Assembly (NCBI RefSeq): GCF_900156625.1
Contig: NZ_FTOB01000003.1
Span: 186,001-250,000 of the forward strand
Origin: Zobellia uliginosa
GTDB lineage: Bacteria > Bacteroidota > Bacteroidia > Flavobacteriales > Flavobacteriaceae
Direction of reading: 5' to 3'
DNA length: 64,000 bases
Below, piece after piece: positions 1 through 64,000 of this stretch (position 1 is its first letter; each line of letters opens with the position of its first letter). The translations under genes and the position numbers were made by a program. The notes under the pieces were generated by a model that had not been told where the DNA came from, did not search any database, and saw only the letters and a program-made list of their open reading frames with translations.

Positions 1-350
1 CCTTTGGACTCGACCGTATTTATTTGGTTTTGGAGGAATTGGGACTTTTCCCCGAGAGCATCGACCGGTCGTTGCAGGTTCTTTGCTTGAATTTTGGGGA
101 CAAGGAAGCCCTGGCCGCATTAAAACTGGTATCCGCCCTACGAAAAAAAGGAGTGAAGGCCGATGTGTATCCATCCAAGGCAAAAATCCAGAAACAATTT
201 AAATACGCCAATAACCGCAACGTACCCTATGTGATATTGATAGGTGAAAAAGAGCTGGAGGAAAATTCTTTTGTGGTCAAGCGTATGGAAAGCGGTGATC
301 AGCAAACCTATGCCCTTGATGCCGTAGGTGATTTTATAGCGGCCCTATAA
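1..350 (+). CDS. hisS: Histidyl-tRNA synthetase, C-terminal part (5' end outside window)
   Basis: This is the 3' end of the enzyme that charges tRNA-His with histidine. The open frame enters from the left edge and begins with FGLDRIYLVLEELG, which matches class II motif 3 of HisRS (the GLDR/GLER arginine contacts ATP). The rest is the alpha/beta anticodon-binding domain: it contains a VKADVYPS strand and a VPYVILIGEKELEE segment that are typical of HisRS C-termini. The apparent start at base 24 is only an internal TTG; the real start lies upstream of the window. The stop codon overlaps the convergent Nudix gene by 6 bases. Identity is supported by motif 3 together with the anticodon-binding fold; ATP-PRT regulatory subunit HisZ is less likely because the GLDR arginine is kept. 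Confidence 0.93.
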   Translation, partial: FGLDRIYLVLEELGLFPESIDRSLQVLCLNFGDKEALAALKLVSALRKKGVKADVYPSKAKIQKQFKYANNRNVPYVILIGEKELEENSFVVKRMESGDQQTYALDAVGDFIAAL

Positions 351-893
351 GCGCTTCTTGATTTCCTTGATAACGGTTTTGTAGTATTCAATGCCGTGGG
401 GAACGTATTTGCCCAAGTTGGCAAGTCCCCAGGTTTCCTGTGAAAATTGGATCAAGGAAATCAGCTTGAGGTCTTCTACTTCGCTCTCTTGCTTCTTAAG
501 ATGGTGGAGGGGTTCTTTGAGTTCGCATAAAAACGTATGGTGAAACTCATGATCCATGAGCTCATCGGAAGGTTTTTGCATGGATTTAAATACACCTATT
601 TTTTCGAGTGCTTCCGGTTGTACGGTAAGTCCGATTTCTTCTTGAATTTCCCGAATTGCCGAAACCTCAATAGCTTCACCTGCTCCTATATGGCCCGCGA
701 CGGAGACATCCCATAGCAAGGGGTGTATGTCCTTGGTTCTGGCCCGTTGTTGCAGGAGAAGGCGTCCGTTGGCGGTGTAGAGCCAAATATGAACGGTGGG
801 GTGAAACCATCCTTTGCGATGGGCCTCCGATTTCATAGCCGTTTTGCCCGTAGGCTTTCCTTCGGAATCAAGAATATCTATTAATTCGTCCAT
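345..893 (-). CDS. Nudix hydrolase
   Basis: A 182-residue Nudix enzyme that hydrolyses a nucleoside diphosphate linked to another moiety; the substrate cannot be told from sequence. A perfect Nudix box (G-x5-E-x7-REUxEExGU) runs from GHIGAGE to REIQEEIGL at about residues 66-88, with the Mg-binding glutamates present. The N-terminal part (MDELIDILD, then KSEAHRKGWFHPTVHIWLY) resembles the isopentenyl-diphosphate isomerase/Nudix group often labelled IDI-like, but the isomerase cysteine motif is not obvious, so I keep the general call. The start is the ATG at 893; the longer frame would use a TTG six bases upstream. It lies tail-to-tail with hisS and directly after a terminator for the upstream peptidase gene. 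Confidence 0.9.
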   Translation of the reverse strand: MDELIDILDSEGKPTGKTAMKSEAHRKGWFHPTVHIWLYTANGRLLLQQRARTKDIHPLLWDVSVAGHIGAGEAIEVSAIREIQEEIGLTVQPEALEKIGVFKSMQKPSDELMDHEFHHTFLCELKEPLHHLKKQESEVEDLKLISLIQFSQETWGLANLGKYVPHGIEYYKTVIKEIKKRL

Positions 894-897
894 AACC

Positions 898-927
898 AAA
901 AAAATAAACCCTCCTTGAAAAGGAGGG
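898..927 (-). terminator. Rho-independent terminator after the M42 peptidase gene
   Basis: An 8-bp perfect stem, CCCTCCTT / AAGGAGGG (909-916 with 920-927) and a 3-base loop, is followed on the minus strand by a T-rich tract (TTTATTTTTTT). It lies 12 bases after the peptidase stop codon. The T-tract runs into the start of the Nudix gene, so the Nudix gene probably needs its own start of transcription or lives on read-through. Confidence 0.8.
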
Positions 928-938
928 CTGTAGTTTGT

Positions 939-2027
939 TTAATCGAAATAGCTGAAAGTTTCCCCGTCTTTAATATTCAATAGGGTTTCGTAAATCAACC
1001 TAATTACGTTTTCGACATCGTCTTTGTGAACCATTTCTACCGTGGTGTGCATATAACGCAATGGCAAAGAGATCAAGGCCGAGGCTACGCCGCCGTTACT
1101 GTAGGCAAAAGCATCGGTATCGGTTCCGGTAGCCCTAGAGGCGGCCATACGTTGAAAAGGAATTTTGTTGGCTTCCGCGGTTTCCAAGATGCGTTCGCGC
1201 AATTTGTTCTGTACGGCAGGGGCGTAAGAAATAACGGGACCTGCGCCGATTTCGGTATGACCTTGGGTCTTTTTGTCGATCATCGGGGTAGTGGTGTCGT
1301 GGCAGACATCCGTAATGATAGCTACGTTCGGTTTTATGGTCTGCGTAATCATTTCTGCACCACGAAGGCCTATTTCTTCCTGAACGGCATTGGTAATGTA
1401 AAGGCCGAAAGGTAGTTTTTTCTTGTTCTCGTGAAGTAGGCGGGCCACTTCGGCGACCATAAAACCACCGGCACGGTTGTCGATGGCGCGGCAGACGAAT
1501 TTGTCGCCATTAAGTATTTGGAATTCGTCAGGGTAGGTAATGACGCATCCTACATGAACGCCCATTTTTTCTACTTCCTCTTTGTCCTTGGCCCCTATGT
1601 CGATAAAGATATTATCTAGTTTCGGAGGGGTCTCCTTTCCTTTGTCGCGTGTGTGAATGGCAGGCCATCCGAAGACACCTTTGACCATTCCGTTCTTAGT
1701 GTGGATGTTTACCCATTTTGATGGGGCTATCTGATGGTCGCTTCCACCGTTTCTGATAACATAGAGCAAACCATTGTCGGTAATGTAGTTTACATACCAA
1801 GAGATTTCATCGGAATGCCCTTCGATGACCACCTTGAATTTAGCATCAGGATTGATGACGCCGACCGCCGTACCGTAAGTGTCGGTAATAAATGTGTCGA
1901 CATAGGGTTTTAGGTAATCCATCCATAATTTTTGACCTTCCCATTCGTAGCCTGTAGGGGCCGCGTTATTCAGGTATTTTTCAAAAAAATCGAGTGATTT
2001 TTTGGTAAGTATTTTCTTTGTAGCCAT
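939..2027 (-). CDS. M42 family metallo-aminopeptidase
   Basis: A 362-residue cytosolic aminopeptidase of family M42 (deblocking aminopeptidase/'endoglucanase M' family; these form tetrahedral 12-mers that trim peptides). Metal ligands are all visible: His71 and Asp73 in EGHSDEIS, Asp183 in AIDNRAGG (bridging), Glu217-Glu218 in QEEIGLRG (general base and ligand), Asp240 in IITDVCHD, and the C-terminal His in YMHTTVEMVHKDD. No signal peptide. The ATG at 2027 gives the normal family length. It is divergent from the DUF4294 gene and ends in its own terminator, so it is probably a single-gene transcript. Confidence 0.93.
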   Translation of the reverse strand: MATKKILTKKSLDFFEKYLNNAAPTGYEWEGQKLWMDYLKPYVDTFITDTYGTAVGVINPDAKFKVVIEGHSDEISWYVNYITDNGLLYVIRNGGSDHQIAPSKWVNIHTKNGMVKGVFGWPAIHTRDKGKETPPKLDNIFIDIGAKDKEEVEKMGVHVGCVITYPDEFQILNGDKFVCRAIDNRAGGFMVAEVARLLHENKKKLPFGLYITNAVQEEIGLRGAEMITQTIKPNVAIITDVCHDTTTPMIDKKTQGHTEIGAGPVISYAPAVQNKLRERILETAEANKIPFQRMAASRATGTDTDAFAYSNGGVASALISLPLRYMHTTVEMVHKDDVENVIRLIYETLLNIKDGETFSYFD

Positions 2028-2097
2028 TAAGTTTATATTTAAATACGAATTTACTAATATTCACTTTTAATTAATAATAAGCGGTCTTAATTATCGT

Positions 2098-2105
2098 TAA
2101 TTTTG
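2098..2105 (+). promoter_or_regulatory. Putative -7 box for the DUF4294 gene
   Basis: TAATTTTG fits the Bacteroidota -7 consensus TAnnTTTG and lies 24 bases before the ATG of the next gene in a divergent intergenic region. No clear TTG -33 element is seen at the usual distance, so support is partial. Confidence 0.35.
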
Positions 2106-2129
2106 TAGGGCTTTTGTTTATAGCGTGCC

Positions 2130-2813
2130 ATGAAAAATACGATTCTAACTTTATTTTTGATTAACCTCGTTTTTTTGGGGCATACCCAAGTGGAAGAACA
2201 GCCGTTAGACTCGGTTGCCGAAAAGATGATTATACTGGAAGGTGATTCTATTTTTCGGAATTCCATCGATCTTGATGAAGTATATCTGTTCGGGAAACTA
2301 AAATTCTCTTCTTATCAAGATAAACTGCGGTATTATATATTGCGGAGAAAAACCATAAAAGTATACCCGTACGCCAAATTGGCCGCCGAACGTTTGGTTG
2401 AACTTAACGATAGTATCACCAAAATCAAAAAAAGGAGACATCAGAAGCGGTACACCAAAGAAGTCCAGAAGTTTATTGAAGAGGAGTTTTCTGAAGAACT
2501 AAAAAAGCTCACCCGTACCGAAGGTCAAATCTTGGTCAAATTGATATACCGCCAAACCGGGGAAACGGCATTCGACTTGGTCAAGGAGCTGAGAAGCGGT
2601 TGGCGCGCATTTTGGTACAATACTACCGCTAGTATGTTCAGTATAAGCCTAAAGGAAAGGTTTCAACCCGATAAGGTACATGAAGATTATTTGATAGAAG
2701 ATATCCTGCAGCGTGCCTTTTCCGATTTTAGGCTTGAACGGCAAGAATCGGTACTGGATTATGACTATGCTCAGCTGAGCAACAAATGGGGAAATGTGGG
2801 CAACAAGCATTAG
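2130..2813 (+). CDS. DUF4294 family exported protein
   Basis: A 227-residue Bacteroidota-specific protein of the DUF4294 family, function unknown. It has a signal peptide (MKNTILTLFLINLVFLGHTQ). The mature part is mixed alpha/beta with many charged residues. Family-typical segments are the DEVYLFGKLKFSS region, an RYYILRRKTIKVYPYAKLAAERL stretch split by strongly basic residues, and an LTRTEGQILVKLIYRQTGET segment around residues 130-150. It is expected to be periplasmic or attached to the cell surface; nothing in the sequence gives an enzyme motif. Its stop codon is only four bases from the stop of the convergent small membrane gene. Confidence 0.85.
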   Translation: MKNTILTLFLINLVFLGHTQVEEQPLDSVAEKMIILEGDSIFRNSIDLDEVYLFGKLKFSSYQDKLRYYILRRKTIKVYPYAKLAAERLVELNDSITKIKKRRHQKRYTKEVQKFIEEEFSEELKKLTRTEGQILVKLIYRQTGETAFDLVKELRSGWRAFWYNTTASMFSISLKERFQPDKVHEDYLIEDILQRAFSDFRLERQESVLDYDYAQLSNKWGNVGNKH

Positions 2814-2817
2814 GTGC

Positions 2818-3060
2818 TCATTTCTTCGTTTTCTTCCCGAAAAGCGATTCCATAATAAGTTTGAGGCTGTAAAAAGCCATGGCTATTGCGGCAATTGCAA
2901 AAATAAATCCTAATATAAGAACAGGCCAGTACAAAGGGTGTCCTTGGTTTTTAAATGCTTGGTATATAACACCGGGGGCCAGAAACATCAAAGCAATGGT
3001 GTAGGCGATGTGTTTAATGCCCTTTACTAGTAATTCTTTGTCCGTTCTCTTTTGAGACAT
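2818..3060 (-). CDS. Small two-helix membrane protein, DUF6095-like
   Basis: An 80-residue protein with two predicted membrane helices (about residues 17-35 and 43-65) and a basic C-terminus (FGKKTKK). The pattern KxLLVKGIKHIAY-x-IALMFLAPGVIYQAF matches the DUF6095 family of Flavobacteriaceae inner-membrane proteins as I remember it. Function unknown. It follows the TonB receptor/DUF4249 pair on the same strand with a 35-base gap, so it could be a third gene of that transcript. Confidence 0.75.
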   Translation of the reverse strand: MSQKRTDKELLVKGIKHIAYTIALMFLAPGVIYQAFKNQGHPLYWPVLILGFIFAIAAIAMAFYSLKLIMESLFGKKTKK

Positions 3061-3095
3061 GTTTAAGGGGGCTTCTTTAGGTTTTGTAAATTATT

Positions 3096-3953
3096 TTATT
3101 CAATAGTTATGGTATTGGTAAAGGTCTGGCATACGGCAAAGTAGCCCAGTGCAAAATTATCTTGGTCGACAATTGAGGCAAGGTCGTCCAGTTCTGAAAG
3201 GTCTTCAATTCCCGTGACGTTCACAATATTGCCGCGAACCGTGGCCGAAGGTGTTTGAAAAGGGCCTTGGTCACCGCCCGATTGAACGATCAATTGGTTC
3301 ATATAATTGTAGAAGGACTGATCCACCCCCATAATGCTGACCTCTATATTCATACCTTCGGTTGCATTGTCATCATAAAAATAAGAGAATTCAAAGGTAC
3401 GGCCAGGGTAAAAAGTGTCTTCCGTGACCAGATATTCGTTGAAATCAAAGTCGAATAGATAAAAATCGGTACGATCGGGCTGGTCTTTAAAAGCTACGAT
3501 AATTTCGGTCTCGTCCCCTGAAAAAAGTGTGGCATCACCCTGTACCAGCTTGTCGATAGGTACTGTAGGGACGTAGGTGGTGCGCGCTGCATACTGTTGG
3601 CCTTGGTATTCCATATAAAGAATAAGTTCGCCCGAGGTCATAAAATCAACAGTGGTATCACCTTGGTAAATGCCACTGCCATTATACGTATTAAAAAGAT
3701 TTATGGTTTCTCGGGTCTCTACATTGGTAAGGCTGATCAGGTCGAGTTCTATGGGCTCTATAGATTCAAAAAAATTGCTGGAGGCACTTACCCGTACTTC
3801 GGCCGTATAGGAGGTAGAGGCTTCTGTAGTATTGATACGCATTAGGGCGTCGACACTCAATCGGGCTTTGTCGGTGGGAAGATCTACTTCGATCACATCT
3901 TCACAGGCCGTGAAAAAAGGAAGCATACAAAGTATAAAAATCAGTTTTTTCAT
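3096..3953 (-). CDS. DUF4249 family outer-membrane lipoprotein
   Basis: A 285-residue lipoprotein: the N-terminus MKKLIFILCMLPFFTACED has a lipobox with the acylated Cys17. The sequence after it (VIEVDLPTDKARLSVDALM) is the usual opening of DUF4249 proteins, which are beta-rich and often encoded next to a TonB-dependent receptor. Three bases separate its start from the receptor's stop, so the two are co-transcribed and translated together. By analogy with other receptor/lipoprotein pairs it may act as a lid or partner of the receptor on the cell surface; this is inference. The ligand is unknown. Confidence 0.87.
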   Translation of the reverse strand: MKKLIFILCMLPFFTACEDVIEVDLPTDKARLSVDALMRINTTEASTSYTAEVRVSASSNFFESIEPIELDLISLTNVETRETINLFNTYNGSGIYQGDTTVDFMTSGELILYMEYQGQQYAARTTYVPTVPIDKLVQGDATLFSGDETEIIVAFKDQPDRTDFYLFDFDFNEYLVTEDTFYPGRTFEFSYFYDDNATEGMNIEVSIMGVDQSFYNYMNQLIVQSGGDQGPFQTPSATVRGNIVNVTGIEDLSELDDLASIVDQDNFALGYFAVCQTFTNTITIE

Positions 3954-3956
3954 GGA

Positions 3957-6356
3957 CTAAAATTTGAAATTATAGGTTACGGCAGGCACTACACCAAAGA
4001 TAGAGGTACGTACGGCTTCATTGACGCCGGTATCTTGATTACGGCTAAAGCTTATGGAGGCTGCATTTCTTCGGTTGTACACGTTGTAAATGCTAAACAC
4101 CCATTCGCCTTGCCATTTTCTGTTCTTGTTTTTTCGTGGGGTAAGGGTAGCGGAAACGTCCATACGGTTGTAAGAGGGTAATCTTTCTTCGTTCCTTGGT
4201 CCATAGTAAGGTATGGTCAGCCCTTGAAAGCTAAATTGGCCGATGGGGTAGTTGGTAGGTTGCCCCGTTTGAAATACAAAATTGGTGTTGAAGTTCCATT
4301 TATCATTCAGGTCATAACTGGCATAGACCGATATGTCGTGGGTTTTGTCATACGGGGTATTGTACCAGGCCCCGGAATTGATGCCCGATTCGGTAAAGGA
4401 AGTGCCGTCAGGCAACTGAACCGTCCTTCCAGGGGTTCTTTGTTCCGATTTCGATAGGGTATAGGCGAGCCAACCCTGAAACCTGCCTTCGTTCTTTCGG
4501 AGTAAAAACTCCAAACCATAGGCCCTTGCTTCCCCGTTAAGAATAACTTGCTCAATGGCATCGTTGGCAATTAAATTGGCCCCGTCGATATAATCGATTC
4601 GATTTTGTATATCCTTATAAAACAGTTCCGTTTCTACGGAATAATCACCTTCCTTTAAATTTTTAAAATAGCCTATGGCATATTGATCCAAAAGCTGGGG
4701 TTTTATAAATGGTCCGCTAGGGGTCCATACATCCAAGGGAGTAGGGGAGCTGGTATTTGAAAGAAGGTGTAGGTATTGGGCGAGGCGGGTGTAGCTTGCC
4801 TTGAAAGAACTGTTGTTGTTAAGGGTGTAAGCTAGTGAAATACGGGGTTCGAGGTTGTTGAAGGTAGCCAGGCTGCCACTTTTTTCAACACTGTAACTAT
4901 CGATGGGCCGAGCTTCTTGGTACACGTTTAAAACCGGGTCGAAGTTGACCGGATTATCATTAAAGTATACGTTGACTTCATCTTGGCCCAAACGGACAAA
5001 ATTACTGAACCGTAGGCCGTAGTTTAGGCTTAGGTTTTTGGTAAGGTCATGCTCAATATCGATATAGGCGGCAAACTCGTTGGCGTATTTTTGGGTAAGC
5101 TGTTCTTCTACAATACCCGAATCGGCATTACTAGGCTGTATTTTTCCGGGGTTAAATCGGTAATAAATATTGTTGATTCCGTAATTGACTTGAAATTTGT
5201 CGTTGACATAATGTTTCAAATCGTATTTAATATTAAAATTTTCTATACCTGAATTCCAATCGAACCCGACAAAATCGAGCTTTAGGCCGTAATAATAGTT
5301 AGAATAGATCAATGAAAGGTTAGAGAATAGTTTATCGGAAAACAAGTGGTTCCATCTGAAATTCCCCACGGCGTTTCCATAAGTATTTACAAAGCTATCG
5401 CTAATGCCGAACACATCGCGACCAAAATAACCCGAAAGGAAAATGCTGTTGTTGTCGTTGACGTTATAACTCAGTTTGGTGTTCAGGTCGTAGAAGTAGG
5501 CTGAATTGTCTACGTCAAAAAGTGGGAGGAAAAGGTGGGCGTAAGAAGCCCGGCCTCCTATGAGAAAGGCGGCCTTGTCCTTTGCGATAGGGCCTTCTAC
5601 CAATAAGCGACTTGCCACGGCGCCTATACCTCCGTTGACTTTTATCTTTTTACTGTTGCCTTCTTTTTGGAAAATGTCAAGCACGGAAGAAAGCCTTCCT
5701 CCGTAGCGCGCGGGTATTCCCCCTTTGTAAAGCTTGATGTCTTTTATGGCATCGGGATTAAAGACGGAGAAGAACCCGAATAAATGCGATGAGTTAAAGA
5801 TGGTGGCCTCGTCCAACAAAATTAAATTCTGGTCAACGGCGCCGCCACGGACATTAAAACCTGAGGCTCCTTCGCCGGCATTGGTGACACCCGGAAGCAA
5901 TAGAATCGATTTAATGACATCGGCTTCGCCCAAGATAACGGGAATCTTTTTTATGGTACCTACCGATAATGAGTTTACGCTCATCTGGGGTTTGCGAATA
6001 TCCATTTTTTCAACATCTTCGGTAACGATTACCTCTTGCAGTTGTTCGGCGCTTTCCTTTAAGGAAAAGTTCATTTTGCGGTCACTGTCGAGGGTAATGG
6101 TCTCCACTATATCCTGAAAGCCTAGATAGCTTACTTGTAACTTGTATTTACCTTCGGGCAATGTAATGGAATAAAAACCATATTCATTGGTGGTGACACC
6201 GGTCCGGAGCTCGGGAAAAACTACGGTAACCCCGATGAGGGTTTCGTTACTGGAAGCTTCCGAAATGGTTCCGCTTAAGGTGTATCGTTGTTGGGCGAAG
6301 GTTGAAAAGGAAAATAGTAATAAAACCGAGAAAACCACTTTGTTGAATGGGAGCAT
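3957..6356 (-). CDS. TonB-dependent receptor with CarboxypepD_reg-like domain
   Basis: A 799-residue outer-membrane active transporter. In order: signal peptide (residues 1-21, ending TFAQ), a carboxypeptidase regulatory-like beta-sandwich (about 24-105; GTISEASSNETLIGVTV and YGFYSITLPEGKYKL), a linker, the plug domain (about 120-235; ILLLPGVTNAGEGASGFNVRGG split here only for description, with the GG-x-DQNLILLDEA core), and a 22-strand barrel to the C-terminal Phe (VTYNFKF). Substrate is unknown; there is no nearby glycoside hydrolase or iron gene to guide a guess. Paired with the DUF4249 lipoprotein downstream. It is a smaller receptor than SusC and lacks a SusD partner. Confidence 0.93.
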   Translation of the reverse strand: MLPFNKVVFSVLLLFSFSTFAQQRYTLSGTISEASSNETLIGVTVVFPELRTGVTTNEYGFYSITLPEGKYKLQVSYLGFQDIVETITLDSDRKMNFSLKESAEQLQEVIVTEDVEKMDIRKPQMSVNSLSVGTIKKIPVILGEADVIKSILLLPGVTNAGEGASGFNVRGGAVDQNLILLDEATIFNSSHLFGFFSVFNPDAIKDIKLYKGGIPARYGGRLSSVLDIFQKEGNSKKIKVNGGIGAVASRLLVEGPIAKDKAAFLIGGRASYAHLFLPLFDVDNSAYFYDLNTKLSYNVNDNNSIFLSGYFGRDVFGISDSFVNTYGNAVGNFRWNHLFSDKLFSNLSLIYSNYYYGLKLDFVGFDWNSGIENFNIKYDLKHYVNDKFQVNYGINNIYYRFNPGKIQPSNADSGIVEEQLTQKYANEFAAYIDIEHDLTKNLSLNYGLRFSNFVRLGQDEVNVYFNDNPVNFDPVLNVYQEARPIDSYSVEKSGSLATFNNLEPRISLAYTLNNNSSFKASYTRLAQYLHLLSNTSSPTPLDVWTPSGPFIKPQLLDQYAIGYFKNLKEGDYSVETELFYKDIQNRIDYIDGANLIANDAIEQVILNGEARAYGLEFLLRKNEGRFQGWLAYTLSKSEQRTPGRTVQLPDGTSFTESGINSGAWYNTPYDKTHDISVYASYDLNDKWNFNTNFVFQTGQPTNYPIGQFSFQGLTIPYYGPRNEERLPSYNRMDVSATLTPRKNKNRKWQGEWVFSIYNVYNRRNAASISFSRNQDTGVNEAVRTSIFGVVPAVTYNFKF

Positions 6357-6422
6357 TTAAAGCACAATTTTTGATAAATGTAACCAGAAAAATAGCTGTA
6401 AGGAAAATGTTAACAGTATTTT

Positions 6423-6456
6423 AAAAAGAAAAGGCCCCTATTAACGTAGGGGCCTT
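6423..6456 (-). terminator. Rho-independent terminator after icd
   Basis: A 10-bp perfect stem AAGGCCCCTA / TAGGGGCCTT (6431-6440 with 6447-6456) with a 6-base loop. On the minus strand it is followed by TTCTTTTTAA. It lies 24 bases beyond the icd stop codon and separates icd from the TonB receptor gene. Confidence 0.85.
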
Positions 6457-6479
6457 TGTCAGATGCTATGCTATTGAAA

Positions 6480-8711
<2,232 letters not shown>

Positions 8712-8727
8712 TTAATTTAAAGCGGAG

Positions 8728-8760
8728 CAAATATACGATTTTATGTATTCTTGCGAGCAA
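8728..8760 (-). promoter_or_regulatory. Promoter of icd (Bacteroidota type)
   Basis: On the minus strand TATATTTG (8728-8735) matches the -7 consensus TAnnTTTG, with TTG (8758-8760) 22 bases upstream as the -33 element. The -7 box is about 28 bases before the icd start codon. Confidence 0.6.
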
Positions 8761-9370
8761 AAGATAGGCGCTTGTTGTGGTCTGTACCTCTCTTAATTGT
8801 ATTTTAACAAAAAGATTGAGAATTATGTAAGAAAAAGGCAAAACAAAAGCCATATCATTGTACGTGTACATTGATATGGCTTTTTAGAAATTGGTATTGC
8901 AAATTTTCTTCCCTGTTCTTTCGACAGATCGGCAACCATTGATTGCGTTCGCTTCACAATTTCAACGTTTGGGGGCTAATTGTACTACGGTATGCGACCA
9001 AGCTACAATTAAAACACCCTTCTTGTTATTTACTCGCATGCCATCCTAAGTTTGGATCAGTGTCTTCCCTTCTGGATTATTACGATCACATTATCCTTGG
9101 TCAAAAGGCGACAGCCCTTTGAAGATATGCTCGTTTTGCTTATTGAACGTCTTTCAGTCTACGCCGATCGAATGTTCAAATATTCACAAAACCTAAACAA
9201 CAATATAAAGAACGCTAACTCTATAACAATTTTAAAACCTCTCATTCGACAGAGCTGCTTTATTATTGTTTTATAAATTTAGTAAAAAATATTGCTCTAG
9301 CCTAAACATTTAACATATTTAAAATCAACATGTTATGAACTTAAGCTATTAACAATTGTTCATAACGAAA
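8761..9370. other. Gene-poor gap between rplS and icd
   Basis: The 714 bases between icd and rplS (8700-9413) hold no ORF that looks like a real gene; this entry covers the part between the icd promoter and the rplS terminator. It contains a strong hairpin (separate entry) and only short frames, for example a 25-codon minus-strand frame at 8962-9039 starting with ATG and a 28-codon minus-strand frame near 9155-9241 that starts MRGFKIVIELAF. A plus-strand promoter-like pair, TTG at 9023-9025 and TAAGTTTG at 9047-9054 with 21 bases between, is present but leads to no good ORF. I see no RNase P RNA, tmRNA or SRP RNA signature. An unrecognised small RNA or decayed gene are both possible. Confidence 0.5.
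8845..8885. terminator. Strong hairpin with T-tracts on both sides, orphan terminator
   Basis: A 13-bp outer stem AAAAGCCATATCA / TGATATGGCTTTT encloses an inner palindrome TGTACGTGTACA separated by one mismatch. The plus strand continues into a T run (GGCTTTTTAG), the minus strand into TTTTGTTTTG. It looks like a bidirectional terminator, yet no gene ends here: rplS already has its own terminator at 9371-9392 and icd starts just beyond. It may end a small RNA made from the gap. Confidence 0.6.
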
Positions 9371-9392
9371 AAATCCCGCTATTGCGGGATTT
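9366..9392 (-). terminator. Rho-independent terminator after rplS
   Basis: A perfect 9-bp stem AAATCCCGC / GCGGGATTT (9371-9379 with 9384-9392), loop TATT, followed on the minus strand by TTTTTCG. It begins 21 bases after the rplS stop codon. Confidence 0.88.
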
Positions 9393-9413
9393 TCAAAACA
9401 TATGTCTTTTGGT

Positions 9414-9764
9414 TTAAGAACGAATCTCTTTGATACGTGCTTTTTTACCGGTAAGGCCTCTAAAGTAGAAGATACGAGCTCTACGTACTTTACCTCTTTT
9501 GTTAACTTCAATCTTCTGTAAGGCCGGCATATTGATAGGGAAGATACGCTCAACACCTATAGTACCTGACATTTTACGGATTGTAAAGGTTTCGGTAGAA
9601 CCAGAACCTCTTCTTTGAATTACGACGCCTCTAAAAAACTGCGTACGTGTTTTTTCACCTTCCTTAATTTCGTAGTATACCGTAATGGTATCACCAGCTG
9701 AAAATTCAGGAAATTCTTTTTTTGGAACAAACTCGTCTTCTACGAATTTTAATAATGCTTCCAT
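9414..9764 (-). CDS. rplS: 50S ribosomal protein L19
   Basis: A 116-residue protein of the large ribosomal subunit, located at the 30S-50S interface. Diagnostic segments are FSAGDTITVYYEIKEGEKTR, FRGVVIQRRGSGSTETFTIRK, GVERIFPINMP and the basic C-terminal VRRARIFYFRGLTGKKARI, all in the usual order and length. It is transcribed from a good promoter immediately upstream and ends in its own terminator, although trmD (its common operon partner in many bacteria) lies just upstream on the same strand. Start at the ATG at 9764 gives the standard N-terminus. Confidence 0.98.
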   Translation of the reverse strand: MEALLKFVEDEFVPKKEFPEFSAGDTITVYYEIKEGEKTRTQFFRGVVIQRRGSGSTETFTIRKMSGTIGVERIFPINMPALQKIEVNKRGKVRRARIFYFRGLTGKKARIKEIRS

Positions 9765-9833
9765 GATATGGTTTTAATGATTATGTTATGGTCAACATTC
9801 ACGATTTTCGTCAGAGGTTGATTTAACAGGCTG

Positions 9834-9863
9834 CAAAAATAGTCTATAAATTAGAATTTGCAA
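9834..9863 (-). promoter_or_regulatory. Promoter of rplS (Bacteroidota type)
   Basis: Minus strand TATTTTTG (9834-9841) as the -7 box and TTG (9861-9863) as the -33 element, 19 bases apart. This is a near-ideal spacing and sits 70 bases upstream of the rplS ATG, in the gap between trmD and rplS. Confidence 0.65.
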
Positions 9864-9903
9864 TATATTTTACTGATTTTTTGTGGTGTAGGAAAGAATG
9901 GCC

Positions 9904-10578
9904 TTATTTCAGTAAATCGGGGCGTAGTTTCTCCGTTCTTTTTTGGGCCTGGTCTTCGCGCCATTTTTCTATTTTGGGAAAGTTGCCGCTCAGTAGGATG
10001 TCGGGTACTTTCATTCCTTTGTATTCCGATGGTCTGGTGTAAACCGGTGGCGCTAGAAGGTCGTCTTGAAAGGTATCGGTTAGGGCAGAGGTTTCGTTGT
10101 TGAGTACGCCAGGTATAAGCCGAATGACCGCATCGCAAAGTATGGCGGCCCCCAGTTCGCCCCCTGAAAGGACATAATCGCCTATTGAGATTTCCCGAGT
10201 GATAAAAGCGTCGCGTACCCTTTGGTCCACACCTTTATAATGGCCACATAAAATGATTACATTGTTCAATAGCGATAATCCGTTGGCCATACGCTGGTTT
10301 AAAGTCTCCCCATCTGGGGTCATATAAATAACCTCGTCATAATCTCTTTCCGACTTCAGTTGGGAAATGCACTTGTCTATAGGTTCGATCATAAGCACCA
10401 TACCTGCTCCACCCCCAAATTGATAATCATCTACCTGGTTGTAACTCTTGTCGGTATAGTCCCTTAAATTGTGCATGTGTACTTCCACTAGGCCTTTTTC
10501 AACGGCCCGTTTCATAATGGATGCGGCAAAGGGACTTTCGAGTAATTCTGGTAAAACGGTTATGATGTCTATGCGCAT
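9904..10578 (-). CDS. trmD: tRNA (guanine-37-N1)-methyltransferase
   Basis: A 224-residue SPOUT-class (trefoil knot) methyltransferase that puts a methyl group on G37 next to the anticodon of tRNAs reading CNN and some others, which prevents +1 frameshifting. Typical segments: [17 protein letters not shown] at the start, [16 protein letters not shown] around residue 52-67, the knot loops [13 protein letters not shown] (about 108-120) and [14 protein letters not shown] (about 130-143), and the C-terminal catalytic Asp in [18 protein letters not shown] with an [14 protein letters not shown] segment. Full length. It is upstream of rplS, the common bacterial order, but the rplS promoter suggests separate control. 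Confidence 0.97.
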
Positions 10579-10604
10579 TTTTATTTCTGAAATGAATTAG
10601 TGGG

Positions 10605-10612
10605 CAAAAGTA
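10605..10612 (-). promoter_or_regulatory. Putative -7 box for trmD
   Basis: Minus strand TACTTTTG fits TAnnTTTG and lies 27 bases before the trmD start. The nearest TTG upstream is 26 bases away, which is wider than usual, so only the -7 box is well supported. Confidence 0.4.
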
Positions 10613-10805
10613 GTGAAAAGAGGGCGAATTTTTTTATCCAAACACCCTATGCCGTTTTTGAATCGGTTGACTCGAGCGATTCCCCAAGCTCGGTGTTTGG
10701 TGTCTTTAGTGGTGAAAGCTCAATAGGGCTTCCCACGGAAAAAGGCATTTCTTATTGACGGGGTAGTTGGAACTGCGCCCGCGAAAATCACTTGGTATAT
10801 CCCAT
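10613..10805 (+). other. Coding-like fragment without start, possible gene relic
   Basis: This stretch is less AT-rich than other intergenic DNA here. On the plus strand one frame runs without stops from about 10628 to a TGA at 10756-10758 and reads IQTPYAVFESVDSSDSP and onward to PTEKGISY. A one-base shift then opens a second frame reading DGVVGTAPAKITWYIP before a stop at 10805. There is no start codon or family match that I recognise. It could be the tail of a decayed gene or chance. Confidence 0.25.
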
Positions 10806-10833
10806 AAAAAAAGCTCCGTGAGGAGCTTTTTTT
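10806..10833 (-). terminator. Rho-independent terminator of the coiled-coil membrane protein gene
   Basis: A 12-bp perfect stem, AAAAAAAGCTCC / GGAGCTTTTTTT, with loop GTGA. The stop codon of the minus-strand gene (10832-10834) overlaps its edge. The plus strand also ends in a T run, but no plus-strand gene is known to end here. Confidence 0.85.
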
Positions 10834-11458
10834 ATTTCTGTTTTTTGTACTTGTTGATTTCGTCTTGCAGTTGCCTGCTTATTTTTTGTTCTCTTTCGAG
10901 AGCGCGACGTCTGTGGTCTTCGTATTCCGTTTCTAGCTCGGCCAAATTGGTCTTGGCTTCTTGGGTTAGGTAGTTGCTGTTCCTGAACTTATAGATAAAG
11001 AAAAGCAACAAGGCCAAAAGCGAAGCGATAACAGTCCAAAGAATACCGTTATAAGTACTTTTTGATACCATAATGCCTAAAAACGACATACTGTCTTTTT
11101 CTTCGGTTACCGCTGCAAGGTTATTGGTTGTCTCTTCCAATTTCTTGTTAAGTGAACCGATAGTAGATTCGTGCCCTGCAATGGTAGCTTTTAATTCAGC
11201 GGCCCGTTTATTGTAACCACTAAGGGTATCCAACACGTTTTGACGTAGTTTGTCTAAGGAAATGGTACGAACAACTTCGTATTTTTTTCCGTCAGCCCTA
11301 TAATTGCCCGACTTTGTGAATATATATTCAAACTGACTGTCTATGGGGCCTTTTTCAAGCGACAGCTCATCTTTCGCCCCGGCTTCTTCTTCCTGGGCGA
11401 ATTGTAGGTTGAACGCCATTAAAGCGGTAATAAGTAAAAGTATTCTAAAACCTTTCAT
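10832..11458 (-). CDS. Exported coiled-coil membrane protein next to trmD (function unknown)
   Basis: A 208-residue protein with a signal peptide (cleavage near residue 21, after FNLQFA), a periplasmic stretch with DELSLEKGPIDSQFEYIFTK, a coiled coil (about residues 80-122), one membrane helix (about 136-157, ILWTVIASLLALLLFFIY), and a second charged coiled coil on the other side ending EREQKISRQLQDEINKYKKQK. Homologues in Flavobacteriaceae are often labelled tRNA (guanine-N1)-methyltransferase only because they sit beside trmD; there is no methyltransferase motif here. The topology suggests an envelope scaffold or signalling role, but that is inference. Confidence 0.8.
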   Translation of the reverse strand: MKGFRILLLITALMAFNLQFAQEEEAGAKDELSLEKGPIDSQFEYIFTKSGNYRADGKKYEVVRTISLDKLRQNVLDTLSGYNKRAAELKATIAGHESTIGSLNKKLEETTNNLAAVTEEKDSMSFLGIMVSKSTYNGILWTVIASLLALLLFFIYKFRNSNYLTQEAKTNLAELETEYEDHRRRALEREQKISRQLQDEINKYKKQK

Positions 11459-11607
11459 GTTGAAGTGAATCTTTGAATTAATGATTTAGAGGCGACTAAA
11501 GTAATCCAATAATATCAATTAATAAAAAAAATCAAGGATAAGGTTGGTATTCATTGAGAAATACTCCGATAATTAGGTGAAACGATACCCTTGTAACTGT
11601 TTTAAAA

Positions 11608-13056
11608 TCAATAATAGGTGTAGCGTCTGACCTTGGCTATATACTTGGCCAAGCGAATCACTTGATGTGAGTATCCATATTCGTTATCATACCACACATA
11701 TAATATGATGTTTTTTCCGTTTGCACTTACGATGGTGGCGTTGCTGTCGTAAATCGAAGGGGCGTTGGTGCCGACCACATCCGATGAAACCAGTTCTTTG
11801 CTCAGGGAGTACTTGATCTGTTCTACCAAATCGCCTTCGAGGGCATATTTTTTTAGAATGGTATTAATGCCTTCAACCGAAGTCTTGTTCTTGACCTCAA
11901 GGTTCAATATGGCCAGGGAACCATTGGGAACCGGTACACGTATGGCATTTGAGGTTAATTTGCCCTTTAATTGGGGTAGGGCCTTTGCCACGGCTTGGCC
12001 GGCGCCTGTTTCCGTAATGACCATATTTAATGCCGCGGCTCTACCGCGTCGATGCTTTTTGTGCATATTGTCGACCAAGTTTTGGTCGTTGGTGTAAGCG
12101 TGTATGGTCTCTAAGTGTCCTTTTACGATGCCCAGACTGTCTTCGATGATGCTGAGTATGGGGGTGATGGCATTGGTTGTGCACGATGCCGCCGAAAAAA
12201 TCTCTATAGCGTCGGGGTCGTACATTTTATGGTTGACACCGTGTACAATATTGGGGACTTCCTTGCCCGGTGCGGTCAACAATACTTGAGACGCCCCTTC
12301 GGCCTTTAAATGGCGAGAAAGTTCTTCTTTGTTCCTGAAGGCTCCCGTATTGTCAATGATTAGGGCGTTGTTGATGCCGTATTTCGTATAGTCTATTGAT
12401 TCGGGACGGTCGGCCCTGATCATATATACCGTAGTGCCGTTGATGATAAGGGCCTTGTTTTTGGCGTCGACTTCAACGGTGCCTGAAAATTTACCATGGA
12501 TCGAATCGATACGGAGCAAATTCGCCCTTTTTTCCAATAGGGCCTCGTCTTGGGCGTCGCGGGTGACAATGGCCCTAAGTCGTAGTTGGTTGCCTTGGCC
12601 TGTTTTGGCCATCAGTTCACGGGCCAAAATTCGGCCTATCCTACCAAAACCGTATAGCACAATGTCTTTGGGCTTAAAGGGAATGGCTTCGTCGGCATCT
12701 TTAAGCTTGTTGTAAACAAAGGCTTTGATGTCGTCAAAATCATTGTTGTCGGAATGGTACTCGTAAGTCAATTTGCCAATATCAAGTTTGGCAGGAGGGA
12801 GCTTGATGTCGTTTATGGCCCGCAAGATTTCCGTAGAGTCGAAAATCGAGATCGGTTTTTGCACAAACTCCCCGGCGTATTCGTGCAAATTGATAATGTC
12901 GCTCACATTTTTGTCGATGACCTGGTTTTTGAAAAGCACGATTTCTATGGTCTTGTCATACCAAAGGTCGCTGACAAGTTTAATGAATTCCGTAGTAGCC
13001 TTTCTTCTGTCCGCTTGAAAGGCCAATTCTTTTTCATAAGAGGCGTTTGATTTCAT
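11608..13056 (-). CDS. gap: Glyceraldehyde-3-phosphate dehydrogenase, long form
   Basis: A 482-residue GAPDH, about 140 residues longer than the classical enzyme. It oxidises glyceraldehyde-3-phosphate to 1,3-bisphosphoglycerate in glycolysis, or runs the reverse reaction. The extra part is an N-terminal helical extension (residues 1-128). The NAD(P) fold starts at YGFGRIGR (135-142). The catalytic Cys292 is in SAASCTTNAITP, and the partner His is in ETIHAYTNDQ near residue 319. The family signature normally reads S-N-A-S-C-T-T-N; here the second position is Ala. This long form occurs widely in Bacteroidota; whether it prefers NADP or the gluconeogenic direction cannot be read from the sequence. 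Confidence 0.93.
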   Translation of the reverse strand: MKSNASYEKELAFQADRRKATTEFIKLVSDLWYDKTIEIVLFKNQVIDKNVSDIINLHEYAGEFVQKPISIFDSTEILRAINDIKLPPAKLDIGKLTYEYHSDNNDFDDIKAFVYNKLKDADEAIPFKPKDIVLYGFGRIGRILARELMAKTGQGNQLRLRAIVTRDAQDEALLEKRANLLRIDSIHGKFSGTVEVDAKNKALIINGTTVYMIRADRPESIDYTKYGINNALIIDNTGAFRNKEELSRHLKAEGASQVLLTAPGKEVPNIVHGVNHKMYDPDAIEIFSAASCTTNAITPILSIIEDSLGIVKGHLETIHAYTNDQNLVDNMHKKHRRGRAAALNMVITETGAGQAVAKALPQLKGKLTSNAIRVPVPNGSLAILNLEVKNKTSVEGINTILKKYALEGDLVEQIKYSLSKELVSSDVVGTNAPSIYDSNATIVSANGKNIILYVWYDNEYGYSHQVIRLAKYIAKVRRYTYY

Positions 13057-13120
13057 TTGTCGGGTTGAGTTATATTTTTGATGTAAAACTAGTTATTTTG
13101 TGTCATTTGGAACGAATTAA

Positions 13121-13150
13121 AACAAAAAAACGCCCTCAAAAAGGGCGTTT
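13121..13150 (-). terminator. Rho-independent terminator after the HtrA protease gene
   Basis: A perfect 9-bp stem AAACGCCCT / AGGGCGTTT (13128-13136 with 13142-13150), loop of five bases, followed on the minus strand by TTTTTTTGTTTT. It begins 22 bases after the protease stop codon. Confidence 0.88.
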
Positions 13151-13172
13151 GTAAATTGAATATTCTAATGGA

Positions 13173-14564
13173 TTATTGAAATATGAGGCGTTCCCTTTCT
13201 CCTTTTTCATTAACCATGGTAATACTTGTCCTTCCGTATCTCGAAATACTTCCAAATAGGGCGCGGGCTTCTTCGATATCGTTGATTTCATTGTCGTTTA
13301 CCGATAATAGCACCTTGTTTTCAAGGCCGTTTCCTCTATAGGTTTCAGGTACACCGACTACTTTTACCCCTTTTTTGGTTTTGAATTTCTTCATGTCCTC
13401 CTTGGTCAAGTTTTTGACTTCAAGGCCCATGACGGGAACAATTACCGTTTGTCTTTTCTTAAGTACCACCGGTACCGTAAATATATCACCATCTCTGTCA
13501 ATAGTAAGTTCTACGGTGTCTTCAGGACGTTTTGCGGATAGGTAACCTGTGAGGTCGGCAAATTTACGCACCTTGATTTCATCTATTTTTTTAATGATGT
13601 CTCCTTCTTGAAGTTCGGCTTCCTCGGCGCCGGTTCCTTCTTCTACGCCTGATACATAAACCCCTTCTATTTCGTTAAGACCGTTTTCGATGGCGTAAGG
13701 CGTATTTACGTTTAAGGCGGAAATACCTAGTATGCCTTTTTGAACGTTGCCGTATTCTAGAATATCGTCGACAACCTTTTTTGCAATATTGCTGGGTACC
13801 GCAAATGAATATCCAACATAACTTCCAGTTTGTGAGGTGATCGCGGTATTGATTCCAACAAGGTCCCCATTGGTGTTCACTAGGGCGCCCCCACTGTTAC
13901 CTGGGTTTACTGCGGCATCGGTTTGAATAAACGATTGATTTCTTCCCAAGTCACGGGCCTTGGCGCTAACGATACCTGCGGTAACCGTAGATGTAAGGTT
14001 GAAGGGGTTGCCAACGGCCAAAACCCATTCCCCGATCTTTACATGGTCGGAATCCCCAAAAGCCAAGTAAGGCAGGTTTTTTCCGGCATCTATTTTGATC
14101 AGGGCAATGTCTGAATTAGGGTCGGTTCCCACTAGCTCGGCGTCGTAGGTCTTGTTGTTGTTCAGGGTCACCTGTAACTTGGTAGCTTTGCTAATAACGT
14201 GATTATTGGTTACGATATATCCGTCTTGAGAGATGATTACACCTGACCCCGTGCCTACTTGTGGTCTTTGGTTTCCTCCGCTCCCGTAGAAAAAATCCAT
14301 AAAACTATGGGGAGTCCTGTCTATGGTTACGTTCTTGACGTGAACTACGGCGTTTACCGTGGTTTCGGCCGCTACCGTAAAATCGACTTCATTGATCCCG
14401 GAGCCCTTCGGCGAGGTAGGGGTTAAACTTGTATTGAAAACCGACTCCCCTTCATTTTGGGAAATAACGGCGTAATTGGTGTTCTCAAAAAATAGTTTGT
14501 AGCTGCCCAAGGTAATTGCTCCAGCAATCAGGGCGATAAAAAAGGTACTGGCAATTTTCTTCAT
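13173..14564 (-). CDS. Periplasmic serine protease of the HtrA/DegQ family
   Basis: A 463-residue envelope quality-control protease. An N-terminal hydrophobic segment (residues 5-25) is either a signal peptide or a membrane anchor. The trypsin-like domain has the full triad: His122 in VTNNHVIS, Asp152 in NSDIALIK and Ser224 in GNSGGALV. The first PDZ domain follows at about 278-365 (GILGISALN, then EEGDIIKKID-like sequence) and a second PDZ-like domain fills the C-terminus (about 375-463). It degrades or refolds misfolded exported proteins. Transcribed alone from the region divergent to dapF, with a strong terminator. DegP, DegQ and DegS subtypes cannot be separated with confidence. Confidence 0.94.
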   Translation of the reverse strand: MKKIASTFFIALIAGAITLGSYKLFFENTNYAVISQNEGESVFNTSLTPTSPKGSGINEVDFTVAAETTVNAVVHVKNVTIDRTPHSFMDFFYGSGGNQRPQVGTGSGVIISQDGYIVTNNHVISKATKLQVTLNNNKTYDAELVGTDPNSDIALIKIDAGKNLPYLAFGDSDHVKIGEWVLAVGNPFNLTSTVTAGIVSAKARDLGRNQSFIQTDAAVNPGNSGGALVNTNGDLVGINTAITSQTGSYVGYSFAVPSNIAKKVVDDILEYGNVQKGILGISALNVNTPYAIENGLNEIEGVYVSGVEEGTGAEEAELQEGDIIKKIDEIKVRKFADLTGYLSAKRPEDTVELTIDRDGDIFTVPVVLKKRQTVIVPVMGLEVKNLTKEDMKKFKTKKGVKVVGVPETYRGNGLENKVLLSVNDNEINDIEEARALFGSISRYGRTSITMVNEKGERERLIFQ

Positions 14565-14724
14565 TTTATTGTGTTTTAATCTTTTGATATGTTAAAATTA
14601 GTCGTTTTTAAAGAGTATTAAATTTGCTTTAACTACTTTTTAACTGCCAAATAAATCTTAATCCAAAGAAATACAGGCTTATAACTACTGCATTGTCCTG
14701 TTCATTTCAAAGACGATAAAACCC

Positions 14725-14732
14725 TATATTTG
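14725..14732 (+). promoter_or_regulatory. Putative -7 box for dapF
   Basis: TATATTTG fits TAnnTTTG, 17 bases before the dapF ATG at 14750, in the divergent htrA-dapF region. No well-spaced TTG element; the -33 position is degenerate. Confidence 0.45.
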
Positions 14733-14749
14733 TGCCTTTAAATATACGT

Positions 14750-15526
14750 ATGACACTCGAATTTTTCAAATATCAGGGCACAGGAAACGATTTTGTAATG
14801 ATAGACAACCGACAGTTGTTATTTCCCAAAAATGATACCAAACTCGTAGCGCGTTTGTGTGATCGAAAGTTTGGCATAGGGGCGGACGGTCTTATCTTAT
14901 TAGAGAATGACGAATTGACAGATTTCCGGATGGTCTACTATAATGCCGATGGAAACGAAGGAAGTCTTTGTGGTAACGGAGGTCGTTGTACGGTGGCTTT
15001 TGCGAAGTTTCTGGGGGTTATCGATAAAGAGACCTTGTTCAATGCGGCCGATGGTAAGCATCGGGCAACAGTTGAAGACGGTATCGTTAGCTTGCAAATG
15101 CAAGATGTTTCTGAAATAAAGGAAAAACCTGACTACGTCTTTTTAGATACCGGCTCACCGCATCACGTGCAGATGGTTGACGATATTAAGGATTTTCAGG
15201 TCTTTAAGGAAGGGAAGAAATTAAGGTATGGCCTTTACGGGCAAATCGGTAGCAATATCAATTTTGTAGAGGGGTTAAATGATGCCGGTTTTGCCGTAAG
15301 AACCTACGAACGGGGCGTTGAAGACGAGACCTTGTCGTGTGGTACGGGCGTTACCGCCGTGGCTATTGCCATGCATCGTGCGGGAAAGGTTTCTACCGAT
15401 ACCGTTAAGATACAGACACAAGGGGGCGAACTTCGGGTGAAGCTTGAAGAACGCAATGGAGTATATCAAAACATTCACTTGATCGGTCCTGCCGAGCAGG
15501 TGTTCAAAGGGGAGATAGAATGTTGA
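14750..15526 (+). CDS. dapF: Diaminopimelate epimerase
   Basis: A 258-residue PLP-independent racemase that turns LL- into meso-diaminopimelate for lysine and peptidoglycan. Both catalytic cysteines are present: Cys74 in GSLCGNGGRC and Cys197 in ETLSCGTGVTA, each in its family motif. The N-terminal FFKYQGTGNDFVMID is also diagnostic. I start it at the ATG at 14750: the open frame extends upstream, but that part would overlap the -7 box. It overlaps the next gene by 7 bases and leads an operon with mltG, which also acts on peptidoglycan; dapA lies elsewhere in the window (33.2 kb). Confidence 0.97.
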   Translation: MTLEFFKYQGTGNDFVMIDNRQLLFPKNDTKLVARLCDRKFGIGADGLILLENDELTDFRMVYYNADGNEGSLCGNGGRCTVAFAKFLGVIDKETLFNAADGKHRATVEDGIVSLQMQDVSEIKEKPDYVFLDTGSPHHVQMVDDIKDFQVFKEGKKLRYGLYGQIGSNINFVEGLNDAGFAVRTYERGVEDETLSCGTGVTAVAIAMHRAGKVSTDTVKIQTQGGELRVKLEERNGVYQNIHLIGPAEQVFKGEIEC

Positions 15527-16044
15527 GTCTTGTAGGGAAACATGTGATTTTAAGGGCCCTAGAGCCGGGAGACCTTGATTTTCTGTACGAATTGGAGAAT
15601 AATCCGGAAATTTGGGAAATCAGCGGAACGGTTACCCCGTACTCAAAACACGTCTTAAAACTTTATTTAGATAATGCCTATCGCGATATATACGACGTAA
15701 AACAGTTGCGTCTCTGTATCTGCAACCAAGACGACTTGGCCATAGGGTTTATAGACCTCTTCGATTTTGACCCCAAAAATGCCAGGGCCGGCGTAGGTAT
15801 CGTCGTTCTGAATAAAGGGGATAGGGATAAGGGAGTAGGTTCAGAGGCCTTACAGTTGCTTTGTGACTATGCCTTCGGAACTTTGGCTCTGCATCAGTTG
15901 TACGCCAATGTAATGGAAGGGAACGATGCTAGTATCCATTTGTTCAAAAAAATGGGATTTGAAGAAGTAGGCCTGAAAAAAGATTGGATTTTTTCCGAAG
16001 GAGGATATAAAAATGAAATTTTGTTCCAAAAAATAAACGCTTAA
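15520..16044 (+). CDS. GNAT family N-acetyltransferase (RimJ/SpeG-like)
   Basis: A 174-residue acetyl-CoA-dependent acetyltransferase. It opens with VILRALEPGDLDFLYELENN, the usual start of the RimJ/RimL/SpeG-like subgroup (acetyltransf_3), and carries the acetyl-CoA loop RDKGVGSEALQLLCDYAF around residues 106-123 and an NDASIHLFKKMGFEEVGL C-terminal segment. The substrate (a ribosomal protein, polyamine or other amine) is not known. It overlaps dapF by 7 bases and shares a TAATG junction with mltG, so the three are translationally coupled. Confidence 0.9.
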   Translation: MLSLVGKHVILRALEPGDLDFLYELENNPEIWEISGTVTPYSKHVLKLYLDNAYRDIYDVKQLRLCICNQDDLAIGFIDLFDFDPKNARAGVGIVVLNKGDRDKGVGSEALQLLCDYAFGTLALHQLYANVMEGNDASIHLFKKMGFEEVGLKKDWIFSEGGYKNEILFQKINA

Positions 16045-17087
16045 TGTATATCAGACGAATTCTTTTGATCATAGTACTTGCCGGTCTCGTTGGCGGGGGA
16101 GTTTTTGCATATAAGGTCTATAACGCCGTATTTAGCCCGAATACAAGCTTCAATAATGAAAAGGCTTATGTGTTCGTTCCGTCGGATGCCAGTTTTGATG
16201 ATGTAAAGGGGTTGGTGGAGCCTCTTTTGAAAGATCCCGAATCATTTGAACAAATAGCTATCCGCAAAGGGTACGCGGCCAATGTAAAAGGGGGGAAGTA
16301 TGCTATTGTAAAAGGAATGAACAACAATGACATCGTAAATTCCTTACGAAGCAAAAACGTTCCGGTAAGGGTAGCCTTTAACAATCAGGAAACCATTGCC
16401 GATTTGGCGGGAAGAATAGCCATGCAGATCGAGCCCGATAGTTTGACCTTGTTGAAAGCTTTTACGGATGAGGCGTTTTTAAAAGCGAACGGTTTTGAAG
16501 AAGCAACACGCCTGGCTATGTATATCCCTAACAGCTATGAGTTCTTTTGGAATTCTTCTGCAGAAGAATTTCGTGATCGTATGCTTAAGGAATATAGGCG
16601 CTTTTGGACGGAAGAACGCTTGGCCAAGGCCAAAAAAATGGGACTTTCGCCTGAAGAAGTCATAACATTGGCTTCGGTAGTACACAAGGAAACCGCAAAA
16701 GTAGACGAGCGACCCCGTGTGGCAGGGGTGTACCTGAACCGATTGCAAAGGGGAATTTTATTACAGGCCGATCCTACCGTAATATATGCGTTAAAAAAGC
16801 ACACGGGTAATTTTAAGGCGGTTATCAAGAGGGTTTTGTATAAAGACCTTGAGTTGGATTCCCCTTACAATACCTATAAATATGCGGGTCTACCTCCCGG
16901 TCCCATTGCTATGCCCGATATTTCCGCCATCGATGCCGTACTCAATCCTGAAAAGCACGACTATCTGTATTTTGTAGCGAACGTAGAGAATTTCGGTTAC
17001 CATAAGTTTGCAAAAACTCTGGCCCAACACAACCGAAATAAGGCGCAATATGTCCAGTGGATCAATTCACAAAAGATAAAAAGGTAG
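16044..17087 (+). CDS. mltG: Endolytic murein transglycosylase MltG (YceG-like)
   Basis: A 347-residue inner-membrane lytic transglycosylase that cuts nascent glycan strands and is thought to set their length. One N-terminal membrane helix (residues 5-25) is followed by a LysM-like region and the YceG catalytic domain. The catalytic Glu216 sits in ASVVHKETAKVDERPRVAGV, and the following LNRLQRGILLQADPTVIYAL and SPYNTYKYAGLPPGPI segments are family signatures. The start codon overlaps the GNAT stop (TAATG). Grouping with dapF links precursor supply and glycan processing in one transcript. Confidence 0.96.
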   Translation: MYIRRILLIIVLAGLVGGGVFAYKVYNAVFSPNTSFNNEKAYVFVPSDASFDDVKGLVEPLLKDPESFEQIAIRKGYAANVKGGKYAIVKGMNNNDIVNSLRSKNVPVRVAFNNQETIADLAGRIAMQIEPDSLTLLKAFTDEAFLKANGFEEATRLAMYIPNSYEFFWNSSAEEFRDRMLKEYRRFWTEERLAKAKKMGLSPEEVITLASVVHKETAKVDERPRVAGVYLNRLQRGILLQADPTVIYALKKHTGNFKAVIKRVLYKDLELDSPYNTYKYAGLPPGPIAMPDISAIDAVLNPEKHDYLYFVANVENFGYHKFAKTLAQHNRNKAQYVQWINSQKIKR

Positions 17088-17171
17088 GTATTTTGTCCAT
17101 TGTTTATGACTTGTTAACTAAATATATGTTTTTTTAACAAAGCCTTCTAGGTTCAAACTTTAATTCAGGCT

Positions 17172-17179
17172 TATCTTTG
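17172..17179 (+). promoter_or_regulatory. Putative -7 box for the lysozyme-like gene
   Basis: TATCTTTG fits TAnnTTTG and lies 54 bases before the ATG. The -33 position has GTTC instead of TTG. A TTGTTAA / TTAACAA inverted repeat (17111-17117 with 17134-17140) lies upstream of it. Confidence 0.4.
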
Positions 17180-17233
17180 CCCTTCGAAATCTAAGCAGGT
17201 TATTTTTTTCGTAAGTCTTAGGAAATTTAATGT

Positions 17234-17863
17234 ATGAGAAAGTGGCTAAGTTTTACAAGCCCCCTGATCATTACCTTTATTTTATTGAGTTTCGGTTTTG
17301 AACCTAAAGAGGTGAAAGTACCCGAAACCCTTAAAGTAACTCAACCTACTGAGGTTTTGTTCCCCAAAAACAAAACCGTTAATAGTTCGATATTATTGGC
17401 TCCGCCCTTTTTGGGGAGTTCGTATATCGGATTTAAAGAAGCTCTTGCGTTCAAAGAATCGCAAGGGAATTATTTTACAACGAATACTCTAGGGTATTTG
17501 GGAAAATACCAATTCGGTATCGGTACCTTACAGCTTATGGGTGTTTATAACGCAACACGTTTCTTGAACGATCCTGTGTTGCAAGAGCGGGCTTTTCACA
17601 CAAATATAGCCCGTAACAAATGGATTCTGCGAAGAGATATCGCACGTTTCGTTGGAAAACGAATAGGTGGGGTAGAGATAACAGAATTGGGAATGTTGGC
17701 CGCGGCGCATTTGGCCGGAGCAGGAAACGTTAAGAAGTACTTGCGTTCTTGGGGGGCTTTTGACGTGTCGGACAGTTATGGTACGACCATAGCGGAATAC
17801 ATGAAAAAGTTTTCAGGCTATGATATTTCCCATGTTTCCCCTAAACGTAACCCTAAAGTATAA
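17234..17863 (+). CDS. Exported lysozyme-fold (transglycosylase-like) protein
   Basis: A 209-residue exported protein with a signal peptide (residues 1-21). The core after residue 60 resembles goose-type/SLT lysozyme folds: FKEALAFKESQGNY puts a candidate catalytic Glu75 in the classical E-S-x-G context, followed by LGYLGKYQFGIGTLQLMGV, where the G-x-YQFG-x-x-TLQ pattern corresponds to the substrate groove. It most likely cleaves or binds peptidoglycan. Downstream of mltG but with a 146-base gap and its own -7 box, so probably a separate transcript; a terminator follows. Catalysis is inferred, not shown. Confidence 0.8.
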   Translation: MRKWLSFTSPLIITFILLSFGFEPKEVKVPETLKVTQPTEVLFPKNKTVNSSILLAPPFLGSSYIGFKEALAFKESQGNYFTTNTLGYLGKYQFGIGTLQLMGVYNATRFLNDPVLQERAFHTNIARNKWILRRDIARFVGKRIGGVEITELGMLAAAHLAGAGNVKKYLRSWGAFDVSDSYGTTIAEYMKKFSGYDISHVSPKRNPKV

Positions 17864-17906
17864 CATCTTTTATATAAGATCTAATGTACATATGAAGATG
17901 AGCAGG

Positions 17907-17937
17907 CCCCAATAGTAATATTGGGGTTTGTTTTTTT
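17907..17937 (+). terminator. Rho-independent terminator after the lysozyme-like gene
   Basis: A perfect 8-bp stem CCCCAATA / TATTGGGG (17907-17914 with 17919-17926), loop GTAA, then TTTGTTTTTTT. It closes the plus-strand dapF-to-lysozyme region. Confidence 0.9.
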
Positions 17938-18052
17938 ATAGCTCATAGGTATGTGTTTTTTATAAAAGCGGCTTCCGGTGCCATGCTGTGCGTCGATGTT
18001 TGGGGGAAGTTGAACCTATAGGCCTGTATGGTAGTGAATCGATGTGGGGAAC

Positions 18053-18598
18053 TTATTCTTCCGCTGCTTGCTTTGTTGTTTCAAGCTTTAATAGTTCGGT
18101 ATAAGGATTTCCTTCTAGTCCCAAGAGTTCGGCGAATGCGGGTTCTGTTTTTAATCCCCCTGATTTGAGCCTTCTTATTTTGGCTCTAAATTCAGGGCCT
18201 TTTGAGTTTAAGATTTTGTCTTCAATTACCATATGTCGGTAGGCATTCTGTTTTGTGGTCGGTATGTTCTGTCCGAAAATCTCAATTTCAAAACTATCGG
18301 TCTTGAACTTTGCGGTTGTAGACAGAATTTGCTTCTCTTTGTGTGATTGCAACTCAAAATCGGTTTTCTTCCCAAATAGGGATAAAAGTTCTGCGGAAAA
18401 TTCTCTATGGTCTTTGCATTCGCAAATAATGTCTAAATCGCTTTCGGGCAAGTCGATATCAATAGGGATCGTTCCTGTCAAGATGGGGTTGTACTTTTTA
18501 AGCTTTTCAAAAATATTCAGTTCCTTGAGTTCTTTGTAGGCTTGGTTTTGCCTTTTGTTGCCAAGTTTCAGGTATTCGATATTTTTAAAATTGTTCAT
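18053..18598 (-). CDS. DUF4269 protein, nucleotidyltransferase-like
   Basis: A 181-residue cytosolic protein of the DUF4269 family. The segment LTGTIPIDIDLPESDLDIICE (residues 41-61, split by the Asp pairs) has the G-T/S-x7-D-x-D spacing of the polymerase-beta nucleotidyltransferase superfamily: a Gly-containing turn and an acidic D-L-D pair that could bind metal. A later FEIEIFGQ strand could supply the third acidic residue. The target is unknown; this is an inferred fold and not a proven activity. It stands alone between a terminator and a 157-base gap with no gene. The C-terminus (ETTKQAAEE) is charged and probably loose. Confidence 0.78.
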   Translation of the reverse strand: MNNFKNIEYLKLGNKRQNQAYKELKELNIFEKLKKYNPILTGTIPIDIDLPESDLDIICECKDHREFSAELLSLFGKKTDFELQSHKEKQILSTTAKFKTDSFEIEIFGQNIPTTKQNAYRHMVIEDKILNSKGPEFRAKIRRLKSGGLKTEPAFAELLGLEGNPYTELLKLETTKQAAEE

Positions 18599-18755
18599 TG
18601 ATTAAGCGAGTATTGGCTCGTGGCCTACAATTGTAGAATGAATGCTAAGGGTGTTGTCTTTTTATTCAAATCTAAGAAATATTCCTCTCTATTATGGTAT
18701 GGCGTATTGCCTTGGACTTCTGTGGTATTATTAAAAACAATACAGGAAGGAAGGC

Positions 18756-19481
18756 TTATCCTTGGATAATAAAAATAGCCGGCCGCTTGTGAAGGGATGC
18801 TACTTTAGTCCGTTTCCAGTCGGCCACGGGCTTGGTGAGGATGTATTCCGTAGGAAGGGTGACGTCACAAGCGATGCATAGTTTTGTATTGGGATGTAGT
18901 GTTTTGAGCAACTCGGCAAAAAGCTTGTCGTTTCTATAGGGAGTTTCTATAAATAGCTGTGATTGTCCGTGGTCTTTAGAGAGTTTTTCCAATCGTTTAA
19001 TGGTGCTTTTGCGTTCTGGGGCATCTATGGGCAAATAACCGTTAAAGGCAAAGTTCTGACCGTTCATGCCACTGGCCATAAGGGCTAGTACGATAGATGA
19101 GGGGCCGACCAAGGGTACTACCTGAATATTTTTTTCGTGAGCGATCTTTACGACTTCCGCTCCCGGGTCAGCAATGCCGGGGCAGCCTGCTTCTGATAAG
19201 ATTCCGGTATGGAAGCCATCTAGGCAGGGCTGTAAAAAGCTGGGTATTTCCTCAATCTGGGTGTATTTGTTCAATACGGATAAATGAAGACCTGGCTGTG
19301 ATTTCCTAGGGCTGATCTTTTTAATGAATCGCCGGGCTGTTTTTTCGTTTTCAACAATGTAATGGTCAATTTGTTCGATTGCCTGTTTTATGGAAATAGG
19401 TAAGACCTCTAAGGGTTCGTTATCTCCAAGCGTAGTGGGTATTAGATATAACTTTCCCTGGTTCTCGATTCTGTTGGCCAT
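18756..19481 (-). CDS. RsmI-like tetrapyrrole-methylase-family SAM methyltransferase
   Basis: A 241-residue SAM-dependent methyltransferase related to RsmI (2'-O-methylation of C1402 in 16S rRNA). It keeps the family core GILSEAGCPGIADPGAEVV (residues about 93-111) and PLVGPSSIVLALMASGMNGQNF (split at the GPSS turn) plus a FIETPYRNDKL segment. The N-terminus departs from classical RsmI: LYLIPTTLGDNEPLEVLPISIKQ replaces the usual ATPIGNLxDIT and EDTRxT motifs. It is the divergent group that Bacteroidota carry, often beside a true RsmI, so the substrate may differ. It follows the phosphatase and dnaA genes on the minus strand. Confidence 0.85.
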   Translation of the reverse strand: MANRIENQGKLYLIPTTLGDNEPLEVLPISIKQAIEQIDHYIVENEKTARRFIKKISPRKSQPGLHLSVLNKYTQIEEIPSFLQPCLDGFHTGILSEAGCPGIADPGAEVVKIAHEKNIQVVPLVGPSSIVLALMASGMNGQNFAFNGYLPIDAPERKSTIKRLEKLSKDHGQSQLFIETPYRNDKLFAELLKTLHPNTKLCIACDVTLPTEYILTKPVADWKRTKVASLHKRPAIFIIQG

Positions 19482-19494
19482 AATTGTGATTGCA

Positions 19495-19941
19495 TTAGAG
19501 TTTTTTGGCGATAGACGTACAAGCTTTGTCTATAAGGTGAAATACCTTGTCAAATCCATTGTCGTCCCAATATGGGTCGGGCACTTCAATGACGGGCAAT
19601 TCTACTTCCGTAAGCAATAATTTCACTTTTTCGGCGTCCTCTTGGGTATCGGCCAAGTTTAAAATGTTATTGAGGTTGCTACGGTCCATAGCATAAATTA
19701 CGTCAAATTTTTTAAAGTCCGATTTCTGGAATTGACGACAGCGCTGATTTTCGATGTTCAGTCCGTATTTTCGGGCAACCGCTATGGATCTAGGGTCGGG
19801 GGCGTTACCGATGTGGTAACCTCCGGTCCCTGCGGAATCGACAAAGACCTTTTCAGGGTCGACTTTGCTTTGAAGAATACCTTCGGCCAATGGCGACCTG
19901 CAAATATTGCCAAGGCAGACCATTAAAACTTTGGTTTCCAT
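19495..19941 (-). CDS. Low-molecular-weight protein tyrosine phosphatase
   Basis: A 148-residue phosphatase. The P-loop C-x5-R-S is at the N-terminus (VCLGNICRSPLAEG, Cys9 nucleophile and Arg15), and the general-acid Asp is in EVPDPYWDD near residue 117. Both are at the family positions. Substrates may be phosphotyrosine proteins such as BY-kinases of capsule export, but no such kinase is in the window, so this is open. Six bases separate its start from the dnaA stop, which indicates co-transcription with dnaA; the RsmI-like gene follows 13 bases later. Confidence 0.95.
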   Translation of the reverse strand: METKVLMVCLGNICRSPLAEGILQSKVDPEKVFVDSAGTGGYHIGNAPDPRSIAVARKYGLNIENQRCRQFQKSDFKKFDVIYAMDRSNLNNILNLADTQEDAEKVKLLLTEVELPVIEVPDPYWDDNGFDKVFHLIDKACTSIAKKL

Positions 19942-19947
19942 AAGGGA

Positions 19948-21372
19948 TTAAGAGAATTTCTTGGTAAGGTCTTCGATGTATTTTCTGAACTGCTTGTCGG
20001 TTTCAGCCAAATTATCTACCGTTTTACAGGCATGTAGTACGGTAGCGTGGTCTCTTTTTCCGATTTGCGAGCCAATACTGGCCAATGAGGCTTTAGTGAA
20101 TTTCTTTGCAAAGAACATGGCAAGCTGTCTTGCTTGTACGATATGGCGCTTTCGCGTTTTCGACTGAAGCGTGGCGACATCCATTTCGAAATAATCGGAA
20201 ACTACTTTTTGAATGTAGTCTATGGATACTTCGCGCTTGGTGTTCTTTACAAACTTTTCGACTACCTGTTGAGCCAGTTCTAGGGTCACTTCCTTTTTGT
20301 TAAAAGAAGATTGGGCTATTAAGGATATAATGGCGCCTTCCAATTCGCGAATATTGCTCTTGATATGTTTGGCTACATAGTCGATAATATCATCGGGCAT
20401 TTCAACACCGTCTCTATACAGTTTGTTCTTTAGTATGGAAATCCGTGTTTCGTAATCGGGATTCTGAAGCTCTGCCGATAGGCCCCACTTGAAACGGGAC
20501 AATAGGCGTTGTTCAATATCCTGCATGTCTACGGGTGCCTTGTCGGAGGTTAGGATAACCTGCTTCCCGTTTTGGTGCAAATGGTTGAAAATATGGAAGA
20601 AAACATCTTGTGTTCCCGATTTTCCGCTCAAGAACTGAACGTCGTCGATAATAAGCACGTCTATCAATTGGTAGAAGTGGATAAAATCGTTTCGGGTATT
20701 CTTCTTTACCGATTCAATATATTGTTGTGTGAACTTTTCCGCTGAAATATACAGTACGGTACGCTCAGGGTATTTGTCTTTGATCTCAACTCCAATGGCA
20801 TGGGCCAAGTGGGTTTTTCCTAAACCTACTCCACCGAAGACCAATAAGGGGTTAAAAGAGGTTCCTCCAGGTTTGTTGGCGACGGCCATACCGGCAGATC
20901 GGGCCAAACGGTTGGAGTCTCCTTCCAAAAAGTTGTCAAAATTATAGTTGGGGTTGAGCTGCGATTCAATTTTAATATTTCGAATCCCTGGAATTACAAA
21001 AGGGTTCTTTAGCTCTGGGTTTTTTGATTTTATCGGAACGTCCATTTCCTGAGGCGTCATGTTCGCCCTGTTGGAACTGGGTATCTTTTCGGTGAAAGGT
21101 TCCTTGTTGCCATAGGTGTTTTCCATTCTAATGATGTACACCAATTTTGCGGTCTCACCTAATTCTTTGGTAAGGGCAACTTTTAACAACTTGACATAGT
21201 GTTCTTCTAACCATTCGTAAAAGAATTTGCTAGGTACCTGAATGCTCAGTGCATTGTCAGATAACTTAACCGGTTTGATAGGTTCAAACCAAGTTTTGAA
21301 TGCCTGCGGTTGAATGTTGTCTTTGATAAAGGTCAAACAATTGTTCCATACGGAAATAGCAGTAACACCCAT
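19948..21372 (-). CDS. dnaA: Chromosomal replication initiator DnaA
   Basis: A 474-residue AAA+ initiator that binds DnaA boxes and opens oriC. Domain I is residues 1-80, a short linker follows, and domain III has Walker A GGVGLGKTHLA (180-190) and Walker B VLIIDDVQFL near residue 245. Domain IV carries the DnaA signature GKRDHATVLHACKTV near the C-terminus. I found no TTATCCACA-like DnaA boxes in the 207-base region between dnaA and the divergent thioesterase gene, so the origin is probably not immediately upstream. The start at 21372 gives MGVTAISVWNNCL, typical for the phylum. Confidence 0.97.
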   Translation of the reverse strand: MGVTAISVWNNCLTFIKDNIQPQAFKTWFEPIKPVKLSDNALSIQVPSKFFYEWLEEHYVKLLKVALTKELGETAKLVYIIRMENTYGNKEPFTEKIPSSNRANMTPQEMDVPIKSKNPELKNPFVIPGIRNIKIESQLNPNYNFDNFLEGDSNRLARSAGMAVANKPGGTSFNPLLVFGGVGLGKTHLAHAIGVEIKDKYPERTVLYISAEKFTQQYIESVKKNTRNDFIHFYQLIDVLIIDDVQFLSGKSGTQDVFFHIFNHLHQNGKQVILTSDKAPVDMQDIEQRLLSRFKWGLSAELQNPDYETRISILKNKLYRDGVEMPDDIIDYVAKHIKSNIRELEGAIISLIAQSSFNKKEVTLELAQQVVEKFVKNTKREVSIDYIQKVVSDYFEMDVATLQSKTRKRHIVQARQLAMFFAKKFTKASLASIGSQIGKRDHATVLHACKTVDNLAETDKQFRKYIEDLTKKFS

Positions 21373-21579
21373 TTTAAAGTTTATCTTATTTTTGTTGGTT
21401 AGTGATTTCGTAAGTCGGTAGAAAGTCTAGAGGATAATCCGTACTTTCTCGGTAGGCAAATATGTGAACAAAAAAACTAAAAAAAAAATCTAACCCTATT
21501 GAATTTACCCTTTTTTTTTTGCATGTTCAAAAGCAATAAATCGAAATCTTTTAAAGATATAATTTTTACATGATAATAT

Positions 21580-21990
21580 ATGTATTTTAACAAAATTTCT
21601 TTCCGAGTACGTTATGCGGAGACGGATCAAATGGGAGTGGTGTATCACGGGAATTACGCGCAATACTTGGAGATGGGAAGGGTCGAGTGGTTGCGGGATA
21701 CTGGAATTTCCTACAAAAGAATGGAAGAAAACGGCATTATGTTGCCAGTTGTTTCTTTGTCATTGAACTACAGAAAATCGGCCTTTTATGATGAGCTGAT
21801 CAGCGTTGAAACCAGGCTCAAAAAAACGCCCTCCGTCAAGATAGAATTTGACTATAAAATTTACAATGAGCAGCAGGAAATCCTTGTTGAGGCAAGTACT
21901 GTTTTGGCATTTATGGATATGCGAACGAAACGCCCTATTCGGTGTCCGAAATACCTCTTGGAACTCATAGAAAAAAGAGAGAAAAAGTAA
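21580..21990 (+). CDS. Acyl-CoA thioesterase, YbgC/4-hydroxybenzoyl-CoA family
   Basis: A 136-residue hot-dog fold thioesterase. The signature FRVRYAETDQMGVVYHGNYAQYLE (split at D17 and H23) contains the catalytic Asp of the YbgC/4HBT family and the following MGRVEWLRD helix. It hydrolyses short acyl-CoA or related thioesters in the cytosol. It is divergent from dnaA, which is a conserved neighbourhood in Flavobacteriaceae as far as I recall. No Tol-Pal genes are nearby, so a Tol-linked role is not supported. Confidence 0.93.
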   Translation: MYFNKISFRVRYAETDQMGVVYHGNYAQYLEMGRVEWLRDTGISYKRMEENGIMLPVVSLSLNYRKSAFYDELISVETRLKKTPSVKIEFDYKIYNEQQEILVEASTVLAFMDMRTKRPIRCPKYLLELIEKREKK

Positions 21991-22078
21991 GCTATTTTTT
22001 CTCGGTTTTGTAAAATTCCGGTGTGTCGAATTAACCGTTCGGTATGGGTGGGCCCTACTAAACAATGAGCTTGTAGTC

Positions 22079-22684
22079 TTATGTTAGTTCAACTCCGTAA
22101 ATTCCTACAAAAATCTCTTTTACTTGTGCGACATCTTGCTTTCTGACCGAAAGGATCAGTTCGCATTGCATTTCCATTTGTTGGGAGACGATCTGCAGAT
22201 TTTTTTGTTTTATGACCCTCATGACCATGTCCATTTGTGCGTATTCAAAGTTGAGTTTAAACTGTTCCTGCTCTATTTTTTCTATAATATCGGCGTTCTC
22301 CAATGCCATTTTTGCCGCTGTTCTATAGGCACTTATCAATCCGCCTACACCCAACTTGGTGCCTCCGAAAATACGGGCAACGGCGACCAAGGTATTGGTT
22401 ACCTCAAAAGATTGTATTTGTCCGTATATGGGCATGCCGGCAGAATTATTGGGCTCTCCGTCATCATTGGCGCGATAGCTCAATTGTTCAACGCCTAATT
22501 GCCAGGCATAACAGACGTGGTTGGCCGTGTGATGCTTTTTCTTTAGGGATTCAATTATGGGCTTTACCTCTGCTTCGGTTTCTATGGGATAGGCATAAGC
22601 GTAAAACTTACTTTTCTTTTCTTTGAACATGACTTCCTCTGAGGGTTTGTCGAGGGTCTTGTATGTATCGTTTGTATTTTCCAT
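22079..22684 (-). CDS. YigZ/IMPACT family protein
   Basis: A 201-residue member of the YigZ/IMPACT family. The N-terminal domain has the signature HHTANHVCYAWQLG, RANDDGEPNNSAGMPIY and FGGTKLGVGGLISAY with the typical Gly-rich run; the C-terminal domain (about 135-201) is the ferredoxin-like EF-G-type part. Bacterial members have unclear function; IMPACT in eukaryotes regulates translation through GCN1. The start overlaps the EamA stop codon (TAATG), so it is the last gene of a ribD-HAD-EamA-yigZ transcript. Confidence 0.93.
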   Translation of the reverse strand: MENTNDTYKTLDKPSEEVMFKEKKSKFYAYAYPIETEAEVKPIIESLKKKHHTANHVCYAWQLGVEQLSYRANDDGEPNNSAGMPIYGQIQSFEVTNTLVAVARIFGGTKLGVGGLISAYRTAAKMALENADIIEKIEQEQFKLNFEYAQMDMVMRVIKQKNLQIVSQQMEMQCELILSVRKQDVAQVKEIFVGIYGVELT

Positions 22685-23547
22685 TAGCCAAAAGCTACTA
22701 ATATGATGCTGGTTATGGCCAAGGCAATACCGCTCCAGTTCTTGGGACTTATTTTTTCCTTGAACAAAATAATTCCCAAAAGGGTGGTGAACATGACTAT
22801 GGCCACATTGTTTATTGTAAATATCGATGCACTGTTGAGTGTGTCGTTTTGTAAGGCTTTTAATAAAAAGAAAATTGAAAAATAATTGACGACCCCTAGG
22901 CTTATGCCGCCCAATAAGGTGTCCAGATTGAATTTAGAACGAAGGTCCGCCATCTTGTAAATGGTAACCAAAAGCCCTATGCAGGCTGCCGAACCGAAAA
23001 CGGTCGCCGAAAAAAGGGGGTAGTCTTCTTCTTTTATATGTACTTCTTGAATGTATTTTAAACTGGTGTCGATAATGCCCGAACCCAAGAATACCAAAGC
23101 AGGAAGGAGTAGGGCTGTTTTTTTGAACTTTCTTACCGGTTCTTTTATAGAGGTAAAATAGACGGCGGCAAGGGCCAGTACTATTCCGACAACTTTAAGT
23201 GGCCCTAGTTCTTCGCCATAAACGAAAATGCCAAAGATTACGGGTAGTACAAAAGACATTTTAGTGGCTACTGAGGTAACGGAAACCCCTACTTTTTGAG
23301 AAGCGGCGGCCATTAGGTTAAAGACGGCTATAAATAGGATGCCTAAGATAAACGTGCCCAAGAACCAAGGTTTTTGTGGTATTTCAGATAGGTTGGTCTC
23401 ACCGTGGTAGCGCGTAAGCCCCACTCCACAGGCTACAAAATAATTGATAATAATGGCAAATAGTGTATCGACCTTGAAGCGGGTGTATAGCTTAAAGATA
23501 ATAAAGATGAGGCTTGAGGCCAGTATGCTCAGGGCAAGGGAGGTCAT
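22684..23547 (-). CDS. EamA/DMT family transporter
   Basis: A 287-residue inner-membrane protein with ten predicted helices in two repeated halves of five, as in the drug/metabolite transporter superfamily. The halves begin near MTSLALSILASSLIFIIF and, after a basic loop (IKEPVRKFKKTAL), near residue 147. Conserved Gly/Pro residues such as FVLPVIFGIFVYGEELGPLKV and LLGIILFKEKISPKNWSGI mark the ends of each repeat. The substrate is unknown. One base separates it from the HAD gene, and the end overlaps yigZ. Confidence 0.9.
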   Translation of the reverse strand: MTSLALSILASSLIFIIFKLYTRFKVDTLFAIIINYFVACGVGLTRYHGETNLSEIPQKPWFLGTFILGILFIAVFNLMAAASQKVGVSVTSVATKMSFVLPVIFGIFVYGEELGPLKVVGIVLALAAVYFTSIKEPVRKFKKTALLLPALVFLGSGIIDTSLKYIQEVHIKEEDYPLFSATVFGSAACIGLLVTIYKMADLRSKFNLDTLLGGISLGVVNYFSIFFLLKALQNDTLNSASIFTINNVAIVMFTTLLGIILFKEKISPKNWSGIALAITSIILVAFG

Positions 23548-23548
23548 C

Positions 23549-24154
23549 TTAAAGTTTCGGTTTCAATTGTACGATATCTTCTTTTCCTACTTGAATGTTC
23601 CAGCAGTTAATCCCTATTTTTTCGGCGGCATCGGTATTTTCCTTGGTGTCGTCTATAAAAAAGGTCTCTTCGGCCTTAAGTCCGTTTTCGTCTAAGACGA
23701 ACTGGTAAATCTCGGCATTCGGTTTTCTCAACTTGATTTCGTGGGATAGGTAAAACTGCTCAAAGGCATTTTTAAACCGGAGGTATCTGTCCGAACCCAT
23801 TTTTTGCTCTACATGCGTAATGTGCAGGGCGTTGGTATTGCTCAATAGAAAAAGGCGGTATTCGCCTTCTTTGGCCAGTTGTTCTATAAATTCTAGGCGT
23901 TCTTCCGGAAAATCGAGTAACATCGAATTCCATATGTTCTTGATTTCCGAAGCACTTGCCTTGGGGTATTGGGCCTGAAGTTGGCCAATAAATTCGTCCG
24001 TAGATATGCCTCCGACCTCATACATATTGTTTAGCTCGACCATTTCAGGAGTCAGGTCTATGGATCCACCAAACCTTTCCATCTCGCGGAATACAATGCC
24101 CTTATCTAAATTGATGAATACATCGCCAAAGTCAAAAATAATGTTCTTAATCAT
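23549..24154 (-). CDS. HAD superfamily hydrolase, subfamily IA (YihX-like)
   Basis: A 201-residue phosphatase-like protein. Motif I is IIFDFGDVFIN (nucleophile Asp9), motif II is LFLLSNTN, the Lys is in LRKPNAEIY, and motif III is FFIDDTKENTDAA. Motif I has Gly at the +2 position instead of the general-acid Asp, followed by Asp at +3; the YihX-like group also has Gly/Asn there, so I do not consider it broken. The helical cap (residues 15-90) suits small phosphorylated substrates. It overlaps ribD by 8 bases, which raises the possibility that it is the missing dephosphorylase of riboflavin synthesis; this is inference from position only. Confidence 0.88.
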   Translation of the reverse strand: MIKNIIFDFGDVFINLDKGIVFREMERFGGSIDLTPEMVELNNMYEVGGISTDEFIGQLQAQYPKASASEIKNIWNSMLLDFPEERLEFIEQLAKEGEYRLFLLSNTNALHITHVEQKMGSDRYLRFKNAFEQFYLSHEIKLRKPNAEIYQFVLDENGLKAEETFFIDDTKENTDAAEKIGINCWNIQVGKEDIVQLKPKL

Positions 24155-25232
24155 TGCTGTATACTTTTAAGGTGTCGCTGTCGATGCGTTTTGTGTCGAT
24201 AATTTTACCCATAAACTTAGGTGCAGGGAGCCCTGTTTTAAAATGCGTGTTGCCGATAAAGATGCGGGCCTCGTCCCATAAACCCGAATCGATAAAGGTC
24301 TGTAAGGTTTGGCTGCCGCCTTCTATTAAAACGCTAGTGATGTTTTCTAGGTAGAGGATGTGGCATATCTGTTCGACTATACTTCCGTTAAAATCAAGAT
24401 GCCGATACTTTAGGTTTTCTTTCGATTCAATAGTTTTGGACCTATCGGTTAAAACCAAGGTGGGCGTACTTCCGTCCATTAGGTGAAAAGCCTTGTCGAT
24501 TTTTAGGTTTCGGTCGATTACGATACGTATTGGATTTTTGCCTGTGTATGAACGGACGTCTAGTTTCGGATTGTCTTCCAAGGCTGTATTTGTTCCTACC
24601 AATATGCTTTGCTCTTCGCTTCGCCATTTATGGACCAGCTGGCGCGAATAGGGGTTTGTAATCCAATAGGGTTCGGGCTTGGTGTTGCGCGCTTCTTTTT
24701 TTGGGGCGATAAAACCATCGGCTGTCTGGGCCCATTTCAGTATAATATAAGGGCGTTTTTTTTCTTGAAAGCTCAGGAAGCGACGATGGTGTCTACGGCA
24801 TTCTTTTTCCAAACACCCGCTAATGACGTCGATGCCTGCTTTTTTTAGTTTTTCTATACCCTTTCCGGCCACTTTCGAATGGGGGTCTATTAGTCCGATA
24901 ACGACCTTTGGGATGCTGTGTTTAACGATCAGGTCGGCGCAGGGCGGGGTTTTTCCGTGATGTGAGCAGGGTTCAAGGGTCACGTAAATGGTAGCTTGCT
25001 TAAGAAGGGCTTTGTCCTTAACCGAATTTATGGCGTTTACTTCGGCATGTGGTCCTCCGTAGGGACTGGTATAGCCTTCGCCTATAATTTGACCCTTGTA
25101 TACAACTACGGCGCCTACCATAGGGTTCGGTGCGGTCGTTCCCAGGCCGTTCTTCGCTATTTCCAAACAGCGGAGCATATAGCTTTCATCCTTTGAAAAA
25201 GTATTTTTTGCTAGGGGGGTGTTGTTTGACAT
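24147..25232 (-). CDS. ribD: Bifunctional riboflavin enzyme RibD (deaminase/reductase)
   Basis: A 361-residue enzyme for the second and third steps of riboflavin synthesis: deamination of the pyrimidine and NADPH-dependent reduction of the ribose. The N-terminal deaminase has the zinc site HAEVNA (His62, Glu64) and TLEPCSHHGKTPPC (Cys89 and Cys98). The C-terminal reductase (about 150-361) shows RPYIILKWAQTADGF, an ILVGTNTALEDNPKL segment and LIEGGSQTLQTF. I use the ATG at 25232; the frame extends to a GTG at 25259 that adds an unlikely basic leader. It starts the ribD-HAD-EamA-yigZ transcript. Confidence 0.96.
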   Translation of the reverse strand: MSNNTPLAKNTFSKDESYMLRCLEIAKNGLGTTAPNPMVGAVVVYKGQIIGEGYTSPYGGPHAEVNAINSVKDKALLKQATIYVTLEPCSHHGKTPPCADLIVKHSIPKVVIGLIDPHSKVAGKGIEKLKKAGIDVISGCLEKECRRHHRRFLSFQEKKRPYIILKWAQTADGFIAPKKEARNTKPEPYWITNPYSRQLVHKWRSEEQSILVGTNTALEDNPKLDVRSYTGKNPIRIVIDRNLKIDKAFHLMDGSTPTLVLTDRSKTIESKENLKYRHLDFNGSIVEQICHILYLENITSVLIEGGSQTLQTFIDSGLWDEARIFIGNTHFKTGLPAPKFMGKIIDTKRIDSDTLKVYSND

Positions 25233-25320
25233 GGGCTTTATTCGTGGAATTTTAGACACTTAACATACGCACATTTCTACGTATCTTCACGCTGTAAAAA
25301 TAGAATTTTATTTATTGGTA

Positions 25321-25806
25321 ATGGGGGCAGCGATTATTCGGAACATTAGAAAAGAGGACAACGAACAGGTGGCGGTATTGATTCGTAAGGTTTTAGTGGA
25401 TTTAGGAGCTCCTAAGGTAGGTACGGCTTATGCCGATGTTACCTTGGATAGTATGTTTGAGAATTACGATCGCCCAAGGGCCGCGTATTTTGTGGTAGAG
25501 GAAAATGATAAGATATTAGGCTGTGCCGGGGTGGCCCAATTGGATAATTGTGACGATAATATCTGTGAACTTCAGAAAATGTACTTTTTAGAGGAGGCCC
25601 GAGGGCGCGGAATCGGTTCAGAAATGTTGCGGATTTGTTTGGAAAAGGCCCGGGAATTCAATTTTAAAAAAGTCTATCTTGAAACCATGCCCTATATGAA
25701 GGCGGCCCAAAAGCTTTACGAGAAAATGGGATTTGAATATATCGACAAACCCATGGGCGATACGGGGCATTATTCATGTCCTGTATATATGCTCGCTAAA
25801 TTGTAA
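25321..25806 (+). CDS. GNAT family N-acetyltransferase
   Basis: A 161-residue acetyltransferase with the acetyl-CoA loop EEARGRGIGSEMLRICLEKAREF and the KLYEKMGFEYID C-terminal helix-strand motif. The core strand CELQKMYFLEE precedes the loop as usual. Closest in form to small-molecule or amino-acid acetyltransferases with the ARGRGIG motif; the substrate is unknown. The open frame starts with a TTG two codons upstream, but the ATG at 25321 is preferred. It is divergent from ribD and followed 18 bases later by prmC on the same strand. Confidence 0.92.
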   Translation: MGAAIIRNIRKEDNEQVAVLIRKVLVDLGAPKVGTAYADVTLDSMFENYDRPRAAYFVVEENDKILGCAGVAQLDNCDDNICELQKMYFLEEARGRGIGSEMLRICLEKAREFNFKKVYLETMPYMKAAQKLYEKMGFEYIDKPMGDTGHYSCPVYMLAKL

Positions 25807-25824
25807 TGTTGATGTAAGAAAGGA

Positions 25825-26688
25825 ATGGTCTTAAAAGAAATAAAGCATATTTACCACAAAGAGTTGGACGGGCTATATCCCAAAGAGGAAGTAGATAGCT
25901 TCTTTTATTTGTTGATCGAACATTATCTTCAGTTGCAGCGCTTCGTCCTGGCCGTACAGCCGAATTTGACTTTGACAAAGGAAGAGGAGCAACCTCTTTT
26001 TGAAGCTTTGTCCGAACTCAGGCTGCAACGTCCGGTCCAATATATTATGGGAAAGACAAGTTTTATGGATCTCGATTTCGAGGTTGATGAAAACGTGCTT
26101 ATTCCTAGGCCTGAAACCGAAGAATTGGTGCGTTGGGTCGTAGATGAGGCAAAACTGGGGCTGCCTAATGAAAAACGAAAACTACGGATTTTGGATATCG
26201 GAACGGGTAGCGGGTGTATAGCTGTTTCCTTGGCCAAACTATTGCCCGAAGCCGAGGTGTATGCCTTGGATGTTTCGGGGGAAGCCTTGGAGATAGCTAA
26301 ACGGAATGCTAGGTCGAACTCGGTAGAGATCGGGTTTATCCATGCCGATATCTTGAATTATGACGGACGGCCCGGGGGATTTGATATTATAGTTTCTAAT
26401 CCGCCCTATGTGAGGGAGCTTGAAAAAAAGGAGATGCACAAAAACGTTTTGGAGCACGAACCGGATCTGGCTTTATTTGTCTCCGATGAAAACCCGCTGG
26501 TTTTTTATAGTGCCATAAGCAAGTTTGCCCAACACAACCTTGTGGAAAAGGGGAAGCTTTTTTTTGAAATCAACCAATATTTGGCAAAAGAAACGGCAGC
26601 ACTTTTGCGGCAGCATAATTTTTTGGAAATTGAGGTCCGAAAAGATATATTCGGAAACGACCGTATGGCAAAGGGAGTCTTGGGGTGA
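25825..26688 (+). CDS. prmC: Peptide chain release factor glutamine methyltransferase
   Basis: A 287-residue SAM-dependent enzyme that methylates the glutamine of the GGQ motif of release factors RF1 and RF2. It has a helical N-terminal domain (1-85), motif I ILDIGTGSGCIAVSLA (123-138) and the NPPYV substrate motif at 192-196 in IVSNPPYVRELE. This is the standard PrmC/HemK layout and length. It sits between a GNAT gene and ligA on the same strand; a 59-base gap to ligA leaves the question of co-transcription open. Confidence 0.96.
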   Translation: MVLKEIKHIYHKELDGLYPKEEVDSFFYLLIEHYLQLQRFVLAVQPNLTLTKEEEQPLFEALSELRLQRPVQYIMGKTSFMDLDFEVDENVLIPRPETEELVRWVVDEAKLGLPNEKRKLRILDIGTGSGCIAVSLAKLLPEAEVYALDVSGEALEIAKRNARSNSVEIGFIHADILNYDGRPGGFDIIVSNPPYVRELEKKEMHKNVLEHEPDLALFVSDENPLVFYSAISKFAQHNLVEKGKLFFEINQYLAKETAALLRQHNFLEIEVRKDIFGNDRMAKGVLG

Positions 26689-26708
26689 TGGCGTCCCGAA
26701 AATCCTAG

Positions 26709-28745
<2,037 letters not shown>

Positions 28746-28774
28746 CTTTTGGTTTTCTTGCTCTTCCGTATTCC

Positions 28775-30025
28775 TTAGGAAACAATAGTTTGTTCTTTTG
28801 TGCCTAATGTTCGATAACTGCAGAAGTGAATCGTTAGAAGTAAAACCGTACCGAATATGTATTCGGCAAAATAAGTGTTGTTTCCCAGTCCCAGATACGG
28901 ATAGTAGATAAAACAAAACGCAAAGTTGGCGGCCGTAACGCATGTGAACAGGAGAAGCGTCCGCCAATTTTTTAAAAATCCGACATAAGCATTTTTCATA
29001 AACAGAGGCTTGATGTCTTTGCCGAAAAGCTGCATGAACATGGGCCAAATAAAGAGGAGGGGTAAGGCGAATAGGCGTGATTCCCTTGCAAATGCCGTCA
29101 AAAAAACAATAGGTGTATTGATGGCGAGGGTCAAAAGAAAGGCGGAAACAAATTTGTTCTGCCAATGAAGCCTATCCTTTCTGTGTTGATAGAAATAGGT
29201 GAAATAAAGAAACGGCCCTAGGGTAATCAAAATAGATACGACCGATTCTACACTGTTTTGTACACTCTCTATATTTTCGAGAAAACACGAATACCGGCTC
29301 GCCATTTCAATGTGGGTGGCGTGGAGCAGCCTTTGTTGGTATATGAAAATAACGATATAGCAACCGTAGAGAAAAATGGGAAGCAATAGGTATAGGCCGT
29401 TTTTTTTGAATCGTTCGATTAAGGGTCGGGGCGGGGTATTTTCCGTTCCCGGGAAGAACAGCACAAGTGCGGGCCATAGCAAAATACTGGTTTCACGGGC
29501 GACAAGGGCTAAGGTGAACAGGGCTACGAATGCAAACCATTTACGGCGGACAAAAGCTATAATGGCTGTTAAAAGGAAGCAGTATTGTAAAGGTTCGTCA
29601 TACGTGAAAACAGGGGGGAAAAAGGCGAACAAGACCGAAAACGATGCAAAAAACACCAGCATATTTATTATCCCCTGCTTTTTTGTGGCCTTAAGAATAA
29701 GGGAGAGTCTATAGGTCAAGGCACCACTAAGGCCTAGAAATAAAAAATTGACCAAAATAAATGCGTGACCGGCCTTGAACTTGAATATGGACTGAGCGGT
29801 TTCGATTAGCAAAGTAGTCAAAGGTCGTCGGGCAAAAGGTGCGATTTCTTTGTGGTAATTGATCTGTGAACGTAAAAAAACGTGTGAGATGCGGGTGTTG
29901 TTCTCGTTGAGCATACTGTCTACGTTAGGTAGCATATGAATGCCAAAAATGACTACCGCACAAAGTAGTGCCAATACGTAGGGCAGTGGTCTCCAGAGAA
30001 CTAAGCTTCGTAATCGTTGAACCAT
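28775..30025 (-). CDS. Polytopic inner-membrane protein of unknown function
   Basis: I do not recognise the family. The 416-residue protein has about ten predicted membrane helices with short loops. The periplasmic loop after the first helix (residues 20-75) has NENNTRISHVFLRSQINYHKE, and there is a possible PVFTYDEPLQY motif near residue 140 and a VARETSILLWPALVLF motif near 170. This spread of acidic and aromatic residues after early helices is reminiscent of GT-C glycosyltransferases or EpsG-like proteins, but no catalytic motif can be fixed. The ATG at 30025 is chosen because the longer frame would overlap the divergent gene's start. It ends 29 bases from the ligA stop, convergent. Confidence 0.65.
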   Translation of the reverse strand: MVQRLRSLVLWRPLPYVLALLCAVVIFGIHMLPNVDSMLNENNTRISHVFLRSQINYHKEIAPFARRPLTTLLIETAQSIFKFKAGHAFILVNFLFLGLSGALTYRLSLILKATKKQGIINMLVFFASFSVLFAFFPPVFTYDEPLQYCFLLTAIIAFVRRKWFAFVALFTLALVARETSILLWPALVLFFPGTENTPPRPLIERFKKNGLYLLLPIFLYGCYIVIFIYQQRLLHATHIEMASRYSCFLENIESVQNSVESVVSILITLGPFLYFTYFYQHRKDRLHWQNKFVSAFLLTLAINTPIVFLTAFARESRLFALPLLFIWPMFMQLFGKDIKPLFMKNAYVGFLKNWRTLLLFTCVTAANFAFCFIYYPYLGLGNNTYFAEYIFGTVLLLTIHFCSYRTLGTKEQTIVS

Positions 30026-30096
30026 TAAAGCGCTGGTTAATTTCAATCGAAAATAGGTATTTTTGTATAGGAATGAACAAATGATATCAAAAATTG

Positions 30097-30399
30097 ATGG
30101 CGACACTTAAGAGTTACGAAGAATTTAAAAAAACATGGGGCGGTTCTAACCCGCCGTCCGATTTGTCGGAGGCATTGAAAGCTATGTGGTTTGCAGCGAA
30201 CGACAACTGGGAGGCTTCCCATGATATTGCCCAAGAAATGTACAACGAAACGGGAAGTTGGATTCATGCGTACCTACATAGGGTGGAAGGTGATAAATTC
30301 AATGCGGGGTATTGGTATCGTAAAGCGGGAAGGTCTTATCCCCAAAGTTCCTTGGAGCAGGAGCATCAAGAAATAACCGAGTATTTGTTGGGACGCTAG
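30097..30399 (+). CDS. Small conserved hypothetical protein
   Basis: A 100-residue soluble protein, no family name recognised. It is rich in Trp and His for its size: LKAMWFAANDNWEASHDIAQEM, GSWIHAYLHRVEGD and YWYRKAGR are spaced like a helical bundle with stacked aromatic residues. The start is the ATG at 30097, preceded in frame by a TTG. Its stop codon abuts the stop of the convergent GNAT gene (30400) with no gap. Codon use and reading-frame integrity support a real gene. Function unknown. Confidence 0.75.
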   Translation: MATLKSYEEFKKTWGGSNPPSDLSEALKAMWFAANDNWEASHDIAQEMYNETGSWIHAYLHRVEGDKFNAGYWYRKAGRSYPQSSLEQEHQEITEYLLGR

Positions 30400-30852
30400 T
30401 TAAACCAGATCCTTTTTAAAGCAGACGCTGTTTTCCATACCTATGTATTGACCATAATTGGGTATGGTTTTGTAATTGTTCTTGGTGTAAAGGGCGATGG
30501 CTTCCGGTTGACGTTTGCCCGTTTCTAGAATACAGCTTTTATACCCCAGTTCACTAGCCCATTTTTCCAATTCCTTTAAAAGCAAGGTGGCAAGACCCTG
30601 GCCCCGTGTTTTGGGGGAAACGTACATTCGTTTGACTTCCGCCGAATCGGTATCGAATTCTTTAATGGCCCCACATCCAACGGCCGTATTGTCTAAATAG
30701 GCTATAACGACTTGGTTTAGGTGTTCTATGCCATTGTATTGATGGTAAAAATCGTGTTCGTCACCGTCCGTATGGCTCAAATAGGTGTCCAATTGGGCAA
30801 CTAGCCCTGAAAAGTGTTCGTTTTTGTGGGTGGTACGTTCTATTCTTAGCAT
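30400..30852 (-). CDS. GNAT family N-acetyltransferase
   Basis: A 150-residue acetyltransferase with the strand-loop-helix AEVKRMYVSPKTRGQGLATLLL (the RGQGLA acetyl-CoA loop) and a C-terminal SCILETGKRQPEAIALYTKNNY region, as in small-molecule acetyltransferases of the PhnO/ElaA-like kind. Substrate unknown. It is immediately downstream (2 bases) of the metallophosphatase gene on the minus strand and may share its transcript. Confidence 0.92.
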   Translation of the reverse strand: MLRIERTTHKNEHFSGLVAQLDTYLSHTDGDEHDFYHQYNGIEHLNQVVIAYLDNTAVGCGAIKEFDTDSAEVKRMYVSPKTRGQGLATLLLKELEKWASELGYKSCILETGKRQPEAIALYTKNNYKTIPNYGQYIGMENSVCFKKDLV

Positions 30853-30854
30853 GG

Positions 30855-31766
30855 TTAAACGGTAATGGATACGCCTGAGGCCTTGCTGTTTTTCTTACTG
30901 TCAAAATAAAAATCGATCCTCCCTAGGTTAATGCCAAAACAGCCGACTTGGTTGACCAGTACGTTTCGGCCCAATTTGTTCTGCACAACGCTAGGCTTAT
31001 CTAAGAAGGTATGGGTGTGGCCGCCAATGATTAGATCGGTATGTTCAAGCGCTTTTGCCATGGCTAGGTCGTGCGGCTTTTGCTTGTTTTTGTATTTGTA
31101 GCCCAAATGTGATAGGCAGACGATAAGGTCGCAGTTTTCTTCGCTCTTTAAAGTGCGTTCCGTGTCTTGGGCGATTTCAATGGGGTTGAGATATTGGGTT
31201 TCTTTGTATAGTGCTTTGTTGACCAGGCCGTTCAGTTCTATCCCTAGTCCGTACACCCCGATTCTTATTCCGTCGACCGTATAGGTTTTATAAGGTTTGA
31301 CGTAACCGTCCATTACAGTGTTTTTAAAATCGTAATTCGCGTTCACCATTTCAAAATCGGCATTTGGCATTTGGGCCAGTAAACCTTCGATGCCATTATC
31401 GAAGTCGTGGTTTCCAATGGTGGCGGCATCGTATTTGAGTATGCTCATAAGTTTGAACTCCAATTCCCCGCCATAAAAATTGAAATAGGGGGTACCTTGA
31501 AAAATATCGCCAGCATCAAAAAGTAGGGTGTTCGGATTTTCCTTCCTTATACTCTCGACCAAGGTGGCCCGCCTTGCCAAGCCCCCTAGGTTCGGAAATT
31601 CCGAATGATCGGAAGGGAAAGGGTCTATATGGCTGTGAACGTCGTTCGTATGTAAAATGGTGATGTGTTTTTTTACATCGCCAAGGCAAGAGCTTAAAGA
31701 AATGCCGCCCAGGCCTACAAGTGCACTGGAAGCCGTAGTGTTTTTAATGAATTTTCGTCTGTTCAT
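30855..31766 (-). CDS. Metallophosphatase half of a split 5'-nucleotidase
   Basis: A 303-residue exported metallophosphatase, equal to the N-terminal catalytic domain of UshA-type 5'-nucleotidases. The start is the ATG at 31766; the protein begins MNRRKFIKNTTASSALVGLG, which resembles a twin-arginine signal, and it has a possible lipobox Cys27 (SLSSCLGD). The two-metal site is complete: HTNDVHSH (Asp42, His44), DAGDIFQG (Asp87), GNHDFDNG (Asn119, His120) and a later GGHTH. What is missing is the C-terminal substrate-specificity domain, which is encoded by the gene immediately upstream. Likely substrates are nucleotides or related phosphate esters in the periplasm. Confidence 0.92.
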   Translation of the reverse strand: MNRRKFIKNTTASSALVGLGGISLSSCLGDVKKHITILHTNDVHSHIDPFPSDHSEFPNLGGLARRATLVESIRKENPNTLLFDAGDIFQGTPYFNFYGGELEFKLMSILKYDAATIGNHDFDNGIEGLLAQMPNADFEMVNANYDFKNTVMDGYVKPYKTYTVDGIRIGVYGLGIELNGLVNKALYKETQYLNPIEIAQDTERTLKSEENCDLIVCLSHLGYKYKNKQKPHDLAMAKALEHTDLIIGGHTHTFLDKPSVVQNKLGRNVLVNQVGCFGINLGRIDFYFDSKKNSKASGVSITV

Positions 31767-31822
31767 AAGACTGTATCTTTTCAAAGGCAATATCCGATGG
31801 TACTGCGTATGTTTTTGTTCTG

Positions 31823-32590
31823 TTACTCGCTTAGTTTGATAAACCTGTCGTCGACCACGGGTCTAAGGGTGTCTACTTTTTTAAAGTAGTCGATCATGGC
31901 GTTTCGGATCAGGTAGTCGGTGTTCGTAATATTCAAGGCTTCCTTAAAAAAGAACATGCTGTCTCCTCCGTTTACTAAATAATTAGAGGTGGCAACGTAG
32001 TAGGTTTTGTTCGCGTCCAAGGGTTTTCCCTGTATGTTGATCGATTGTATTTCGTTTTGTGGATCAAGGGTCAGTTGAAGTCCTGATACAGGATGGGCGA
32101 GACCTGAATCCCTTAAGTACGAGGCTAATTTCAAGATGGAAGCGCCCTTGAGTTCGGCTACTACGATGGTATTCTCAAAAGGCATGACCTCATAAGCGGT
32201 TCGGGAAGAGACATTTCCTTTGGAAATCAAGGAACGAATACCCCCGTGGTTCAATAATACAAAATCGATAGGGTGTCCCTTTCGCGATTTAAATATAGGG
32301 TCGGCTTCCGATAATACAATGTCGGCCATAAGGTTTCCTGCCGTGGTGTTCAGTGTCCCGTCCGTTTTAGAGATGGGGTAAGGAGCATAGGCGAGGGTGC
32401 TGTCAAGTACTTGGTCAACCCGTTCGCGATAGGGTTTTACAAAAGACTCGATAGAGGCCTTGGAGGTCAGCGAACTGTCTATGGAAATCTGTTTTCCTTC
32501 AATACCTTTAAGTGTGGGATGTTGTTCGTTACAAGAGTGGAAAATCGAGAATGTTGCAAATACAACAAAATGTTTTATTTTTAAAACCAT
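31823..32590 (-). CDS. 5'-nucleotidase C-terminal domain lipoprotein (other half of the split enzyme)
   Basis: A 255-residue lipoprotein (lipobox Cys20 in FSIFHSCNEQ) that consists only of the 5'-nucleotidase C-terminal domain. The family motif NHGGIRS is present near residue 125 and VNGGDSMFFFKEA near residue 214; these form the nucleoside-binding pocket. It has no metallophosphatase domain. It is transcribed before the catalytic half, so the domain order is reversed with respect to the fused enzyme. The two genes are 56 bases apart on the same strand. Both are exported, so they could assemble into one active unit; this is inference. Confidence 0.9.
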   Translation of the reverse strand: MVLKIKHFVVFATFSIFHSCNEQHPTLKGIEGKQISIDSSLTSKASIESFVKPYRERVDQVLDSTLAYAPYPISKTDGTLNTTAGNLMADIVLSEADPIFKSRKGHPIDFVLLNHGGIRSLISKGNVSSRTAYEVMPFENTIVVAELKGASILKLASYLRDSGLAHPVSGLQLTLDPQNEIQSINIQGKPLDANKTYYVATSNYLVNGGDSMFFFKEALNITNTDYLIRNAMIDYFKKVDTLRPVVDDRFIKLSE

Positions 32591-32630
32591 ATTTCGTTTT
32601 ATCTTAGCGCCATATTATGCGTGGAGATTC

Positions 32631-32688
32631 TTTACATTTGTAGAACCCATTCCAGATTTTGCATACCAGAATGGTTACAAAATGTAAA
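32631..32688 (+). promoter_or_regulatory. Long inverted repeat with promoter -7 box before the DUF6913 gene
   Basis: TTTACATTTGTAGAACC (32631-32647) and GGTTACAAAATGTAAA (32673-32688) form an imperfect inverted repeat with a loop of about 25 bases. The left arm contains TACATTTG (32633-32640), which fits the -7 consensus TAnnTTTG. The right arm ends five bases before the ATG at 32694. It could be an operator or a leader hairpin that controls translation. Confidence 0.4.
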
Positions 32689-32693
32689 AGTAC

Positions 32694-33227
32694 ATGTTTA
32701 AGGGAATAAAAGATAAGTTCAAATACAAATCGGGCGTTAAATTTTTAAAACAGGAGTTGGCCAAAGACCCGCCTGTAATCGAAAGAAGTAAAGGTATTAC
32801 TTCAGTAGGCTGTATCGTGGATCTCGACAGCTTCGATGATGCGAACCAGTTTTATGGCTTCGTTGAAGATTATAATTTACGGCCGAATGCGGTAAAGATT
32901 ATTGGCTATAAAAGTTATTACGACAAGAATTCGCCATATGCTACACCAGTGTTTTCCGATAAGGATCTTGGGTGGGGCGGGGCCATAGAAAACAGCTATG
33001 CCCTTGAATTTTTGAGTAGGGAGTACGATTTGCTCGTAAACTATTATACCAGTGATAATTTATTGCTACAGTTGATGAGCGTAAAAACAAGGGCCCGATT
33101 CCGTGTAGGTTTTAAAGATGTGGATCTCATGTACAATGATTTGATAATGGATTCGCCATTGAAAGATTTTAAGACCTTTAAATCGGAGCTTAAAAAATAC
33201 CTTGGCGTATTAAACGAAATTGAATAA
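32694..33227 (+). CDS. DUF6913 family protein
   Basis: A 177-residue cytosolic protein that I assign to DUF6913, a Bacteroidota family with no known function. Typical segments are [28 protein letters not shown] and [26 protein letters not shown] (split in the middle). The alternation of strands and helices suggests a Rossmann-like alpha/beta fold. Its stop overlaps the dapA start (TAATG), a coupling that is common for this pair in flavobacteria. It opens the long plus-strand run that goes to rprY. Confidence 0.8.
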
Positions 33228-34111
33228 TGAAGCAATTGATTGGTACAGGTGTGGCGTTGATCACTCCGTTCAAAACAGATTTTTCGGTAGACGTTGATGC
33301 GTTACATCGTATCGTGAACTATTGTGTGGACGGTGGCGTTGACTATTTGGTGGTATTGGGTACCACCGGTGAATCGGTTACACTGACCAAAGAAGAAAAA
33401 CAATTGGTAATCGATACCGTAACCATTGCCAACGCAGGCAGATTGCCTTTGGTGGTCGGTGTCGGGGGGAATAATACGGTTGCCGTAATCGAAGATTTAC
33501 AGAAACTCGACCTCACCAATTTCGATGCCGTACTTTCGGTATCGCCGTATTACAATAGACCGACCCAAGAAGGCATATATCAACACTTCAAGGCAATTGC
33601 GCAAGCTTCCCCTAAGCCTATTATACTTTATAATGTGCCGGGCAGAACGGGTAGTAATGTGTTGCCGGAAACCGTTGCGCGCTTGGCCGATGTAGAAAAC
33701 ATTGTTGCGATCAAAGAGGCATCTGGAAATATGGTACAGGTGCAAGAATTGATCCAGGCCTGTCCTAAGGATTTTCATGTAATCTCGGGAGATGACTTTA
33801 CCGCATTGGCGACAGTCTTGGCAGGTGGATCGGGCGTTATCTCGGTTTTGGGACAAGGGCTTCCTAGGGAGTTTTCGAACATGATACGCTCCGGATTGAA
33901 CCGAAACGTTGATGAGGCCTACAGGCAACATTATGAACTTCAAGAAGGGATGGGATTGATTTTTCAAGAGGGAAATCCGGCCGGTATCAAAGCTATTTTT
34001 GAAGTATTGGGGCTTTCGGGCGCCAGTGTTCGTCTACCTTTGATAGAGGCTTCCGACGGTCTTAAAAAGAACATCGCCAACTTTGTAAAACCTTTTAAGG
34101 TTTTTGCCTAG
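33227..34111 (+). CDS. dapA: 4-hydroxy-tetrahydrodipicolinate synthase
   Basis: A 294-residue TIM-barrel enzyme that condenses pyruvate and aspartate semialdehyde, the first step of the lysine/diaminopimelate branch. The Schiff-base Lys163 is in [10 protein letters not shown]; Tyr135 in [11 protein letters not shown] and the GTTGES loop (45-50) complete the active site. Together with dapF (14.7 kb) it supplies peptidoglycan precursors. Translationally coupled to DUF6913. The 107-base gap to bamD has a separate -7 box, so the downstream genes may start independently. Confidence 0.97.
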
Positions 34112-34206
34112 CGGTGTTAAATCTTCCCCAAAAGCATTGGTACAAGGGTTTCAGAATGCTATTTTAGCTACTTTATTTTTTGTTTTTTATATCCATCGGG
34201 AATCCG

Positions 34207-34214
34207 TAATTTTG
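34207..34214 (+). promoter_or_regulatory. Putative -7 box for bamD
   Basis: TAATTTTG fits TAnnTTTG and is five bases before the bamD ATG at 34219. That is so close that the message would be nearly leaderless unless translation starts at the in-frame ATG four codons later. TTG at 34180-34182 is 24 bases upstream, at the edge of the usual spacing. Confidence 0.35.
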
Positions 34215-34218
34215 CAAA

Positions 34219-35055
34219 ATGCTTTTTAAAATGAGGTTATTAGCCCCTATCTTATTACTTGCCTTGGTATTTCAATCTTGTAGCGAATACCAAAAGGTTC
34301 TTAAAAATGAAGAAGTAAAGCCCAAATATGATTTGGCTCAGAAGTTCTATGAGCAAGGTGATATGAAAAGGGCCAATCGTCTTTTTGAACAAATCGCACC
34401 TAAGTATGTGGGCAAGCCACAGGGGGAGCGGGTCATGTTCTTCTTGGCGGACACCTACTTTCAGAGAAAGGATTACAATATGGCGGGCTATCAGTTCGAA
34501 CGGTTTGTAAAGTCTTATCCCAAAAGTGATAAGGTGGCCGAAGCTTCCTTTTTAGGGGCAAAGAGTTATTTTATGCTTTCACCAAGCTATTCCTTGGATC
34601 AAACGGATACCGATAAGGCCTTGGCCAAATTGCAGCTTTTTATCAACGCCTATCCCGATTCGGAATATTTTGCGGAAGCCAATGTTATGGCCAAGGAGCT
34701 GACCACGAAAAAGGAGCATAAGGCCTATGAAATAGCCAAGCAGTTCAATAAACTAGGGCAGTTCGATTATTCGTTTCTGACCCCTGCAGTAGCGGCCTTC
34801 GATAATTTTATCTCCGATTTTCCGGGGTCTATTTATAGGGAGGATGCCTTGTATTACCGATTTGAATCGGCTTCGCGTTATGCCTTAAATAGCTTTAGGA
34901 GATTCCAGGAAGAACGATTACGGGATGCCGTAGCGGACTACAATGCCTTGAAGAAGCATTTTCCTGATACAAAATACGGCGAAGAAGCCGATAAAATACT
35001 TGAAAAAGTAAATTCAGAATTAAAGGGTTTTTCCCAAGAGAAAGAAGCAAAATAA
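34219..35055 (+). CDS. bamD: Outer-membrane assembly lipoprotein BamD
   Basis: A 278-residue lipoprotein of the BAM complex, which inserts beta-barrel proteins into the outer membrane. The lipobox Cys21 is in LVFQSCSEYQKVLK. Five TPR-like repeats follow, for example YDLAQKFYEQGDMKRANRLFEQI and AGYQFERFVKSYPKSDKVAEASF, which is the usual BamD pattern. Length is normal for Bacteroidota. It is followed 12 bases later by rpoZ, then coaBC, DUF4835 and recN, a gene order conserved in this phylum. Confidence 0.95.
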   Translation: MLFKMRLLAPILLLALVFQSCSEYQKVLKNEEVKPKYDLAQKFYEQGDMKRANRLFEQIAPKYVGKPQGERVMFFLADTYFQRKDYNMAGYQFERFVKSYPKSDKVAEASFLGAKSYFMLSPSYSLDQTDTDKALAKLQLFINAYPDSEYFAEANVMAKELTTKKEHKAYEIAKQFNKLGQFDYSFLTPAVAAFDNFISDFPGSIYREDALYYRFESASRYALNSFRRFQEERLRDAVADYNALKKHFPDTKYGEEADKILEKVNSELKGFSQEKEAK

Positions 35056-35067
35056 ATTAGTTTGACT

Positions 35068-35400
35068 ATGAATATGAACGATCTAAAAAATTCGAAAGCT
35101 CCCGTTTCTACGGTAACGATCAATAAAAATGAGTTTGATAAGCCGACGGGTAATATCTATGAGGCAATTTCGATTGCAGCTAAGAGAGCGGTACAGATCA
35201 ATTCCGAAATCAAAAAGGAACTTCTAGAGAAATTGGAAGAGTTCGCTACCTATAGCGATAGTTTGGAAGAGGTTTTTGAGAATAAAGAACAGATAGAGGT
35301 GTCTAAATTCTACGAAAAACTACCAAAACCACATGCCTTGGCCGTTGAAGAGTGGTTGAACGACAAAATATATCACAGAAATACGGAGAAAGACCAGTAG
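35068..35400 (+). CDS. rpoZ: RNA polymerase omega subunit (RpoZ/RPB6 type)
   Basis: A 110-residue protein that matches the Bacteroidota form of the omega subunit, which helps assemble RNA polymerase. The segment GNIYEAISIAAKRAVQINSEIKKEL (split in the middle) corresponds to the conserved omega helix, where AAKRARQI is the usual core. The C-terminal half (KFYEKLPKPHALAVEEWLND) is specific to this phylum. The frame begins with a TTG; I use the ATG at 35068. The position between bamD and coaBC supports the assignment, since omega and coaBC are neighbours in many bacteria. Confidence 0.88.
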   Translation: MNMNDLKNSKAPVSTVTINKNEFDKPTGNIYEAISIAAKRAVQINSEIKKELLEKLEEFATYSDSLEEVFENKEQIEVSKFYEKLPKPHALAVEEWLNDKIYHRNTEKDQ

Positions 35401-35403
35401 TAT

Positions 35404-36609
35404 ATGCTAGGCGGAAAGAACATCCTTTTAGGCATTACCGGAGGGATTGCCGCTTATAAAACTACCTTTCTTGTACGTTTACTGATTAAAGCTGGCGCCA
35501 ATGTCAAAGTTATTTTGACGGAGAGCGCCAGCTCTTTTGTTTCCCCACTTACCCTGGCAACGCTTTCCAAAAATCCGGTACTTTCCTCTTTTGTACACGA
35601 AGGTGAAGGGGAGACCGATTGGAACAACCATGTGGAACTCGGGCTGTGGGCGGACCTGATGCTGGTGGCGCCCGCTACGGCAAATACATTGTCGAAAATG
35701 GCTTCAGGTACTTGCGATAATTTGTTGTTGGCCTCGTACTTGTCGGCCAAATGCCCTGTGTTTTTTGCCCCGGCGATGGACTTGGATATGTACAGGCATC
35801 CGTCTACAAAAAACGCTTTTGAAAAATTACGGTCTTTCGGTAATATTATGATTCCCGCAACTTCGGGCGAATTGGCAAGCGGTCTTCATGGTGAAGGACG
35901 TATGGCCGAACCTGAAGATATTATAGGGTTCGTTAAGACCTATCTGCAAAAAGGGCTTCCGCTTAGCGGGAAAAAGGTCCTGATTACTGCCGGACCCACC
36001 TATGAAGCCATTGATCCCGTCCGTTTTATCGGAAATCATGCATCGGGACAAATGGGCTATGAGTTGGCAAAGGTGGCTGCAAATTTAGGGGCACACGTTA
36101 TTTTGGTCTCTGGGCCATCCTATCTTTCCATTTCACACGAGCTTGTCGATTTAAAAAAAGTTACCTCTGCGGAAGAAATGTACAATGAGGTACATATGCA
36201 TTACAAAGAAATGGATATTGCCATTTGTGCCGCTGCGGTAGCCGATTACAGGCCTAAAACGGTGGCAGGCCAGAAAATCAAGAAAAAGGAAACCGAATTT
36301 TCGGTAGAACTGGTCAAGACCAAAGATATCTTGCTGTCACTGGGTAACCAGAAGGAAAATCAGTTTTTGGTCGGTTTTGCTTTAGAGACGGAAAACGAGC
36401 TTGAAAACGCCAAGACCAAGCTTAAAAAGAAAAATTTAGACGCCATTGTTCTTAACTCTCTGAACGATAAGGGTGCCGGTTTTGGAAAACCTACGAACAA
36501 AATTACTTTCATAGATAAGAATTCTGGAATTAAGCCGTTTGAACTAAAGACAAAGGCAGAGGTGGCCAAAGACATTTTTGACGAAATCTTGAAAAGATAC
36601 CATGCGTAA
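35404..36609 (+). CDS. coaBC: Bifunctional phosphopantothenoylcysteine decarboxylase/synthetase
   Basis: A 401-residue flavoprotein of coenzyme A synthesis. The N-terminal CoaC domain (1-180) binds FMN and has the GITGGIAAYK loop, catalytic His76 in NNHVELG and the PAMDLDMY segment. The C-terminal CoaB domain (about 185-401) starts KKVLITAGPTYEAIDPVRF, contains NHASGQMG and AAAVADYRP, and a KIKKKE nucleotide motif. It sits three bases after rpoZ and overlaps the DUF4835 gene by 8 bases. CoaE is encoded 6 kb downstream on the same strand. Confidence 0.97.
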   Translation: MLGGKNILLGITGGIAAYKTTFLVRLLIKAGANVKVILTESASSFVSPLTLATLSKNPVLSSFVHEGEGETDWNNHVELGLWADLMLVAPATANTLSKMASGTCDNLLLASYLSAKCPVFFAPAMDLDMYRHPSTKNAFEKLRSFGNIMIPATSGELASGLHGEGRMAEPEDIIGFVKTYLQKGLPLSGKKVLITAGPTYEAIDPVRFIGNHASGQMGYELAKVAANLGAHVILVSGPSYLSISHELVDLKKVTSAEEMYNEVHMHYKEMDIAICAAAVADYRPKTVAGQKIKKKETEFSVELVKTKDILLSLGNQKENQFLVGFALETENELENAKTKLKKKNLDAIVLNSLNDKGAGFGKPTNKITFIDKNSGIKPFELKTKAEVAKDIFDEILKRYHA

Positions 36610-37489
36610 TTTCTTATTTATACTTGCTTGTTCATTTGTGATGATGTCGGTCTCGGCACAAGAGATGAACTGTGTGGTGACCATAAACGCGGATCAGGTC
36701 TCCCAAACCAATCAGCAGGTCTTTAAAACGCTTGAGCGCTCGTTGAACGACTTTGTAAACAAAAACAAATGGACGAACCGAAAGTATAAGGAAAATGAGC
36801 GTGTGAGCGCCCAAATGTTCATTACGATCACTAAGTACGAGTCGAATCGCTTTGAAGGCAATATTCAGATTCAATCGTCCCGGCCTGTTTTTAATACCTC
36901 TTACGAAACTCCCGTTTTTAATTATAAAGACAATCAATTGAACTTTGAATACATAGAATTTCAACCTTTGGTGTTCAATGAAAATGTATTCGAATCTAAT
37001 TTGGTAGGTGTGGTTTCGTATTATATCTACATTATTTTAGGCTTAGATGCCGATACTTTTTCTTTGGAAGGCGGTACCGAGTATTTTAGAAAGGCGCAGC
37101 AGATAACTACCCAGGCGCAAGGCAGTAGCTATGCGGGCTGGGATCAAAACAGTGATCGTAGCCGTTTTGAGCTGGTAGACAACCTTTTGTCCAATACCTA
37201 TCGTGAATACCGTATCGCCATGTATAACTATCACCGTAAAGGACTTGATATTCTAGGGGATAACAATAGTACGGGGAAACAGGTGATTGCAGGTACCATG
37301 AAGCTTTTTGAGACCATGATCAAACGCAGGCCCAACGCCTTTTTGATACAGACCTTCTTTGATGCCAAGTCAGATGAGATCCAAAACATCTTTTCAGATG
37401 GTCCTAAAGTCGATATCGTTCAGTTGAAAGAGACTTTGAACAGAATTGCCCCTTTATATTCCAGTACTTGGAACGATATTAAATACTAG
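36602..37489 (+). CDS. DUF4835 family exported protein
   Basis: A 295-residue protein with a signal peptide (1-19, cleavage after VSAQ). DUF4835 proteins are found only in Bacteroidota and their function is unknown. Characteristic segments are VTINADQVSQTNQQVFKTLE, FEYIEFQPLVFNENVFESNL and a conserved LVGVVSYYIYIILGLDADTF region near residue 130, followed by helices. The constant position between coaBC and recN and next to bamD suggests an envelope-linked housekeeping role; this is inference. It overlaps coaBC by 8 bases. Confidence 0.88.
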   Translation: MRNFLFILACSFVMMSVSAQEMNCVVTINADQVSQTNQQVFKTLERSLNDFVNKNKWTNRKYKENERVSAQMFITITKYESNRFEGNIQIQSSRPVFNTSYETPVFNYKDNQLNFEYIEFQPLVFNENVFESNLVGVVSYYIYIILGLDADTFSLEGGTEYFRKAQQITTQAQGSSYAGWDQNSDRSRFELVDNLLSNTYREYRIAMYNYHRKGLDILGDNNSTGKQVIAGTMKLFETMIKRRPNAFLIQTFFDAKSDEIQNIFSDGPKVDIVQLKETLNRIAPLYSSTWNDIKY

Positions 37490-37544
37490 TTCTTTCGGTA
37501 CGAAATTATCATTTATCTTTACGGCACAAATCGAATAAAAAACT

Positions 37545-39197
37545 GTGCTAGTACACCTTTCTATAAAAAATTACGCTTTAATAGATGACCTGAACGTGGC
37601 CTTTACCAAAGGGTTCACTTGTATTACTGGTGAAACCGGTGCCGGTAAGTCTATTTTGTTGGGTGGTTTGTCCTTGGTATTGGGCAAGCGCGCCGATTTA
37701 TCCTCTTTGAGGAATAAGGAGAAAAAATGTGTTATCGAAGCTGAATTTCAAATCGATAAGTATAATTTGAAGTCCTTTTTTCAGGAGAATGATCTAGATT
37801 ACGAGGAATTGACCATTATCAGAAGGGAAATCCAGCCTAGTGGGAAATCACGGGCCTTTATCAACGATTCTCCCGTTACTTTGGATGTTCTTACGCGATT
37901 GGGAAGCAACCTGATAGATGTGCATTCGCAACACCAGACCTTGCAATTGACCGATAACGACTTTCAATTGAAGGTTATCGATGCCCTTGCTGGAAACAAA
38001 GACTTGCTCGCTGATTATGGAGGGAAGCTCCGTTTGTTCAAATCGACCTCAAAGGAACTTTCCGAATTGATTGAATTTCAAAAAGAAGCGAATAAAGAGC
38101 ACGATTACAATAGTTTTTTGCTGCAGGAACTTCAGGCCGCTCCCTTGAAGCCAGGGCTCCAAGAAGAACTGGAAGAGCAGTTTGAGCAATTGAACAACGT
38201 AGAGAACATTCTTGAGCTTATTGCTTCGGGCCATCAGTTGCTCAATGACGAACAAGTGGGTATCGTTAGTTTGCTTACCGAACTCAAACAGGTGATGAGT
38301 CGCCTTTCGGGCTATGGTAGTCAATATGCCGACCTGAACGAACGGGTGCAATCGGTTTTTATAGAGGTTGACGATATAGCCTCTGAACTTCAGAGCTATC
38401 AAGAAGATACCGAAGCCAACCCGCAATTACTCGAAGAAACGAACGCGAAGCTGCAACAGCTTTACGATTTACAGAAAAAACATGGGGTTCAAGAGGTTTC
38501 CGAATTGTTGAAAATTAGGGAAGGGCTCGCAGAGAAGGTCAGTGTTACCGAAAATCTTGAGGCGGACATAGAAAAGAAGGAAAAAGAGCTTGAGGTGCAT
38601 AAAACGGCATTGCAAAAGGCGGCCAACGCACTGACGGCCAAACGGAAAAAGGTGATACCGGAGCTAAAAAAACAACTTGAAGATTCGCTCAAAGCCCTAG
38701 GTATGGCCAGCGCTACTTTTAAAATAGAACTTTTTAAGTCGAATGACTTTAAGTCAAATGGAGCGGACGGACTTACCTTTTTGTTCTCCGCGAACAAGGG
38801 GGGTGATTACGGGGAGCTGAAAAAAGTGGCCTCAGGGGGAGAGCTTTCCCGTATTATGCTTACCATTAAATCTATTTTGGCGAAATACGAAAACTTGCCC
38901 ACCATTATGTTCGATGAGATCGATACTGGGGTTTCTGGTGAAATCTCTGGAAAAATGGGCGATATTATGCAAGAAATGAGCCGAAGCATGCAGGTGTTCT
39001 CCATTACGCATTTGCCACAGGTGGCCTCTAAGGGCGATCATCACTTTAAGGTGTACAAGCAAGAAGAGGGCGCGGTTACCAAAACCAATATGAAGGAATT
39101 GGACCAAGAAGAAAGGGTAGTGGAGCTGGCGGAAATGTTAGGGGGTAAAGAGCTTTCCGATTCGGCCATGGCCCATGCAAGACAACTTTTGAACTAG
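37545..39197 (+). CDS. recN: DNA repair protein RecN
   Basis: A 550-residue SMC-like ATPase that acts early in double-strand break repair. Walker A is GETGAGKSILLG (29-40), the ABC signature is ASGGELSRIMLTIK (about 428), Walker B is PTIMFDEIDTG (about 455) and the D-loop/His switch ITHLPQVAS follows. The central part (about 150-360) is a coiled coil. Translation seems to begin at a GTG (37545): the resulting MLVHLSIKNYALI N-terminus is the standard RecN one and there is no ATG in frame near it. Confidence 0.96.
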   Translation: MLVHLSIKNYALIDDLNVAFTKGFTCITGETGAGKSILLGGLSLVLGKRADLSSLRNKEKKCVIEAEFQIDKYNLKSFFQENDLDYEELTIIRREIQPSGKSRAFINDSPVTLDVLTRLGSNLIDVHSQHQTLQLTDNDFQLKVIDALAGNKDLLADYGGKLRLFKSTSKELSELIEFQKEANKEHDYNSFLLQELQAAPLKPGLQEELEEQFEQLNNVENILELIASGHQLLNDEQVGIVSLLTELKQVMSRLSGYGSQYADLNERVQSVFIEVDDIASELQSYQEDTEANPQLLEETNAKLQQLYDLQKKHGVQEVSELLKIREGLAEKVSVTENLEADIEKKEKELEVHKTALQKAANALTAKRKKVIPELKKQLEDSLKALGMASATFKIELFKSNDFKSNGADGLTFLFSANKGGDYGELKKVASGGELSRIMLTIKSILAKYENLPTIMFDEIDTGVSGEISGKMGDIMQEMSRSMQVFSITHLPQVASKGDHHFKVYKQEEGAVTKTNMKELDQEERVVELAEMLGGKELSDSAMAHARQLLN

Positions 39198-39280
39198 AAT
39201 CCGATTTGGCGTATGCCTCCTAGGCTTCCTATTTCGATTCTTAGGTCGATTTTGTCCCTTTAAATGTTTTTTTCTTTACA

Positions 39281-39317
39281 TGGCAACTATTTGTTGCCAA
39301 CTTTTTAAATATCTTTG
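39281..39317 (+). promoter_or_regulatory. fabI promoter overlapped by a perfect inverted repeat
   Basis: TATCTTTG (39310-39317) fits the -7 consensus, and TTG (39291-39293) lies 16 bases upstream. The TTG is inside a perfect inverted repeat TGGCAAC-TATTT-GTTGCCA (39281-39299). The repeat could be an operator, or the recN terminator (it is followed by AACTTTTT). Confidence 0.5.
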
Positions 39318-39353
39318 GGCCTTTAATAAGAACAACCAACAGAATCTAGCACA

Positions 39354-40166
39354 ATGTCGTATAATTTACTAAAAGGTAAGAAAGGAATCATTTTTGGAGC
39401 TTTGGATGAAAATTCAATAGCGTGGAAAACTGCAGAGCGAATCCATGAAGAGGGAGGGACTTTTGTTCTGACCAATGCGCCGGTAGCTATGCGTTTGGGG
39501 CAGATCAAGGATTTGGCAGCAAAGACAGGTTCTGAGATTATCCCTGCCGATGCAACGAGTGAAGAGGACCTTGATAACCTGGTCACCAAGTCTATGGAGA
39601 TTCTAGGTGGAAAAATCGATTTTGTATTGCACGCTATCGGGATGTCTATCAATGTTAGAAAAGGCCGTTCTTATACCGATGAAAAATATGACTTTACCAC
39701 CAAGGGGTGGGATGTTTCGGCACTTTCGTTCCATAAGGTATTGCAAAGCCTGTATAAGGCTGACGCCATGAAGGAATGGGGAAGCATCGTAGCCTTGACC
39801 TATATGGCGGCACAACGCGTTTTTCCAGATTATAATGATATGGCCGACAATAAGGCTTACTTGGAATCGGTGGCACGTAGTTTTGGTTATTTCTTCGGAA
39901 AGGAAAAAAATGTCCGTGTAAATACCATATCGCAATCGCCAACTCCTACAACGGCCGGTCAAGGCGTTAAAGGTTTTGACGGTTTTATCAGTTACGCGGA
40001 AAAAATGTCTCCTTTGGGTAACGCCACCGCTTTGGAGTGTGCCGATTATACCGTAACCCTCTTTTCGGACCTAACCAGAAAAGTTACAATGCAAAACTTG
40101 TTTCACGATGGCGGTTTCTCGAACACGGGCGTAAGCCAAGAGGTTATCGAACGTTTTACAGAGTAG
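39354..40166 (+). CDS. fabI: Enoyl-[acyl-carrier-protein] reductase (NADH)
   Basis: A 270-residue SDR-type enzyme for the last reductive step of each fatty-acid elongation cycle. The catalytic pair Tyr160-x6-Lys167 lies in DYNDMADNK, with the second FabI-specific Tyr150 ten residues before (E. coli Tyr146/Tyr156/Lys163 pattern). The atypical Gly-rich loop GIIFGALDENSIAW is also typical of FabI rather than FabG. This is the target class of triclosan. It has its own promoter and is therefore probably separate from recN. Confidence 0.96.
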   Translation: MSYNLLKGKKGIIFGALDENSIAWKTAERIHEEGGTFVLTNAPVAMRLGQIKDLAAKTGSEIIPADATSEEDLDNLVTKSMEILGGKIDFVLHAIGMSINVRKGRSYTDEKYDFTTKGWDVSALSFHKVLQSLYKADAMKEWGSIVALTYMAAQRVFPDYNDMADNKAYLESVARSFGYFFGKEKNVRVNTISQSPTPTTAGQGVKGFDGFISYAEKMSPLGNATALECADYTVTLFSDLTRKVTMQNLFHDGGFSNTGVSQEVIERFTE

Positions 40167-40291
40167 AAACAACGGTTCCGTTTCGTATATGATTGAATTC
40201 TGACGAGAATATTTGTTTTCGGCATATGTTTGGGCATTTTATATTATCGGTTAGGTAATGTAAATGTCTTAGGAATCCCGTATAAAAGCTC

Positions 40292-41293
40292 ATGGATTTA
40301 TCTTTCTCGTTTATAGTTCCTGTTTATAATAGACCCGATGAAATAGCGGAGTTATTGGAAAGCCTGACGCATCAGACCTATTCCGATGATTTTGAGGTGT
40401 TGATCGTAGAAGATGGGTCGACCCTTTCGTCGGAAGAGGTGATAGGGAGGTATATGGACAAGTTGTCCATTTCCTATTATAAGAAGCCCAATTCGGGGCC
40501 AGGGGATTCAAGAAATTACGGAATGGCCCGCGCCAAGGGCAATTATTTTCTTATCGTAGATTCTGATTGTATGATTCCACCGCAGTACTTGGAAGCGGTG
40601 CATATGGCCCTGAAGAAGGACTTTGTACATTGTTTCGGAGGGCCCGATGCGGCCCATGAATCGTTCGGGCTTTTGCAGAAGGCCATTAATTACGCCATGA
40701 CCTCGGTACTTACTACCGGGGGAATCCGTGGAAATAAAAAGGCACTGGACAAGTTTCAGCCGCGTAGTTTTAATATGGGGATTTCTAAAATCGCCTTTGA
40801 AACTGTGGGCGGATTCGGAAAAATTCACCCTGGTGAAGATCCTGATTTTACCTTTCGGGTGTGGAACAAGGGCTTTGATACCCGATTGATTCCAGAAGCT
40901 TTTGTGTATCATAAGCGACGAATCGACTGGAACAAGTTTTTCGTTCAAGTAAAAAAATTCGGTAGTGTTCGTCCTATTTTAAACCAATGGCATCCGAAGA
41001 CCTCGAAAATGACCTATTGGTTCCCTACGTTTTTCTGCTTGGGTTTTTTGGCATCACTTCTTTTGTTTGCAATGGGGATTCGTTTGCCCATCTATTTATA
41101 TGTGGTTTATTTTTTGCTCATCTTTATAGATTCACTCTTGAAAAACAGAAACTTAGCGGTAGCTTTGCTTTCCTTGGTCGCCGTGAGTATCCAATTTATG
41201 GGGTACGGCTATGGTTTTTTAAAATCAAGCATCTTCCTTAACTTTAGCAAAAAGGAACCAGAGATATTATTTCCACATTTATTCTTTAAGTAA
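40292..41293 (+). CDS. Family 2 glycosyltransferase, membrane-anchored
   Basis: A 333-residue GT-A fold glycosyltransferase. The N-terminal FIVPVYNRPDEIAELLESL and a second EDGS motif are the GT2 nucleotide-sugar half; the metal-binding D-x-D is VDSDCM (Asp90, Asp92). The ED-containing acceptor motif is GGFGKIHPGEDPDF at about residue 172-186, where GEDPD is the catalytic base region. Two or three membrane helices at the C-terminus (about 245-320) anchor it in the inner membrane. Sugar and acceptor are unknown; polysaccharide or lipid glycosylation are likely. It is directly upstream of the YbbR gene. Confidence 0.92.
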   Translation: MDLSFSFIVPVYNRPDEIAELLESLTHQTYSDDFEVLIVEDGSTLSSEEVIGRYMDKLSISYYKKPNSGPGDSRNYGMARAKGNYFLIVDSDCMIPPQYLEAVHMALKKDFVHCFGGPDAAHESFGLLQKAINYAMTSVLTTGGIRGNKKALDKFQPRSFNMGISKIAFETVGGFGKIHPGEDPDFTFRVWNKGFDTRLIPEAFVYHKRRIDWNKFFVQVKKFGSVRPILNQWHPKTSKMTYWFPTFFCLGFLASLLLFAMGIRLPIYLYVVYFLLIFIDSLLKNRNLAVALLSLVAVSIQFMGYGYGFLKSSIFLNFSKKEPEILFPHLFFK

Positions 41294-42262
41294 TTGTTAG
41301 ACCTAATAACAGATAAGATAAAAAAGGCCCTCAAGAAGAGGAAGGTAAAGATGTTTTTAATGTTTTTATTCTTCTCTACTTTGATATGGCTTATCAATAA
41401 TCTTTCCCGTAGCTATGTGAGTACGGCCAAGTTTAATTTAGAGTACGTGAACCTGCCGGAAGGATACCTCTTTAGGGGGGCGACGGACAATGAGTTAAAG
41501 GTGAGGCTGAAAGCGGGTGGTTTTCAGTTCTTGGGTTTTAATTTTAGGAGGAGTACCATAGCTATTGACCTTTCAGAGGCCCAGCGTAAAGATTCGATGT
41601 TTTATGTGCCTCAAAGCGTGTATAAAAAACAGGTAGAGAGGCAATTAAGTGGTTCTATGTCATTGGTAGATATAGAGACCGATACCCTTTTTGTGGGAAT
41701 GCTGGCCGTAATTTCAAAGAGGGTGCCCGTACGTCCGAACGTGGAAATGAATTTGGCCCGTAATTATCTCTTGGACGGAAAAATAGAAACAAAACCAGAC
41801 TCTATAACCCTCGTTGGGCCTTCCGACGAGATAGATAGTATAAGGGTGGTCCGTACCAAGAAATTGACCCTGCCCGATGTAGATTCCGATTTTTCCGAAT
41901 CGGTGGAAATCTATAAATCGGAAAAACTCAAGAATACCGAGTACTCCCATGGTGAAGTAGAGCTTACGGCCAAGATTGCGCGCTTCTCTGAAAAGGTATT
42001 CGAGGTACCGATAAAAATGGTGCATTTTCCCGATAATGTAGAGGTGAAGACATTTCCCGATAAGGTCTCGGTTTTGTGCAAGGCCAAACTGGAACGTTTG
42101 AAGAAACTCGAAGCCGATGATTTTGAGGTGATTGCCGATTATCGCCAGCTGGAAGAAGGTGAAGGTCATGGGCTAAAACTACAATTGCGAAAAAAGCCTA
42201 GTGGATTGCACAGTGTAAAACTACAAAAGGACACGGTTGAATACATATTGAACAAGAAATGA
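41294..42262 (+). CDS. YbbR-like domain protein
   Basis: A 322-residue protein with one membrane helix near the N-terminus (about residues 19-37, MFLMFLFFSTLIWLI) and an outer region of beta-rich YbbR-like repeats, for example VKLKAGGFQFLG-like and ITLVGPSDEIDSI. In Firmicutes the related CdaR regulates the diadenylate cyclase CdaA; no cdaA is nearby here, so that role is only a suggestion. The start is uncertain: the reading frame begins with a TTG right after the GT2 stop codon, while the first ATG (41351) is at the helix start. It overlaps coaE by four bases. Confidence 0.8.
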   Translation: MLDLITDKIKKALKKRKVKMFLMFLFFSTLIWLINNLSRSYVSTAKFNLEYVNLPEGYLFRGATDNELKVRLKAGGFQFLGFNFRRSTIAIDLSEAQRKDSMFYVPQSVYKKQVERQLSGSMSLVDIETDTLFVGMLAVISKRVPVRPNVEMNLARNYLLDGKIETKPDSITLVGPSDEIDSIRVVRTKKLTLPDVDSDFSESVEIYKSEKLKNTEYSHGEVELTAKIARFSEKVFEVPIKMVHFPDNVEVKTFPDKVSVLCKAKLERLKKLEADDFEVIADYRQLEEGEGHGLKLQLRKKPSGLHSVKLQKDTVEYILNKK

Positions 42263-42849
42263 GAATTGTAGGTTTGACAGGAGGGATTGGTAGTGGTAAG
42301 ACTACGGTCGCTAAAATGTTTGAAGAATTGGGGGTGCCGGTCTATAATTCAGATACCAGGGCCAAAGAGCTTATGCAAAGCTCCCAAGACTTGGTGGCAG
42401 CCATAAAGGAGCTTTTGGGTGAGGAAGCTTATCGAGAAGATGGGGCGTTGGATAGGGCCTTTATATCTAGTCGGGTTTTTGATAACCAAGAGTTGTTGAG
42501 TAAGCTGAACGCAATTGTTCATCCGGCGGTTCGAAAAGATTTCATACATTGGGCCGATGAACAAACCGCAGATTACGTCATTCAAGAAGCGGCCATCATA
42601 TTTGAAATCGGAACCCAAGATTTCTATGATTGCATTATTCTAGTGGTCGCCCCTAAGGAAACCAGAATCGAAAGGGTTGTGCAACGCGATGCGGGCATTA
42701 CCGTAAAAAGTGTAGAGGCCCGAATGAAAAACCAATGGGAAGACGATAGAAAAATAGAGGCTTCCGACTACATCATCGAAAACCTAAACATTGAACAAAC
42801 CAAGGTCCAAGTATTGGATGTTCATCGCGATTTGCTCAATAAAATCTAG
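42259..42849 (+). CDS. coaE: Dephospho-CoA kinase
   Basis: A 196-residue kinase that adds the 3'-phosphate in the last step of coenzyme A synthesis. The P-loop GGIGSGKTTVAKMF (8-21) is at the N-terminus, followed by NSDTRAKELM, the CoaE-specific acceptor motif, and the lid region with IERVVQRDAGI. The start overlaps the YbbR stop by four bases. Together with coaBC (35.4 kb) the window covers two of the late coenzyme A steps. Confidence 0.97.
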   Translation: MRIVGLTGGIGSGKTTVAKMFEELGVPVYNSDTRAKELMQSSQDLVAAIKELLGEEAYREDGALDRAFISSRVFDNQELLSKLNAIVHPAVRKDFIHWADEQTADYVIQEAAIIFEIGTQDFYDCIILVVAPKETRIERVVQRDAGITVKSVEARMKNQWEDDRKIEASDYIIENLNIEQTKVQVLDVHRDLLNKI

Positions 42850-42932
42850 GCCTCACGCAGTTTTAACATTTTTGTTAAGGTTTGGTTAAACGTACTATCT
42901 GTGAGTTGTTAAATCTTTAATTTTACTTTTAA

Positions 42933-44513
42933 ATGAATAAGAGGCTATTTATTCTTTTGGTGGCGCTGATGAGTCTCTCCCTGATTGGAATTATTTCCGT
43001 TCAGTTCTTGTGGATAAAACAGTCTGTCGAAGATAAGGAGGAACAATTCTCCAATACCGTTTCAGAAGTGCTGAACACGGTATCCGATAAAATTGCGGAA
43101 AGGGAAACCAAAGATTATTTTGAGCGTTACCTCAACATTAAGGATAGTGTGGGTGAGCCCAAAAGTTCTCATTTGAGAAATATCTTTTTTATAGATAGGG
43201 ATATAAACTCCAACGAGATTCGGTTTTATTCCCATGGTATTTTAGAGGAGAATTACAATATAGCATCTACGTTCTTTGATAATGGTAATGCAAGTGATAC
43301 GGCCACAATAAAGGGGTTTACCAGTAAACGTACCCAAACGATATTTAAAGAGGATTTTGGGCTTGATGGCAAGGGGTATAAACTCAATGCGAAACAGAAA
43401 CTAGAAAAAATCGGAGGGCTTTCGTCAATAGAAAAGGCCCAGTTTGAAGACGTTTTTAGTGAATATGCCAAAAAGGTGCCGATTCATAAAAGGGTTTCCA
43501 AGCAAGAAATTCAACTGTTACTGGATCGGGAACTCAAAAATAGGAATCTTGATCTCGATTACGAGTATGGGGTATATAGTAGAGGGCTTCCTACAAAGGT
43601 GAAGTCGCGAAAATTCAAGTTCGCAAAGGACATGCTCTATGAAACACCTATTTTTAAAGATAGTGAGGGGGCTAGTAATTTCTCCTTGTTGATAGCATTT
43701 CCGAAGAAAAAGAAATTCTTGATACAGTCCATAATAAAGATGGCACTGCTATCCTTACTTTTTACTTTGGTAATCGTAATCGCATATTCGGGAGCTATTT
43801 ACCAATTGATACGTCAAAAGCAGATATCCGAAATAAAATCGGATTTTATCAATAATATGACGCATGAGTTTAAAACACCCATTGCAACGATAAACTTGGC
43901 CGTGGAGGCTATTCGTAACCCAAAGATAATCGGGAATCCGGAAAAGGTGGACCGCTATCTGACCATGATCCGTGAAGAGAACAAACGAATGCATGCCCAA
44001 GTGGAAAATGTATTGCGTATCTCAAAATTGGAAAAGAACCAATTGGATATCAGTAAGGATAGGGTAGATGTTCACGACATAATACAAGATGCTATCGCCC
44101 ATGTCGAGCTCATAGTGGCCGACCGTGGAGGCTATATCGAAACCCATCTAGATGCCACCCGTACAGAGGTATTGGCCAGTGAAATGCATTTTACCAACGT
44201 TATTGTCAATATTCTTGACAATGCAATTAAATATTCGACAGAGGCGCCTCGAATAGATATATATACCGAGGTGGCCAAGAATTTTATTGTGATAAAAGTA
44301 AAAGATCAAGGTGCCGGAATGAGCAAGGCAGTGGTCAAAAAGGTGTTTGAAAAATTTTACCGCGAACACACGGGCGATTTACATAATGTCAAGGGGCACG
44401 GCCTAGGTTTGGCATATGTTAAAAAAATCGTTGACGATCACCAAGGTGAAGTCTATGCGGAAAGTGAAAAAGGAAAGGGAAGTACATTTTATATAAAATT
44501 GCCTTTAATCTAA
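42933..44513 (+). CDS. rprX: Sensor histidine kinase RprX-like
   Basis: A 526-residue membrane sensor kinase. Two membrane helices (about 5-27 and 270-292) enclose a periplasmic sensor of about 240 residues without a recognised domain. The dimerisation domain carries the phospho-acceptor His311 in NNMTHEFKTPIATINL. The ATP-binding domain has the N box IVNILDNAIKYS, G1 KDQGAGMS and G2 GHGLGLAYVKKIV. It forms a pair with the response regulator 11 bases downstream. The name follows Bacteroides RprX/RprY, which have this architecture and synteny as far as I recall; the signal is unknown. Confidence 0.9.
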   Translation: MNKRLFILLVALMSLSLIGIISVQFLWIKQSVEDKEEQFSNTVSEVLNTVSDKIAERETKDYFERYLNIKDSVGEPKSSHLRNIFFIDRDINSNEIRFYSHGILEENYNIASTFFDNGNASDTATIKGFTSKRTQTIFKEDFGLDGKGYKLNAKQKLEKIGGLSSIEKAQFEDVFSEYAKKVPIHKRVSKQEIQLLLDRELKNRNLDLDYEYGVYSRGLPTKVKSRKFKFAKDMLYETPIFKDSEGASNFSLLIAFPKKKKFLIQSIIKMALLSLLFTLVIVIAYSGAIYQLIRQKQISEIKSDFINNMTHEFKTPIATINLAVEAIRNPKIIGNPEKVDRYLTMIREENKRMHAQVENVLRISKLEKNQLDISKDRVDVHDIIQDAIAHVELIVADRGGYIETHLDATRTEVLASEMHFTNVIVNILDNAIKYSTEAPRIDIYTEVAKNFIVIKVKDQGAGMSKAVVKKVFEKFYREHTGDLHNVKGHGLGLAYVKKIVDDHQGEVYAESEKGKGSTFYIKLPLI

Positions 44514-44524
44514 CTCAACAAGTT

Positions 44525-45235
44525 ATGGAAACAGTAAATAAGAAAATACTCTTAGTGGAGGATGATCCCAATTTCGGAATTGTGCTGAAGGACTATTTAT
44601 CGATGAACGATTTTGATGTCACTTTGGCCAAAAATGGTATGGAGGGGTTTGAGAAGTTTAAAAAGGATAATTATGACATTTGTATTTTGGATGTGATGAT
44701 GCCCTATAAGGATGGTTTTACCTTGGCCAAGGAGATTCGTGAAAAGAACGAAAATGTTCCTATCGTTTTTCTTACCGCTAAGACCATGAAGGAAGATGTT
44801 CTTAAAGGATATAAAGCCGGGGCCGATGATTATCTGAACAAGCCGTTCGATTCGGAAGTTCTTTTGATGAAAATCAGGGCCATACTTCAACGAAAGGCCT
44901 CTAATACCTTGGCGGATAGTAAGAAGTTTGAATTCACTATTGGTAATTTCCATTTGAATTCAAAATTGCGTTTCTTGAAATACAAGGATGAGGAAGCAAT
45001 TAAACTTTCTCCGAAAGAAAATGAATTGCTTCGTCTTTTGGCCTTGCACGAAAATGATTTTATGCCCCGTGAATTGGCACTTACCAAAATATGGAGAGAC
45101 GATAACTACTTTACATCAAGAAGTATGGACGTGTATATCGCCAAGCTTAGAAAATACCTTAAACGAGACGATACTGTTGAAATTTTGAACATTCACGGTG
45201 AAGGCTTCCGGTTGGTAGTCAAAGAAGGAGAATAA
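44525..45235 (+). CDS. rprY: OmpR-type response regulator RprY-like
   Basis: A 236-residue two-component regulator. The receiver domain has acidic residues Asp13/Asp14 in VEDDPNF, phospho-acceptor Asp56 in CILDVMMPYKDG, a conserved Thr in FLTAKT and Lys in LNKPFDSEV. The C-terminal winged helix shows the typical KLSPKENELLRLLALHENDF and SRSMDVYIAKLRKYL DNA-recognition helices. It is the last gene of the run and is followed by a terminator. Partner is the kinase just upstream. Confidence 0.94.
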   Translation: METVNKKILLVEDDPNFGIVLKDYLSMNDFDVTLAKNGMEGFEKFKKDNYDICILDVMMPYKDGFTLAKEIREKNENVPIVFLTAKTMKEDVLKGYKAGADDYLNKPFDSEVLLMKIRAILQRKASNTLADSKKFEFTIGNFHLNSKLRFLKYKDEEAIKLSPKENELLRLLALHENDFMPRELALTKIWRDDNYFTSRSMDVYIAKLRKYLKRDDTVEILNIHGEGFRLVVKEGE

Positions 45236-45259
45236 AATAGAAATACAATAATAGATATG

Positions 45260-45293
45260 AAAAGCCCTGCTATGATTATAGCGGGGCTTTTTT
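45260..45293 (+). terminator. Bidirectional terminator between rprY and gntK
   Basis: A 14-bp stem AAAAGCCCTGCTAT / ATAGCGGGGCTTTT with one T-G pair and a GATT loop, followed on the plus strand by a T run. It lies 25 bases after rprY and covers the end of gntK on the other strand, whose stop codon is inside the hairpin. Confidence 0.85.
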
Positions 45294-45788
45294 GTTGTTT
45301 AGCTGGGCGATGACCTCTTCCGTGATTTCGTCGGGTGTAAGCATTATAGATACCGTAATCGCGTCATCGGGCACCTCTAAGGTGTCGAATTGTGATTGTA
45401 GTAGTTCGGGAGGCATAAAATGGTTTTGACGCTGCTTGAGCCGTGCCATGATTTCGTCAAAGGAGCCTTTCAGGTAAACGAAATAAAGTTTCTTTTTCAA
45501 GCCCTTCTGTAGAATGGAACGGTATTTTGTTTTGAGGGCCGAACAGGCAATGATGGCACCTTTTTCACTGTTCTCAAGGGCCAATAGGTTGAGCCGTTCT
45601 AACCAGCCTTGACGGTCATTGTCGTCTAAGGGAATACCTTCGGCCATTTTCTTTACGTTTTCCTTGGGGTGAAAATCGTCCCCGTCAAAGAAATTGATAC
45701 GGAGTTTCTCGGCCAATAGTAGGCCTATGGTGCTTTTGCCCGAGCCTGAAACGCCCATAACGAATATGATCGGATTTCTATCGTTCAT
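45276..45788 (-). CDS. gntK: Gluconokinase
   Basis: A 170-residue P-loop kinase that phosphorylates gluconate to 6-phosphogluconate. The Walker A motif is GVSGSGKSTIG (12-22), followed by the gluconokinase-typical FFDGDDFHPKENVKKMAEGIPLDDNDR, where DGDDFHP is the substrate loop. The lid LKQRQNHFMPPELLQSQF is also diagnostic. The start lies inside the end of miaA (11-base overlap). No gluconate transporter or dehydratase is in the neighbourhood. Confidence 0.94.
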   Translation of the reverse strand: MNDRNPIIFVMGVSGSGKSTIGLLLAEKLRINFFDGDDFHPKENVKKMAEGIPLDDNDRQGWLERLNLLALENSEKGAIIACSALKTKYRSILQKGLKKKLYFVYLKGSFDEIMARLKQRQNHFMPPELLQSQFDTLEVPDDAITVSIMLTPDEITEEVIAQLNNKKAPL

Positions 45789-46710
45789 CTAGTTTGTTTT
45801 TTAAGGTCGCTATAGCATCTTTGAACGCAGCGTCGTGTGATACCCAAAGGGTTTCTTCGTTTCGCTTGAACCAAGTAAGTTGGCGTTTGGCAAACCTGCG
45901 TGTATTTTTTTTGATTTCATCGAGGGCAAAGCTTAGGTCGTCGGTCGTAGCCTTCCCTTCGGCTTCTTTTTGAAAATAGGTGAAAAGTTCACGATAGCCT
46001 ACAGTCTGCAAGGCGTTAAGGTGTCGATGCTCTATAAGTTGCCTGGCTTCTTCGATAAGGCCGTCGGCAACCATAAGGTCGACACGCTTGTTGATGCGTT
46101 CGTATATCAGTTTTCGGTCGGCTTCAATTCCAATGCTTAGGGTTTCGAACGGGCGTTTTTTCTTGTTCTGGGAAAGGAAGGAAGAGTAGGGGGTTTCTGT
46201 TCCAATACAAATTTCCAAAGCCCGAATGAGCCGATGTGGATTGTTAAGGTCTACCTTTTCGTAATAGTTCGGATCTCTTTTATGTAGTTCGGCCTGTAGG
46301 GATTCGATACCTTTTTCGCTCAATTCTCGATTTAGTTGCTCGCGTATTTTCGGGTCGACTTTAGGAAAGTCGTCGAGCCCTTCGGTCACGGCCTTGGTGT
46401 ATAGTCCGCTTCCACCGACCATCACGACAATATCATGGGTTTTAAACAGGAGGTCGAGCAACTGCAGTGCGTCACGTTCAAAATCACCTACCGAATACGA
46501 ATCGAAAATACTGATATGTTGAATAAAGTGATGTTGGGCTCCGGCCAGTTCTTCGGTGGTGGGTACGGCCGTGCCGATTTTCATTTCCTTAAAAAATTGT
46601 CTGGAATCGGCGGATATTATCTCGGTCTTAAAATGTTGGGCGAGGGCAATGGCAAGTTTGGTCTTGCCAATAGCGGTTGGGCCGACAACGGATAAAAGTA
46701 TCTTTTTCAT
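45778..46710 (-). CDS. miaA: tRNA dimethylallyltransferase
   Basis: A 310-residue enzyme that adds a dimethylallyl group to N6 of A37 in tRNAs reading UNN codons. The P-loop is VVGPTAIGKTKLA, followed by IISADSRQFFKEMKIGTA with the catalytic/specificity Asp, and the YEKVDLNNPHRLIRALEI segment, plus RQLTWFKR at the C-terminal part. The start is the ATG at 46710, which overlaps the channel gene's stop (TAATG); the longer frame would use a TTG. It is in one transcript with the K+ channel and gntK. Confidence 0.96.
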   Translation of the reverse strand: MKKILLSVVGPTAIGKTKLAIALAQHFKTEIISADSRQFFKEMKIGTAVPTTEELAGAQHHFIQHISIFDSYSVGDFERDALQLLDLLFKTHDIVVMVGGSGLYTKAVTEGLDDFPKVDPKIREQLNRELSEKGIESLQAELHKRDPNYYEKVDLNNPHRLIRALEICIGTETPYSSFLSQNKKKRPFETLSIGIEADRKLIYERINKRVDLMVADGLIEEARQLIEHRHLNALQTVGYRELFTYFQKEAEGKATTDDLSFALDEIKKNTRRFAKRQLTWFKRNEETLWVSHDAAFKDAIATLKNKLDER

Positions 46711-47558
46711 TAGAGCTCGCTTCCACAATTATAACAATGACTGGCATCGTCCCTATGCCCTTCTTTGGCGCAGTTTCTGCAGGCTTGGGTGTTGACGTGC
46801 ACAAAATTGTTCTCTCCATTAGGTTGCTGACTTTTCGACCTTTTTCCAAATTCAACGGTTACGATTCCCGTGGGAACGGCAATCACGCCGTAACCGACGA
46901 GCATGATCAGGGTAGCTATAAACTGGCCCTGGGGCGTTATAGGGGCAATGTCGCCATAACCTACGGTGGTCAAGGTAACGATAGTCCAATAAATACTAGT
47001 TGGGATACTGGTGAAACCGGCCTCGTCACCTTCTATAAGATACATGACCGTGCCTAGAATGACCGATAAAATAAGTACGGCAAAAAGGAAAACCGTGATT
47101 TTGGCCCTGCTGGCCTTTAGGGCATTTTTAAGTTGGGAGGCTTCGCCAAGGAAGCGTACCAGTTTTAAGATTCTAAAAACCCTTAAAAGGCGCAAAGACC
47201 TGATGGCCAGAAGTACCTGCGAACCGGCAAAAATATAGGAAAGATATAAAGGTATGGTCGATAATAGGTCGATAATGCCGTAAAAACTAAAAATATATTG
47301 CTTGGGTTGTTTTATACTGACGATCCGGGCAATGTACTCGATGGTGAAGAGTACGGTAACGATCCATTCGAGTATAAAGAGTATTTTATGGTATTCGGCA
47401 TCTATCCATTTAACACTTTCGAGCATGACCAAAAGCACGCTGATGATGATGAGTATGAACAACAAAATGTCGAACCCTTTTCCCAAAGGGGTGTCGGCTT
47501 CATAAATAATTTCATGAACCTTGTTTTTCCAGCCTTTATCGGGTTTTTGTTCTTTCAA
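46710..47558 (-). CDS. Voltage-gated potassium channel with C-terminal zinc ribbon
   Basis: A 282-residue six-helix channel subunit. Helices S1-S4 occupy about residues 28-138; S4 carries arginines at every third position (AIRSLRLLRVFRILKLVRF, residues 118-136). The pore helix and selectivity filter TTVGYGD (197-203) are that of K+ channels, and S6 follows. After S6 (about residue 240) there is a short tail with two CxxC pairs (Cys260, Cys263, Cys275, Cys278), a four-Cys zinc-ribbon-like module. Bacterial Kv channels usually end in a coiled coil or cyclic-nucleotide domain, so this tail is unusual. It starts 3 bases after the exonuclease gene's stop and couples to miaA. Confidence 0.92.
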   Translation of the reverse strand: MKEQKPDKGWKNKVHEIIYEADTPLGKGFDILLFILIIISVLLVMLESVKWIDAEYHKILFILEWIVTVLFTIEYIARIVSIKQPKQYIFSFYGIIDLLSTIPLYLSYIFAGSQVLLAIRSLRLLRVFRILKLVRFLGEASQLKNALKASRAKITVFLFAVLILSVILGTVMYLIEGDEAGFTSIPTSIYWTIVTLTTVGYGDIAPITPQGQFIATLIMLVGYGVIAVPTGIVTVEFGKRSKSQQPNGENNFVHVNTQACRNCAKEGHRDDASHCYNCGSEL

Positions 47559-47561
47559 CTT

Positions 47562-48932
47562 TTATTTATCGCTTAGTTCTATGATTTTCAATCCGCGTTT
47601 TTTGCGAATATAGTTTTCAATGATATGTGCTGTGTTCTCGTTCCCCTCCATAGGGGCTATGATTGATTCTAAGATATGAATATTATTGATTTGATAATTA
47701 AGGTCGTAGTAACCAAAACCTTTGAAATCACCATTTTTGATTAATACCGCACTGTATTCGCCAATCTCCCTCCCCTTATCTATGATCACCACATTTTTGT
47801 GGTCTAGCGAGTATTTCTGTACGGCATCGTTTACCCTTTGATTGTATGTTTCTACCGCTTCTTTTTTGATGCAGGCTCCCAAACATTCGCCGGTATCGTA
47901 GTTCGAGCAATTCTTTTGGGCTTCGGAAATACCGTTTAGCTTATCGCATAGTTGATAATCTCGTGTAAGCTTATATATAAAATTGGCGGCACCCGCATGA
48001 CTGTTGAATGTTGTGAACGCACCGTTTCTTTCGGTGGTTTTTTTAATTTTTAAGGTTAGGTAACCGGCCTCGTTCTTTTCGACATAGACACCATGGCTGA
48101 AAATTATAGGTTTGAGGCGTTGGTTGTATTTGGGACGGTTGCGTTTAAGCTCTTCGTTTTCTTTGAGCATGGCGACCAATTCATTTCCCGTTTTCTCGAA
48201 CGACACTTTTTTTGTCGCCTTTTGCAGCTGTCGCGAACGACCGCCACTTTTGGTAAAGTGTTGATTGACCCGTTTTTTGATGTTAGAGCTTTTCCCCAAG
48301 AACAAAATTTCCCCGTCTTTATCGTGCATATAGTACACTCCCGTTTCAGAGGGCAGGGCATCTACGATGTCTAACTGTCTATCGGAAAGTTCGCCCTCCG
48401 TTTCTTTCCGGATGACACTCTTTAAAATGGTTTTATCAAGATCTTTTGAGAGTAACACCTTGAAGAGTTTTAGGGTGGCAAGGGCATCGCCATTGGCCCT
48501 GTGGCGATCGCTAACGGCTATTCCAAGTGATCTCACCAGTTTGCCTAGGCTATGCGATTCGGCTTCAGGAATGAGCTTTTTCGACAATTCTACCGTACAG
48601 AGTGTTTTACGCTCAAAGTTGTAGCCTAGCCTTCTGAATTCCGTTCGTAGTATTCTATAGTCGAATTGGGCATTGTGCGCTACCAAAACGGTGTCTTCCG
48701 TTATTTCAACAATGCGTTTGGCCACCTCATGGAATTTGGGCGCGGTCTGCAACATTTTGTTATTTATACCCGTGAGTTTGACCACAAAGGGCTGAATGTC
48801 TTTTTCGGGGTTTACCAAGCTGATAAACTTGTCTACCACCTTATGTCCGTCAAATTTGTGAATGGCAATTTCGGTGATGCCTTCTTCATTGTATTTTCCT
48901 CCAGTGGTCTCAATATCTAAAATGGTATACAT
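47562..48932 (-). CDS. DEDDh exonuclease fused to a GIY-YIG (UvrC-like) nuclease
   Basis: A 456-residue two-nuclease fusion. The N-terminal part (about 1-165) is a DnaQ/PolC-like 3'-5' exonuclease: TILDIETTGG (Asp6, Glu8), AHNAQFDYRIL and HRANGDALATL supply the DEDDh residues. A GIY-YIG domain follows (about 195-280: ETGVYYMHDKDGEILFLGKSSNIKKRV), with the first motif degenerate as VYYM...LFLG. The C-terminal region (280-456) resembles the UvrC-related part of Cho endonucleases. It is likely a DNA repair factor related to the Cho/DinG-linked nucleases of other bacteria. It is the first gene of the transcript that continues to gntK. Confidence 0.9.
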   Translation of the reverse strand: MYTILDIETTGGKYNEEGITEIAIHKFDGHKVVDKFISLVNPEKDIQPFVVKLTGINNKMLQTAPKFHEVAKRIVEITEDTVLVAHNAQFDYRILRTEFRRLGYNFERKTLCTVELSKKLIPEAESHSLGKLVRSLGIAVSDRHRANGDALATLKLFKVLLSKDLDKTILKSVIRKETEGELSDRQLDIVDALPSETGVYYMHDKDGEILFLGKSSNIKKRVNQHFTKSGGRSRQLQKATKKVSFEKTGNELVAMLKENEELKRNRPKYNQRLKPIIFSHGVYVEKNEAGYLTLKIKKTTERNGAFTTFNSHAGAANFIYKLTRDYQLCDKLNGISEAQKNCSNYDTGECLGACIKKEAVETYNQRVNDAVQKYSLDHKNVVIIDKGREIGEYSAVLIKNGDFKGFGYYDLNYQINNIHILESIIAPMEGNENTAHIIENYIRKKRGLKIIELSDK

Positions 48933-48985
48933 CTATGCGTTTTTGTACGATGGCTTTGGCCTTATGTGGGTTGAAAATTGAAAAA

Positions 48986-49639
48986 TCAGTAATTTCTCTT
49001 ACCAAAGATACTACTTCCGATGCGTACCATGGTACTCCCTTCTTCGATGGCAATTTTATAATCGCCGCTCATGCCCATGGATAAGATTTTAATCTGTTCG
49101 TTTTCGGTCTGTATAGCGTCGAATATCGACTTCAAATGTTTGAATTCCCTTCTTATTTGGGTTTCGTTATCGGTGAAGGTCGCCATGCCCATTAAACCGA
49201 CAACGTTTACGTGCTGTAATTGTCGGTATTTGTCCGACTTTAATAAGGTATTTAGCTCCTCTTCGTCAAGTCCGAATTTGGTATCCTCTTCGGCAATGTG
49301 GATCTGTAAAAGGCAATCGATACTTCGATTTAACTTTTCGGCCCTTTTGTTGATTTCGACCAGTAGCCTAAAGCTGTCGACCCCGTGCACCAAATCGACG
49401 AATTCGGCCATGTATTTGACCTTGTTGCGTTGCAAGTGTCCGATCATATGCCATTTAATGTCCTTGGGCAGGCGCTCCCACTTGCCGACCATTTCCTGTA
49501 CCTTGTTTTCGCCAAAAATGCGCTGTCCGGCCTCATAGGCTTCTATCAAGTCCTCATCGGGTTTTGTCTTGGAAACGGCAACGAGGGTTACGTGGTCGGG
49601 TAATGTACTCTTAATTGCTAAAAGTTGATCTTTTATCAT
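48986..49639 (-). CDS. YggS/PLPBP family PLP-binding protein
   Basis: A 217-residue alanine-racemase-fold protein that binds PLP without an enzymatic activity of its own and regulates vitamin B6 and amino-acid balance. The PLP Lys24 is in LVAVSKTKPDED, the phosphate-binding part is GMGMSGDYKIAIEEGSTMVRIGSSIFG (split at GDY), and WHMIGHLQRNKVK and LLQIHIAEE are diagnostic. Length is typical. Same strand as the hydroxyacyl-CoA dehydrogenase upstream (50 bases) and the exonuclease gene downstream (53 bases). Confidence 0.95.
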   Translation of the reverse strand: MIKDQLLAIKSTLPDHVTLVAVSKTKPDEDLIEAYEAGQRIFGENKVQEMVGKWERLPKDIKWHMIGHLQRNKVKYMAEFVDLVHGVDSFRLLVEINKRAEKLNRSIDCLLQIHIAEEDTKFGLDEEELNTLLKSDKYRQLQHVNVVGLMGMATFTDNETQIRREFKHLKSIFDAIQTENEQIKILSMGMSGDYKIAIEEGSTMVRIGSSIFGKRNY

Positions 49640-49689
49640 CTGTTCGTTGATGCTTTGTTGATTTTTATAAGATGCCAGTACAGGTGTCT

Positions 49690-50580
49690 TTATCGTAAAA
49701 ACTGATCGGAAACCTTTTCGGCCTTCCGCGATTCACTATAGTCATAGAAGCCTTCGCCTGATTTTACGCCCAGTTTTTTGGCCGTCACCATATTCACCAA
49801 AAGGGGGCAGGGGGCGTATTTTGGGTTTTTAAAACCATCGTACATCACGTTTAAAATCGACAGACATACATCGAGACCTATGAAGTCGGCCAATTGGAGC
49901 GGCCCCATAGGATGGGCCATACCGAGTTTCATGACCGTGTCTATCTCGGCAACCCCCGCAACACCGTTGTAAAGTGTTTCTATAGCCTCGTTTATCATGG
50001 GCATTAAAATTCTATTGGCCACAAAACCGGGGTAGTCGTTGACTTCGGTCGGGGTCTTGCCCAGTTGGGTCGACAAGGTCATGATCTGTTCCGTGGTTTC
50101 ATCGGAGGTGTTGTAGCCTCTAATTATTTCGACCAATTGCATAATGGGCACCGGGTTCATAAAGTGCATACCGATTACCTTGTCGGGCCTGCCGGTAGCA
50201 GCTGCAATCTGGGTTATCGATATAGAGGAAGTGTTCGTTGCCAAAATGGTGTTATCGGAACAAAGGGTATCTAGCTCCTTAAAGATGCTAAGTTTGGTGT
50301 CTAAATGTTCCGAAGCGGCCTCTATTACTACGTCTACTTTGGTTACCCCTTCTTTGATCGAGGTAAAGGTGGCGATGTTTTGTAGGGTGGACGCCTTGTC
50401 GCTTTGGGTTATTTTTTCCTTGGCCAACATGCGGTCCAAGTTCTTGGTAATGGTCTGTATTCCTTTATCAAGGGCCTTTTGGGAAATGTCTATAAGGTTT
50501 ACTTTGTGGCCTTTCTGGGCAAATACATGGGCAATACCATTTCCCATGGTGCCGGCGCCTATAACAGCTATCTTTTGCAT
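49690..50580 (-). CDS. 3-hydroxyacyl-CoA (3-hydroxybutyryl-CoA) dehydrogenase
   Basis: A 296-residue NAD-dependent dehydrogenase of the single-function type. The Rossmann motif is VIGAGTMGNGIAHVFAQKG (about 6-24), the CoA-site Ser/His are in ATNTSSISIT and MHFMNPVPIM, and the C-terminal helical domain starts NDYPGFVANRIL. Substrates are probably short 3-hydroxyacyl-CoAs of beta-oxidation or butanoate metabolism. No acyl-CoA dehydrogenase or thiolase is nearby, so a pathway cannot be assigned. 19 bases after the Gfo/Idh gene on the same strand. Confidence 0.93.
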   Translation of the reverse strand: MQKIAVIGAGTMGNGIAHVFAQKGHKVNLIDISQKALDKGIQTITKNLDRMLAKEKITQSDKASTLQNIATFTSIKEGVTKVDVVIEAASEHLDTKLSIFKELDTLCSDNTILATNTSSISITQIAAATGRPDKVIGMHFMNPVPIMQLVEIIRGYNTSDETTEQIMTLSTQLGKTPTEVNDYPGFVANRILMPMINEAIETLYNGVAGVAEIDTVMKLGMAHPMGPLQLADFIGLDVCLSILNVMYDGFKNPKYAPCPLLVNMVTAKKLGVKSGEGFYDYSESRKAEKVSDQFLR

Positions 50581-50599
50581 GCGTATGGGTTTAAAGTAA

Positions 50600-51559
50600 T
50601 TAAAAGGAAGTGATAATTTGCAGGGCTACTTTTAGTGCTTGTGTGCCTTGTCTAAGACTTACAACAGGGGTGCTGTCGTTGACGATGGCATCGGCGAAAC
50701 TTTCCAGTTCGTCCAATATGGCATTGTTCGTCCCCACTTCCGGGTTTTCAAAATAAATTTGTTTCTTTTCGCCTTCGGCATTTTGGAGTACCATATCAAA
50801 GTCGCCCACTTTTTCGGGAGCGTCTTTCATTTTAACGACCTCTACCTTTTTCTCAAGAAAATCTACGGAGATATAGGCATCTTTTTGAAAGAATCGGGAT
50901 TTGCGCATATTCTTCAACGAAATTCTACTGGCCGTTAAATTGGCTACACATCCGTTCTCGAATTCTATTCGCGCATTGGCGATATCGGGAGACTTACTGA
51001 TTACCGAAACCCCACTGGCATTGATCTGTTTTACTTCCGAATTGACCACACTGAGTATGGCATCAATATCGTGGATCATAAGATCGAGAACTACGGGTAC
51101 GTCGGTCCCCCTGGGGTTGAACTCCGCCAAACGGTGGCTTTCAATGAACATAGGGGTGTTGATTTGGTGCTTTACGGCCGAAAAAGCGGGGTTAAAACGC
51201 TCTACATGGCCTACCTGGCCTTTTATCTGGTGCTTTTTCTCCAGTTCGAGCAGCTCGGCCGCTTCTTCGTAGGTATTGGTAATGGGTTTTTCTATAAAGA
51301 TGTGCTTCCCTTTTTCAATAGCCTTTTTTGCACAATCAAAGTGGGATAAGGTAGGGGTTACGATATCCACAACATCTACGGCTTCTATAAGCTTGTTGAT
51401 ATTGTCAAAGTAGGTGTAACCGAACTCGTCGGCCACCTTTTTTCCGTTTATGGCATCTGCGTCGTAAAAACCGACCAATTCATATTTTGTCGATTCGTTT
51501 AACAGACGTAAATGTATTTTTCCTAAATGACCTGCGCCTAATACGCCAACTCTAAGCAT
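50600..51559 (-). CDS. Gfo/Idh/MocA family oxidoreductase
   Basis: A 319-residue NAD(P)-dependent oxidoreductase. The ATG at 51559 places the Rossmann motif VGVLGAGHLGKIHLRLL at the N-terminus; the longer frame would use a TTG. The family core FIEKPITNTYEEA (EKP motif, Lys near 92) is present, and VLDLMIHDIDAILSVVNSE holds the second catalytic region with H-D. The substrate is probably a sugar derivative or cyclitol; the sequence GHVERFNPAF is found in members annotated as UDP-N-acetylglucosamine or inositol-type dehydrogenases, but this is not decisive. It begins the minus-strand run. Confidence 0.9.
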   Translation of the reverse strand: MLRVGVLGAGHLGKIHLRLLNESTKYELVGFYDADAINGKKVADEFGYTYFDNINKLIEAVDVVDIVTPTLSHFDCAKKAIEKGKHIFIEKPITNTYEEAAELLELEKKHQIKGQVGHVERFNPAFSAVKHQINTPMFIESHRLAEFNPRGTDVPVVLDLMIHDIDAILSVVNSEVKQINASGVSVISKSPDIANARIEFENGCVANLTASRISLKNMRKSRFFQKDAYISVDFLEKKVEVVKMKDAPEKVGDFDMVLQNAEGEKKQIYFENPEVGTNNAILDELESFADAIVNDSTPVVSLRQGTQALKVALQIITSF

Positions 51560-51720
51560 AAATTTCAATTTGTTCAAAAATAAGGATAGTTTCGGAGTTT
51601 TTTCGATTTGACCCGTGAAGATTGAGCTTTAATACTTTAAAAAAACAAGGACTGACATTTAGTCGGTAGACTTGTGAATTGAAGTTTTACAAGTTAACTT
51701 TACCTTCCAAAACCAGACCA

Positions 51721-52362
51721 TTGAAAGATACTTTAAAACATAGGGGAATGCGTAACAAGCTGGCCGATACATTGGTAGCTAAGGGCATTTCGAACAATAA
51801 TGTGCTGAATGCCATACGTACCATTCCTAGGCATTTGTTTATGGATAGCAGTTTTGAAGGACATGCCTACCAAGACAAGGCTTTTCCCATTGCTGCCGAC
51901 CAAACTATTTCGCAACCGTATACCGTGGCTTTTCAGTCGCAGTTGCTTGAGGTAAGACCAGATCAAAAGATTCTTGAAATCGGGACCGGAAGCGGATATC
52001 AAACCGCGGTACTGTTGCTTTTGAAGGCGAGGGTATATACCATCGAGCGTCAATTGGAGCTTTTTAAGAAAACCAAGATTTTCTTTGGAAAAATGGGCTA
52101 TCGCCCTAAAAAGATGATTTTCGGTGATGGTTATAAAGGCTTGCCGGATCAGGCGCCTTACGATGGGATTATCGTAACCGCCGGTGCCCCGGAAGTGCCA
52201 AAAGCCCTTATGAGCCAATTGAAAATAGGAGGTAGGCTGGTGATACCCGTAGGAACCGACGAACAAATTATGACCCTTTTTGTGCGAAAGTCAGAAAAAG
52301 AATTTGAAAAGACGGAATACGGATCCTTCCGCTTTGTGCCGTTGCTGGAAGACAAGAACTAA
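51721..52362 (+). CDS. pcm: Protein-L-isoaspartate O-methyltransferase
   Basis: A 213-residue SAM-dependent enzyme that repairs isoaspartyl damage in proteins. The SAM motif ILEIGTGSGYQTAV and the PCMT signature QTISQPYTVAFQSQLL are present, with the GAPEVPKAL substrate loop after it. The start is most likely a TTG at 51721: this gives the normal flavobacterial N-terminus with KDTLKHRGMRNKL. The open frame also extends to a TTG at 51679, and the first ATG (51748) would remove part of the first helix. It is divergent from the Gfo/Idh gene and convergent with smpB. Confidence 0.93.
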   Translation: MKDTLKHRGMRNKLADTLVAKGISNNNVLNAIRTIPRHLFMDSSFEGHAYQDKAFPIAADQTISQPYTVAFQSQLLEVRPDQKILEIGTGSGYQTAVLLLLKARVYTIERQLELFKKTKIFFGKMGYRPKKMIFGDGYKGLPDQAPYDGIIVTAGAPEVPKALMSQLKIGGRLVIPVGTDEQIMTLFVRKSEKEFEKTEYGSFRFVPLLEDKN

Positions 52363-52374
52363 GGCAATAGACTT

Positions 52375-52839
52375 TTAGCTGTTGAAGCTTTTCTTAATTC
52401 TTGAAAGGTTCCGTTGATTGTCACGGTCTTTCAAGGTTTCGCGCTTATCATAAAGTTTTTTACCCTTGGCCAATGCTATTTTTAATTTGGCCAAACCCCT
52501 GTCGTTAATAAAGAGGTTGGTAGGCACAATGGTAAAACCCGAGGTGGTTACTTCCTTACGTAGTTTTCTTAGCTCGCGCTTACCCATCAATAATTTGCGT
52601 TCGGCCTTCGGCTTATGGTTAAAGTGCGATGCATGGGAATATTCGTCAATTTGCATGTTGATGACGAAAAGTTCACCGCGCTCGTTGAACTCACAAAAAC
52701 TTTGGGCAATTGAAGCCTTTCCTTCCCTAATGGATTTTATTTCCGTTCCGGCCAAAACAATTCCGGTTACATAGGTGTCTATGAACTCGTATTCAAACTT
52801 GGCCTTTTTATTCTTTATGTTGATGTTCTTTTGAACCAT
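52375..52839 (-). CDS. smpB: SsrA-binding protein SmpB
   Basis: A 154-residue tmRNA partner in ribosome rescue. It opens [20 protein letters not shown] and contains the OB-fold segments [19 protein letters not shown] and [18 protein letters not shown], plus the basic C-terminal helix [18 protein letters not shown] that mimics mRNA in the decoding centre. Complete. The tmRNA itself is not in the window. The likely promoter is so close to the ATG that the message may be leaderless. Confidence 0.97.
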
Positions 52840-52843
52840 GGCA

Positions 52844-52877
52844 CAAAAATAGTGAAGTTCCTTAAAATAACACCCAA
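52844..52877 (-). promoter_or_regulatory. Putative smpB promoter adjoining the start codon
   Basis: Minus strand TATTTTTG (52844-52851) fits TAnnTTTG and TTG (52875-52877) lies 23 bases upstream. The -7 box ends only four bases before the smpB ATG, so transcription would begin at or near the start codon. Confidence 0.4.
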
Positions 52878-52951
52878 TTTATGGCCATAGAAACAAGATG
52901 TATACGGATTTAAGCTTGCGGCCGCCCGATCATTGTCGGTTCTAAAAGTGG

Positions 52952-53509
52952 TTACCGTTCTTTTGGGCAGTTGCAATTGATGTGGAGCCGTTGGGAAGTT
53001 GCTTGTCCGTTAACGAGTTGCACGATAAAAAGACTGCCGTTGTCACTGTCGTCCATTTCGTAATAAAGGTCTTCCCCAATCATCTTGTTTACAAATTCCG
53101 GGGTAGTATTACTGTGGCCGACCACTAAAACTTTTTTACCGAGGTTATCGGTCTTGAATTGTTCTATGTCAACATTCTGTGGTTCGTAGTAGGTGACATC
53201 GAGTTCTTTTTTTACCGAAGTGGGCGCCGCCGTCATTGAGGTTCGCTCGTAATCAGTGGTGTATATGGCGTCTAAATCTACGTCGTCGAGAATTTCGGCC
53301 CAGTGCATGGCCCTGCCGAGGCCTCGCTGGTTGAGTTCGGGATCTACATTTTCTGGGTCGGAACGGTCTTTTTCGGCATGCCGTATAAAATAAAATGTAG
53401 ACACCACGTCTTTGGTGATGTTTTCTTGCGTAACTTTTTGCTCGTCTTTACAACTGGTAAAGATTAAAGGTATACATAGAATTATGTATAATGATTTGAT
53501 CCATTGCAT
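52952..53509 (-). CDS. Histidine phosphatase family lipoprotein
   Basis: A 185-residue exported phosphatase of the branch-1 phosphoglycerate mutase-like group. The N-terminus has a lipobox Cys20 (LIFTSCKDE). The catalytic R-H-A/G is FIRHAEKDR (Arg43, His44), Arg89 is in TTDYERTSMTAAPT, and the second catalytic His132 is in LVVGHSNTTPE. All four pocket residues are visible. The substrate is unknown. It is a single gene on the minus strand, divergent from the PorP-like gene. Confidence 0.9.
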   Translation of the reverse strand: MQWIKSLYIILCIPLIFTSCKDEQKVTQENITKDVVSTFYFIRHAEKDRSDPENVDPELNQRGLGRAMHWAEILDDVDLDAIYTTDYERTSMTAAPTSVKKELDVTYYEPQNVDIEQFKTDNLGKKVLVVGHSNTTPEFVNKMIGEDLYYEMDDSDNGSLFIVQLVNGQATSQRLHINCNCPKER

Positions 53510-53538
53510 AGTTGGTAATCTATTTTGGTTGAAAACTC

Positions 53539-53567
53539 TTGCATTATTGTTAACTAAATTAATGCAA
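53539..53567. repeat. Perfect inverted repeat in the divergent region before the PorP-like gene
   Basis: TTGCATTA (53539-53546) and TAATGCAA (53560-53567) are perfect 8-base arms around TTGTTAACTAAAT. It sits 42 bases before the PorP-like ATG and 29 bases before the phosphatase start. The centre TTGTTAACTAAAT also occurs at 17111-17123 upstream of the lysozyme-like gene. Possible operator. Confidence 0.4.
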
Positions 53568-53608
53568 AAAAAGTATGTATGAATGCTTGATTTTGTTTTT
53601 TTGTAACT

Positions 53609-55339
53609 ATGCTCAGACTTATACTCTCAATTCTTCTGTTTTCGTTCTTTTTGGTTCTTCAGGGGCAAGATGCACGTCTACCTGCCGACCTAAGGCAGCA
53701 TAACCTTACCACGTATAATGCAAGTCTGTTCAATCCGGTGTTTTCACTAGATAGAAACAATGCCAATTCCTTGGCTTATTGGGTGCGTTGGCAGTGGCAG
53801 GCCATTGATGGAAACCCCACGACACAGTTTTTGAACTATACGCGAAAATTGAACAATAAGTCTACCGTAGGTGCAGCATTCTTTCAGCAAAACACGGGTA
53901 TTTATTTTGATACGGGCGGGGTGGTCAACTATGCGCAGAGCTTTGACCTGAACGAATCGGTAAAACTGGGAGTGGGTGTCAATATTTTTGGCTTTCAACA
54001 ATCCTTGGCCGACGATCGGTTTACGGTCGATCCTGATTTTCCCTTACCACAATCTTCTTCGTCCGCCGATGATTTTATCCTACAGGTGGCACCGGGCATC
54101 AGTCTTAGCGTAGAGCGACTGACTTTGGGGTTTGCCTCAGAAAACCTGATCGATTATAATTTTACGGAAAGGGAAGCGAACACGGAAAAAGAGGACAAAG
54201 TCTTTATGGGGCTTGTTTCTTACGATTTCCCTTTGACCTTGGGGACGGCTATGAATGCCTTTTTAAGACCGTCGATGTATTTGCGTACCATTCCGGGCGA
54301 ACCTAACCAAATAGGATTTAATGCACTTTTGAATACGAATAAATATTGGGGCCAATTGGGCTACAATAATTTTTATGGATACGGAGTAGGGGTGGGTGCT
54401 ACTTTTTTTAAGCATTTGTCATTAGGGGCCTTGGTTGAATTCGGTGCCGATTCATCTATAAGTTCCGAATCTTCCTTTGAGCTTATGGCCGCTTACTTTT
54501 TTGGTAAGCCCGAAGAGCGACATACAATGGTGGGTTATGTGGCTCCGGAAGAAAACGAATTGGAGCGAATAGAATCTGCCGAGGAAGCGGTTCAAGACGA
54601 TGACGTGGAGGAAGAGGTGGAAGAGGCCGAAGAATTGGCCGAAATATCCAAGGCGGTCGAGAAAGAGGCCAAGCGGGAAGAAAAAAGACGCCGCAAGCTT
54701 GAGAAAATGGCGCAGGATTCCGTAATAAAAGCCGAAAAGGAAGCTGCATTGGCACTCAAGAAAGAGCAGAAACGCCTTAAGAAAGAAGTAGAGGAACAGA
54801 TAGAGAAAGAAGAGGCCTTGGCGAAGGCAGGGGAAAAAGAGGAAAAGACCCAAGGAGGTAAGCGAGATGCAAAGGCCCAAGAGGCGGAACAAATTAGAAA
54901 ACTGGACTCTATTAATCAGGCGAAGCGGGAAGCGGCAATTGCGGCCGCCCGGAAACTAGCGGAAGAAAAACGAAAAGCCGAAGCGGCAAAGGCAGCGAAG
55001 CAGAAAGCCGAAGAAGAGGCAAAACTGGCCCAGCAGAAAGAAGTAGTGACGCCACGAAAAGGTGAGAAGTATGAAGAGGTACAAACGGAAGAGGGATTGG
55101 CACCGGGCTATTATTTGATAGCAAATGTATTCGGGACCAAAAAGTACTTCGAGGCCTTTATGGCAGATATGAAAAGCAAAGGATTACAGCCTAAGTCTTT
55201 TGTGCGTAGCAAAAACAAATACAACTACGTATACCTAGGTCGTTATGATACCATGGGGCAAGCCAGACAGGCCAGGGATGGCAAGTTCGATGGTAAGTAT
55301 ACCGGTAATACATGGATTTTTAGGGTGGTAGGGGAGTAA
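53609..55339 (+). CDS. PorP/SprF-type outer-membrane protein with TolA-like helix and SPOR domain
   Basis: A 576-residue protein. In order: signal peptide (1-19, ending LQGQ), a PorP/SprF-type beta barrel (about 25-305; NASLFNPVFSLDRNNANSLAYWVRWQW start, NFYGYGVGVGATFFKHL near the end), an acidic segment (about 315-350, EEEVEEAEELAEI), a long Ala/Lys/Glu-rich helix like TolA (about 345-490) and a C-terminal SPOR-like domain (about 500-576; APGYYLIANVFGTKKYFEAF, YVYLGRYDTMGQARQA). PorP/SprF proteins work with type IX secretion. Here a barrel in the outer membrane would be joined to a periplasmic rod that binds denuded peptidoglycan. It stands alone, without porK, sprA or OmpA genes nearby. Confidence 0.85.
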   Translation: MLRLILSILLFSFFLVLQGQDARLPADLRQHNLTTYNASLFNPVFSLDRNNANSLAYWVRWQWQAIDGNPTTQFLNYTRKLNNKSTVGAAFFQQNTGIYFDTGGVVNYAQSFDLNESVKLGVGVNIFGFQQSLADDRFTVDPDFPLPQSSSSADDFILQVAPGISLSVERLTLGFASENLIDYNFTEREANTEKEDKVFMGLVSYDFPLTLGTAMNAFLRPSMYLRTIPGEPNQIGFNALLNTNKYWGQLGYNNFYGYGVGVGATFFKHLSLGALVEFGADSSISSESSFELMAAYFFGKPEERHTMVGYVAPEENELERIESAEEAVQDDDVEEEVEEAEELAEISKAVEKEAKREEKRRRKLEKMAQDSVIKAEKEAALALKKEQKRLKKEVEEQIEKEEALAKAGEKEEKTQGGKRDAKAQEAEQIRKLDSINQAKREAAIAAARKLAEEKRKAEAAKAAKQKAEEEAKLAQQKEVVTPRKGEKYEEVQTEEGLAPGYYLIANVFGTKKYFEAFMADMKSKGLQPKSFVRSKNKYNYVYLGRYDTMGQARQARDGKFDGKYTGNTWIFRVVGE

Positions 55340-55426
55340 GTGGCCCAAAATCACATCCTGCACGAAAAGATGTTTTTATACTATAGGCTTGGGTAGAATG
55401 ATCGAGTCTGTGAAAGCGAAGCGGAC

Positions 55427-56023
55427 TTAGTTTTTAAGCTCCTTTTTTATTAAGACCTCGAGGTAGGCGATGGTGTTGACCAGATATTTTTTGTCACCGG
55501 TCATAGTGGCCATGGCAATAGCTCCTTGTATCATAGTAAAAAGTTGCTTGGCAAATTGGAGAGGGGGCACTGGAAGCTTGATTTCGTTATTCTTGACCCC
55601 GTTCTCGAAAACCAGGGCAATTTTACCTTCCACCTCTTTAATGGCTTCCTTGTTCGCTGCGGCCAGTAGCCTATTGTTGTATTGGGCGTCTACGCCGGTA
55701 TTCAGTATCGGGCAGCCTCCCATGCTCAAGGTAAACGAATCGTAATTTCTGTAGAAATCCGTTAGTTTGAATATTTTGTCCAAAGCCTTGCTTTCCGAAG
55801 CCAATACTTCGTCTATTTTGGAGAGTAACAAGTTGCTGTTGTACTGGAAAGCGGAAAGGGCCAAAGCCTCTTTGTTTTCAAAATTACCATATATGGCGCC
55901 CTTGGTCAATCCGGTAGCTTCCGTAAGGTCGCTCATGCTTGTGCCGATATAACCATGTTTGTTGAATACGGAGGCAACGGTCTTAATAATAAAGGCGGTG
56001 GTTCTTTCTGCTTTGGTCGACAT
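55427..56023 (-). CDS. TetR/AcrR family transcriptional regulator
   Basis: A 198-residue one-component regulator. The N-terminal helix-turn-helix is clear: AFIIKTVASVFNKHGYIGTSMSDLTEATGLTKGAIYGNFENKEALALSAF (description only; positions 9-58), with the GAIYGNFENK recognition-helix end. The C-terminal ligand/dimer domain is all helical and ends with a TetR_C-like AKQLFTMIQGAIAMA segment. No effector gene is adjacent on a shared promoter, so its target is unknown. It lies between the convergent PorP-like gene and clpB. Confidence 0.93.
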   Translation of the reverse strand: MSTKAERTTAFIIKTVASVFNKHGYIGTSMSDLTEATGLTKGAIYGNFENKEALALSAFQYNSNLLLSKIDEVLASESKALDKIFKLTDFYRNYDSFTLSMGGCPILNTGVDAQYNNRLLAAANKEAIKEVEGKIALVFENGVKNNEIKLPVPPLQFAKQLFTMIQGAIAMATMTGDKKYLVNTIAYLEVLIKKELKN

Positions 56024-56082
56024 GGTAGTTCTGTTTTATACGAAGATAAAAAAATTATATACTGCATGGTATATACCTTAAA

Positions 56083-56108
56083 AAAAAAGCATCCCTTTTA
56101 CAGGATGC
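56083..56108 (-). terminator. Terminator after clpB
   Basis: A 6-bp core stem GCATCC / GGATGC (56089-56094 with 56103-56108) with an 8-base loop; on the minus strand it is followed by eight T. It is 37 bases after the clpB stop and just before the TetR start. Confidence 0.75.
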
Positions 56109-56145
56109 CTTTTTTAGTGGAATATGTATTGAAAAATCGGTAAAA

Positions 56146-58746
56146 TTATTTCACCAATTCGTCTTGATTTCTAAAAACCAGTGCATCGTTAAATGAATCG
56201 ATAAGCACGATACTGTCGGCTTTTATGGTGCCGCTCAAGAGTTCTTTGGAAAGGTTGTTCAGCACTTCCCGTTGTATTACCCTCTTGATCGGACGGGCTC
56301 CGTACTGTGGGTCGTAGCCCTTGTTGGCCAAGTAATTGATAGCCTCTTCCGTAGCATCGATGGTAATATGTTGCTTCGCAATGGTTTTCTTTAAACTGTT
56401 TAACTGTAGTCTAACAATTTTGGAAATATCCTCGCGACTAAGCGGTGAAAACATGATGATGTCATCGATACGGTTAAGGAACTCTGGGCGTATGGTTTTG
56501 CGTAAGAGTCCTAGTACCTCCACACGTGCGGCTTCCGCAGCGCTAAAGGGGTCTTTATTGTTCTCGTATTTTTCCTGAATAATACTGCTGCCCATATTAC
56601 TGGTCATGATGATGATCGTATTCTTGAAATCGGCAACACGTCCTTTATTGTCCGTAAGCCTTCCTTCATCCAACACTTGTAATAAAATATTGAAGGTATC
56701 GGGATGGGCCTTTTCTATTTCATCGAGCAAAACCACGGAATACGGTCTTCTACGAACCGCTTCCGTAAGCTGGCCGCCTTCATCGTAGCCGACATATCCT
56801 GGAGGTGCACCGACCAATCTACTTACCGAGTGGCGTTCTTGATATTCGCTCATATCGATACGCGTCATGGCGCCTTCATCATCAAAAAGATAGGAAGCCA
56901 GGGTTTTGGCCAATTCGGTCTTACCGACCCCTGTCGTACCAAGGAACAGGAACGAACCGATAGGCTTGTTGGCATCTTGTAATCCGGCGCGACTTCTTCT
57001 AATGGCGTCGGATACGGCCATAATGGCTTCTTCTTGGCCTACGACCCTTTTGTGTAGTACATCTTCTAGTTTCAAGAGTTTTTCGCGTTCACTCTGTAGC
57101 ATTTTGGTAACGGGTATACCGGTCCATTTGGCCACGACTTCCGCGATGTCTTCGTTCGTTACCTCTTCTTTGATCATGGTGTCGCCCAACTGTTGCTCAT
57201 CGAGCGCTTTTTGGAGTTCTTCCAGTTTTTCTTGGGCTTCTTTGATCTTTCCGTACCTGAGTTCGGCTACTTTGCCGTAATCTCCGTTTCGTTCGGCGCG
57301 TTCGGCCTCATTTTTGAATTCCTCTATGTCTTGTTTCGTTTTTTGGATTTCATCAACGACCGATTTTTCACTTTCCCACTTGGCAAAGAGTTCGTTTCGG
57401 TCTTCCTTGAGGTTTGCCAAATCAACGTTCAATAATTTGAGTTTAGCCTTGTCGTTTTCCCTTTTAATGGCTTCGATCTCAATCTCCAATTGCATGATCT
57501 TACGGTCAAGAACATCTAGTTCTTCCGGTTTGGAGTTGATTTCCATCCGTAATTTAGATGCGGCCTCGTCCATGAGATCGATCGCTTTATCGGGAAGGAA
57601 GCGATTGGTGATATAGCGTTGCGAAAGCTCGACCGCGGCAATGACCGCTTCATCTTTGATACGGACCTTATGGTGGGCCTCGTATTTTTCCTTAATACCG
57701 CGCAGAATGGAAATGGCACTCTCGGTATCGGGCTCGTTTACCACTACTTTTTGAAAACGCCTTTCAAGGGCCTTGTCTTTTTCGAAATACTTTTGGTATT
57801 CATCAAGGGTCGTGGCTCCTATGGCCCGGAGTTCCCCACGGGCCAATGCCGGTTTTAAAATGTTGGCGGCATCCATGGCTCCTTGTCCGCCACCGGCTCC
57901 TACCAAGGTGTGTATCTCGTCAATGAACAATACGATATCGCCATCTGAGGAAGTAACTTCTTTGATGACCGATTTTAAACGTTCCTCAAACTCACCTTTG
58001 TATTTGGCCCCTGCAATAAGGGCTCCCATATCTAGGGAATAGATAATTTTATCTTTTAAATTTTCAGGAACATCGCCTTGAACGATCCTATGGGCCAAGC
58101 CTTCTGCGATGGCAGTTTTACCAGTACCCGGTTCGCCTACCAAAATAGGGTTGTTCTTTGTTCTTCTCGATAAGATCTGGAGTATACGTCGAATTTCTTC
58201 GTCACGTCCGATTACCGGGTCCAATTTACCGCTATCGGCCAATTCGTTAAGGTTTCGGGCATATTTATCAAGTGAGTTGTAGGTGTCTTCGGCACTTTGC
58301 GAGGTTACCTTTCCGCCTTTGCGCAACTCTTCTATTGCCGCTTTTAAGTCTTTCTCGGTGGCTCCTTGGTCTTTTAATATGCGCGAAATTTTACTGCTCG
58401 ATTTTAGGATGGCCAATAATAGGTGTTCAATGGAAACGAATTCGTCATCCATCTTCTTGGCAATGATACTGGCTTCGTTCAGGGTTTTACCTGCTTCGCG
58501 CGACAACATAAGGTCGCCTCCCGAAACTTTTGGAAAACTCTCTAGCTCCTTTGCTAAAATTTGTTGAAGCAAGGCTATGTTAATGTTCAGTTTTTTTAAA
58601 ATGAAGGGAAGTACATTTTCGTCGACTTCCCAAATGGCTTTGAACAAGTGTTCGTTTTCAATTTGTTGGTGGCCCAAACCCTGTGCAATCTGCTGGGCTT
58701 GCTGAATGGCCTCCTGTGATTTAGTGGTGTAATTATTAAAGTTCAT
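56146..58746 (-). CDS. clpB: ATP-dependent disaggregase ClpB
   Basis: An 866-residue Hsp104-class chaperone that pulls proteins out of aggregates together with DnaK. The Clp N domain covers 1-145. NBD1 begins near 160 with Walker A GEPGTGKT (204-211), the long coiled-coil M domain is about 410-530, and NBD2 has [15 protein letters not shown], Walker [13 protein letters not shown], a sensor segment [11 protein letters not shown] and C-terminal AAA lid. The absence of an IGF/ClpP loop and the presence of the M domain separate it from ClpA/ClpC. No CIRCE or other heat-shock operator was recognised upstream, but a hairpin is present. Confidence 0.98.
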
Positions 58747-58824
58747 CTTATATTGTTTTCTGTAGTTATTGTGTATTTTTGAGGTTGATAGGTCAACAAT
58801 CCTACCAATACCGAGTAGCGGACA

Positions 58825-58859
58825 AAATGTCTTGTTTTACTCGAAAATACAGGACATTT
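58825..58859. repeat. Inverted repeat in the clpB-ytxJ divergent region
   Basis: AAATGTC (58825-58831) and GACATTT (58853-58859) are perfect arms with a further partly paired TTGTTTT / AAAATACA inside. It lies 79 bases upstream of clpB and 54 before ytxJ. A second short repeat, GTTGA-TAGG-TCAAC, is nearer to clpB (about 58782-58795). Possible regulatory site; not CIRCE. Confidence 0.3.
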
Positions 58860-58912
58860 AGACAGTTGTAAGTTTTCGGTCAATGCTAAGACTTACCATA
58901 TAAAAATACGAA

Positions 58913-59308
58913 ATGGGTCTCTTTAATTCGATATTTGGAAGTAAAAATGAAGGTGAAAAGAAGGAAGAAAGAAAAATCCCCTGGGTTCCCCTTAGTTCGG
59001 TGGATCAATTGAGTGAGATCGAGCAGAAATCCTTGAGAAGGCCACAGGTGATATTCAAGCATTCAACCACTTGCGGAATTAGCCGCATGGTCTTGAACAT
59101 GTTTACCAAAAGCTACGCATTGGAAGACGGCCAAATGGATTTTTACTTTTTAGACCTGCATCGTCACCGTCAAGTTTCGGATGAAACGGGCTATAAGTTT
59201 CAGGTGATGCACCAATCCCCACAACTGTTGGTGATAAAGAACGGGGCCGTTGTAGCCCATGATTCGCATGGGTCGATCAATGACATCGATTTAGAAAAAT
59301 ACCTTTAA
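58913..59308 (+). CDS. ytxJ: Bacillithiol-system redox protein YtxJ
   Basis: A 131-residue thioredoxin-fold protein (DUF2847/YtxJ). A short basic leader (MGLFNSIFGSKNEGEKK) precedes the core. A single redox Cys54 is in FKHSTTCGISRMV, which is the typical monothiol TCGIS site. YtxJ proteins are proposed to be bacilliredoxin-like and are found in organisms that make bacillithiol; other bacillithiol genes are not in the window. It is divergent from clpB, in keeping with a stress-linked function, though that is inference. Confidence 0.92.
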   Translation: MGLFNSIFGSKNEGEKKEERKIPWVPLSSVDQLSEIEQKSLRRPQVIFKHSTTCGISRMVLNMFTKSYALEDGQMDFYFLDLHRHRQVSDETGYKFQVMHQSPQLLVIKNGAVVAHDSHGSINDIDLEKYL

Positions 59309-59364
59309 ACCAAGTTCATATAGTGAATTGGCCTAAAGGCATTTTTTAGATGAGACTACTGTTT

Positions 59365-60657
59365 TTAGCCTTTCTTTTTGGTTTCGAACGGAGGTAAAAG
59401 TTTGGTCCTGACCTCTCCAAATCCTATACGTACTTTATTGTTGGAGCAATGCCCCCTCATTATAACGGTGTCGTTGTCTTGAATGAACTTACGCTCAGAA
59501 CCGTCGTTGAGCTTTACGGGTCTGCTACCTTGCCATGATAGTTCGAGCATGGATCCGTATGAGTCGGGAGTCGGTCCCGATATGGTTCCGCTGCCCATCA
59601 TGTCGCCACTGTTCACTTTGCATCCGTTTATGGTATGGTGGGCCAATTGTTGGGCCATTGTCCAATACATGTATTTAAAGTTCGAATTGGAAATGGTGGT
59701 TTCGCTACCATCTTCGGTGGCGATACCTACTTCCAAGTTGATATCATAACTATATCTTTCTTTTTGCTGTAAATAGGGGAGTGGCTCCGGGTTTTGTTTC
59801 GGACTTTCAACGCGAAAGGGTTGAAGCGCGTCTAAGGTAACGATCCACGGTGATATCGATGATGCGAAATTTTTCGATAGAAATGGGCCTAGGGGCACGT
59901 ATTCCCATTTTTGGATGTCACGTGCACTCCAATCATTAAAGAGAACCATCCCGAAAATATATTCCTCGGCCTCATCTACGGAAACGGGTTCGCCCAAGGC
60001 GTTGGTATCGGTGGTAATAAAGGCCATTTCCAGTTCGAAATCTACGAGGCGCGAAGGCCCGAATACAGGGGTTTCTTCCCCTTTGGGGAGGGTTTGTCCC
60101 TGTGGCCTTCGAATTGGTGTTCCGCTCGGTACAATGGTCGAGCTTCTTCCGTGGTAACCTACGGGTATGTGTAGCCAATTCGGCATTAGGGCATTATCTG
60201 GGTCGCGGAACATGGTGCCTACATTGGTGGCGTGCTCCTTGCTTGAATAGAAATCGGTATAATCCCCTACCTGTACAGGTAACTGCATCTCAATCTCGTC
60301 CATGGAGAACAAGACGATTTTTTTATGTGCTTCATTGTTCTTTAGGGTTTCATTGTTGATATCGAATATTTCACTGATGCGGTTCCTTACTAAACGCCAT
60401 GTTTTCTGTCCGTCGGATATAAAATCGTTCAGGGTGTCCTGTAGAAAAATATCGTCGGTCAAGGGGATGTTCTCAAAATATCCGAGTTGGTGCAAAGCGC
60501 CTAAATCTATGGCGTGGTCACCTATTCGGGTACCTATGGTAATGATATCGTCTCGCGTTAGAAAGACCCCGAACGGTATGTTCTGAATAGGGAAATCGGA
60601 ATGTTCGGGCACTGGAAGCCAGGTTTGTCTTGATGGGTCGTTAGCATGTATAGGCAT
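59365..60657 (-). CDS. fahA: Fumarylacetoacetase
   Basis: A 430-residue hydrolase that splits fumarylacetoacetate into fumarate and acetoacetate, the last step of tyrosine breakdown through homogentisate. Metal/catalytic residues are visible: His169 in IPVGYHGRSST, Glu208 and Glu210 in VDFELEMAF, Asp242 in FNDWSARDIQ, and Asp135 region GDYTDFYSSKEHATNVG. The length matches the full-length eukaryote-type enzyme, longer than the small FAH-domain proteins. No other homogentisate genes (hmgA, hpd) are in the window. It is divergent from glyA. Confidence 0.96.
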   Translation of the reverse strand: MPIHANDPSRQTWLPVPEHSDFPIQNIPFGVFLTRDDIITIGTRIGDHAIDLGALHQLGYFENIPLTDDIFLQDTLNDFISDGQKTWRLVRNRISEIFDINNETLKNNEAHKKIVLFSMDEIEMQLPVQVGDYTDFYSSKEHATNVGTMFRDPDNALMPNWLHIPVGYHGRSSTIVPSGTPIRRPQGQTLPKGEETPVFGPSRLVDFELEMAFITTDTNALGEPVSVDEAEEYIFGMVLFNDWSARDIQKWEYVPLGPFLSKNFASSISPWIVTLDALQPFRVESPKQNPEPLPYLQQKERYSYDINLEVGIATEDGSETTISNSNFKYMYWTMAQQLAHHTINGCKVNSGDMMGSGTISGPTPDSYGSMLELSWQGSRPVKLNDGSERKFIQDNDTVIMRGHCSNNKVRIGFGEVRTKLLPPFETKKKG

Positions 60658-60734
60658 AGCGATTTTGTTAATTTATATTTAATAAATTCTTGATCAAATA
60701 TATTATTTTATGAGTTTTAACAAGAGTCAATTCG

Positions 60735-60742
60735 TACTTTTG
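60735..60742 (+). promoter_or_regulatory. Putative -7 box for glyA
   Basis: TACTTTTG fits TAnnTTTG and ends 26 bases before the glyA ATG at 60769. The -33 element is degenerate (no TTG at usual spacing). An AATTTAT / ATAAATT repeat lies upstream at 60670-60688. Confidence 0.42.
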
Positions 60743-60768
60743 CATCTCATTTAACAGAATATTTGCTT

Positions 60769-62043
60769 ATGCAACGCGACAATCGGATTTTTGAACTTAT
60801 AGCAGAGGAAAAAGAACGCCAAATAAATGGTATTGAGTTGATAGCCTCTGAGAATTTTACCAGCCCTCAAGTTATGGAGGCCGCTGGATCTGTGCTTACC
60901 AATAAATACGCCGAGGGTTACCCCGGAAAACGTTATTATGGTGGGTGTGAAGTAGTTGATCAAATAGAGCAACTTGCTATCGACAGGGCCAAAGAATTAT
61001 TTGGGGCCGCGTATGCAAATGTTCAGCCCCATTCGGGTTCACAGGCGAACGCATCGGTTTACCATGCCTGCTTGAAGCCTGGCGACACAATCTTAGGCTT
61101 TGATCTATCCCACGGTGGACATTTGACCCATGGTTCTCCGGTGAATTTTTCAGGAAGATTGTACAATCCTGTGTTTTACGGGGTCGATAAGGAAACCGGA
61201 ACCCTTGATTACGATGTTATTCAAGAAATAGCAACAAGGGAAAAACCGAAAATGATTATTGCCGGGGCTTCTGCCTATTCCCGTGATATGGATTTTAAAA
61301 GATTCAGGGAAATAGCCGACAGTGTAGGCGCTTTATTGTTGGCTGATATTTCCCACCCTGCGGGTCTTATAGCCAAGGGCATATTGAGTGACCCTATTCC
61401 ACACTGTCATATCGTTACGACAACGACCCACAAAACCTTAAGGGGCCCAAGGGGCGGTCTTATTTTGATGGGGGAAGATTTTGACAATCCTTTCGGTATT
61501 AAATTGAAGAACGGTAGTCTTAGAAAGATGTCGGCTCTTTTGGACTTGGCGGTTTTTCCAGGAAATCAAGGAGGTCCGTTGGAGCATATTATAGCTGCTA
61601 AAGCTATTGCTTTTGGCGAGGCACTTTCAGACGAGTTTTTGCAGTATATGATTCAAGTAAAGAAAAACGCTGCTGCAATGGCCGCCGCTTTCGTTGCTAA
61701 AGGTTACAATATTATTTCGGGGGGTACCGATAACCACATGATGCTTATCGACCTCAGAAATAAGGATATTACAGGTAAGGATGCTGAAAAAGTATTGGTG
61801 AAGGCCGATATTACCGCCAATAAAAACATGGTTCCTTTCGATGATAAATCACCGTTTGTAACATCGGGTATCCGATTTGGTACGGCAGCGATTACAACAA
61901 GAGGGTTGAAAGAAGCCGATATGGCTACCATCGTTGATTTGGTAGATGAAGTATTGACCAACGCCGAAGATGATGCCAAAATAGCCGCCGTTAAGAAAAA
62001 GGTAAATGCCTTGATGAACGGTAGGGAGCTTTTTAACGCTTAG
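60769..62043 (+). CDS. glyA: Serine hydroxymethyltransferase
   Basis: A 424-residue PLP enzyme that interconverts serine and glycine and feeds one-carbon units into tetrahydrofolate. The PLP Lys222 is in [27 protein letters not shown] and [15 protein letters not shown] are SHMT signatures, and [13 protein letters not shown] and the C-terminal [15 protein letters not shown] are in their usual places. The frame starts with a TTG two codons upstream; the ATG at 60769 gives the standard N-terminus. It is followed by an elaborate hairpin. Confidence 0.98.
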
Positions 62044-62076
62044 TTTGGCGGGTTAATTTTCTAGAATAAAAAAATC

Positions 62077-62161
62077 TATATAATCCCATCCCCCATCTAC
62101 GTAATTAAATTATGTAGCTATGGGGGAATTGATTATTGTGGGGAATGGGTGATTATATATA
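62077..62161 (+). terminator. Nested hairpin downstream of glyA
   Basis: The inner hairpin pairs CCCCCAT-CTACGTAATT (from 62090) with ATTATGTAG-CT-ATGGGGG (to 62126). Around it, TATATAATCCCATCCCCCA (62077-62095) can also pair with TGTGGGGAATGGGTGATTATATATA (62137-62161, read in two parts). The two structures share the C-rich arm, so they exclude each other. There is no clean T-tract right after the inner stem, so it is an unusual terminator or a 3' stabiliser. Confidence 0.5.
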
Positions 62162-62191
62162 TTGTTGTATATGGAAAAGACTTGTTCTTAC

Positions 62192-62584
62192 TTAATGGTT
62201 GAGCATGAATAGGTCTCCGTTTTCTATGGTAGTGCTTTTTAAATCGTAGATGACCGCATCATCTTCTGAATCAAAATAAAGTCCCCAATACTTGAAATAG
62301 TCTTTCTTTGTATTGTTGTCCGTTTCAATATTCATAATTAGAATATCGTTCTGTTCATTGTGTTTTTCCTCGAAAACGGGAACGTAGATTTCGTAAGGTA
62401 TTTCGGTTAGTCCCTTGCTGAAATGAACGTAATGTTTACAGATGGCCGCTATAACATCGTTTAGTTGCTCGGGGATGCTATTGTCGTAAATTTTGTTTAT
62501 GACTATGGCCGTGTCATTTAAGAAAAAAGTAAATTCTTCTATGTCTACCTGAGTTCCGCTTTTGGTAATAAGTTCATTTATCAA
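62192..62584 (-). pseudogene. Downstream half of a probably frameshifted gene
   Basis: A 130-codon frame with no usable ATG start: it opens with a TTG inside the end of the preceding ORF (11-base overlap). The product reads LINELITKSGTQVDIEEFTFFLNDTAIVINKIYD and then an acidic, probably globular domain ending GDLFMLNH; no family recognised. Upstream in the same frame the sequence stays protein-like (T-S-F-I-K-L-I-N-E-L-I), which suggests that it continues the neighbouring ORF after the loss or gain of one base at a run of four T (62599-62602, plus strand). Alternatively it is a separate gene started by translational coupling. Confidence 0.55.
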
Positions 62585-62849
62585 TTTGATAAACGAGGTT
62601 TTGCTTGGTTTGAAACTTCCCCATGTACCTCATATTGAAATGAAATAACATTTCGGCCAAGGAGATGTTGCAATTGAGTTCTATAGCCAAACTCGTCTTA
62701 AGATTTCTGTCGGTACAGTTTAGAATTGTAGCCTCGGCAAAGAAGAGTTTCTCCAAGCTATTTACAAAAGATTCCATCCCCTCAATTCGTGAATTGGGAG
62801 TATAACCGTTGGAATGGTCATTCCTAAAACTATCTAAATATAGTGGCAT
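62574..62849 (-). pseudogene. Upstream half of a probably frameshifted gene
   Basis: A 91-residue frame from the ATG at 62849. The product contains YLDSFRNDHSNGYTPNSRIEG and a helical region LKTSLAIELNCNISLAEMLFHFNMRYMGKFQ; I do not recognise the family. It ends soon after at QNLVYQIDK. Removing one A from the AAAA run at 62599-62602 (minus strand) fuses it to the next frame and gives one protein of about 218 residues. It lies downstream of the response regulator gene, beyond a terminator. A real short protein remains possible. Confidence 0.55.
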
Positions 62850-62903
62850 ATGCGCGGGGTTCTTCAACTTCAAAAACAAAGATAGTTTTCAGTGAAGATT
62901 GGC

Positions 62904-62940
62904 ATATAAAGAAAAACCCCATAAAAACTGGGGGATTTTT
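62904..62940 (-). terminator. Terminator after the response regulator gene
   Basis: AAAAACCCC (62912-62920) and GGGGATTTTT (62931-62940) form the stem, with the minus strand continuing GGGGTTTTTCTTTATATG. It lies 74 bases after the response regulator stop and 55 bases upstream of the small-ORF start. Confidence 0.7.
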
Positions 62941-63013
62941 CAAAATCATTAAGGTTAGATATTGCACTCGGATTATTCCTACGAAACGGGGTCAATGTTT
63001 TTGGGGAATGTCA

Positions 63014-63685
63014 TTAAATGAACCCGCGTTTTCGCGCTTCTTCAATAAGGGCAAAGTCATTGCCGTTTTCAACGTTGAAAATGATTTTCAACTGTCTTTT
63101 TCTGTTTTCAACGGTGGTACTGGAGGCAGCCACTAATGAAGAGATGTCCTTGGTCTTTGTTCCAATAGATAATTGATACAATATTTTTTTGTCACGTTCG
63201 TCAATTTGATCTTCGTTGGCCATTTTGCGACGTATGGCTTGCAGGGCGGCGGCGGTGTAATAGGGAGGTTTTTCGATAACCGTTTTTACCATATCCTGTA
63301 GGGTTTTCTCATCTACTTCCGACTTTACCATGTAGCCGTCGGGGTTGACCGTTTTTAAAACGTTGTTGATGTGATAACTATCGCTAAAGGAGGATAGGAA
63401 TACGACCTTTGAGGTCGGTGATATCTTTTTGGCAAGGAGTCCTAAATCGATACCGCCCCTTTCTTCCTTGGCGCTCTCCGGGAACATTTGAATATCCAAT
63501 AAGATAATATCGTAGGGCATGCGCGAGGCGGAACTTTCTATTTCGGCCTTGCCCTCTTCGTAACTGGGGGCAATGTTCACAACAACATTGTAGGCGTCAA
63601 ATTCACAACCTTCAATGGTGTATTTGTAACCTAAGGCAATCATTTCATGGTCATCTACGGCAAGTACTCTAATTAAATCACTCAT
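63014..63685 (-). CDS. NarL/FixJ-type response regulator
   Basis: A 223-residue two-component regulator. The receiver domain has Asp11/Asp12 (VDDHEM), phospho-acceptor Asp64 in IILLDIQMFPES, Ser in VFLSSFSDS in the Thr position, and a Lys in GYMVKSEV. The C-terminal part (about 155-223) is a LuxR-type helix-turn-helix: DERDKKILYQLSIGTKTKDISSL and STTVENRKRQLKIIF resemble the scaffold and recognition helices, but the sequence is divergent from the classical LuxR signature. Its kinase is encoded 23 bases upstream on the same strand, so the two form an operon. Confidence 0.9.
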   Translation of the reverse strand: MSDLIRVLAVDDHEMIALGYKYTIEGCEFDAYNVVVNIAPSYEEGKAEIESSASRMPYDIILLDIQMFPESAKEERGGIDLGLLAKKISPTSKVVFLSSFSDSYHINNVLKTVNPDGYMVKSEVDEKTLQDMVKTVIEKPPYYTAAALQAIRRKMANEDQIDERDKKILYQLSIGTKTKDISSLVAASSTTVENRKRQLKIIFNVENGNDFALIEEARKRGFI

Positions 63686-63708
63686 GGTATTTCTGGGTCA
63701 ATTCTAAT

Positions 63709-64000
63709 CTAAAGCGATGGGGTTGTTGCTTTTTCCTGTGGTTTGCTTTTGGGGCTGTTCGGTAAAGGAACTTCTAAAAGTACCGTCGTACCTTTGCCCG
63801 GGGCGCTTTTGATGTGATATGTTCCTTTAATCTTTTCTATTCTCGATGCAATATTTCGAAGACCGATTCCCTTTTTTCTCGAGTTGGTTTTAAAACCTTT
63901 TCCGTCGTCCTCGATACTCACTTTGAATCCGTCTTCCGTTCTACTAAGTTCTACAATTACATTTTTACATTGGGCATGTTTAACAGAATTTTGTAAACTT
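63709..64000 (-). CDS. Histidine kinase, C-terminal ATPase part (5' end outside window)
   Basis: The C-terminal end of a sensor kinase whose start lies beyond the right edge. The frame is open to base 63999. It reads SLQNSVKHAQCKNVIVEL, the N box of NarX/LytS-like kinases (HPK7), then SIEDDGKGFKTNSRKKGIGL, the G1-G2 boxes, and ends with a disordered Pro/Lys tail. The type of ATPase domain fits its partner, the LuxR-type regulator immediately downstream. The first apparent start (63921, GTG) is internal to the ATP-binding domain. Confidence 0.9.
   Translation of the reverse strand, partial: SLQNSVKHAQCKNVIVELSRTEDGFKVSIEDDGKGFKTNSRKKGIGLRNIASRIEKIKGTYHIKSAPGKGTTVLLEVPLPNSPKSKPQEKATTPSL

Follow-up and report, generated by a model that had tools for sequence, protein, structure and literature searches.

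The barrel-rod-SPOR gene and its surroundings

The window, a stretch of 64,000 nucleotides of the Zobellia uliginosa genome, carries at positions 53,609–55,339 of the forward strand an intact reading frame of 576 amino acids, which was assigned to the SprD-like PorP/SprF carriers by means of ORF calling, profiles and a tree of related barrels. The protein starts with a putative signal peptide (aa 1–20; 53,609–53,668), recognized from the sequence and modelled as a single helix at residues 2–20, followed by a PorP/SprF outer-membrane barrel (aa 35–296; 53,711–54,496), a helical rod rich in Ala, Lys, Glu and Arg (aa 335–475; 54,611–55,033) and a C-terminal SPOR-fold domain (aa 489–576; 55,073–55,336), all encoded on the forward strand. 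The Pfam PorP_SprF profile matched residues 35–296 with 147.4 bits (E 7.7e-43; cut-off 22.3), spanning profile positions 13–273 of 273, and the NCBIfam T9SS_PorP_fam profile scored 154.3 bits (cut-off 90.55), a whole-barrel match above the curated cut-offs that places the protein in the PorP/SprF family. The Pfam SPOR profile matched residues 500–557 with 17.7 bits in the context of the whole protein, under the cut-off of 21, and with 23.3 bits, over this cut-off, when the last 91 residues were scanned alone. The linker between both domains, inside which the rod lies, comprises about 190–203 residues, 71% of them A/K/E/R/Q/D. Kinship of the rod with TolA was rejected, as the NCBIfam TolA score of 14.8 bits (cut-off 59.45) came from the rod only and reflected its composition. 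No OmpA-type domain was listed among the Pfam matches with E up to 1, which separates the protein from PorE, and its sequence has no cysteine downstream of residue 25.

The predicted structure revealed the same organization. The AlphaFold2 model was built on a 20-row alignment that included the query (A1), in which the barrel and the SPOR domain aligned throughout while the linker failed to align. It presented barrel strands at residues 54–297, rod helices at 335–412 and 421–475, and, at 500–573, the β-α-β-β-α-β succession of the RNP-like SPOR fold with block pLDDT values of 89–95, or 96 when the SPOR part was modelled alone. The pTM was 0.48 and the pLDDT fell below 50 at residues 305–320 and 322–336, so that the model does not fix the relative placement of the parts. 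Foldseek searches against the PDB related the barrel to OmpG and other porins, to FadL and to chain 8gl6_F of a T9SS translocon complex, which we take to be PorV. For the SPOR part, the best Foldseek rows were CwlC, BPSS2145 and RlpA, none with E below 0.001, and VIA-align ranked BPSS2145 (Z 8.6), DedD (6.7), RlpA with denuded glycan (6.1), RlpA (6.0), DamX (6.0) and CwlC (5.9) first, before a fall to 3.9, with FtsN at 3.2; five of these six best matches are named SPOR or wall-binding domains, and the top one, BPSS2145, is an exported protein whose title does not mention SPOR. A PDB sequence search with the SPOR profile gave two chance-level matches, neither of them SPOR, and no match to the query was found among the PLSDB plasmids.

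Profiles and AlphaFold2 model thus agree on a PorP/SprF barrel, a helical linker and a C-terminal SPOR fold in a single chain, and this composition, put forward in the original prediction, is confirmed. The structure prediction proposed there as a check places the barrel in the N-terminal part and the SPOR fold at residues 500–573, and the tether-like architecture said to be masked by a plain PorP label is borne out by the domain make-up.

Fusions of this kind were widely distributed. A protein search of 120 genomes of the same family returned matches, to any part of the query, in 112, and the query's own type was counted from the listing in 18 of the 120, Z. uliginosa included. Among named genomes, 255 relatives were detected, and the 80 best, ranked by their match to the fused alignment, were analysed; the nearest among them were four Zobellia, and many were from Maribacter. 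According to our own profiles, each of these 80 joins a barrel to a single SPOR domain within the same frame, which rules out an artefact or frame error behind the fusion. A complete ORF was present in 79 of them (502–674 aa), and the linkers measured 127–301 residues. Since the 80 were ranked by the whole fused alignment, they demonstrate that the fusion is conserved and give no measure of how often it was lost. The search for the same domain order that had been suggested is thereby answered: the protein is no unusual one-off and belongs to a conserved family that includes SprD. Beyond the family, one frame of 450 aa from another family of the same class (L258:1498–2850) matched both PorP_SprF (185 bits) and SPOR (36.3 bits) above the cut-offs, so that the barrel-SPOR fusion is wider than the query's family. 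A cut sequence from another family of the phylum (L257:2–646) also has PorP and SPOR in one frame, with only the end of the barrel present.

The neighbourhood of the gene is conserved as well. It is flanked on the reverse strand by genes that we take to encode a SixA-like histidine phosphatase (52,952–53,509), a TetR-like regulator (55,427–56,023) and ClpB (56,146–58,746), found within four ORFs in 80, 76 and 72 of the best 80 relatives, respectively; an SmpB gene lay within four ORFs in 73, some contigs being short. We know of no link between the SixA-like phosphatase and the T9SS. No PorE was found within four ORFs in any of these 80 relatives.

Kinship with SprD

SprC and SprD have reportedly been known as gliding genes since 2011. 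According to a 2022 review, SprD is needed for gliding spread and the role of SprC and SprD was called unknown (PMC9389320). The published gene order is sprC-sprD-sprB-sprF (PMC9723704). The Z. uliginosa genome has 13 PorP/SprF genes, three of them with long frames: the query, L009 5574–7685 and L010 4844–6718. The L010 product (624 aa) matched SPOR with 24.3 bits, above the cut-off, and that of L009 (703 aa) has two SPOR-like repeats according to our own profile, with a Pfam SPOR score of 19.7 bits, below the cut-off of 21. An Ig-rich protein of 771 aa that bears a type B signal (CHU_C) precedes the L009 barrel, which is directly followed by a gene starting at contig position 332,685, which by its length is the start of the 4874-aa SprB frame, after which comes SprF with a Cys-Arg-Cys tail. 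By the published gene order, L009 5574–7685 is thus assigned as the SprD of this genome. The query, placed between the SixA-like and the TetR/ClpB genes, does not have the gene order of an SprD orthologue.

SprD itself is taken to be composed of a barrel, a long rod and a SPOR-like domain. This reading comes from a gene of genome G319 (L269) that has an Ig-rich protein of 494 aa on one side and a long SprB-like frame on the other, and whose product of 1635 aa comprises a PorP_SprF match of 137.5 bits, about 1240 residues of which 81% are A/K/E/R/Q/D, and a SPOR-like end. Its last codons, GKMAIVKVEN plus the stop, make exactly 33 bp, and the published primer for the 3' end of sprD in F. johnsoniae, placed at its last 33 bp (PMC9870892) and translated by hand, has GKMAIVK in frame; gene order and C-terminus together support the assignment. 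The SPOR-like end of L269 had no Pfam SPOR match and was found with the profile of a second alignment (A2) of 36 rows, which includes two divergent SprD-type ends, 17 and 21% identical to the query. The open-access literature searched was not found to state that SprD has this barrel, rod and SPOR-like make-up, nor did it yield a relevant paper tying a SPOR domain to PorP/SprF, type IX secretion or Flavobacterium gliding.

For a quick maximum-likelihood tree, 102 PorP/SprF barrels were cut before the rod and the SPOR domain; SH-aLRT served as the measure of branch support, and the program warned of long branches. One branch (SH-aLRT 99) separated all 28 SPOR-fused rows, two Flavobacterium-type SprD among them, from the remaining barrels. 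The query fell in a group of nine (97), sister to a group of 19 that holds SprD and the L010 type (95), a placement by which it is considered a paralogue of SprD. It shares with the SprD of Flavobacterium the barrel clade and the joining, within a single polypeptide, of a PorP barrel to an A/K/E/D-rich rod and a SPOR-like domain at the C-terminus; however, SprD belongs to the operon remF-remG-sprC-sprD-sprB-sprF, whereas the query represents a sister lineage at another locus devoid of sprC and sprB, and its linker of about 190–203 residues contrasts with the approximately 1240 residues in L269.

Periplasmic attachments and cargo genes

Two other inward links of PorP/SprF barrels are described in the literature. 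The cysteines of SprF bond to GldK of the gliding track (PMC12635249), and PorE, which binds PorP, contains a domain for peptidoglycan binding (PMC9143113). We compared 11 genomes, reading the neighbourhoods of 100 barrels where PF11751 searches list 101 (13 from Z. uliginosa and 88 of 125 rows from the others); our own profile missed one weak 24-bit row, and the other 37 rows, from G018, G075 and G104, were left out. Twenty-six barrels were SPOR-fused, 34 had an OmpA-type PorE directly adjacent, 21 carried a Cys-x-Cys motif in their last 45 residues and 19 had none of these, while no barrel had two attachments. None of the 26 fused barrels had an OmpA-type PorE neighbour or a Cys-x-Cys tail, nor did any OmpA-bearing PorE occur within two same-strand ORFs of a fused carrier; in the 74 unfused barrels, the PorE-OmpA neighbour was present in 34 and the cysteine tail in 21, never both. 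The statement in the original prediction that PorP/SprF proteins normally act with separate partners is partly right: the separate partner PorE, with its OmpA domain, is absent beside all 26 SPOR-fused barrels. As for PorE-like proteins, 35 had the OmpA domain and four lacked it, all four adjoining SPOR-fused carriers of the L010 type; L105 and L121, close to this type, had no PorE-like match alongside. Fisher tests gave p 5e-6 for OmpA and 4e-3 for the OmpA-less PorE, treating as independent genes that are related.

The mutual exclusivity of the attachments is a computed result, and it rests on few independent events, since the SPOR and Cys-x-Cys classes each form a single clade, the latter with its 21 rows set apart by a branch of SH-aLRT 96. 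Taken together with the known SprF-GldK and PorE links, the pattern suggests that the SPOR tail stands in place of two known attachments. SprF, the SprB carrier, shares the barrel family with the query, although its tail is short, periplasmic and ends the protein with Cys-x-Cys (PMC12635249) instead of a rod and a SPOR domain. Similarly, PorP and PorE of Porphyromonas gingivalis link a barrel to a wall-binding module, but in that species a protein of its own, PorE with an OmpA-like domain, provides the module (PMC9143113), whereas in the query it is fused and has the SPOR fold.

The Cys-x-Cys clade consists of two sublineages, SprF and a type represented in Z. uliginosa by an orphan PorP/SprF gene with a Cys-Tyr-Cys tail (L012:2399–3478, C6); by analogy, its product may be a second track-bound carrier, perhaps like Fjoh_1677 of F. 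johnsoniae. In another genome (G040; L149 and L150), CTD, PorP and PorE genes form repeated cassettes in which three of the four barrels are identical, and both ends of its single contig seemingly carry copies of one cluster.

Fused carriers were more rarely paired with a cargo gene: a type B CTD lay directly upstream of 12 of the 26 fused barrels vs 63 of the 74 unfused ones. No such gene directly precedes the query in its own genome or any of the best 80 relatives, 77 of which have more than 2.5 kb of upstream sequence, and a CTD ORF three ORFs away was seen in one of the 80. In genome G077 (L131:2762–9548), three tandem SprD-like carriers of the query's lineage, the first to branch off in it, occupy the locus of the query, with TetR- and ClpB-like genes alongside. 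They lie behind the gene of an Ig-rich type B CTD protein of 724 aa, at a gap of 10 bp, and this protein is 29% identical to the SprC of Z. uliginosa over 584 aa (E 2.6e-77). A profile of the SprC family detected SprC in all 24 chosen genomes (in two pieces in four of them and in two frames in G071); a second full-length SprC was found only in G077, that is, in one of the 18 genomes with the query's lineage and none of the six without it. That the query has as its own cargo a second full-length SprC was rejected for Z. uliginosa, whose only SprC at E up to 1e-10 is the one by SprD, the weaker profile matches being other type B proteins. Cargo lacking a linked carrier gene nevertheless exists, because nine of the 18 type B CTDs of this genome (17 above cut-off) are, by their coordinates, not directly before a PorP gene. 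In F. johnsoniae, moreover, a single orphan carrier is shared by three orphan cargos whose genes are not linked to it (PMC12618676).

The SPOR-like domain and its proposed hold on the cell interior

The query domain shares its fold with the SPOR domains of RlpA, DamX, DedD and CwlC, from which it differs in a sequence near the Pfam threshold and in the apparent loss, seen through the alignment to L013, of the residues that read glycan. In RlpA, denuded glycan is recognized through its muramic carboxylates by Q270, R302 and R309, R311 lying in the same basic patch, and most of the glycan contacts are main-chain (PMC6895207). A SPOR protein of Z. uliginosa, L013, which served as alignment reference in place of RlpA, has a Gln and an Arg-x-Arg that would correspond to those of the glycan site. 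Opposite these, the query family has Ala505 (28 of 36 domains) and Tyr540 and Tyr542 (36 of 36 each). A specificity of the query-type domain for denuded glycan is, by this comparison, not supported, and with it the originally predicted binding to denuded glycan typical of division sites, as Gln and Arg-x-Arg seem to be replaced by Ala and Tyr-x-Tyr. Given the main-chain nature of most RlpA contacts, the query domain may still bind glycan.

The same SPOR variant was also encountered in other proteins. About 25 kb before SprD in Z. uliginosa, a PorE homologue with PD40, carboxypeptidase-like and OmpA parts (L267:7194–9728, C16) has one near its N-terminus (aa 76–130), scoring 16.6 bits with Pfam, below the cut-off, and 79.7 bits with the A2 profile; in G347 (L272), a gene of the L267 type lies behind a CHU_C protein and a PorP. 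A LysM-repeat protein of G319 (L268:3275–5185) carries the variant C-terminally (45 bits with the A2 profile), next to another protein that by eye resembles a LysM protein. Similarly, a secretin scoring 102 bits with Pfam (L270:4107–5966, G180), from another family of the phylum, has a C-terminal match to the variant found by the A2 profile at E 1e-10, with a Pfam SPOR score of 14.5 bits, below the cut-off, and is located behind genes resembling, by eye, pilus or type II secretion parts.

The best explanation, to which we give about an even chance, is that the query is an SprD-family T9SS carrier with its own periplasmic attachment, peptidoglycan being the likeliest grip. It is favoured by the barrel family and fold, the SPOR fold, the single clade of SPOR-fused barrels that holds SprD, the exclusivity of the attachments, the OmpA-less PorE-like proteins found solely beside fused carriers, the SprC-related cargo gene ahead of the G077 copies, and the occurrence of the SPOR variant in a PorE homologue and a LysM protein. 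Architecture, fold, family and exclusivity are computed results, whereas we infer the topology, the cargo binding and the ligand: the N-terminal barrel, in the outer membrane, would receive a type B cargo, SprC-like or other, from SprA, the translocon, and keep it at the cell surface as other PorP/SprF proteins do, and the C-terminus would leave the barrel on the periplasmic side, as the literature states for SprF. The helical rod would then extend inward with the SPOR-like domain at its tip, and this tail would replace PorE and the twin-cysteine tail as the carrier's periplasmic attachment, probably gripping the glycan strands of peptidoglycan through a binding face unlike that of RlpA. Several observations stand against this reading. 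No type B CTD gene directly precedes the query or any of the best 80 relatives, and a second full-length SprC is confined to one of the 18 genomes with its lineage. The glycan-reading residues of RlpA seem not to be conserved, OmpA-less PorE-like genes occur beside only 4 of the 26 fused carriers, and the exclusivity derives from few independent events. SprC was also reported to move on the gliding track (PMC12635249, citing a thesis). SprC is, by gene order, the likely cargo of SprD, and if SprD carries it, the tail of SprD cannot be a fixed anchor, so that a static wall anchor fits badly with a mobile SprC.

The wall is kept as the first choice of ligand for the query, and the track is its main rival: in the same carrier, the SPOR-like domain would be a protein-binding module docking on the moving track, on the GldJ/GldK/GldN side, and the cargo would be mobile. 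The membership of the query in the SprD family, the reported movement of SprC, the need for SprD in gliding spread, the other grip that fused carriers without a Cys-x-Cys tail would require, and a denuded-glycan patch that seems gone next to a Tyr-x-Tyr invariant in 36 of 36 domains all point in this direction. However, SPOR or wall-binding domains make up five of the six best matches in fold, and the same SPOR variant occurs in LysM or OmpA proteins, though those already have a wall binder; docking on the track is considered rather unlikely on balance.

It is improbable that the query acts as a strut between outer membrane and wall without any cargo, its lineage having lost the SprC partner and kept barrel, rod and SPOR domain. 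The lack of a cargo gene directly upstream in the best 80 relatives, the absence of a spare full-length SprC from 17 of the 18 genomes with the lineage and the conserved gene order with SixA-like, SmpB, TetR and ClpB genes are consistent with such a strut, but the barrel is well conserved in A1, and both the F. johnsoniae carrier with three unlinked cargos and the 9 of 18 type B CTDs of Z. uliginosa with no PorP gene directly behind them speak against it. A division-site tether through denuded glycan, despite the SPOR fold and the RlpA-denuded glycan complex among the best matches, is very improbable, as the Gln and Arg-x-Arg of the glycan site are seemingly replaced, the gene family is linked in the loci read to T9SS/gliding genes and not to division genes, and no division-related features were seen in the query locus.

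Returning to the carrier with its own periplasmic attachment, a broader proposal, which we regard as rather doubtful, is that PorP/SprF carriers have three mutually exclusive inward couplings and that the SPOR-like tail, as in SprD and the query, derives from a wall-binding fold repurposed for a new ligand, bound via its invariant Tyr-x-Tyr face, in such a way that the carrier runs along or passes between the wall and the moving track. The proposal bears on the question of how gliding Bacteroidota hold and move their surface adhesins. If true, the three-coupling reading would explain the requirement for SprD in gliding, and carriers with a built-in periplasmic arm would provide both SprD and the query with a concrete, testable function. 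Moreover, the three-way exclusive pattern predicts from the sequence of a carrier which of three partners it should be attached to: the wall, the track or the ligand of the SPOR-like domain.
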